This document shows, one piece after another, positions 1 through 25,285 of a stretch of DNA of 25,285 nt. A model generated the notes under the pieces. It made no database searches. It saw nothing but the letters and a program-made list of their open reading frames with translations, and was not told the origin of the DNA. The first letter of the stretch is position 1; the number at the start of each line of letters is the position of its first letter. The translations under genes and the position numbers were made by a program. The stretch comes from a virus, in the IMG/VR virus record IMGVR_UViG_3300019458_000085, positions 1 through 25,285 of that record; one strand, given 5' to 3'.

Positions 1-12
1 ACATTTGCTCAT
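1..12 (-). CDS. 5' end of a small gene running off the left edge
   Basis: An ATG overlaps the TGA stop of the preceding gene (ATGA junction). The four visible codons read M-S-K-C, resembling the MNKC and MNNC starts of the zinc-ribbon genes in this window, so another small Cys-rich protein probably begins here. Only the start is inside the window. Confidence 0.4.
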
Positions 13-230
13 AATAGATAATAAATACCTTGTGTCTTCTTTTTGGCATTTTCTAGTAATTTTGCGGCTTTAATCGCTGATGAATATTGCCAAAAATTAT
101 CACAACATGTAATGCACATTTTCTGTATTTCATTGTTTAATACAAAACTGCAATATTTTATGACGTTTGTATAACAAAAAAAACATTTTCCCTCATCGCT
201 AATATTATGACCAGTATGTCTATTTAGCAT
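9..230 (-). CDS. Small Cys-rich zinc-ribbon-like protein with GIYY tail
   Basis: A 73-residue protein of unknown function. CxxC pairs at about residues 16-19 and 39-42 (CFFC, CITC) suggest one bound zinc. A helical, Lys-rich stretch follows, and the protein ends in QGIYYLL. This is one of twelve small proteins here with the G-[IL]-Y-aromatic-x-x terminus. Its ATG lies inside the tail codons of the upstream gene, and its own TGA overlaps the next start, so it belongs to a tightly coupled series. No catalytic residues are evident; a DNA, RNA or protein-binding adaptor is the simplest guess. Confidence 0.75.
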   Translation of the reverse strand: MLNRHTGHNISDEGKCFFCYTNVIKYCSFVLNNEIQKMCITCCDNFWQYSSAIKAAKLLENAKKKTQGIYYLL

Positions 231-486
231 AATATAACCCGGACATAAAAGTATTTTTTCTTTTTATGATATCTTCAATTGTCCAAGATAGTTTAATACA
301 TTTATTTATACATTTTTCACACATATAGTTATAAAATTGCTTGACTTCGTGAAGACATAGTGAACATATTGGATTCTTTGGATCTAAAATACCTGTTAGA
401 TGTTTCCAACAACCTGTACAAAAAGGATAATTCCATTTATAGGGAATGTTAATTTTACAATTGTTGCATTTGTTGCATTTATTCAT
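220..486 (-). CDS. Multi-zinc-ribbon small protein with GLYY tail
   Basis: An 88-residue protein beginning MNKCNKCNNC, with CxxC-type pairs near residues 4-10, 23-26, 41-44 and 56-59, enough Cys for two zinc sites. The C-terminal third is charged and helical and ends in SGLYYAK. The start overlaps the stop of the VWA gene upstream (ATGA). The next start codon lies within the tail codons TAT-TAT-GCT. Function is unknown; it belongs to the tagged zinc-ribbon set of this window. Confidence 0.78.
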   Translation of the reverse strand: MNKCNKCNNCKINIPYKWNYPFCTGCWKHLTGILDPKNPICSLCLHEVKQFYNYMCEKCINKCIKLSWTIEDIIKRKNTFMSGLYYAK

Positions 487-2240
487 TTGTTAGAAGTATT
501 ACAGATAATAGTAAATTCCCCTCCATTTAGTTTTCCTAAGTCAGATGACATGTCTCGGAGTTGATCTTTGGTTTGATAATGTCTTCCATGTCCATATCCG
601 TAACTTAGATTAACTGGATCAGCAAAATAGATCGTATAGCATTTTTTATTAGTTTTATTAAATTCTTCAATCGCCGGAGGCGATATAGATGATAGTCCAT
701 CTGTGAACACAATAATAATATCTACTTCGTCTTCATTTATTCTATTTATTGCATGCCTAACTATAATTTCAAAAGAAGTTCCATATCCGCCACGAACTTC
801 TCCCTTCATAAACTTTTCCCAGTCTTCTATACCTTTTACTTTTTCTGAGAAACAATATTTCCCATGGTAATTTCCCCCTGTAATTTCACATTCATCACAG
901 TTATGAAAGAAATTTGCTATGTCTACCATATAAGGGATAAAAGCATGCATAGAAGGAGATGTATCAAAATAACAACAAATCTTTTTCTTGTTTCCTTTTC
1001 TTTCTTCATTAAAATATAATGGAATTTGATCAGGTCCACAAATATCTAGTACTATTAATTCAAACCCAGTTCTAGTTAAGTCTTTTGGAATAATATCTAT
1101 GGTAGTTGATGTTTTAATTTCGGCATAAATAGTATCAATGGCACTTTCTATTAACTTTTCTGTTTGCCATTTAGATATAAACTCATTTAACCCTTGATCT
1201 TCTGCACTCGCCGGAGTAAAAATATATTTGTCAAATATTGCATTTGGATTATTATAATTACTAAATCCATCTCCTTTTATTATTTTGGCACCATCAACTT
1301 CTTCTTTTATTGTTTTTTTATCGTTAGCTCTTACACCATTCATTCCTCCACGAAATAGGACATCGTCTATTTCATCGTCTTTCATTCTTTCAAATGGAGT
1401 AGATGTATTTGCATCGTTTGTGTCATGGCTATCATCCTCATCTTTTTCTGTTGGTTTATTTTCTTCTTTAGATTGATTTTTCCCATCTTCTGATTCTTGA
1501 GAACCAGTATAGTTTGTTTTTTCTTTGCCATCTGATCTATACCCATCTTTTATCCACTCATACATTTCTTCTATTTTCTTTTTGTCTTCTGGATTTAGCA
1601 ACGAAGACATTTTATTATATAGTAATAGCGGATCTGGTATGTCTGCATTAAATTCACTTGGATTTTTAGCCTCTGCACAAGTCGTATTTACTCGTGTTCT
1701 TACATAGTTTCCGTTCTCTGTTCGGGTTACCTTTTCGACTTGTGTTAGGTATATTTCATCAAATATTTTTTGCACCCTATTAGGCAACTCATTTCTCTCT
1801 CTCATTAAAATAGATGGATTCATTACACAATAAAGCCCTTTTGTTCTTGATTCTTCTGTTGGAAACAAGAAATTGCCAAGCTTTATCATACCTCTTGGAT
1901 TACATAAAAACAAAATTTTATTAATTGCGGCATCTAATGCAAAATTTATTAGTGCCTTATTAGTCGCTCCTCTAATATTCCTGTACATCGCTTTGTGCAA
2001 CATTTCATGCCGCAAAACTAGTACAAGTAAATTTACAGGCAAAGACTGTAATATATTTGCAGAAAATAGAATTTTTTCTCGCTTAGAAACTGGATCAAAG
2101 ATCCAACAAGCCGTTTGGCATCCATCTGGCATTCTATCAGAATAATCAACAATGGAACTATAAGTAACCCAATTTAAGCCAGATTTAACTATTACTCTGG
2201 TTAGTTTATTTCGTAGTTTTCTTTCATTAGATGTTAACAT
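483..2240 (-). CDS. VWA domain protein with N-terminal putative metallopeptidase domain (DUF2201-like)
   Basis: A 585-residue protein. The N-terminal domain carries HEMLH at residues 78-82, a zincin HExxH motif as in the metallopeptidase-like domain of DUF2201 proteins. Residues about 235-295 are a very acidic, low-complexity linker. The C-terminal von Willebrand A-type domain has the MIDAS elements D426-T-S-P-S430, T488 (GYGTS) and D514 (FTDG). Proteins of this design typically pair with MoxR/CobS-type AAA+ ATPases, and such an ATPase lies 9 bp upstream. The pair probably works as a substrate-remodelling chaperone that ferries or activates a client protein or metal centre; the client is unknown. 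It ends at an ATGA overlap with a zinc-ribbon gene. Confidence 0.9.
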   Translation of the reverse strand: MLTSNERKLRNKLTRVIVKSGLNWVTYSSIVDYSDRMPDGCQTACWIFDPVSKREKILFSANILQSLPVNLLVLVLRHEMLHKAMYRNIRGATNKALINFALDAAINKILFLCNPRGMIKLGNFLFPTEESRTKGLYCVMNPSILMRERNELPNRVQKIFDEIYLTQVEKVTRTENGNYVRTRVNTTCAEAKNPSEFNADIPDPLLLYNKMSSLLNPEDKKKIEEMYEWIKDGYRSDGKEKTNYTGSQESEDGKNQSKEENKPTEKDEDDSHDTNDANTSTPFERMKDDEIDDVLFRGGMNGVRANDKKTIKEEVDGAKIIKGDGFSNYNNPNAIFDKYIFTPASAEDQGLNEFISKWQTEKLIESAIDTIYAEIKTSTTIDIIPKDLTRTGFELIVLDICGPDQIPLYFNEERKGNKKKICCYFDTSPSMHAFIPYMVDIANFFHNCDECEITGGNYHGKYCFSEKVKGIEDWEKFMKGEVRGGYGTSFEIIVRHAINRINEDEVDIIIVFTDGLSSISPPAIEEFNKTNKKCYTIYFADPVNLSYGYGHGRHYQTKDQLRDMSSDLGKLNGGEFTIICNTSNK

Positions 2241-2249
2241 GTAAATTCC

Positions 2250-3518
2250 TTAAAAAGATAGTGGGGCCAAATTGGCCTCTTCGTTTTTAGCGTATTCAAA
2301 TAGCCGCAATTTTGCGGCATATTCTGCTTGGCGGCACAAATCAGCACTCTTAATAGCCTTATGCAATTCGACTAAATCCTTTACTTCTTCTTCTTTTTCA
2401 TCGTTTATTTCATTGATGATGTTACCTAACATATTAACTCGATCTGCATAGTCAAATCGTTCTTTAATAGGTTTTAGATACTTAGAAACAGATTTAATAC
2501 GATCACCAACAGATCCTGTATTTACCGAAATACTAATTCGTGCCATAAGAGAATCTCCGTCTATTAAGAGGTCCTTAAGTGTTTCAAATAATGGCCTAGT
2601 TTTATCTGAGTTAAATCCAAGTTTGGATGCAATAGAATATTGAATCGCATCCCATGCGCCGCTTTCAAGATATTCTGTATCTTGCATTACATGTTTATAA
2701 TAAGCTGCCACAGAAACAAGCAGCGGAACAAACTGGTTGCTAATTTGCCTAAAAGATATTTCTATCTTATTAGATCCGGCAGTCTTATTAAATTCTTTCA
2801 CGTTAGCTAGCAACGTAGAAAAGAATTTTGCCGTAAAATCATTAATATTTGTCATTAATTTTTTATTGTTCCATATTTCATCGTATGTTTCTCTGACCTT
2901 ATTTACCGTATCAAAAAGTTTTGTATTGTTTTCTGCAATGTTTTCGTCCCTTTTCCCCTGATTTAATTCAATCATCTTGGAAATTTCCTCAACCCCAACA
3001 ATATTACTTTTGTTATGAGTAGAGGGAACAGGAATTACCGCAAAAAATCTGTCAAGAAGTGCGGCATCAAGCTTATAGGCTCCCTTATATGTTTCTTCGT
3101 TCGCAGTTGCGATCACGAATTTATACTTTAAGGGAATTCCAAAAACTGTTCTCTCCTCAAGAATTTCTAAAACCATATTCCCTGTTTCTCTAGGGGCTCT
3201 AGTAATTTCGTCCATCATTATTACATCTGCATTGCACACGCTTCTTTCATGTGTTGCATAAGTAATTTTGCCCTTTTTAATGTCTTCTGGATTAGGACAT
3301 CCTACCATCGAGAGAAGATTTTCCTTGGACATTTCATATTTAATGAACCTATAATTCGGATCATTGCCAGAAAGTGCGGCTGACACAAATCTCGCTACCG
3401 AACTTTTGCCACATCCGTGTGACCCAAGTAATAGGAAATTATTTCCTCTGGCAAGACATGCTATGATAATAGGCTCTAGATTATGCCATCCATAAATATA
3501 ATTGTTAAGGTGACTCAT
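2250..3518 (-). CDS. MoxR/CobS-like AAA+ ATPase
   Basis: A 422-residue AAA+ ATPase. Walker A is GSHGCGKS (residues 32-39). Walker B is VIMMDE with D103-E104. Sensor 1 is at N140 (IATAN), and the LLDRF element with an arginine-finger candidate is at 155-158. Helical insertions before the core resemble the MoxR/CobS/RavA clade. The C-terminal 200 residues are helical without a further domain I recognise. The start overlaps the stop of the 363-residue gene upstream, and the VWA-metallopeptidase gene follows within 10 bp. MoxR-VWA pairs are established co-chaperones. Phage annotations often call such pairs CobS/CobT, but there is no sign here of cobalamin synthesis. Confidence 0.9.
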   Translation of the reverse strand: MSHLNNYIYGWHNLEPIIIACLARGNNFLLLGSHGCGKSSVARFVSAALSGNDPNYRFIKYEMSKENLLSMVGCPNPEDIKKGKITYATHERSVCNADVIMMDEITRAPRETGNMVLEILEERTVFGIPLKYKFVIATANEETYKGAYKLDAALLDRFFAVIPVPSTHNKSNIVGVEEISKMIELNQGKRDENIAENNTKLFDTVNKVRETYDEIWNNKKLMTNINDFTAKFFSTLLANVKEFNKTAGSNKIEISFRQISNQFVPLLVSVAAYYKHVMQDTEYLESGAWDAIQYSIASKLGFNSDKTRPLFETLKDLLIDGDSLMARISISVNTGSVGDRIKSVSKYLKPIKERFDYADRVNMLGNIINEINDEKEEEVKDLVELHKAIKSADLCRQAEYAAKLRLFEYAKNEEANLAPLSF

Positions 3519-4606
3519 GCTTGCTCCTTTTTGGTATTATTATTAAAAGTTAACGAATTAATAACATTATCTATTAAATCACCGTCGAATGCGGAAATAG
3601 CAATGGGAGACGTTTCTAGAACTGTATACATCATTTGTGCAATATCATCTGTTGTATTTTCCACTATACTGGCAAATATTTCAGTGGAAGTTGGATCTTT
3701 GGAATAGGTTGATATTATCTTCATGTTTGCCGCATGGGTCAATATCCAGTCCATCGGCATCATATCTAATCCGCTAGAAATATTTCTATTAATAGCAGTG
3801 ATTTTTAGATGGTATGCTTTATTTATTTTTTCTTTAGTGTCGGCATATTTGATAGCCAATGTCTTCAAACATTCAGACAAAGTTTCTACTTTCGTAGCAT
3901 TTCTTTTCCTAGTCCCAAAAAACCTCATCATTCCTTCAATTGTCAGTTGAGGAATTATTTTATAGCTAATTTGTTTCCTCAATTTAGAAGAATCAGTTTC
4001 AGAAATACCATGAACCTCATAATAAGGGAACATTCTGCCAGGAATATTCATCCTATTAATGATTTTGGTTTCATATTTTTCTATGCCTTCTATTGGCATA
4101 ATAATCGTTTCTACGGGATTTGAGAATAGTAAGTTTGTTGTTTTTGTTGTGTTTTTTGATACGTCTTTGATATTTAATGCAAACTCTTCTCCAGAAATAT
4201 CAAGCGTATAATCTTGTTTATTGTAAGTATATTTTGAATCATTTTTTAAAAATGTAAATAATTCAGTAGTGTCTATGGCTTTGTCTTTATTTTTATATCT
4301 AGAAACAATAGAATTAAACTCATTAAGAGGATGTTCTTTTGACTTTACAGAAATCTCCTCTTCTATTTTTGTCAAATTATCTATAGTCAATATTTGACTA
4401 TCTTTGACCAAGATGAACAATGGATGGTCTGGAAACTGTCGTAACCATGTAAACTTTGGAATATCAATATTAACAAAACGGGGAAGACTATCAGGATCTT
4501 TGCTTGGTAAGTTGCCCGATAAATCAGAAGATTTTATTTTTAGTATTTTAAAATCTTTCTCATTCATCAAAACATCGCCACGGACGTTCGACATCGTAAA
4601 CAGCAT
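3515..4606 (-). CDS. Unknown protein, first large gene of the AAA+/VWA operon
   Basis: A 363-residue soluble protein with no motif I recognise. The start is well supported: AAAGGAGA lies 5 bases before the ATG. Alternating beta and charged stretches occupy the first 200 residues, followed by a more helical C-terminal half. The ATGA overlap with the MoxR-like ATPase, and the position behind promoter P1 and a small zinc-ribbon gene, suggest a three-gene unit. This protein could be the substrate or adaptor of the ATPase-VWA pair, but that rests only on position. Confidence 0.8.
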   Translation of the reverse strand: MLFTMSNVRGDVLMNEKDFKILKIKSSDLSGNLPSKDPDSLPRFVNIDIPKFTWLRQFPDHPLFILVKDSQILTIDNLTKIEEEISVKSKEHPLNEFNSIVSRYKNKDKAIDTTELFTFLKNDSKYTYNKQDYTLDISGEEFALNIKDVSKNTTKTTNLLFSNPVETIIMPIEGIEKYETKIINRMNIPGRMFPYYEVHGISETDSSKLRKQISYKIIPQLTIEGMMRFFGTRKRNATKVETLSECLKTLAIKYADTKEKINKAYHLKITAINRNISSGLDMMPMDWILTHAANMKIISTYSKDPTSTEIFASIVENTTDDIAQMMYTVLETSPIAISAFDGDLIDNVINSLTFNNNTKKEQA

Positions 4607-4625
4607 TTAAATCTCCTTTATTAAA

Positions 4626-4799
4626 TTAAACAAAACTCTTGTACCCACATTTTACACAAACGTAAACATTTTCTCTAGTTCTTTTTGAATAATAACAATG
4701 GGCGAAAGAATGTTTACAGTCTGTTGGGTTTAAAATAACCCCTTTCTTTTCTCCTGCTTCCCTATCCTTGCCCCTGTTTTTATTTTTATCTTTGGGCAA
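4626..4799 (-). CDS. TTG-start small zinc-ribbon protein
   Basis: A 57-residue gene with a TTG start, five bases after GGAG. The N-terminal 20 residues are basic (PKDKNKNRGKDR). A compact metal site follows: CKH at 28-30, HC at 34-35, and CVKCG at 48-52. It is the first gene behind promoter P1 and ends 19 bp before the next ATG. It is short and starts with TTG, so ATG-based gene finding would miss it. Function is unknown; a basic head plus a zinc ribbon would suit nucleic-acid binding. Confidence 0.68.
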   Translation of the reverse strand: MPKDKNKNRGKDREAGEKKGVILNPTDCKHSFAHCYYSKRTRENVYVCVKCGYKSFV

Positions 4800-4852
4800 A
4801 AATTCTCCTTGTTTAAAAAGGTTTGGGATATGGTCTCGGACGCCTAACCGGA

Positions 4853-4881
4853 ATTATACCATGGTGCGTCGATTCTGTCAA
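4853..4881 (-). promoter_or_regulatory. Promoter P1, consensus sigma70 with extended -10
   Basis: On the minus strand, TTGACA (4876-4881), a 17-bp spacer ending in ATGG, and TATAAT (4853-4858). Both hexamers are perfect consensus, and the TGg before the -10 is an extended -10 element. It lies between the stop of the gene at 4891-5112 and the TTG-start zinc-ribbon gene, so it should drive the AAA+/VWA operon. Confidence 0.9.
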
Positions 4882-4890
4882 CCTCATGTA

Positions 4891-5112
4891 CTAGTCCAAA
4901 TCATAAGTAACTATTTCAAATTTAATACTGGTTATATCTAAACCAATAATAACAAAGTCTAATCTACCTTTTGTTCCAGTAACTAAATCTTCTACTAGTT
5001 TCTTGGCTTTGTTTTCTTTAGAAACTATTTTTATAATATGGGCTGTTTTTGCCCCGCTATTATATTCTATTATCTGCTTTATTAAGAAAACTTTTTTGGT
5101 CTTAAAAAACAT
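4891..5112 (-). CDS. Hypothetical small alpha/beta protein
   Basis: A 73-residue Lys-rich protein of mixed beta and helix with no Cys and no motif I recognise. It starts 8 bases after the previous stop and ends just before promoter P1, so it is the last gene of the upstream transcription unit. Confidence 0.6.
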   Translation of the reverse strand: MFFKTKKVFLIKQIIEYNSGAKTAHIIKIVSKENKAKKLVEDLVTGTKGRLDFVIIGLDITSIKFEIVTYDLD

Positions 5113-5120
5113 GTTAGGCC

Positions 5121-5327
5121 TTATAAGCTATAATAAATACCATTATAATTTTTTGCGGATATTGTTCCATTTTCTATTTTTTCTGAAAAATTTTTTTCTG
5201 TACTTTTATAGATATATAATTTGTTAGCAATATCAACAAAATGAACTAATCCATTTTTGCAGTTAGTTATAATAAATAGACGTTCATCATATAAATATTT
5301 AAAAACAGTTCCAATTGGGTAATTCAT
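5121..5327 (-). CDS. Small beta-rich (SH3-like) protein with GIYY tail
   Basis: A 68-residue protein. The start chosen is the ATG forming an ATGA overlap with the upstream stop; a longer form from 5360 would run far into that gene. It opens MNYPIGTVFKYL, typical of SH3/KOW-like small barrels (short strands around a G-T-V-F turn), and has no Cys pairs. The C-terminus is NGIYYSL, so the shared tail also occurs on non-zinc proteins. Function is unknown. Confidence 0.7.
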   Translation of the reverse strand: MNYPIGTVFKYLYDERLFIITNCKNGLVHFVDIANKLYIYKSTEKNFSEKIENGTISAKNYNGIYYSL

Positions 5328-5557
5328 CGGATGAAATAAAGTCCTGTATAAAAGCTGCAAGAAATCATTTTTTCTTCAAAGAAACTTGCATACTTTCCCC
5401 AACAATCAGTGCAAGTATACCATCCTGGTTTGTTTTTACAATTTTTACCTGGACATCTTTTTTTATATTGTTTATAAGCACACATTACTTCAAGGCATTT
5501 GCCACAATAAACTTGTCCTATTCTTAGCTTTTCTTTAAAGCACATTGTACATTTCAT
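5324..5557 (-). CDS. Small multi-Cys zinc protein with GLYF tail
   Basis: A 77-residue protein with CTMC (3-6), CGKC (18-21), CPGKNC (about 35-40) and CTDC (about 49-52), enough ligands for two zinc ions. It ends TGLYFIR, a GLY-aromatic tail variant. It starts at an ATGA overlap with the uracil-DNA glycosylase gene and ends at an ATGA overlap with the next tagged gene. The role is unknown; binding to nucleic acid or a partner is plausible. Confidence 0.75.
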   Translation of the reverse strand: MKCTMCFKEKLRIGQVYCGKCLEVMCAYKQYKKRCPGKNCKNKPGWYTCTDCWGKYASFFEEKMISCSFYTGLYFIR

Positions 5558-6111
5558 ATTAAATTCTTCGCCGAAATTAGATTGGCAATAGTTTTTTCTT
5601 GTAAAGTTTTGTCATGAAAATTTCTAAGCAAATAAGATGGATGGAAAATAGGTACAAAAGTTTGGCCAAAATCTCTATGAGTCAAACTTAAGCCTATTGA
5701 TTTTGTGATTTTATAATTTGGGAAAAATATATTTAATGCCACTGCCCCAACTAATATTATAACATTTGGCTTAATTATATCTATTTGTGCCTTAAGAAAA
5801 GGAAAGCATTTTTGAATTTCATCATTTGATGGCTTTCTATTTTCTGGAGGACGACACCTGACGCTATTAGCTATAAAAACATCTTTTCTTTGAATGCCTG
5901 CCTTTTCCAGTAGATTATTTAATAACTGTCCGGATCTGCCCACGAAAGGAATGCCGGATTGCGACTCTGAGGCACCCGGAGCCTCTCCTATTAGTAGAAT
6001 TTTTGCCATAGGATTGCCATCTCCCGGAACCGAAGTTATTCCTTTAGATTTAAATAAAGGACATAAGGTGCAGGAATGAATTTGGCTTGCAATTTCTTCT
6101 AATGTTTGCAC
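5554..6111 (-). CDS. Family 4 uracil-DNA glycosylase (Fe-S)
   Basis: A 185-residue enzyme that removes uracil from DNA to start base-excision repair. Motif 1 is GEAPGASE (42-49). FVGRSGQLL lies at 56-64, and CRPPENRKP at 86-94. Motif 2 is HPSYLLRN (157-164). Four Cys that fit the family's 4Fe-4S cluster are at 14, 17, 86 and 102. The length matches compact family-4 enzymes. The start is GTG, with the upstream gene's TAG overlapping it by one base, so translation is probably coupled. In a phage it could guard an AT-rich genome against cytosine deamination or dUMP incorporation. Confidence 0.93.
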   Translation of the reverse strand: MQTLEEIASQIHSCTLCPLFKSKGITSVPGDGNPMAKILLIGEAPGASESQSGIPFVGRSGQLLNNLLEKAGIQRKDVFIANSVRCRPPENRKPSNDEIQKCFPFLKAQIDIIKPNVIILVGAVALNIFFPNYKITKSIGLSLTHRDFGQTFVPIFHPSYLLRNFHDKTLQEKTIANLISAKNLI

Positions 6112-6443
6112 TATAGCTCTAATGTATAATAGAATTTATCTTCTTTCTTATAACATTTAAGATTTTTTATTTTCTTTAAGAAAGGATCTAGTGGCTCTTT
6201 TCTAAGAATTTCATAAGCAATTTTTTCTATGGCCAAAATAGTGATAGGATGACAACGTAAAACAACTAAATTTTTTATGTCTTTTAGATTAACGAAATCA
6301 TATTCCATGTATTCGTTTTCAGAAAATCCAGCATTCCAAATCTTAATTACAACCATTTCTTTGGTTTCAATTACATCGGCTTTACCCATACCGAAACTAT
6401 TATATTTATTGATAAAAGTTAATATTCTGTCAAGTGTGTTCAT
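6111..6443 (-). CDS. Hypothetical protein
   Basis: A 110-residue alpha/beta protein with no motif I recognise. A helical N-terminus is followed by two strands, and the end is Lys-rich and closes FYYTLEL. That terminus is reminiscent of, but not the same as, the GIYY tail of other genes here. It directly precedes and overlaps the glycosylase gene. Confidence 0.65.
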   Translation of the reverse strand: MNTLDRILTFINKYNSFGMGKADVIETKEMVVIKIWNAGFSENEYMEYDFVNLKDIKNLVVLRCHPITILAIEKIAYEILRKEPLDPFLKKIKNLKCYKKEDKFYYTLEL

Positions 6444-6446
6444 TGT

Positions 6447-6616
6447 TTATCCCATAATTATACTAAGTTTATTTGTTAACTCATTTAAAACAGGATTTTC
6501 TCTGCCAAAACGTCTATTAAAAATACCAATTAAATTATAGGCTCATTTATATTTTTCCTTTTTTGTCCGTCATGAGCTTTAATGGCAAAATTTACGGCCG
6601 TTAATATATTACTCAT
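6447..6616 (-). pseudogene. Possible remnant of a RelA/SpoT-type HD domain protein
   Basis: An ATG at 6614-6616 behind AAGGAG opens a 28-codon frame ending with TAA at 6530-6532. It contains FAIKAHDGQKRKN and NEPII, close to the A-x-x-AH-x-GQ-x-RK...EPYI opening of RelA/SpoT-like HD hydrolases. An uninterrupted second frame of about 28 codons (NRRFGRENPVLNEL) follows to TAA at 6447-6449. The HD catalytic His-Asp pairs are absent, so at most a fragment survives. A 28-residue functional micro-protein cannot be excluded. Confidence 0.35.
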
Positions 6617-6782
6617 TTGTTTTCTCCTTGGCGTTTTTTATTTCCGACTCTAAAAGCTCTATAAAAAATTGCCAGTGTTCCTTTTTAATTGCATCATTTT
6701 TTTGCATTGTGTCAACTGCTCTTCTTATAAAAATCTTTACAGCTTCAAATGGATGTTGCGAAAACGGAGCATTAAAGCTCAT
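6609..6782 (-). CDS. Small helical protein
   Basis: A 57-residue acidic/basic amphipathic protein (MSFNAPFSQHPFEAVKIFI...). Its ATG lies inside the tail codons of the upstream tagged zinc gene (TAC-TAT-GAG), after AAGGAATATACT. Its stop overlaps the next start. The reading frame is clean and the composition protein-like. Function is unknown. Confidence 0.6.
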   Translation of the reverse strand: MSFNAPFSQHPFEAVKIFIRRAVDTMQKNDAIKKEHWQFFIELLESEIKNAKEKTNE

Positions 6783-7002
6783 AGTATATTCCTTTTGTCA
6801 ATAAACTAGGATCTATTAAATCAATTTCATCTAAAGTATATCTGTGGCTATGAAAACAATAAACAATAGTTGGGTTTGTGCAGCATTTAACTGGGCATTT
6901 TTTAAAAGTTCTAGAAAAGAAGGTCATTTTATTTAAACAATTTCTACAAAACGTATTAAAACTACGTTCTCCGCAGCATCCTTTAACTTTACATTTATTC
7001 AT
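6772..7002 (-). CDS. Small zinc-finger-like protein with GIYY tail
   Basis: A 76-residue protein. I prefer the ATG giving MNKCKVKGCC, since neighbouring genes start MNKC; an ATG four codons earlier is possible. Cys groups occur at CKVKGCC, CRNC and CPVKCC, with a further C-x-H near residue 50, consistent with two zinc sites. It ends in KGIYYEL. The codons of the tail contain the next gene's ATG. Function is unknown. Confidence 0.72.
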   Translation of the reverse strand: MNKCKVKGCCGERSFNTFCRNCLNKMTFFSRTFKKCPVKCCTNPTIVYCFHSHRYTLDEIDLIDPSLLTKGIYYEL

Positions 7003-7069
7003 TTTTAAAAACATATTTTGGTAATGACATTATTGCACTAATCCAATCCTTGTTATTTTTTTTCTTATT

Positions 7070-7279
7070 TCATGTAAAAAGATCAGAAATAATATTATCC
7101 CAAGGTTTGGCTGTATAATTAAATATAACCTCACAATGTTCAAAAAAAACTGTATTATAATAAATCTTAAATTCAACATTAAATTCTTTCTCTAGAAAAT
7201 TTTTCGCTTCTTCTACAGAAGAAAAATCTTTTACTATGTTATCTACTTTTAAATTTTTCCAAAATCCTTTAATATGCAT
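7070..7279 (-). CDS. Hypothetical small protein
   Basis: A 69-residue protein from the ATG preceded by GGAGCAAAGA. An ATG four codons upstream has a poorer ribosome site. It has an alpha/beta pattern: a helix SSVEEAKNFLEKEF, then strands with aromatics. It overlaps the end of a membrane micro-gene by nine bases. No family is recognised. Confidence 0.6.
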   Translation of the reverse strand: MHIKGFWKNLKVDNIVKDFSSVEEAKNFLEKEFNVEFKIYYNTVFFEHCEVIFNYTAKPWDNIISDLFT

Positions 7280-7403
7280 TCTTTGCTCCATTACATCTTT
7301 TTGGCTTAATTATTTTCCGCCAACATTTGGTTAACACCAACAAACCACCTACAATTAAGGATAAAACTTCTAAAGTAAACCCACAAATACATGCAATTAT
7401 CAT
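7269..7403 (-). CDS. Membrane micro-protein
   Basis: A 44-residue frame with one hydrophobic segment at about residues 9-25 (FTLEVLSLIVGGLLVL), then a basic tail KCWRKIIKPKR. This is a single-pass, positive-inside profile. It starts just after the DnaJ-like gene's stop, and its own stop overlaps the next gene's start, as in the rest of the operon. Phage membrane peptides of this size often act on the host envelope, but no specific role can be assigned. Confidence 0.5.
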   Translation of the reverse strand: MIIACICGFTLEVLSLIVGGLLVLTKCWRKIIKPKRCNGAKNAY

Positions 7404-7404
7404 T

Positions 7405-7704
7405 TTATATATTTTTTGCCTGATAAAATTCTTTTGGTGTCATTTCAGTTCTTTCTTTTCGTTCATCACTATTGGACCAAATTGGACCATCTACAAAAAC
7501 ACGAATTAATTTGGCTCCATTAGCGAACCTCATCCTACGACGTTTATTAAAAGGCTTATAGATTATATTTTCACAGCCAGTTCCTCTACAAGTAATACAA
7601 ACCCTGGCTTGTCCTCGGCCTTCTGCAAATCCTGCATAAAGACCAGTTCCATGACAATTAGAGCATTCAGCCTTTACTTCCAATTCTATGTTCTTTTTAG
7701 ACAT
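7405..7704 (-). CDS. DnaJ-type zinc-finger protein
   Basis: About 99 residues from the preferred start (MSKKNIEL); earlier in-frame TTG and ATG starts would extend it by up to 24 residues, and no site has a clear Shine-Dalgarno. Two CxxCxGxG repeats, CSNCHGTG and CITCRGTG, form a single DnaJ-central-domain-like zinc site. A basic stretch KPFNKRRRMRF and a C-terminal EFYQAKNI follow. It has no J domain. Isolated CxxCxGxG proteins are usually protein or nucleic-acid-binding adaptors. Confidence 0.72.
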   Translation of the reverse strand: MSKKNIELEVKAECSNCHGTGLYAGFAEGRGQARVCITCRGTGCENIIYKPFNKRRRMRFANGAKLIRVFVDGPIWSNSDERKERTEMTPKEFYQAKNI

Positions 7705-7776
7705 TATTATAGTTCGCTCTATATACACCATAATATCAAATTCATAATGTATATTTACCTCATTTCTTTGTGCCAA

Positions 7777-9276
7777 TTACATTTTTTTAGCATAATCTGA
7801 CAGCAAAAATTCTTTTCCGTGCAATTTAACAATCATTCTTCCCAATCTTTCACTACATCTTTCTACAGAGGGCTTAATAACAATTCCTTCTCTATTATGG
7901 CAACCATTACCGATTATTGTTGGGCCATCTGCTAATTGTTCTACTTGTTCAAATGATATTAATGGGCCACGATAGATTATTGGAACCGAATTAAATTCTA
8001 ATTTATCGAAAATAAACTTAGCATCATCATAGTTTAAGTATTTTCCCTTCGTAATATCAAAGATATCAAAAAATGCTACTTTACACAAATTTGGATGACC
8101 ATAATGGTATTTGTTTCCTGCTTGAGTTTTACCATATAGCTCGCCAAAAAACAAAAGATTAGGATAATTTGCTAATTTTTCCCCAATATTATTTTCTCTA
8201 GCCCACTTAGACCATTCATTGTCATCGTCGTTTGCCTTAGCTAGTCTATGAGAACCCACCCATAAATCATTATCCACGTATGAAAATCTAGCGTTGGAAT
8301 TATGTACCAAAATATCTGGACAAAAGAAATTATTAGTTTCGGTTTCTATATCATATTTACTAGATTTTATTTTATATGTAACATCTGTTATGGATATAAT
8401 TTCTTGTTCTATTGTAATTCTTTTGTATTCTAACTGTATAGGCGTAAGCGATAAATCATTTCTTATGCCAGATACTTTATCATTAACATTTAAATCTTTT
8501 AATTCTTTATATGAATCAATATTAGGACAATAAAATTTATGATTTGGTGTTGCAACTACCTTGGAAAATGAATTTCCCTTCCCCAATCCTCTTCTTTTAG
8601 TTTTTATTTCAAGCCATTTATTACATTTTCCATTATTAAATGTATTTAAAACCTTAGATGGAATGATGTTTCTATTATTATCTTGTCCTAAAACATATTC
8701 TCCTATTTTTATTTTATTAATAGGTTTACTTGTTCCATCTGCCATCCTTATTCTTTGATTAGATTTTAAACATCCATGGATTTTTTCTGTAAAAATAACC
8801 TCTTCTCCAAGAGTGAATTCTTTAATATATTTTCTAGCACTTTCAATATCTGTGTACAATGAGAACCATGCTGGACTTTTTCTATTTTTGCCACTCATAT
8901 TGCAAGGTTCTACCGGATCAGGAGACTTAACAACTCCTAGAATTTCGGCAACATTAGTCCCAACTTCTTTATCTTCTAGGCCAAATAATTTGACTGGCAT
9001 TATAATTCCCATAGAAAATATCCCACGTAGCTTTTTGGCCTTGATAGTTCTTTGTCGTTCGCTTGGATTTTCTCTGTTTTGCCAAATAAATGCAAATTCT
9101 GGCTTAATTGGCAACATTGCATCAACTGGGAAATATATTGCTTTATCACCTTCTTGAAATTCACCTAGTTTGAATATTACAGGGAATTGATATACATGAG
9201 TAATTCCAAGAGTATCAGCTTCGGGATGTTTGCCCCATTTCCCTACTTTAATTATCTCAACTATTAATGTACTCAC
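7777..9276 (-). CDS. RNA ligase, DRB0094 family, interrupted by an intein
   Basis: A 499-residue precursor; about 341 residues remain after removal of the intein. Residues 1-120 match the N-terminal OB-like module of DRB0094-type ligases (VGKWGKHPEADTL, GEFQEGDKAIYFPVDAMLP). The nucleotidyltransferase domain has motif I EK165-IHG/SN with the AMP-accepting lysine, motif IIIa FFGELYGKTQ (E379), motif IV REGIVIKP (E463, K468), and motif V MIVKLHGKEF (K484, K488). The family seals RNA ends using ATP; in phages RNA ligases repair host-cleaved tRNA. The start is GTG behind GAGGT. The intein splits motif I, so the ligase should be inactive until splicing. Confidence 0.92.
   Translation of the reverse strand: MSTLIVEIIKVGKWGKHPEADTLGITHVYQFPVIFKLGEFQEGDKAIYFPVDAMLPIKPEFAFIWQNRENPSERQRTIKAKKLRGIFSMGIIMPVKLFGLEDKEVGTNVAEILGVVKSPDPVEPCNMSGKNRKSPAWFSLYTDIESARKYIKEFTLGEEVIFTEKIHGCLKSNQRIRMADGTSKPINKIKIGEYVLGQDNNRNIIPSKVLNTFNNGKCNKWLEIKTKRRGLGKGNSFSKVVATPNHKFYCPNIDSYKELKDLNVNDKVSGIRNDLSLTPIQLEYKRITIEQEIISITDVTYKIKSSKYDIETETNNFFCPDILVHNSNARFSYVDNDLWVGSHRLAKANDDDNEWSKWARENNIGEKLANYPNLLFFGELYGKTQAGNKYHYGHPNLCKVAFFDIFDITKGKYLNYDDAKFIFDKLEFNSVPIIYRGPLISFEQVEQLADGPTIIGNGCHNREGIVIKPSVERCSERLGRMIVKLHGKEFLLSDYAKKM
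8299..8772 (-). mobile_element. Mini-intein (158 residues) in the RNA ligase
   Basis: This codes residues 169-326 of the ligase precursor. It has Cys1 with a block A pattern (CLKSNQRIRMADGTSKPI). Block B is VVATPNHKFY with the TxxH core. Block F/G is YDIETETNNFF...ILVHN, with the penultimate His325, terminal Asn326 and +1 Ser327. There are no LAGLIDADG or HNH motifs and the middle is short, so no homing endonuclease is left. Removing it rejoins EKIHG to SNARF, the intact ligase motif I. All chemistry residues for class 1 splicing are present. Confidence 0.92.
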
Positions 9277-9589
9277 ACTTTTTTACCTCTATCATTTTGT
9301 ACTCTTTTTGGTTTGAATTCACATCCTTAGCCTTTTTTTCTCTGTTATGATTGTTTTCCATGTAATTTTTAGCGGTTTGTAATAGTTGAATTAATTCATC
9401 TATCCAAAATGATGAAAAAGACGATTTATTAAACCAATTGTCATCATCTTCACAGTCAATTTCTACTGCTATATGCATGTCCCCATCTTTTCTGTTTCTA
9501 GGGCGCAAACATATTCTGTGAGCTGTTCCTTCAAACTTTATAACTGACTCATCAAAATCTTGAGATGAACTTGGCATATTATTTTCCAT
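9257..9589 (-). CDS. Hypothetical protein
   Basis: A 110-residue protein with no family I recognise. An acidic central part (EIDCEDDDNWF) precedes a helix (SFWIDELIQLLQTAKNYM), then a Lys/Asn-rich end. Its 3' end overlaps the RNA ligase start by 20 bases and contains the ligase's ribosome site. It may be co-expressed with the ligase. Confidence 0.65.
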   Translation of the reverse strand: MENNMPSSSQDFDESVIKFEGTAHRICLRPRNRKDGDMHIAVEIDCEDDDNWFNKSSFSSFWIDELIQLLQTAKNYMENNHNREKKAKDVNSNQKEYKMIEVKKCEYINS

Positions 9590-9622
9590 TTTATGTTGTC
9601 AGCTTATTTCCAAACAAAGCAA

Positions 9623-10162
9623 TTATATTTCTTCATTATTTTCTATAGGAATCCATCCTAATTGTTTCATGTCTTCTGCAAATTCCAAATCTATTATCCC
9701 TTCCCCAGAAGAACAGAAGAAATCCATATAATCTTCGCCTTGATTTCTTATTTCTGCTATTATTCCCCCTGCATATCGCCAACTACAACTATAAAGCCAT
9801 TTAGGATCTGGTTCGGGGAAAACCCAAAATTTATACTCAAGTTTCATTAGCTTAATATTAAGCAAACTCCAATATTTAACAGTCTTGTAAATTTTCTTAC
9901 CATTTTCTTCAACGCAAGGATAAGCCATTGGAATAATTATTGACTTTCTTATCCATCCAAAAAACAATCTTGGCAACTTGCGCCAAAATTTAGCGTTAGA
10001 TTTTTTCCAATCAGTATCTTTTTGTTTTAAATAATCACGCCAATCAGAAGGTGCTTTATTATTTAACCATTCAACATTACATAAAGATGCATAAGTTCTT
10101 ATGGCATAATTTTTGTTCATTAACTTTGTTTTTAATTTTATTAGATCTTCTTCAAAATTCAA
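9623..10162 (-). CDS. Hypothetical protein, Trp-rich
   Basis: A 179-residue protein with an unusually high content of Trp and Tyr. The start is TTG, seven bases after AAGGAG. The N-terminal third is basic and helical, and the C-terminal part has several short strands (YKFWVFPEPDPKWLYSCSW). No catalytic motif is recognised. It lies 11 bp after the SH3-like gene. Confidence 0.68.
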   Translation of the reverse strand: MNFEEDLIKLKTKLMNKNYAIRTYASLCNVEWLNNKAPSDWRDYLKQKDTDWKKSNAKFWRKLPRLFFGWIRKSIIIPMAYPCVEENGKKIYKTVKYWSLLNIKLMKLEYKFWVFPEPDPKWLYSCSWRYAGGIIAEIRNQGEDYMDFFCSSGEGIIDLEFAEDMKQLGWIPIENNEEI

Positions 10163-10173
10163 TTAATATCTCC

Positions 10174-10416
10174 TTAAATAACTATTTCTGAACAACGAAA
10201 TGCCTGAATTGTTTTCAGGTTTACCTTTCGATATTGTCCCTTTTTTACATCCAGGACAACAATATGTCCACTGACATCAACATCTTTTGCGCTCACCTTA
10301 GAAGGAATTTTCCCATTCAAAATCCTCAAATAACCATCTTGTTTGACGAACTGCACTGTAAAAAACCTTCCGGCGCTCAAATTAAACAAACGCAACCAAA
10401 TGTCTTGTGCCGTCAT
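10174..10416 (-). CDS. SH3 beta-barrel-fold phage protein (DUF2693-like)
   Basis: An 80-residue protein that matches the layout of small phage SH3-barrel proteins: GRFFTVQFVKQDGYLRILNG, then HIVVLDVKKGQYRKVNLKTI. The family typically has VTFxKKDGxLRxMN...VxDxxKxGYRxINLxTI. The start is supported by GGAGCC before AAAATG. The biochemical role of this family is not established. It lies directly after a 27-residue membrane peptide gene. Confidence 0.7.
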   Translation of the reverse strand: MTAQDIWLRLFNLSAGRFFTVQFVKQDGYLRILNGKIPSKVSAKDVDVSGHIVVLDVKKGQYRKVNLKTIQAFRCSEIVI

Positions 10417-10425
10417 TTTGGCTCC

Positions 10426-10509
10426 TTAAAAAAACATCTTATAAGACAAAAACAAAAACACTCCGAACAAAAAACAAGCAATGAAAATTAGTTTTTCTTT
10501 TGTGTTCAT
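10426..10509 (-). CDS. 27-residue membrane peptide
   Basis: A tiny frame (MNTKEKLIFIACFLFGVFLF...) with a strong AGGAGG ribosome site four bases before the ATG. Positions 7-22 form a single transmembrane helix flanked by Lys on both sides. It sits between a tagged gene and the SH3-barrel gene, whose ribosome site begins right after its stop. Function is unknown. Confidence 0.65.
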   Translation of the reverse strand: MNTKEKLIFIACFLFGVFLFLSYKMFF

Positions 10510-10517
10510 TAAGCCTC

Positions 10518-10829
10518 CTAGTCAATAAAATAAAGTCCTCTCATTGTCGGTTTATCAGTTAAATTTGCTTCTAAAACATTACATGAAGACATCTCAATAA
10601 TCTTACCATGAATATTGTTAATGAAACATTTTTCATAAAAACGTATAGTACACATGTAAGAAGATTTTAATTTTTTATTTGTGAATCTTGCTATTGTTTT
10701 TGCTCCAATTAATTTTTTCGATGAATAATAGTCAAACGCATTTTTATAATGGGCTATTATTCCTTTAATACCTTTATTTGTTCCCCCAGTAAAATATACT
10801 GTTTGCCCAATTTTAAATTTTGGCTCCAT
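10518..10829 (-). CDS. KOW/SH3-like protein with GLYF tail
   Basis: A 103-residue protein opening MEPKFKIGQTVYFTGG, a typical SH3/KOW small-barrel start. Strands and a Lys-rich middle follow, and the end is RGLYFID. It has no CxxC motifs. It shares the C-terminal hexapeptide with the zinc-ribbon proteins of this window although the bodies are unrelated. It lies 12 bp after the deaminase gene. Function is unknown. Confidence 0.72.
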   Translation of the reverse strand: MEPKFKIGQTVYFTGGTNKGIKGIIAHYKNAFDYYSSKKLIGAKTIARFTNKKLKSSYMCTIRFYEKCFINNIHGKIIEMSSCNVLEANLTDKPTMRGLYFID

Positions 10830-10841
10830 AATATTATATTC

Positions 10842-11252
10842 TCATAGTATTTCGTTAGAATAAGTATTTTTTCTAACATCCCAAAGGCCTATTTCTTTTT
10901 CTGATATAGAATAATAAACACGAAAAATGTTACAAGACTTAATAATCGCTTGACAATATTTACATGGTTTGGCAATAGCCATTTTGGTTTTATTGAATGC
11001 TAGCCTAACCACAAACAAAGAAGACCCAAATAAATCGGCGGCAGATACATTAAGTATAGTGTGAAGTTCGCAATGAATGTTTTTCCATTTATTATTGCTT
11101 TGAGGGTGCGTTTTATATGGCTGATTAAAGCCAATAGAAATAATTTTCCCTTTTTTAAATAACACCCCCCCGAAAAAGAAAGTAGATCCATTATTGGTTT
11201 TGCTGGCCAACTTAATGGCTAGCTGTAAGTATTTATTTTGTCTATTGTTCAT
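10842..11252 (-). CDS. Cytidine/deoxycytidylate deaminase-fold protein
   Basis: A 136-residue protein with the zinc-deaminase signature. HCELHT (about 67-72) supplies the zinc-binding His and catalytic Glu (H-x-E), and PCKYC (about 97-101) supplies the two Cys ligands. The N-terminal helix and the GGVLFKKGKIISIGFN strands match the fold. The length fits compact CDA/dCMP deaminases. The substrate cannot be told: free nucleoside or dCMP is likely, and an edited nucleic acid is possible. Alongside the uracil glycosylase it suggests nucleotide-pool control. It overlaps the preceding helical gene by 11 bases. Confidence 0.82.
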   Translation of the reverse strand: MNNRQNKYLQLAIKLASKTNNGSTFFFGGVLFKKGKIISIGFNQPYKTHPQSNNKWKNIHCELHTILNVSAADLFGSSLFVVRLAFNKTKMAIAKPCKYCQAIIKSCNIFRVYYSISEKEIGLWDVRKNTYSNEIL

Positions 11253-11535
11253 TATGCTTTTCTTTTATGAAAAAATCTAAACAAAACATTTCAAATTCAA
11301 ACTCTAAAAGCAACAAGTCTGCTAAATATTTTAATTCCCTTTTCTCCCACGGACTAGAAACTTTTTGCATTAAATCTAATGCAGAATTAATTAATTGCTT
11401 TGGGGTATTTATATTTTTAAAAGCCGTTGAGTATTTTTGCTCTGCCAGTAATTTATATAATAGATTGGCAAATTTATATGTAGAATCAGGCTTTCTTTCT
11501 TTTACCGCACTTAAATAATAGATGAAGCTTTCCAT
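11242..11535 (-). CDS. All-helical hypothetical protein
   Basis: A 97-residue protein, predicted mostly helical, with an acidic and hydrophobic C-terminal helix (LKYLADLLLLEFEFEMF). It starts one base after the stop of the broken kinase-like frame and overlaps the deaminase start. No family is recognised. Confidence 0.65.
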   Translation of the reverse strand: MESFIYYLSAVKERKPDSTYKFANLLYKLLAEQKYSTAFKNINTPKQLINSALDLMQKVSSPWEKRELKYLADLLLLEFEFEMFCLDFFIKEKHNEQ

Positions 11536-11536
11536 T

Positions 11537-12045
11537 TTAGGCTTTATTTACATGAAAAATGTAATCATGCGTAAAGTCTATAATCTTTAATTTCCGATTA
11601 TGAAAAATAAAATTATGACTATCATGATCTAATAATTTTATTCCATATTTTTCTCTTAAAAGCTGTTTAATTTTTTTGATTCTTTTTTTGTAGTCTTACT
11701 AATTTTAAATGAATTAATTTCTTTGCCATTAAAATGCTGCATAAATATTCCAGGATAATAGAATTTACTTTCTTCTTCATAAATTGGCTTTAAGCAATAA
11801 GGTTTTGGCGTAAAACCCGAATTTCTTAGAATTTTCATTATATTAAATTCTTTTTTGGCATATTTCCAACATGGTTGTCTCTTAAGTCTGGAAATAGTTT
11901 CTCCTTCCCATGGACTAAACCAATCATCTTTTATTAATTTTAAGCCAATTGTACCAAACTGAAAATATGTACCATATGAACCAAGTTTACGTTTATGTTT
12001 TATATTAACCGTATTTATTTTTCGTATTTTATCTTTAATAGTCAT
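11537..12045 (-). pseudogene. Kinase-like protein split by a -1 frameshift (pseudogene or programmed shift)
   Basis: Frame 0 (from ATG 12045, ending 11656) encodes an N-lobe-like region: GSYGTYFQFGTIGLKLI, then EFNIMKILRNSGFTPKPY. The -1 frame continues to TAA at 11537-11539 with HDSHNFIFHN and KIIDFTHDY, matching the HxD...N and DFG-like elements of the protein-kinase/sugar-kinase fold. A single -1 step gives about 169 residues. The switch point holds two A7 runs, both in the A_AAA_AAA phase. The split could be programmed shifting, a real mutation, or a homopolymer sequencing error. There is no good Shine-Dalgarno before the ATG. Confidence 0.65.
11671..11689 (-). other. Two in-phase A7 slippery heptamers
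   Basis: On the minus strand, A_AAA_AAA_G at 11683-11689 and A_AAA_AAA_T at 11671-11677. Both are aligned to frame 0 of the kinase-like gene as X_XXY_YYZ, the arrangement that favours -1 slippage. Either one joins the two halves of the gene. Confidence 0.55.
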
Positions 12046-12058
12046 ATTTAAAATGGCA

Positions 12059-12089
12059 GGGCCCAATTAAGGGCCCAACCATTATATCA
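12059..12089 (-). promoter_or_regulatory. Possible extended -10 promoter followed by a GGGCCC hairpin
   Basis: The minus strand reads TGaTATAAT (12081-12089), a good extended -10 element with no convincing -35. Just downstream is GGGCCC-TTAATT-GGGCCC (12059-12076), a 6-bp GC stem that would form at the very 5' end of the transcript, before the kinase-like gene. The hairpin could instead terminate the upstream unit, but it lacks a T run. Confidence 0.35.
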
Positions 12090-12103
12090 GTGTCGGTTTT
12101 TAA

Positions 12104-12352
12104 TTAGCCGTTAATTTTGCTTTGCAAATCTGCAACAAGAGCCTTTTTCTTTTCTAGTTGCTTGACTAGTTCATCACGATTTGCTCGTTCAGAAACTATT
12201 AGTTGCTCCAAAAGAATTCTGAGAGTTGCTAACTTTGTTTCGTTGATTTGTAGATGTTCTCTCTGGCGTTCAACTACGCCTAATAGATTATTGATTTGCT
12301 TTTCCGTGCCTAGAACCGTTGGCTTTCGCCCTTTACGCTTTTCTTGTGACAT
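12104..12352 (-). CDS. Coiled-coil protein
   Basis: An 82-residue protein starting MSQEKRKGRKPTVLG, behind GGAAAGGA; an in-frame ATG upstream lies before the leader hairpin and is less likely. A short basic head is followed by one long heptad-rich helix from about residue 17 to the end (LLGVVERQREHLQ..., LVKQLEKKKALVADLQ). It is probably a homo-oligomer. In layout it resembles the coiled-coil protein at 22910-23209, and both genes have a GGGC/GCCC hairpin just before the ribosome site. Function is unknown. Confidence 0.72.
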   Translation of the reverse strand: MSQEKRKGRKPTVLGTEKQINNLLGVVERQREHLQINETKLATLRILLEQLIVSERANRDELVKQLEKKKALVADLQSKING

Positions 12353-12359
12353 TACTAAA

Positions 12360-12381
12360 TCCTTTCCGCCCATAAAAGGGC
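12360..12381 (-). promoter_or_regulatory. Hairpin abutting the ribosome site of the coiled-coil gene
   Basis: The minus strand reads GCCC-TTTTAT-GGGC (12368-12381), followed at once by GGAAAGGA (12360-12367) and the ATG at 12352. The same hairpin-then-purine-rich-site layout precedes the genes starting at 23209 and 24544. Confidence 0.55.
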
Positions 12382-12615
12382 TTACTCTTGAACCCATTCT
12401 CCTAGATTGTGATTATCTCTAAGTCTTGAAACATACATCCCAAGATATTCATCAGGAGTTGATCTAATCATAGTTTCTTCGTAATTCTTTTTTGGATTTC
12501 CATCTCCGTCAAGTTTCATAGTCCAAGTTCGGCCCTTCATCATTGGGGCATTTCTTGGATAATGCTTTTTTGAATCAAACTTTACTGGTGTTTCTTTTGT
12601 GTTTGTAATGGTCAT
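12382..12615 (-). CDS. Hypothetical small protein
   Basis: A 77-residue polar protein (MTITNTKETPVKFDSKKHYPR...) with no family I recognise. AAGG precedes the ATG by seven bases. It follows a 38-residue micro-gene, and its stop codon touches the leader hairpin of the coiled-coil gene. Confidence 0.65.
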   Translation of the reverse strand: MTITNTKETPVKFDSKKHYPRNAPMMKGRTWTMKLDGDGNPKKNYEETMIRSTPDEYLGMYVSRLRDNHNLGEWVQE

Positions 12616-12616
12616 T

Positions 12617-12733
12617 TTAATACCTTACTGGTTTCAGGTTAAGCCCAAGTTCACTAGAAAGCTTTTGGGCTGTTTTCTCACAAAGCAATAACTCAAATAT
12701 TCCATCATGTGTAGTTAGAATGTATTTTCGCAT
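12617..12733 (-). CDS. 38-residue micro-protein
   Basis: A short frame MRKYILTTHDGIFELLL...VRY behind AGAGGT, seven bases before the ATG. Its stop lies in the ribosome site of the next gene (GTAAGGTATTAA). It reads as a beta-hairpin followed by a helix. Function is unknown. Confidence 0.55.
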   Translation of the reverse strand: MRKYILTTHDGIFELLLCEKTAQKLSSELGLNLKPVRY

Positions 12734-12806
12734 AATTTACCTCTTAATCATGATTGACCTTTCTAAAATATTTTTAAATGATCAAGGAATATCTTACTCC
12801 GTTCCA

Positions 12807-13067
12807 TTATTCATTCATGGCCTCATTACAACTCCTTTTGGAAGGGCAAATAGTTAAACTTTCACAACCATTTTTTGCCTCGTTATATTGAGGATGATTC
12901 TTATTCCATGTACCATTTTGTGGCGAATAACAAGTTCCAACAGCAAACTCAATAGGATCTTCAATTCCACATTCCAGACAATATGCTCCTGGATAACCAG
13001 ACCATATATGTGATTGCCAATTTTTAATTATCTGTTGTTCCATAATTAGTCTATCCATTTTGTCCAT
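12807..13067 (-). CDS. Small Cys-rich phage protein
   Basis: An 86-residue protein; a start at 13043 (MEQQIIKNWQ) is also likely, because it follows the stop of the upstream micro-frame by two bases. It contains WSGYPGAYCLECGIEDP with a CxxC pair, and later Cys at TC, GC, ICPS and SC. The layout resembles small phage proteins that carry SGYPGAYCLxCG. A single zinc site is probable. The stop overlaps an ATG (TAATG) of a 14-codon frame that I do not call. Confidence 0.65.
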   Translation of the reverse strand: MDKMDRLIMEQQIIKNWQSHIWSGYPGAYCLECGIEDPIEFAVGTCYSPQNGTWNKNHPQYNEAKNGCESLTICPSKRSCNEAMNE

Positions 13068-13111
13068 ACGCCATCTTTAAAAACTTCGATCTTTAAATTT
13101 TCTGGACTCAT
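13046..13111 (-). CDS. Possible 21-residue micro-protein
   Basis: The frame MSPENLKIEVFKDGVWTKWI lies between the RF-like fragment and the Cys-rich gene. The open frame extends upstream to 13138 without a start codon and still looks coding (KQKTVEQEVEES). It may therefore be the tail of a broken gene rather than a complete one. Confidence 0.3.
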   Translation of the reverse strand: MSPENLKIEVFKDGVWTKWID

Positions 13112-13145
13112 AGACTCTTCAACTTCTTGTTCAACGGTTTTTTGT

Positions 13146-13247
13146 TTAGTATTTCATAAGGCCTCCCGGACCATGGCCAGAAAAATAACTTATTTCCAGA
13201 TCATTTTTTGACACTGTAAATAGCAATTCTTTTTTTGGGCTATTCAT
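13146..13247 (-). CDS. 33-residue fragment resembling the start of an RF-1-type release-factor domain
   Basis: It starts at an ATGA overlap with the tagged gene upstream. The frame reads KKELLFTVSKNDLEISYF, then SGHGPGG, then LMKY and stop. Phage RF-1-domain proteins begin KKELLFSVTKKDFxxxxF followed by GxGGQ. Here the Gln is Leu and the domain stops four residues later. It is probably a truncated remnant, though a real micro-protein is possible. Confidence 0.4.
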   Translation of the reverse strand: MNSPKKELLFTVSKNDLEISYFSGHGPGGLMKY

Positions 13248-13465
13248 CGACAATAGTAGATCCCATCCATTCTATTTGGGTCTGAAAAAGAAGTTCTTTG
13301 GAAAAGATAATCATGCTCTGGTTTTCTTTGCCAACTAGTTATTTTTTTTGTCCATTGAATACGTACAAAATCTGATGACGACTCAATAATTGTTCCATTT
13401 ATATGCAAATCACCTTTTTTATAAATGACTTTATCGCCAATCACTAGTTTTGTTTTATAATTCAT
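13244..13465 (-). CDS. SH3/KOW-like protein with GIYY tail
   Basis: A 73-residue protein from MNYKTKLVIGDKVIYKKGD, where the small-barrel domain begins. The frame is open up to an ATG at 13561, but those 32 extra codons coincide with a tRNA-like cloverleaf and read as non-domain sequence, so I start at 13465. Neither start has a clear Shine-Dalgarno. The C-terminus is DGIYYCR, and the stop overlaps the next ATG (ATGA). Function is unknown. Confidence 0.65.
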   Translation of the reverse strand: MNYKTKLVIGDKVIYKKGDLHINGTIIESSSDFVRIQWTKKITSWQRKPEHDYLFQRTSFSDPNRMDGIYYCR

Positions 13466-13471
13466 AAAAAA

Positions 13472-13547
13472 TGGTAGACCGGCTTGGTAATGCTCCAAGT
13501 GGAACCGAGATATAAGCTCGGCGGATGGACTTCCTTCCTCCCGGTCT
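13472..13547 (-). tRNA. tRNA-like cloverleaf, anticodon UAU (degenerate tRNA-Ile candidate)
   Basis: 76 nt that fold into a full cloverleaf. The 7-bp acceptor stem AGACCGG/CCGGTCT is followed by ACCA. The D-arm has only 3 bp. The anticodon stem CCGAG/CTCGG has the 7-base loop CTTATAT (U33, anticodon UAU, A37). The variable loop is 5 nt, and the T stem is CTTGG/CCAAG with a 7-base loop. Against a working tRNA, position 8 is G, the D-loop lacks GG, and the T-loop is AGCATTA rather than TTCRANY. It could be a decayed tRNA, a divergent functional one, or a tRNA mimic. TATAAT lies just upstream. Confidence 0.45.
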
Positions 13548-13574
13548 ACTATTATATCCACTTAAGGATATTAT

Positions 13575-13730
13575 TTATTTTTTATCTTTTCGTAAGTTTA
13601 TCTGAAACTTCGGCCAAATAACAGGAAACATCGGTATCATCATTGGCTTTTTATCTTTACGTTTTCGCCTACCTTTTTTGACGCCCTCTCCATAATTAAT
13701 ATAATACTCCCTCTTAAATTTCGGCTTCAT
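13575..13730 (-). CDS. Very basic micro-protein
   Basis: A 51-residue protein whose ATG overlaps the end of the DUF2829-like gene, behind GGATTG. It starts MKPKFKREYYINYGEG, has a strongly basic run KKGRRKRKDKK at 18-28, then a proline/aromatic stretch PMFPVIWPKF. It may bind nucleic acid. No homologue is recognised. Confidence 0.6.
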   Translation of the reverse strand: MKPKFKREYYINYGEGVKKGRRKRKDKKPMMIPMFPVIWPKFQINLRKDKK

Positions 13731-14112
13731 ATTCAATCCAATCACTACAAGCCATTTCGTCGTTTAATAAACTATCGAATTTTGGACTAGATAAAATTCT
13801 ACCACTTTCTCTGATTTCAAAGAAACGTTTTCTACCCTTCCAGCTTTTTTTAGTGATCTTTTTGAACTTTCTTGCTGCTTCGAGGAAAGTGTATGTTTCT
13901 TTATACTCTTGCCAATCAAGAGCCAACACATCATCAATAGGGATTGTTGTTATATAATTACAACGGTGTTTATTGTTATCTGTTGTTCCGTCACTAGATT
14001 GAGGAAGAAAATACATAAAGAAGCAATTTTCGTGATTTTGAATATATTGGCCATATGGCCAACTTGGCCTTTTAAATTTTTTGAACTTAGAAATTGCATC
14101 GCAAAAATTCAT
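13714..14112 (-). CDS. Tandem DUF2829 (Tad2-like) protein, possible Thoeris inhibitor
   Basis: A 132-residue protein built from two copies of one small domain. Copy 1 has NFCDAISKFKKFKRPSWPYG...VLALDWQEY (about residues 2-70). Copy 2 has TFLEAARKFKKITKKSWKGR...SDWIEYE (about 74-130). The pattern F-xx-A-xxx-K-xxxx-xxSW...xxxDW matches DUF2829, the fold of the anti-Thoeris protein Tad2, which sequesters cyclic ADP-ribose signals. Tad2 proteins are usually single-domain, so the fused pair is unusual. Many DUF2829 members have no tested role. The acidic gene just upstream overlaps it (TAATG). Confidence 0.6.
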   Translation of the reverse strand: MNFCDAISKFKKFKRPSWPYGQYIQNHENCFFMYFLPQSSDGTTDNNKHRCNYITTIPIDDVLALDWQEYKETYTFLEAARKFKKITKKSWKGRKRFFEIRESGRILSSPKFDSLLNDEMACSDWIEYEAEI

Positions 14113-14333
14113 TAATCCTCCAGTTCACTAAATGGCAAATCTTCATCTAAATTATAGGGTTCTTCATCCATGTCCATTTGTCTTTCTTCTTCGTTTCGCC
14201 AAAGTTCTTCGATTTCTTCATCTGACAAAAGATCTGGTCCTAGATCTTTCATCATCTCATCAATCATATTTTCATCTCTTTCGACGAGTTCATCCGGATC
14301 ATAGTTTTCATCTGACTCAAATGTATCAATCAT
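14112..14333 (-). CDS. Extremely acidic small protein
   Basis: A 73-residue protein with 32 Asp/Glu and only four Lys/Arg, spread over the whole length (DENYDPDELVERDENMIDEM...). There is no Cys or signal peptide, and helix is likely. Such proteins can be DNA mimics or bind basic partners; the adjacent Tad2-like gene makes an anti-defence role conceivable, but the sequence shows only the charge. Its stop overlaps the next start. Confidence 0.65.
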   Translation of the reverse strand: MIDTFESDENYDPDELVERDENMIDEMMKDLGPDLLSDEEIEELWRNEEERQMDMDEEPYNLDEDLPFSELED

Positions 14334-14343
14334 TTTATTCCTT

Positions 14344-14598
14344 TCATAAAAGAATTTCTACAATTTCCCTATTGTTTCTTTGGTCTACAATTCTACCTCC
14401 TAGTATTTGTGTTTCTGGAAATCTTTGTTTGATGTTTTCGTTTAGACCTCCCGGGTTTAGGCTATTAATATAAGAGTCAATATATATAGCTAAATTTATA
14501 TCGTTAGGATTTCCGTTTAGTTTTGGATCCCACTTTGAACAACCAAAGTAGCATCCAGAAGTATAAAGTTCTACTCTATATTTATAGTCAAGTTTCAT
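14344..14598 (-). CDS. Hypothetical protein
   Basis: An 84-residue protein with a single CYFGC element near residue 16 and a beta-rich start (LDYKYRVELYTSG). No family is recognised. The ATG follows the previous stop directly (TAAATG), so it is co-translated with the Cys-rich gene upstream. Confidence 0.65.
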   Translation of the reverse strand: MKLDYKYRVELYTSGCYFGCSKWDPKLNGNPNDINLAIYIDSYINSLNPGGLNENIKQRFPETQILGGRIVDQRNNREIVEILL

Positions 14599-14817
14599 TT
14601 AATCACAACTTGCGTAACAATGCCAAGTTGCAACGAAAAGTTTATCAGAAACTTCTTTGCAATCAAAACAATAAAATCCATAGCCAACATGATTATAACC
14701 TAATTCGCATTGTGATTCTATTGCCTCTGACTTTTTAACTGGCTTATCTGATTCAATTTTAAAAAAAATTTGTCCACCAGTTCCATTTCCTATTTGGCTA
14801 GTAATTTTTGCCTTCAC
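14599..14817 (-). CDS. Small Cys-containing protein
   Basis: A 72-residue protein with a GTG start that overlaps the upstream TGA (GTGA). The C-terminal part has CFDC and CYASCD, a probable zinc site. The middle is rich in Lys and Glu. No known family is recognised. Confidence 0.6.
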   Translation of the reverse strand: MKAKITSQIGNGTGGQIFFKIESDKPVKKSEAIESQCELGYNHVGYGFYCFDCKEVSDKLFVATWHCYASCD

Positions 14818-14903
14818 TTTGTTCTCATGATTATTTTTACTTGTCCTTTATAGGAAACAAATACCCACATGAATTGTGATTTGACCAGTTTTATTACTTT
14901 CAT
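14814..14903 (-). CDS. Possible 29-residue micro-protein
   Basis: The frame MKVIKLVKSQFMWVFVSYKG... is a beta-strand-like, basic peptide. Its TGA overlaps the GTG of the next gene, which supports it being translated. The ribosome site is weak (AAGGA lies 13 bases away). Confidence 0.4.
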   Translation of the reverse strand: MKVIKLVKSQFMWVFVSYKGQVKIIMRTK

Positions 14904-14919
14904 TTCAAAAATTAAATCC

Positions 14920-15111
14920 TTATCTATTTTTTACAAAAACAATTTTTTTCTTAAACTCTCTATCAGAAAGAGCTGAATTACATTTATTGCATTGTTTTAT
15001 TTGGATAGTATATGTTGGAATATATTATACGAACCAAGTTTGACCGCATATTAAACACGGAACTTTTGCTAATGGCAACGCATGCTTAGAAAAAGAAAAT
15101 ATTTGTTGCAT
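14920..15111 (-). pseudogene. Zinc-ribbon gene interrupted by an in-frame TAA
   Basis: The ATG lies five bases after GAGG. Codons 1-28 give CLICGQTWFV and then TAA at 15025-15027. The same frame stays open for 34 more codons with IQIKQCNKCNSALSDREF and ends at 14920. The two CxxC halves together make one normal zinc ribbon, so the stop splits what was a 63-codon protein. This is most simply a nonsense mutation; readthrough is possible. Confidence 0.55.
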
Positions 15112-15127
15112 TTTTCCTCTTTAAAAT

Positions 15128-15193
15128 TCCGCCCCGGACTTATATTTAGTTCCCTCGACCCTAATTAAGGAGTTCATAATAGTCCAGGGCGGA
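15128..15193 (-). other. Long-range hairpin between genes (terminator or processing site)
   Basis: TCCGCCCtGGACT and AGTCCgGGGCGGA pair over 13 bp (one G-U) and enclose about 40 nt that includes CCTTAATTAGG. ATTTT follows on the minus strand. It sits between the stop at 15205 and the ATG at 15111. The large loop is unusual for a simple terminator. Confidence 0.5.
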
Positions 15194-15204
15194 CAAATGG
15201 AATG

Positions 15205-15708
15205 TTATCTTCGTGTTTCAACTACACCAATATCTCTATTGTGTTGGTAAATCTTTAAACAATTTGGGCATTCTTTTACTGTCTTCCCTAATCTCAGGCC
15301 TCGATAGTTGGGATGGGATGGGCATGGTCCTACGGTAGATTTGCCGTTCGCCTGAGCCCCTATGGGCTTCTCCGTAGGCTTCTCAGTTGTCGATACGGTT
15401 CCCTCGATAGGTTCCGGACCTCCGGTTTCGACAGAAGATTTTTCTTTTAACTTATCGTCAATTCTCTTTTGCATTTCTTCAATTCTTTTATTTGTTTGGC
15501 GCAAAGTCTTCTGGATATCTTCTTCAAATTCTCTCTGTACATCATCATCTTTTGCCTCAATATGCTCTTTTGGATTAAAAGGAGGAATATCTTTTGCGCC
15601 TTCCCCTTGTTCTATTCCTGTAATAAAATATTTAATGTCTTCAGGATTCCAATCGTTCGGAATAGGAAGTTTTAAGTGTTTGCCTTTGTGACAAGTGTAA
15701 AAGTACAT
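15205..15708 (-). CDS. Linker-rich protein with C-terminal zinc ribbon
   Basis: A 167-residue protein. A charged coiled-coil segment covers about 55-92 (REFEEDIQKTLRQTNKRIEE). Residues 93-125 are a Thr/Pro/Gly-rich flexible linker (EGTVSTTEKPTEKPIGAQ). The C-terminus has CPSHPNYRG and CPNCLKIY (about 129-155), a C-x-x-H/CxxC zinc site. The ATG is preceded by AAGGAG. The layout, an oligomerising stalk plus a tethered zinc module, suggests an adaptor. No family is recognised. Confidence 0.72.
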   Translation of the reverse strand: MYFYTCHKGKHLKLPIPNDWNPEDIKYFITGIEQGEGAKDIPPFNPKEHIEAKDDDVQREFEEDIQKTLRQTNKRIEEMQKRIDDKLKEKSSVETGGPEPIEGTVSTTEKPTEKPIGAQANGKSTVGPCPSHPNYRGLRLGKTVKECPNCLKIYQHNRDIGVVETRR

Positions 15709-15716
15709 TGTACTCC

Positions 15717-16070
15717 TTAGCTTATAAAATAAAGCCCAAAATGCTTTCGATGTATTTTATACAATAATTCACCCACCAAAACTGATGGATTATAACATAA
15801 TTCACAAAGTTTAATCACATCAAATATTTCTTTTTTAATGCATTTGCCACAAATTAAACAGATTGGTTTATACACCTTTCTTATATTGGCATGGGAAAAA
15901 ACCTCTGCTATTTTACAATAGCATACATAACAATGCATGTGTGTGTTCATATCAGCATGATAAAATGCTGTATTTTCTCCGCAAGAACATTTATTCAATG
16001 TTTTCCCTTTTCTATAGATGAAAATGTTCCTAGTTACATCATAATTTATAGTAAACATCCTTTCTAGCAT
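15717..16070 (-). CDS. Multi-zinc-ribbon protein with GLYF tail
   Basis: A 117-residue protein (an internal ATG at 16058 would shorten it by four). Cys clusters at CSCG, CYVCYC, CLICGKC and CELC give ligands for two or three zinc ions. It ends in FGLYFIS. It overlaps the upstream tagged gene by 32 bases in another frame. The stop is followed by the ribosome site of the next gene. It is one of the two longest tagged proteins here. Function is unknown. Confidence 0.75.
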   Translation of the reverse strand: MLERMFTINYDVTRNIFIYRKGKTLNKCSCGENTAFYHADMNTHMHCYVCYCKIAEVFSHANIRKVYKPICLICGKCIKKEIFDVIKLCELCYNPSVLVGELLYKIHRKHFGLYFIS

Positions 16071-16269
16071 TTTTCCATTTTTCTATTAATATTTCACTAG
16101 GAATTAATTCTTTAGAAGCACAAGCAGTACAAAACACGAGATAATAAAGTGGAATATTTTTTTCACATATTAAACACACTTTGATAAGATTTTTTTGTTT
16201 TAAAGCTAAAAGTGCATCAGAACAATTGTAGCAATAACGCCCAGTTTTATAGCAATAACATTTATTCAT
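16039..16269 (-). CDS. Zinc-ribbon protein with VYY tail
   Basis: A 76-residue protein starting MNKCYCYKTGRYC. The Cys pairs are YCYNC, CLIC and CTAC. The C-terminal helix ends RKDVYYKL, a variant of the shared tail in which the Gly is replaced. It begins 11 bases after the tRNA 3' end and is the first protein gene behind promoter P2. Confidence 0.72.
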   Translation of the reverse strand: MNKCYCYKTGRYCYNCSDALLALKQKNLIKVCLICEKNIPLYYLVFCTACASKELIPSEILIEKWKNARKDVYYKL

Positions 16270-16279
16270 ATTTATTAAT

Positions 16280-16356
16280 TGGTAGCTCCGGTCAGATTTG
16301 AACTGACACTAACATCCTTTTAAGAGATGTGCCTCTGCCAATTGGGCTACGGAGCC
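16280..16356 (-). tRNA. tRNA, anticodon UAA (Leu codon UUA), short variable loop, encoded CCA
   Basis: A 77-nt cloverleaf. Acceptor stem GGCTCCG/CGGAGCT (one G-U at the end), U8-A9, D-arm GCC/GGC with AATTGG in the loop, and anticodon stem CATCT/GGATG with loop CTTAAAA. The variable loop is 5 nt (TTAGT), the T stem is GTCAG/CTGAC with loop TTCAAAT, then A-CCA. The anticodon predicts reading of UUA, useful in this AT-rich genome. Bacterial leucine tRNAs normally carry a long variable arm, so the class I shape is odd and the charged amino acid is uncertain. It lies directly behind promoter P2. Confidence 0.88.
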
Positions 16357-16429
16357 ATATAAATCTCTGAATCATTCAAATCATCTTAGCAAAAATTTCA
16401 TCATTCGGGGCAGAATTCGACTCCGTTAA

Positions 16430-16458
16430 AGTATACCATGGGAGCCTTATCCAGTCAA
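16430..16458 (-). promoter_or_regulatory. Promoter P2 upstream of the tRNA
   Basis: On the minus strand, TTGACT (16453-16458), a 17-bp spacer ending ATGG, and TATACT (16430-16435). It has the same spacing and extended -10 as P1, P3 and P4. The leader of about 70 nt before the tRNA has no convincing gene. Confidence 0.85.
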
Positions 16459-16483
16459 GGGATTTCACAAGTCGTTTCCACGT

Positions 16484-16747
16484 TTAGACTTGAGGAATAA
16501 AGCCCAGTATATTATCAATTTCTTCTTCTTGAATTTGCTCTACATTTATATTATTATTTCTGGCCAAATCTTTAAACCACTTATTTATATGTCTTGAAGT
16601 GGTTACTGATTTAAATAGTGCCAATTTGTAATATTTTCCACTTTCCCTGTTTAAAAATGCAACTGGTTTACCATAAGAAAAAAGAATACTTAGATGGCCA
16701 ATTTCAACTTCTATGGCAGTTTTTGAGTTTAATTTAGTAACTTTCAT
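16484..16747 (-). CDS. Small conserved-type phage protein (SVTTSRHINKW motif)
   Basis: An 87-residue protein: LFSYGKPVAFLN, then YYKLALFKSVTTSRHINKWF. A strand-rich body with SVTTxRHINKW near residues 47-57 is a layout I know from small uncharacterised phage proteins. The C-terminal acidic helix may form protein contacts. ATGA-type overlap with the gene upstream. The last gene before promoter P2. Confidence 0.68.
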   Translation of the reverse strand: MKVTKLNSKTAIEVEIGHLSILFSYGKPVAFLNRESGKYYKLALFKSVTTSRHINKWFKDLARNNNINVEQIQEEEIDNILGFIPQV

Positions 16748-17148
16748 TTTTCTACCAAAGTAAATTGCCTACAGCATCTATTACAAGTAAAAATTTCAGA
16801 AACGTCATTTAATATAAGTGTTCCAACACGACAAAACCTACAAATTGAACACTTTAATTTTTTCTCAAACTTTTCCTCGAATTCTTTCCTCGCTTCATCT
16901 TCTCCTTCGCAACGTCCTAGATGATAAGAATCTTGTTTTTCTGTTTCTATTCTATTATTTATTTCGTCTATAATATCATTGAAAACATATTTAAGATTTT
17001 CAATAATATGTTCATAAAGCTCTTTTGCTAATGTTGGCGAAAATTTTTGCTCTTTGAAATATATGTTATCGTATACTGTATGTTGAAAATCATTAATAGT
17101 CTGAATAATGAATTCATTAATACGTTTGATCATATCTTCTGGATACAT
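16744..17148 (-). CDS. Helical protein with C-terminal zinc ribbon
   Basis: A 134-residue protein. The first 95 residues are charged helices (ELYEHIIENLKYVFNDIIDEI, then EDEARKEFEEKFEKK) likely to form a coil. The last 35 hold CSICRFC and CNRCCRQF, a zinc ribbon. It overlaps neighbours at both ends. Coil plus ribbon suggests an oligomeric adaptor. No family is recognised. Confidence 0.7.
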   Translation of the reverse strand: MYPEDMIKRINEFIIQTINDFQHTVYDNIYFKEQKFSPTLAKELYEHIIENLKYVFNDIIDEINNRIETEKQDSYHLGRCEGEDEARKEFEEKFEKKLKCSICRFCRVGTLILNDVSEIFTCNRCCRQFTLVEK

Positions 17149-17330
17149 TAGTATTTTCCCTCATCAAGAATTTCATCGTATATTAGCCTAGCATTATCCG
17201 GGCTAATTCCTAATGCAATAAAAAATCCTATGGCAATTGATTCAGGGTCCAAATTGCCTTCGGGATCTACTTCCTTAGATTTCTTATAGATTTGCTTGCA
17301 CCACAAATCTTTTGCTTGTTCGTTAGTCAC
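17148..17330 (-). CDS. Hypothetical 60-residue protein
   Basis: A small acidic protein (MTNEQAKDLWCKQIYKKSKE...) with two or three helices. The start is GTG, after the stop of a membrane peptide gene. No family is recognised. Confidence 0.55.
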   Translation of the reverse strand: MTNEQAKDLWCKQIYKKSKEVDPEGNLDPESIAIGFFIALGISPDNARLIYDEILDEGKY

Positions 17331-17331
17331 G

Positions 17332-17409
17332 TTACACCCAAAATAAAAGCAAATAAAGGCAAAGAATAATTAAAACTTTAGCCACAAATACAGTCAAGTA
17401 CTTTGTCAT
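17332..17409 (-). CDS. 25-residue membrane peptide
   Basis: AAAAGGA lies five bases before the ATG. The peptide MTKYLTVFVAKVLIILCLYL... is a single transmembrane helix with a short charged N-terminus, ending LLLFWV. It is the third hydrophobic micro-gene in the window. Function is unknown. Confidence 0.55.
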   Translation of the reverse strand: MTKYLTVFVAKVLIILCLYLLLFWV

Positions 17410-17462
17410 TTTTGTCCTTTTCTAAGGCTTATATATAAACACCAGAGTTTTATGTATCTCAT
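17406..17462 (-). CDS. Possible 18-residue leader peptide
   Basis: The frame MRYIKLWCLYISLRKGQK follows AAAGG by five bases. Its TGA overlaps the ATG of the membrane peptide gene (ATGA). Translational coupling is the main argument for it. Confidence 0.35.
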   Translation of the reverse strand: MRYIKLWCLYISLRKGQK

Positions 17463-17476
17463 GTTTGCCTTTCCAT

Positions 17477-17638
17477 TCAAAACTTTGTGAAACTTATTTC
17501 TATTACATCTTCCCAAGGAATCCAAACATGAATTAAATTTCCTGCACTACATTGATATTCGATGCTGATTTCTTCTTCCATTATGTCACAAACATAACCG
17601 CCATTCGTATAAGAACTTTTTACATTTACGTAACACAT
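17477..17638 (-). CDS. 53-residue hypothetical protein
   Basis: It starts MCYVNVKSSYTNGGYVCDI behind GAGG (five-base spacing) and ends DVIEISFTKF. The pattern is a mostly beta barrel-like fold with an acidic middle (MEEEISIEY). No family is recognised. Confidence 0.6.
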   Translation of the reverse strand: MCYVNVKSSYTNGGYVCDIMEEEISIEYQCSAGNLIHVWIPWEDVIEISFTKF

Positions 17639-17645
17639 ATTTCCC

Positions 17646-17879
17646 TCACTTGGTTTCTTCTTCGGTCAAAGAAAGAAAAAACAAATTTAATTCGTCAATA
17701 GCATCGTGGTGATAAAGCCCATGTTTGATAGGAACTCTTACTTTTTCTGGATATCTTTTCCAGGTTTTTGGTTTGCCTGAAACTCGCCATTTTTGCCTTT
17801 TTCCCTTAGAGTTACGATTGACGACATGATAAAGGATTTGACCATAAATCAATCCCTTGGCTTGCTCTAAAGTAAGCAT
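17646..17879 (-). CDS. Conserved-type small phage protein
   Basis: A 77-residue protein from the ATG behind GGGAGA; a start seven codons earlier lacks support. It begins MLTLEQAKGLIYGQILYHVV, then WRVSGKPKTWKR and VRVPIKHGLYHHDAID. This LTLEQAK...G.LHHV...RVNGK.KTWKR...VPVKHGLY layout is familiar from many uncharacterised phage proteins. The role is unknown. The internal GLYH is not the C-terminal tail motif. Confidence 0.72.
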   Translation of the reverse strand: MLTLEQAKGLIYGQILYHVVNRNSKGKRQKWRVSGKPKTWKRYPEKVRVPIKHGLYHHDAIDELNLFFLSLTEEETK

Positions 17880-17915
17880 AAATTCTCCCTTAAATCCCAA
17901 TGCATTTATTAGCTC

Positions 17916-18122
17916 TTATAACCAGTGATAAAGTCCATTCATTTTTTTTGAATAATAACTGACAGGTAAAAATTTTCTAATGCATATATCACATAAAAAA
18001 TAATTACAGTTTATTTTACAATCTATACATTTCCAATCATTGGAATGCCAAAATATATCCCATAACGTACTGGAGCATTTGTAACAATGAACAAAATCTT
18101 CACACTTATTACAATTATTCAT
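17916..18122 (-). CDS. Zinc-ribbon protein with GLYH tail
   Basis: A 68-residue protein starting MNNCNKCEDF. The Cys pairs are CNKC, CYKC, CIDC and CDIC. It ends with FLPVSYYSKKMNGLYHWL. That last segment matches the neighbour at 18119-18352 (LPLTYYSGKLKGIYYII), so the two are paralogues as well as both tagged. Its ATG overlaps the neighbour's stop. Function is unknown. Confidence 0.75.
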   Translation of the reverse strand: MNNCNKCEDFVHCYKCSSTLWDIFWHSNDWKCIDCKINCNYFLCDICIRKFLPVSYYSKKMNGLYHWL

Positions 18123-18352
18123 ATTATATAGTAAATCCCTTTTAATTTGCCACTATAATATGTTAGTGGCAAGTTTTTCTTGTAACAAGACGAACATAAA
18201 ATATGATCGCCATAGATGTTTTCAATGCCACAATTTAAGCAAATTGTATATTCATATAACCTCGCTTCATGAATTGTAACTAGATGGTTCCAACAATAAT
18301 CGCAATAGTTTGCATTGTTATTTAAAATATTGTTCCCACAAGTGCATGTCAT
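18119..18352 (-). CDS. Zinc-ribbon protein with GIYY tail
   Basis: A 77-residue protein with CTCG, CDYC, CLNCG and CSSC (two zinc sites). The end is NLPLTYYSGKLKGIYYII. It is a paralogue of the next gene, with the same Cys spacing in the second half and the same C-terminal segment. ATGA overlaps occur on both sides. Confidence 0.75.
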   Translation of the reverse strand: MTCTCGNNILNNNANYCDYCWNHLVTIHEARLYEYTICLNCGIENIYGDHILCSSCYKKNLPLTYYSGKLKGIYYII

Positions 18353-18510
18353 ATAATAAACCCAGTTAAATCTTTAGCATGTCCTTTTACGGACAGGCCT
18401 ATTATAATTCCTTTTTTGTCAAGTGGTCTAAAGTCTATTAGATCACCATTAACAACTTCATATCCCAAATAACCATTTTTAATTGCCGACTCATGGTCTT
18501 TGAATACCAT
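18349..18510 (-). CDS. Small beta-rich protein, possibly truncated by the HNH gene insertion
   Basis: 53 residues from MVFKDHESAIKNGYLGYEV, then FRPLDKKGIIIGLSVKG, ending DLTGFII. The frame is open to 18621, but that would run through the HNH gene's promoter and start. No clear ribosome site precedes 18510, so the original 5' end may have been lost when the plus-strand gene arrived. The end GFII loosely recalls the GIYY tail. Confidence 0.5.
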   Translation of the reverse strand: MVFKDHESAIKNGYLGYEVVNGDLIDFRPLDKKGIIIGLSVKGHAKDLTGFII

Positions 18511-18549
18511 GGCGACATTTTTGCCTGCAGTTAAATTTATATGTCGTAC

Positions 18550-18580
18550 TATAAATAGGATATGATTTTGGAGGAAATGC
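18550..18580 (+). promoter_or_regulatory. T4-late-type promoter element and ribosome site for the HNH gene
   Basis: TATAAATA (18550-18557) is the T4 late-promoter consensus, about 13 bp before GGAGG (18570-18574) and 32 bp before the GTG start. Free-standing homing endonucleases of T4-like phages are often read from late promoters. In AT-rich DNA this octamer also occurs by chance, and other copies lie inside genes here. Confidence 0.35.
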
Positions 18581-18581
18581 C

Positions 18582-19130
18582 GTGTTAAAAAATAATAGAA
18601 TAAATAAAGTAATAGAGTCAATATGTTATTATTGTGGCGTAAAATTTCAAGCTAAAACATTATCATCTATGTACTGTTCTAAGAAATGTACTCATAAATA
18701 TCATTATGATAAAAAATTAGGCAAAGTAGGAATTCACACTAAAAAATGTAGAACTTGTGAAAAAGAATTTAGACCAAATTCGAGTGCAGCTTTTTGTTCT
18801 GATCATTGTAAAAAAGAAGAACATCTTAAAAGATCTAAAAGGTCTTATAATAGAATAAGAAATGAAATGAAACAATGGGCCATAAAATACAAGGGCGGAA
18901 AATGTTCAAAATGCGAAGAGTTTCATATTGCTTGTCTTCAGTTTCATCACTTAGACCCTAAGCAAAAGGATTTTACTATAGGGGAGTCTTGTAAAATAAA
19001 CTCAAGAATAAATAAAGAAATAATAAGAAAAGAATTAGATAAATGTATTTTGATTTGTGCTAATTGTCATTTTAAACTTCATTGGGAAAATAAGCAATTG
19101 ACTCAGATGAAGGCGCAAGATAAACAATAG
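18582..19130 (+). CDS. Free-standing HNH homing endonuclease
   Basis: A 182-residue protein, and the only confident plus-strand gene. N-terminal zinc fingers are at C15/C18/C32/C36 and C56/C59/C72/C76. The HNH core is C108-x-x-C111, LQFHHLDP (H122, H123), then ILICANCHFKLH (N161, C162, H163, H167). The GTG start is seven bases after GGAGG. The opposite strand and the tail-to-tail overlap of 59 bases with the next minus gene suggest insertion of a mobile endonuclease gene. No flanking intron is evident. The cleavage target, probably the empty site in related phages, is unknown. Confidence 0.9.
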   Translation: MLKNNRINKVIESICYYCGVKFQAKTLSSMYCSKKCTHKYHYDKKLGKVGIHTKKCRTCEKEFRPNSSAAFCSDHCKKEEHLKRSKRSYNRIRNEMKQWAIKYKGGKCSKCEEFHIACLQFHHLDPKQKDFTIGESCKINSRINKEIIRKELDKCILICANCHFKLHWENKQLTQMKAQDKQ

Positions 19131-19302
19131 ACGTTAAGAATCCTCTTTTTAGATTCTTTTGAACTTTTGTTGAAGTTCCAAGGATATTAATTTTTGCAGT
19201 AGGAAATCTAATACGCCTTGCCTTGTATAATTGTCCTTTTGTAATCCTATTGGCCTTATAGGCCTTGATTACTTCGGACATTACTAGTTGACGTAAATTC
19301 AT
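19072..19302 (-). CDS. Small basic helical protein
   Basis: A 76-residue protein (MNLRQLVMSEVIKAYKANRI...), basic, with two helices and then strands. The last 20 residues lie over the HNH gene's 3' end on the other strand, so the original C-terminus may have been altered by that insertion. It starts three bases after the phosphoesterase stop. No family is recognised. Confidence 0.6.
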   Translation of the reverse strand: MNLRQLVMSEVIKAYKANRITKGQLYKARRIRFPTAKINILGTSTKVQKNLKRGFLTSIVYLAPSSESIAYFPNEV

Positions 19303-19305
19303 ATT

Positions 19306-19926
19306 TTAAATATCTATATATTCTAACTCATTCAAACAAATAAACTTAGTGCCCTTAATGTTTACTGTTAATGATTTATGCCAATGGCCAAAAATATGTA
19401 ATTTCGGCCTATGAAATTCAAACATCGCTTGTAATAGTTGCCCCGTCCTAGTTTTAATAGTCTTTTTGCCCAAAATCCCAATTCCATTGTTTACCATGAA
19501 GTCTTTTACTTCGTCCGGACAATCATGGGACAGCATAATATCAGGTTTTGCGTTTTTGTAAGATTCAAGTGCCCAATAGCAACTTTCCATTGAAAGTTCT
19601 TCTGTCGGCCACCAATCTATTCCTTCTTTTCTAAAGCTTTTATCAATTGAAAAAGCCCCACGAACAAAGAAAAATTCTACGCCACCCCTTATTAAATGTC
19701 CATAATCCCCCATAGCATTTGGACAATCATTATAAAGATAATAATTTTCGTGGTTTCCAGCAAAAAACCTATGATTATTTCGGCTTAATTTATATTGTTC
19801 AAAATGCCCGTATGAAAGTCCATGATCTCCGATTTGAACTGTAAAATAGCCTTTTTGTTCTGCATCTTGACAGATTTTGACATAATCTTTATACTTTCCG
19901 TGAATGTCGCCTATTATTCTAAGCAT
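19306..19926 (-). CDS. Calcineurin-like metallophosphoesterase
   Basis: A 206-residue protein with the full two-metal motif set: GDIHG (7-11), GD (about 33-34), GNHE (about 57-60), SHD (about 133-135) and GHWH (about 180-183). The length is typical of single-domain enzymes of the family, close to the lambda phosphatase and PrpE-type groups. The substrate (phosphoprotein, nucleotide or RNA end) cannot be told; together with the RNA ligase an RNA-end role is conceivable. It lies directly after a tagged gene. Confidence 0.92.
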   Translation of the reverse strand: MLRIIGDIHGKYKDYVKICQDAEQKGYFTVQIGDHGLSYGHFEQYKLSRNNHRFFAGNHENYYLYNDCPNAMGDYGHLIRGGVEFFFVRGAFSIDKSFRKEGIDWWPTEELSMESCYWALESYKNAKPDIMLSHDCPDEVKDFMVNNGIGILGKKTIKTRTGQLLQAMFEFHRPKLHIFGHWHKSLTVNIKGTKFICLNELEYIDI

Positions 19927-19927
19927 T

Positions 19928-20245
19928 TTACAATGTGTAATAAATATCGTCTATTTGTGAAATTCTTTCGGCAGCTCTTTTAAGAATGCAAACTCTTTCA
20001 GAAGCAGACAATCCTTTGGGCCAATTATGTACATTGCCAAGTTTAATTGGCCCAAATTTATCATATTTACCTGTAATTTCTGCCCATCCATCCCAAATAT
20101 TTAATGGAATATTATTAAAATTTTGGTCAATCTTATACTTATTCCTTATTAATTTTCTAGGCATTTTAATTATTCTTTCAACTTTAGCTAATCCTCCCAT
20201 TTGCTCAATGAAAGAATCATACTTTGCATTAAAATTTTCGTTCAT
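19928..20245 (-). CDS. Hypothetical protein with DIYY tail
   Basis: 105 residues from MNENFNAKYDSF; a longer form from 20305 would overlap the upstream gene heavily. It is helical and basic at the start (VERIIKMPRKLIRNKYKI), with a Trp-rich middle. It ends SQIDDIYYTL, a tail variant with Asp for Gly. It has no Cys pairs. The stop is followed at once by the phosphoesterase gene. Confidence 0.68.
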   Translation of the reverse strand: MNENFNAKYDSFIEQMGGLAKVERIIKMPRKLIRNKYKIDQNFNNIPLNIWDGWAEITGKYDKFGPIKLGNVHNWPKGLSASERVCILKRAAERISQIDDIYYTL

Positions 20246-20258
20246 GTTTAATAGATTA

Positions 20259-20600
20259 TTATTTTCTTTTCGCTTCTGTAATGATTCCTGGTAAATCATT
20301 AGCACGGAATTGAGTAAATCCTATGAGTTTATTATTTATAACCTCATAAAAGTTTACTGTACGGGAACCTATAGTAACTTTGCGTAAAGTTCCAGGCAAA
20401 ATCATCCTTATCCGACCTCCGAAGGAAGCGAGTTTTCCCCCAGCTTTTCCTCCGCAACTAGTCGGACAATCCATTGTAGGAATCCTAACGATTTCCTGTC
20501 TAGTAATGCCATCTTCAATCCATCCAATAGCCAAAAGCTCTTGGATTATTTGCTCTTTTATTTTTTTATTTGGCATGGACAATCCATTTTTATTATACAT
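20259..20600 (-). CDS. Hypothetical protein
   Basis: A 113-residue protein (a start at 20576 is possible). A helix (KIKEQIIQELLAIGW) is followed by a Gly/Cys-rich segment MDCPTSCGGKAGGK and a beta-rich C-terminal half (MILPGTLRKVTIGSRTVNFYEVINN). The first ATG overlaps the upstream stop. No family is recognised. Confidence 0.65.
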   Translation of the reverse strand: MYNKNGLSMPNKKIKEQIIQELLAIGWIEDGITRQEIVRIPTMDCPTSCGGKAGGKLASFGGRIRMILPGTLRKVTIGSRTVNFYEVINNKLIGFTQFRANDLPGIITEAKRK

Positions 20601-20748
20601 CTTCTGTTATTGCTATTTCCTGGTTATCTTGTAGAATGTTAGCTTTGCGCAACATATCATCAATCTCCATTACCATTTCGATGGAATCTGATTTCACTTT
20701 GATTTGGTCAACGATTTCGTTATTCACTATTAGCGAAATGTATTTCAT
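20593..20748 (-). CDS. 51-residue small protein
   Basis: GGAGG lies six bases before the ATG, the best ribosome site in this block. The frame MKYISLIVNNEIVDQIKVKS... is an acidic beta-alpha protein. Its TAA lies inside the start of the next gene (ATGTATAA). Function is unknown. Confidence 0.65.
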   Translation of the reverse strand: MKYISLIVNNEIVDQIKVKSDSIEMVMEIDDMLRKANILQDNQEIAITEDV

Positions 20749-20802
20749 TTTTTCCTCCATTTAATATTTTACTTGGTTTCCCAATTTCCGTTAATATCTT
20801 GT

Positions 20803-21273
20803 TCAGTCAAAAAGATCAAAAAAACAAGTGTAAATGGAATCTAAAACCCAAAGATAATCCTTATGATGAATTCCTGTAAGTCTTTCCCTAAAAACAACAT
20901 AATGTGCAAGTTCATGAAGTAAAACTCTAAGGTTAATATGATTGCACTGAATAACAATATTCTTACCAGCGCAATAACCTAAAACTAATCCACCAACATT
21001 AATATACTGATAAAGATGTGGATTTCTCTTGACTCCCAAAGATGAACAAATACGATTGCAAATTAGCTTAGCTTCTGTCAAATCCTTGGGATATATATGT
21101 TTGGAAAGTCTATTAGAATGCTTTGCTTCAATCTTTCTACATTCCCCATATTCTTTTTCGTTTTCATCCTTGTACTTTTTCAAGGCAACATAATCCCAAA
21201 TAGGAGGAAGCTTTACAATAGGTTTAGGAATTACTTTGAATTCAAAATTCCTAGTTTTCTTGTAAGTTTTCAT
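20803..21273 (-). CDS. SprT-like zinc metallopeptidase
   Basis: A 156-residue protein from MKTYKKTRNFEF. The frame is open to 21324, but that ATG lies in the P3 spacer upstream of the transcript start, so it cannot be used. HELAHYVVF, with a third ligand His in GIHHKDYLWVLD, gives the HExxH...H zinc site of SprT/WSS1-like proteases. The Cys-type zinc ribbon of full-length SprT is absent. Relatives cut proteins crosslinked to DNA. The target in a phage is unknown. First gene behind P3. Confidence 0.82.
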   Translation of the reverse strand: MKTYKKTRNFEFKVIPKPIVKLPPIWDYVALKKYKDENEKEYGECRKIEAKHSNRLSKHIYPKDLTEAKLICNRICSSLGVKRNPHLYQYINVGGLVLGYCAGKNIVIQCNHINLRVLLHELAHYVVFRERLTGIHHKDYLWVLDSIYTCFFDLFD

Positions 21274-21314
21274 CGGATACAATTTCCGGCCCAACTCAAA
21301 TTCTGATTCCGGAC

Positions 21315-21343
21315 AGTATACCATGCGCCTTCGATTCTGTCAA
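21315..21343 (-). promoter_or_regulatory. Promoter P3 upstream of the SprT-like gene
   Basis: On the minus strand, TTGACA (21338-21343), a 17-bp spacer ending ATGG, and TATACT (21315-21320). The first 13 bases TTGACAGAATCGA are identical to P1, and CCGG follows the -10 as in P1 and P4. Confidence 0.9.
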
Positions 21344-21386
21344 GTTTACACAAGTGCTTAAGGCGCCTAGACTTGCGATAATAAAG

Positions 21387-21605
21387 TTAAACCCAATAAA
21401 TAAATATGTTTTTGCGTTTTCTCCTAGCAGAATCACCATTCCAGAAGTTAATAAGTTCATAAATTTTCTTGGCATCGGCAAGATAAACCGTTTTCTTGCC
21501 TCTATGTTGAGTATTCCCATAATATTTCCAGTTATAAACTACTGGAACAAAGTGTTTTGGCCTAATAAGTTCATCTTCAAAGTAATATTCAAACGGTGCA
21601 TACAT
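21387..21605 (-). CDS. Small paralogous protein A (WKYYG...YWV)
   Basis: A 72-residue protein sharing FVPV-x-(Y/F)-x-WKYYG, (D/E)-AK-x-IYEL-(I/V)-N-x-WN and a terminal YWV with the protein at 22410-22658. The pair looks like a gene duplication about 1 kb apart. A mixed alpha/beta single domain is likely. Function is unknown. Last gene before P3. Confidence 0.7.
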   Translation of the reverse strand: MYAPFEYYFEDELIRPKHFVPVVYNWKYYGNTQHRGKKTVYLADAKKIYELINFWNGDSARRKRKNIFIYWV

Positions 21606-21615
21606 AATTTAAGTT

Positions 21616-21745
21616 TCACTCCATAACAATTTGGGCTAAATTTCCGTGTTTATCCTTACAATAGTCCTTGATGAAATGAAAGCCCTTATTCCTTCCAAAA
21701 GGGATTCCAGGTAAATTCCCCAAACAACTCAAATACTTCGTTCAT
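21616..21745 (-). pseudogene. Small gene broken by a one-base shift at GGGG
   Basis: ATG behind GAGG opens MNEVFELFG in frame 0, which then stops after 19 codons. The +1 frame continues from the GGGG run as NLPGIPFGRNKGFHFIKDY, then HGNLAQIVME and stop at 21616. Removing one G gives a clean 42-residue protein. This may be a mutation or sequence error at a homopolymer; programmed +1 shifting is less likely. Confidence 0.5.
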
Positions 21746-21746
21746 T

Positions 21747-21809
21747 TCAAATTTCCTCGGCACGTTTTTTTCGGCCGACTCTAATGAATTTTTGCCCCCT
21801 ATATTCCAT
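21747..21809 (-). CDS. Possible 20-residue basic micro-protein
   Basis: The frame MEYRGQKFIRVGRKKRAEEI stops one base before the next ATG. The open frame extends upstream without a start, so it may be the end of a degraded gene. Confidence 0.3.
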   Translation of the reverse strand: MEYRGQKFIRVGRKKRAEEI

Positions 21810-21827
21810 TTCTTTTTGTTTTATAAG

Positions 21828-21920
21828 TCTAGCAATTGTTTGACAGACCTAACATTTGATTTGTTTGCTAAACCCAACGTTTGTTAGTTCGACCTATCAA
21901 TTGTTTGTTGTGACTAGTGG
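21828..21920. repeat. Cluster of four degenerate short repeats
   Basis: CAATTGTTTG occurs at 21833-21842 and 21898-21907, with related units CATTTGATTTGTTTG (from 21853) and CGTTTGTTAG (from 21878) between them. Each unit is followed by GACCTA or a similar hexamer (21845-21850, 21891-21896, GACTAG after the last). The period is about 20-25 bp. No gene covers it. Iterons or a protein-binding array are possible. Confidence 0.5.
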
Positions 21921-21981
21921 CTAAAAATTAGCTATTTTCACTGTCATTTTGGCATATTCCATTTAAAGCGAATACTGCCCA

Positions 21982-22197
21982 TTAGGGCGCCTTTGGTCTA
22001 GTTTGCTCACGATAGACCATCCTGCCGTTCAGCTCGCAGCTCGGAGACAGATAGGCGCCTTCCTTTGGCATTTCGGGGAGCCTTAGCAGCTCTTCCAAGC
22101 TTCCTTGAATCTTCCCTTGGGAGTTCAAATGTGGCCATGGGCAGTAGCCATGGCGTACGTAGTAGGGGGAAGCAATGTCAAAATTTGATTTTTCCAT
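21982..22197 (-). CDS. Hypothetical small protein of the higher-GC region
   Basis: A 71-residue protein (MEKSNFDIASPYYVRHGYCP...). A central NSQGKIQGSLEELLRLPE resembles NGQLSIQGHLEELRKLTE of the 50-residue gene at 24777-24929, so the two may be distant paralogues. The GC content and codon use are higher than in genes to the left. The stop lies inside the palindrome GCCCTAATGGGC. Confidence 0.6.
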   Translation of the reverse strand: MEKSNFDIASPYYVRHGYCPWPHLNSQGKIQGSLEELLRLPEMPKEGAYLSPSCELNGRMVYREQTRPKAP

Positions 22198-22235
22198 TTA
22201 TTGGAAACCTGTACAAAAATTTGACATCGAATGGC

Positions 22236-22277
22236 AAAAAAATAGAAGAGAATTCCAGGAATCCCGAATTCTCCTCT
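22236..22277 (-). terminator. Strong rho-independent terminator
   Basis: On the minus strand, AGAGGAGAATTC pairs with GAATTCTCTTCT (12 bp, one G-U) around a 10-base loop, followed by A and seven T. It should end transcription coming from the gene at 22410-22658. Confidence 0.85.
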
Positions 22278-22285
22278 AACTATAG

Positions 22286-22315
22286 AAAAAATAAGGCCTA
22301 GCGGTTAATTCCGCT
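22286..22315 (-). terminator. Second hairpin with T run upstream of the strong terminator
   Basis: AGCGG-AATTAA-CCGCT, followed after eight bases (AGGCCTTA on the minus strand) by TTTTTT. It is weaker than the neighbour at 22236-22277 because of the spacing. Confidence 0.45.
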
Positions 22316-22321
22316 CGATTC

Positions 22322-22399
22322 GGTGCCATTTGGTGGCACCAAGGCAGTTGTGGACTGACCTCCGTTAATTCGGTTCGTTCGCTATCCTTTAGGGATAGC
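22322..22399. other. Two further perfect 7-bp hairpins
   Basis: GGTGCCA-TTTGG-TGGCACC (22322-22340) and GCTATCC-TTTAG-GGATAGC (22381-22399). Both have 5-base loops and no T run. With the two terminators they make four stem-loops in 160 bp just after the gene ending at 22410. Confidence 0.7.
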
Positions 22400-22409
22400 C
22401 TAGGCCGTT

Positions 22410-22658
22410 TTAGACCCAATACAAGTAAATGCCATCATTGTACTTGGATGAAATCCAATTCCAATAATTGACAAGTTCATAAATTTGTTTTGCGTTTTCA
22501 ATCCAAACCGTTATTGTCGCTTCACCTTGATATAAGGGGTTTTTCCCGTAATACTTCCAGTGAAAATTTACGGGAACAAAATTTTCCGGTATCTTTTTTG
22601 CGTTTTTATAAAATCTCTCAACTGGACATTCCCTGTAGAGTGATTCCTTGTCTTCCAT
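22410..22658 (-). CDS. Small paralogous protein B (WKYYG...YWV)
   Basis: 82 residues from MEDKESLYRECPVERFYKN; a TTG four codons earlier is possible. It shares FVPV-x-F-H-WKYYG, IENAKQIYELVNYWN and the terminal YLYWV with the protein at 21387-21605. Its context differs: it lies behind P4 and a heavily structured leader, and is followed by a hairpin series. Function is unknown. Confidence 0.68.
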   Translation of the reverse strand: MEDKESLYRECPVERFYKNAKKIPENFVPVNFHWKYYGKNPLYQGEATITVWIENAKQIYELVNYWNWISSKYNDGIYLYWV

Positions 22659-22670
22659 TTTTTGTCTCAA

Positions 22671-22909
22671 TTCTCAAGTCGTTCAGAGTTTAAAAATGCG
22701 CCCGAAAAATCTTTATGGATTTCCGGTTCTTGTTGGCACAAGCATGCGATTTGTTAGGGCTTGCCTTGCCCCTTTTTGTCCGCAACGTAGGCGCAAATCG
22801 TGAAAAGGGCTGAAGATACAAAATAATTTGTATTGGCCTCTTCAGTATCCGCTTCACGGATAGACGGGGAATGATTTAAATCATTCCCACGTTTCGGCCT
22901 GTGTTTATA
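22671..22909. other. Heavily structured 240-bp intergenic region
   Basis: It holds a perfect 22-bp palindrome with centre ATTTAAAT (22867-22888), ATCCG-CTTCA-CGGAT (22846-22860), and a nested stem CTGAAGA/TCTTCAG (22810-22845) enclosing ATACAAA/TTTGTAT. CGATTTG/CAAATCG pair over a longer distance around GGGC...GCCC. A GTG-initiated 55-codon basic frame exists on the minus strand but has no ribosome site. It looks like a structured RNA or regulatory region rather than a gene. Confidence 0.6.
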
Positions 22910-23209
22910 TTACGAAATTCGGGCCAACATCTGTTCCAGCTGCTTGACCTTGGCGATTTGCTTCTCCAGTCGGGCCCGGAGCTGTTCGGGGTTTTCGGAT
23001 GCCGTTCCTTCGCCTTCGTACTCGCCAGAAGCGTCTAATTCGACCTTGCGCTCTTGCAAGTACGTGAGCCGATCTTGCCACTCGCTCAGCATCCGTTCGT
23101 TTGCCGCAATCCGGTCTTGCGCCTCTTGAATGTGCGCAATCAATGCACTTCGGGAAAATCGCCTTCCACGTCGAGCGATGGTCTCGATCTTTTCCGTGAC
23201 TACTGACAT
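22910..23209 (-). CDS. Coiled-coil protein, first gene behind P4
   Basis: A 99-residue protein. A basic N-terminus (ARRGRRFSRS) is followed by a heptad helix at about 24-57 (AHIQEAQDRIAANERMLSEW), a Glu/Gly-rich break (GEYEGEGTASE), and a second helix at 72-98 (EQLRARLEKQIAKVKQLEQM). It is likely an antiparallel hairpin or dimer. The ribosome site AGAAAGGATCC sits directly on a leader hairpin. It has higher GC than most of the window. Function is unknown. Confidence 0.72.
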   Translation of the reverse strand: MSVVTEKIETIARRGRRFSRSALIAHIQEAQDRIAANERMLSEWQDRLTYLQERKVELDASGEYEGEGTASENPEQLRARLEKQIAKVKQLEQMLARIS

Positions 23210-23215
23210 GTGGAT

Positions 23216-23276
23216 CCTTTCTGGGCTTTTCGCCCTAAGTTGTTTATTTTCCTTTCTAAATTTTTGCCTAAGTTGT
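23216..23276 (-). repeat. Tandem leader repeat with hairpin before the ribosome site
   Basis: The 26-nt unit at 23216-23241 (minus strand AACTTAGGGCGAAAAGCCC, then AGAAAGG) is identical to 24551-24576. A diverged copy lies next to it at 23251-23276 (AACTTAGGCAAAAATTTAG, then AAAGG), lacking the stem. The GGGC-GAAAA-GCCC hairpin ends where the purine-rich ribosome site begins. Confidence 0.8.
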
Positions 23277-23356
23277 TATGTTTATGGTAGGTGCCTTATT
23301 TTGATTCCCGCACCTTGGGAATTTTTCCGCAAAGGGAATTCAAGTTAGTACCGGAG

Positions 23357-23385
23357 AGTATACCATCGGTCTACTGTCCGGTCAA
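23357..23385 (-). promoter_or_regulatory. Promoter P4 upstream of the coiled-coil gene
   Basis: On the minus strand, TTGACC (23380-23385), a 17-bp spacer ending ATGG, and TATACT (23357-23362), then CCGG. The leader to the ATG at 23209 is about 140 nt and carries the tandem leader repeat. Confidence 0.88.
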
Positions 23386-24240
23386 GCGTACTGTTAAGGT
23401 TTCTGAGTTCTCCCTGGTTTTGTTTAGTTTTGCGTTCAAAAAGGGTTAAGCATGTGCAATGCCAATGCCAAAATTTTCGTTAAGTGTAAGTCCTATAAAG
23501 ACTTAGAACGTTATAGAGTTCGCCTGAAAGGTCCAAATGCCTACGTTTTGTCATGGTTGAGTACACCTAACAAATGCTAGACCTAGCAAACTTCTTCATG
23601 TACATATTTGGGACTATACATAAAAGGTTTCAACTTAAAAGTTTATGTAAACCTATTTAAGGTGATGCCTAAATAGTTCATCCATCAATACATATAACAA
23701 ACCAATATAAATGGTAATAGAAGCACAAGATGGGAGAGGAGATTTTTAATTTATGGTAAGATGTTGTAAATAAAGGACTTATGACTTTCACCCTTTTCGC
23801 CATTTTTTGTCATAAACCCTTACCACATAAGCACTTATGACGTTTTGATTTAACCTTTTGGGCTGGTTAATTCACGTTCAAAACTAGGCAAAAAAGTAAT
23901 GGAATGGAGTATTTTCGTTACGATCTATTATATTGTGGGTATATTTTACATTAAATAGTAAAAAAGATGTGCAATTATAGGTGAATCCACATCGATTTTA
24001 GAGAACTGGCCTAAAACTTGCAAGGATGAAAAATCGTGCCAGGCCATTTTTGCTTCGTAAACCCTTACTACATCAAGACTTACAGCTTAACATTTCCGCA
24101 ATCTGCCGTTATTAACTTTTGGAAAAAGCACGGGCATTCTCCCGCCTCGAAGGCCCATCAAAGGCTCAATTTAATTTATTATGGCCGAAAAATATGTCAA
24201 GTCAAAAAAATTTGTAAAAACTTTGGGCAAATAATAGAGT
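23386..24240. other. About 0.85 kb without a convincing gene, dyad-rich
   Basis: Neither strand has a convincing gene; a 68-codon plus-strand frame from a GTG at 24036 looks non-protein-like. TTATGAC occurs twice with an inverted GTCATAA between (about 23777-23853), flanked by GGTAAG and CTTACC. A related block CCATTTTTG...GTAAACCCTTACTACAT recurs about 250 bp to the right (from about 24043) of CCATTTTTTG...ATAAACCCTTACCACAT (from about 23789). This could be a control or replication region. Confidence 0.5.
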
Positions 24241-24271
24241 AACATTGTAAAATGTTACATTTTGCAATGTT
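24241..24271. repeat. Inverted repeat, 14-bp arms
   Basis: AACATTGTAAAATG and CATTTTGCAATGTT pair with one G-U around a TTA loop. It is AT-rich and has no T run directly after it, so it is more likely a cruciform or protein-binding dyad than a terminator. Confidence 0.75.
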
Positions 24272-24279
24272 AAATCTAC

Positions 24280-24307
24280 AAAAAGTTTGAGCCGGCGATA
24301 AGCCGAC
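24280..24307 (-). terminator. Probable terminator after the gene at 24323-24544
   Basis: On the minus strand, GTCGGC-TTATC-GCCGGC (one G-U) is followed after six bases by TTTTT. It begins 16 bp after the stop codon. Confidence 0.45.
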
Positions 24308-24322
24308 CCTTTGTCGAATGTG

Positions 24323-24544
24323 CTAACCCAAATTGATTCTGCCTACAATTTCCTTGGCAAGAACCCCATAGAACCTCTCCGAGGTCTTCCATTCTGTGAG
24401 GGGCACGTTAGGTAGCATCCTTTTAATCGCTTCGAGTTCATGCCCATCGGCTTGAACCTCGAAAACGGTTTGCACTGGATGGTTTGCCTTTTCACCGACA
24501 TGCCATTCCGTGACATGTCCCTTGTTTGAGACAATGTACATCAT
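24323..24544 (-). CDS. Hypothetical small protein, last of the tiny-gene cluster
   Basis: A 73-residue protein (MMYIVSNKGHVTEWHVGEKA...), a compact beta-alpha pattern with a helix GHELEAIKRMLPNVPL. Two tandem ATGs follow AGAAAGGTCC, which sits directly on the GGGC-GAAAA-GCCC leader hairpin. No family is recognised. A probable terminator follows. Confidence 0.68.
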   Translation of the reverse strand: MMYIVSNKGHVTEWHVGEKANHPVQTVFEVQADGHELEAIKRMLPNVPLTEWKTSERFYGVLAKEIVGRINLG

Positions 24545-24550
24545 TTTGGA

Positions 24551-24576
24551 CCTTTCTGGGCTTTTCGCCCTAAGTT
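24551..24576 (-). repeat. Second exact copy of the leader hairpin unit
   Basis: 26 nt identical to 23216-23241, in the same place relative to the next gene's ATG: the hairpin GGGC-GAAAA-GCCC, then AGAAAGG, then the start codon. The surrounding genes are unrelated, so the leader itself has been duplicated or shuffled. Confidence 0.85.
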
Positions 24577-24609
24577 ATGGCTGTGGCATTATTTAAAGCA
24601 ACTAGAGGG

Positions 24610-24777
24610 TTAAACTTTTGCCGTAAGTCTAATCTCCGCATATCCTTCGGAAGCCTTTTCTTTGAAGGCTTTTAAGGCTTCCTTGAAACTTTCAAAATCT
24701 TCGACTGTTTCAAAGTCTTTTTGCCCAAATTTACGGAAGGAAACCGAAAAACGAACAAAATCGTTGATGTCAAACAT
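24610..24777 (-). CDS. 55-residue micro-protein
   Basis: The frame MFDINDFVRFSVSFRKFGQK... starts at a TAATG overlap with the gene before it. The second half is an amphipathic helix (FKEALKAFKEKASEGYAE). It looks like a small alpha/beta unit. Function is unknown. Confidence 0.58.
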   Translation of the reverse strand: MFDINDFVRFSVSFRKFGQKDFETVEDFESFKEALKAFKEKASEGYAEIRLTAKV

Positions 24778-24929
24778 TAGGACTCCTCTACAAGAAGGCC
24801 TTCCGAATCGATCCGGCCCGGACGGGGAGCGAAAATTTTCCAGGGCGACAGTATCAGCTCAGTGAGTTTTCGCAGTTCTTCCAAATGTCCTTGAATCGAC
24901 AGCTGGCCATTGATTTCCAGAGTGTACAT
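24777..24929 (-). CDS. 50-residue micro-protein
   Basis: The frame MYTLEINGQLSIQGHLEELR... is coupled by TAATG at both ends. NGQLSIQGHLEELRKLTE resembles part of the protein at 21982-22197. Function is unknown. Confidence 0.58.
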   Translation of the reverse strand: MYTLEINGQLSIQGHLEELRKLTELILSPWKIFAPRPGRIDSEGLLVEES

Positions 24930-25048
24930 TATTTCCTAAGTCCTTTCCGTACTTTAATTTGGAGTGCCTGAAACCGAACCTTCAGCTCTGCTATTCTCTT
25001 TTTGCTCTCCGAAACCTTAGCTATAAGCTCTTCGAAGTGCTTTTCCAT
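24929..25048 (-). CDS. 39-residue coiled-coil micro-protein
   Basis: The frame MEKHFEELIAKVSESKKRIA... is one amphipathic helix with hydrophobic heptads and a basic end (KVRKGLRK). It is coupled by TAATG at both ends. AAAGGACTTAGG at its 3' end supplies the ribosome site for the next gene. Confidence 0.58.
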   Translation of the reverse strand: MEKHFEELIAKVSESKKRIAELKVRFQALQIKVRKGLRK

Positions 25049-25215
25049 TAGATTGCCCCGTAAGCCGTCCTATTGAGTTCCCTTACGGCAAGCTGACGAA
25101 TACGGCCATAGGCGGACGGATGCGTCCAAATCCATCGAATGTGCGAAGAGACAGTTTTCGCTACCAAAGCCCAGTGAGACGTTAAACTGAGAAGGCGCAA
25201 AGAATTAGCTTTCAT
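25048..25215 (-). CDS. 55-residue micro-protein
   Basis: The frame MKANSLRLLSLTSHWALVAK... is basic and rich in Trp, Arg and Ser. The ribosome site is AAGGAAAAGG just before the ATG. Its stop overlaps the next ATG (TAATG), making four coupled micro-genes in a row. Function is unknown. Confidence 0.55.
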   Translation of the reverse strand: MKANSLRLLSLTSHWALVAKTVSSHIRWIWTHPSAYGRIRQLAVRELNRTAYGAI

Positions 25216-25227
25216 CCTTTTCCTTTC

Positions 25228-25285
25228 TTACCTTCCGAATCTGGAAATCCGAGGAAAACAAGCTTCGACTTGTTTCGGCGACAGG
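25228..25285 (-). CDS. Possible 3' end of a further small gene
   Basis: A frame open from the window edge ends LSPKQVEACFPRISRFGR before TAA. It stops 12 bp before the next ATG, in line with the spacing of this cluster. Only 18 codons are visible. Confidence 0.35.
   Translation of the reverse strand, partial: LSPKQVEACFPRISRFGR

Follow-up and report, generated by a model that had tools for sequence, protein, structure and literature searches.

A predicted cis-splicing mini-intein in motif I of a phage Rnl5-type RNA ligase

Introduction

Phage RNA ligases are usually linked to the repair of tRNAs that host defences have cleaved; the cost, or the use, of an intein therefore becomes measurable when it interrupts the active site of such an enzyme. 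A 25,285-base IMG/VR virus record (the window, meaning the whole stretch of DNA analysed) encodes an RNA ligase whose motif I is interrupted by 158 residues, and the question is whether these residues leave the protein as an intein, are the remains of one, or belong to the enzyme. A first-pass annotation, made from the sequence alone, had placed a mini-intein of 158 residues at 8299-8772, within motif I of a DRB0094-type RNA ligase. These coordinates proved exact, and the family profiles and the junction described below bear out both the host and the site.

Results

An RNA ligase interrupted at motif I

The precursor is encoded by a single, uninterrupted minus-strand ORF (Table 1), and its residues 1-168 and 327-499, taken jointly, are recognized as an RNA ligase by family profiles. 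The match to TIGR02306 (RNA_lig_DRB0094) falls in two stretches (E 1.2e-37, 129.6 bits) and stays below the whole-protein cutoff of 151 because the insert splits it in two; the exteins also match PF09414 (RNA_ligase, E 5.8e-22) and the OB fold PF21189 (E 1.2e-14), and the precursor matches PHROG 968 (RNA ligase, E 2.8e-36). The Rnl5/DRB0094 architecture is complete, with an N-terminal OB fold followed by a nucleotidyltransferase domain carrying KxHG, the conserved downstream Glu, EGxV, and Lys. By profile and architecture, the host protein thus belongs to the DRB0094/Rnl5 type of ATP-dependent RNA ligases. An AlphaFold2 model of the precursor, built on a 32-row alignment, had a mean pLDDT of 83.6 and a pTM of 0.55, the latter making the placement of the domains uncertain. 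Foldseek searches with this model recovered the Naegleria gruberi ligase NgrRnl over the exteins (E ~1e-19); the insert deprives a whole-chain rmsd of any meaning.

Table 1. Positions of the ligase, the mini-intein and related loci (window coordinates unless another sequence is named)
Feature	Position	Strand	Remarks
RNA ligase precursor ORF	7777..9276	-	499 aa + stop, GTG start
N-extein, residues 1-168	8773..9276	-	OB-fold domain (PF21189) and start of nucleotidyltransferase, through KIHG
C-extein, residues 327-499	7780..8298	-	Remaining nucleotidyltransferase domain; Glu379 (GELYG), Glu463 (REGIVIK), Lys484
Lys165 codon	8782..8784	-	Motif I nucleophile; invariant in 32-sequence alignment; aligned to NgrRnl active-site lysine
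Mini-intein, residues 169-326 (Cys1 to Asn158)	8299..8772	-	158 aa; Hint/intein domain
Intein block B TPNH, residues 243-246 (T243PNH246)	8539..8550	-	
Intein block G His325-Asn326	8299..8304	-	
Ser327	8296..8298	-	+1 nucleophile, also ordinary ligase residue (KxHG[S/T]N)
Endonuclease-deletion scar NDLSLTPIQLE, residues 273-283	8428..8460	-	Aligned with lead-in to LAGLIDADG domain in relatives
Split RNA-ligase intein, L020	2998-5319		
Split RNA-ligase intein, L022	2947-5412		
Split RNA-ligase intein, L027	1226-3781		
Split RNA-ligase intein, L033	2953-5627		
Split RNA-ligase intein, L036	2899-5549		
Split RNA-ligase intein, L039	2845-5302		
RNA-ligase inteins, motif III site included, L134	312-1886		
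RNA-ligase inteins, motif III site included, L134	2854-4928		
Motif III intein, L135	2590-4749		
Motif III intein, L149	2108-4231		

The insertion point lies within ligase motif I at EKIHG/SN (slash, junction), the N-extein ending in TEKIHG and the C-extein starting with SNARF. Cys1 is itself the fourth residue past Lys165, with Ile, His and Gly intervening, which slightly shifts the first-pass wording of an intein four residues after the lysine. Alignment with intein-free relatives, a check proposed in the same annotation, revealed an empty site of the form TEKx[H/D]G[S/T/C]. Among 70 intein-free viral relatives from two scans, TEK-x-[HD]-G is followed by Thr in 39 cases, Ser in 23, and Cys in 8, shares that are biased in that the Ser and Thr cases came from a scan requiring one of these two residues and the Cys cases from a scan requiring Cys. 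The motif I site is chemically suited to inteins because the ligase's own residue at +1 is Ser, Thr, or Cys. Several 'HGC' matches (L012-L014, L016, L017, L024-L026, L028, L030, L037, and L038) were rejected as inteins, their Cys following KxHG naturally with no insert.

The same site is occupied in cultured phages. In six mycobacteriophages of cluster J (Phoebus, Dallas, Beem, Bobby, KashFlow, and Hannaconda), the RNA ligase contains a 357-aa intein at a point equivalent to that of the window (QKLHG/C...HN/SS), and dozens of cluster J relatives with ligases 82-90% identical are without it. In the comparison of Phoebus with Wanda, both frames arrive at the junction at residue 197, upstream identity is 278/300 bases, and the insert sits precisely between the Gly and Ser codons. 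In cultured phages, therefore, the site is polymorphic for an intein, and the ligases normally lack one. Set against its homologues, the window insert is a true insertion, in frame, at an exact site, and missing from them.

The insert has the fold and core residues of a class 1 intein

The frame through the insert is not open by chance, since every one of 20,000 base-shuffled versions of it lost the open frame. The core class 1 set is complete, comprising Cys169 (Cys1), T243PNH246, H325-N326, and Ser327 at +1. The first-pass statement that all splicing residues are present holds for this set but not for the F-block His, which is present in most relatives (THNF) and is replaced by Asn315 in the window intein (TNNF). 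This His is common among class 1 inteins without defining them, and other same-site inteins have Asn (L129) or Ala (L002) in its place; it is therefore not obligatory, although its loss could slow Asn cyclisation, the last step.

Taken alone, the Pfam and NCBIfam intein scores lie beneath their curated cutoffs, with PF14890 (Intein_splicing) at E 2.5e-5 and 24.6 bits (cutoff 35.8) and weak matches to PF01079 (Hint) and PF05203 (Hom_end_hint). In blastp against the same-site inteins L008, L018, L120, L121, and L129, the window intein gave E values of 1e-23 to 1e-30 with this small subject set. For the insert, which has a Hint fold, the Foldseek matches were to solved inteins, among them NrdJ-1 and those of Npu DnaB, Ssp DnaB, and Mtu RecA, with E values no better than 1.7e-8 and target-normalised TM scores mostly of 0.7-0.85. 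The intein lies in one ORF and does not show the split layout with halves in separate frames. Only one copy of it is known.

Loss of the homing endonuclease

In agreement with the first-pass annotation, no homing endonuclease domain was found in the window intein, which consists of the splicing domain and a lead-in stub. Against its nearest relatives, it matches their first 113-116 and last 43-52 residues, which flank the absent LAGLIDADG domain, and identity with L008, L120, L121, and L129 is 38-49%. At the join, the window reads R-NDLSLTPIQLE-YKR where L008 reads R-TDLSLTPVQYQ-VVLGKLLGDG, so that about 11 residues of the endonuclease lead-in are retained without the remainder. Most related same-site inteins bear LAGLIDADG endonucleases; a LAGLIDADG_2 domain is found in those of a Miltoncostaea oceani plasmid, the cluster J phages, 11 IMG/VR contigs (L008, L011, L018, L031, L032, L126, L127, L129, L130, L134, and L136), and two actinobacterial contigs, from Plantactinospora and Catenuloplanes. 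The simplest reading is that the mini-intein derived from a full-length intein by deletion.

The splicing-domain tree groups the window intein with L129, L008, L120, and L121 at a support of 77; the tree as a whole has low support and unresolved deeper nodes, and this group alone was used. Its members reside in DRB0094-type and other ligases, which, as far as so weakly resolved a tree can indicate, hints at movement of inteins between ligase families sharing a motif. The GC content of the intein is 24.9% (GC3 12.7%) as compared with 33-35% (GC3 23-24%) for the exteins, a value as low being reached by 0.6% of equal windows; this is compatible with a foreign origin or with drift. Another endonuclease-less RNA-ligase intein, L125 (2953-4610; identical in L124), has an N-terminal frameshift in two assemblies, which may be either decay or a shared error. 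A single endonuclease loss common to L125 and the window mini-intein is not claimed, as the deletion ends differ.

Motif I as an intein hotspot

The first-pass annotation had treated a DRB0094-type RNA ligase as an unfamiliar intein host; neither host nor site is in fact unique to this phage, as inteins occupy the site in numerous RNA ligases of viruses and in a few of bacteria. On the alignments gathered here, motif I is a hotspot for inteins in cis, mini, and split form, with at least three families of ATP-dependent RNA ligases affected. These families are the DRB0094-type, the Rnl2-type (L018 and L032; T4_Rnl2_C), and a T4 Rnl1-like family represented by the first ORF of L134, whose match to PF09511 is sub-threshold. 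Single-protein viral scans with the window ligase or the Miltoncostaea ligases as queries gave no matches, and alignment queries were needed. The loci came from scans seeded on intein-bearing ligases with intein-biased patterns, and their counts therefore describe breadth, not frequency.

In 12 such loci (L020, L022, L027, L029, L033, L036, L039, L131, L134, L137, L140, and L141), the ligase is cut at motif I by a split intein. The N half stops ~94-103 aa past Cys1, and the C half of ~35-40 aa starts at its own ATG or a nearby start and runs through HN/S, T, or C into the remaining ligase. All six split loci examined (L020, L022, L027, L033, L036, and L039) have an endonuclease-like ORF between the halves, with sub-threshold matches to the DUF559/MTES_1575 nuclease families in two; the split inteins of these six are apparently uncharacterised. 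A similar arrangement, 'fractured genes' carrying split inteins, was reportedly described by Dassa et al. in 2009 for other phage proteins.

A second intein site lies at motif III (GE[WY].G/C...HN/S), as in L135, L134, and phage KLEP7. One ligase of L134 has both sites occupied, motif I by a split intein and motif III by one in cis, and adjoins an intein-bearing Rnl1-like ligase.

Three further loci were noted in passing. In L029 (3832-6637), the halves of a split RNA-ligase intein are separated by an HNH-like ORF and a gene for a C5 cytosine methyltransferase, while the first ~170 aa of the ORF with the C-intein half are a possible restriction enzyme; the split intein may thus enclose a restriction-modification system. 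In L035 (2503-4647), an intein sits one residue downstream (KMDGE/C...HN/CTT) in another RNA ligase with an HNH-like N-terminal part. L019 (2986-3929) holds an N-extein and an N-intein fragment, shortly after which come no more than the final residues of a ligase; it has a TnpB-like ORF upstream and is apparently the remnant of a deleted ligase.

Genome context

No close phage relative of the window was found: whole-window megablast against phage records gave no match, and the MoxR-like neighbour, used as an anchor for related phages, led to no close relative. Other genes in the window encode a uracil-DNA glycosylase, a deaminase, a metallophosphoesterase, and a tRNA-Leu. None of the scanned proteins was recognized as an RNA end-healing kinase, and an Rfam scan returned the tRNA only, with no known intron family. 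At 483-3518 (minus strand), a MoxR-like AAA ATPase adjoins a protein that matches the DUF2201_N metallopeptidase family below threshold, a pairing uncommon for a phage. A free-standing HNH endonuclease is encoded at 18582-19130 on the plus strand, ~9.8 kb from the intein, the other recognized genes being on the minus strand; nothing was found to link it with the mini-intein.

Discussion

The reading that best accounts for these data, and which we regard as very probable, is that of a class 1 cis-splicing mini-intein between KIHG and SN in motif I of a phage Rnl5-type RNA ligase. Intein chemistry proceeds through an acyl shift, transesterification, Asn cyclisation, and a final acyl shift. In the window protein, the Hint domain would take its own fold within the 499-aa precursor, Cys169 would attack the Gly168 carbonyl, the N-extein would be passed to Ser327 by transesterification, and Asn326 would cyclise with the assistance of His325 before the final acyl shift, yielding a 341-aa ligase with its TEKIHGSN motif intact. 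Because 158 residues part KIHG from the remaining adenylation pocket, no ligase-adenylate should form on the precursor before splicing, and ligase activity would depend on splicing; the first-pass claim to this effect is kept in this conditional form. The window copy would have lost its endonuclease from a LAGLIDADG-bearing family of same-site inteins and, without it, is presumably immobile alone. It probably persists because only an exact deletion would restore motif I and the enzyme.

Two other scenarios deserve consideration, both of them improbable. The first is a decayed intein that no longer splices, the RNA ligase being dead and its gene a pseudogene in the making. The absent endonuclease, the F-block change from His to Asn, the GC drifted to 24.9%, and the frameshift in the related L125 mini-intein would all fit such decay. 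The precursor frame is, however, open throughout, with the core nucleophiles and the block B and block G His residues retained, and the catalytic residues examined are kept in both exteins, so that we give this scenario little credence. The second is a subset of the preferred reading, in which a conditionally splicing mini-intein is a post-translational switch on phage RNA repair, as the first-pass annotation had proposed: the ligase would be held inactive until a stress or defence signal turns splicing on, and the recurrent use of the site would be partly adaptive. The insertion falls in the active centre and presumably leaves the precursor inactive, and regulated splicing has been reported for inteins in other proteins (PMC5790916, PMC6195587). 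On the other hand, no sensor was identified, the intein is sporadic at this site and missing from most cluster J phages, and the divergent cis and split inteins found at one site are as expected for selfish elements. Nothing found bears on conditional splicing itself, and the switch must be considered a long shot. That the 158 residues are instead a normal structural insert of the ligase, never excised, is vanishingly improbable, as nothing was found in its favour and the insert has a Hint fold with intein catalytic residues; relatives sharing a non-excised insert with these residues, the outcome that the first-pass annotation had named as counting against an intein, are ruled out by homologues reading straight through an empty site and by endonuclease-bearing inteins at the identical one.

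Returning to the cis-splicing mini-intein, its site appears to be under-described. In the open literature searched, no description of inteins in RNA-ligase motif I was found, the word 'ligase' is absent from the mycobacteriophage intein survey PMC5050341, and NCBIfam has special models for intein-containing RtcB, none having surfaced for DRB0094 ligases. GenBank holds one annotated 'intein-containing RNA ligase', that of Pseudaeromonas phage KLEP7 (OM654377). Annotation calls for caution here, since such ligases are split into two, scored too low, or given the name of the endonuclease. The split inteins of the hotspot are a candidate set for protein engineering.

Among known systems, the RtcB inteins (NCBIfam NF038162 and NF052663) also lie within an RNA ligase, but of an unrelated family with no KxDG motif I. 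The KLEP7 intein likewise resides in a phage RNA ligase, but at motif III (GEWAG/C...HN/S) of another ligase family and with its endonuclease present. Class 1 mini-inteins such as Npu DnaB, the Mtu RecA splicing domain, and fused NrdJ-1 share with the window intein the Hint fold, the Cys1/TxxH/HN/+1 Ser set, a size of ~140-160 aa, and the lack of an endonuclease, and differ from it in host protein, insertion site, and the F-block His, which is Asn in the window. The IMG/VR mini-inteins L007 and L125 are endonuclease-free at the same site of a DRB0094-like ligase, but L007 clusters with split inteins of another lineage, and L125 has other deletion ends and a frameshift. The LAGLIDADG_2 inteins of motif I, from the Miltoncostaea oceani plasmid to the cluster J phages and L008, L126, L127, and others, have the identical insertion point and a homologous splicing domain, and retain the endonuclease of which the window copy keeps only the lead-in stub. 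The window thus appears to hold a real mini-intein of a known class, one of a naturally occurring series in which endonuclease loss and the transition from cis to split inteins can be studied.
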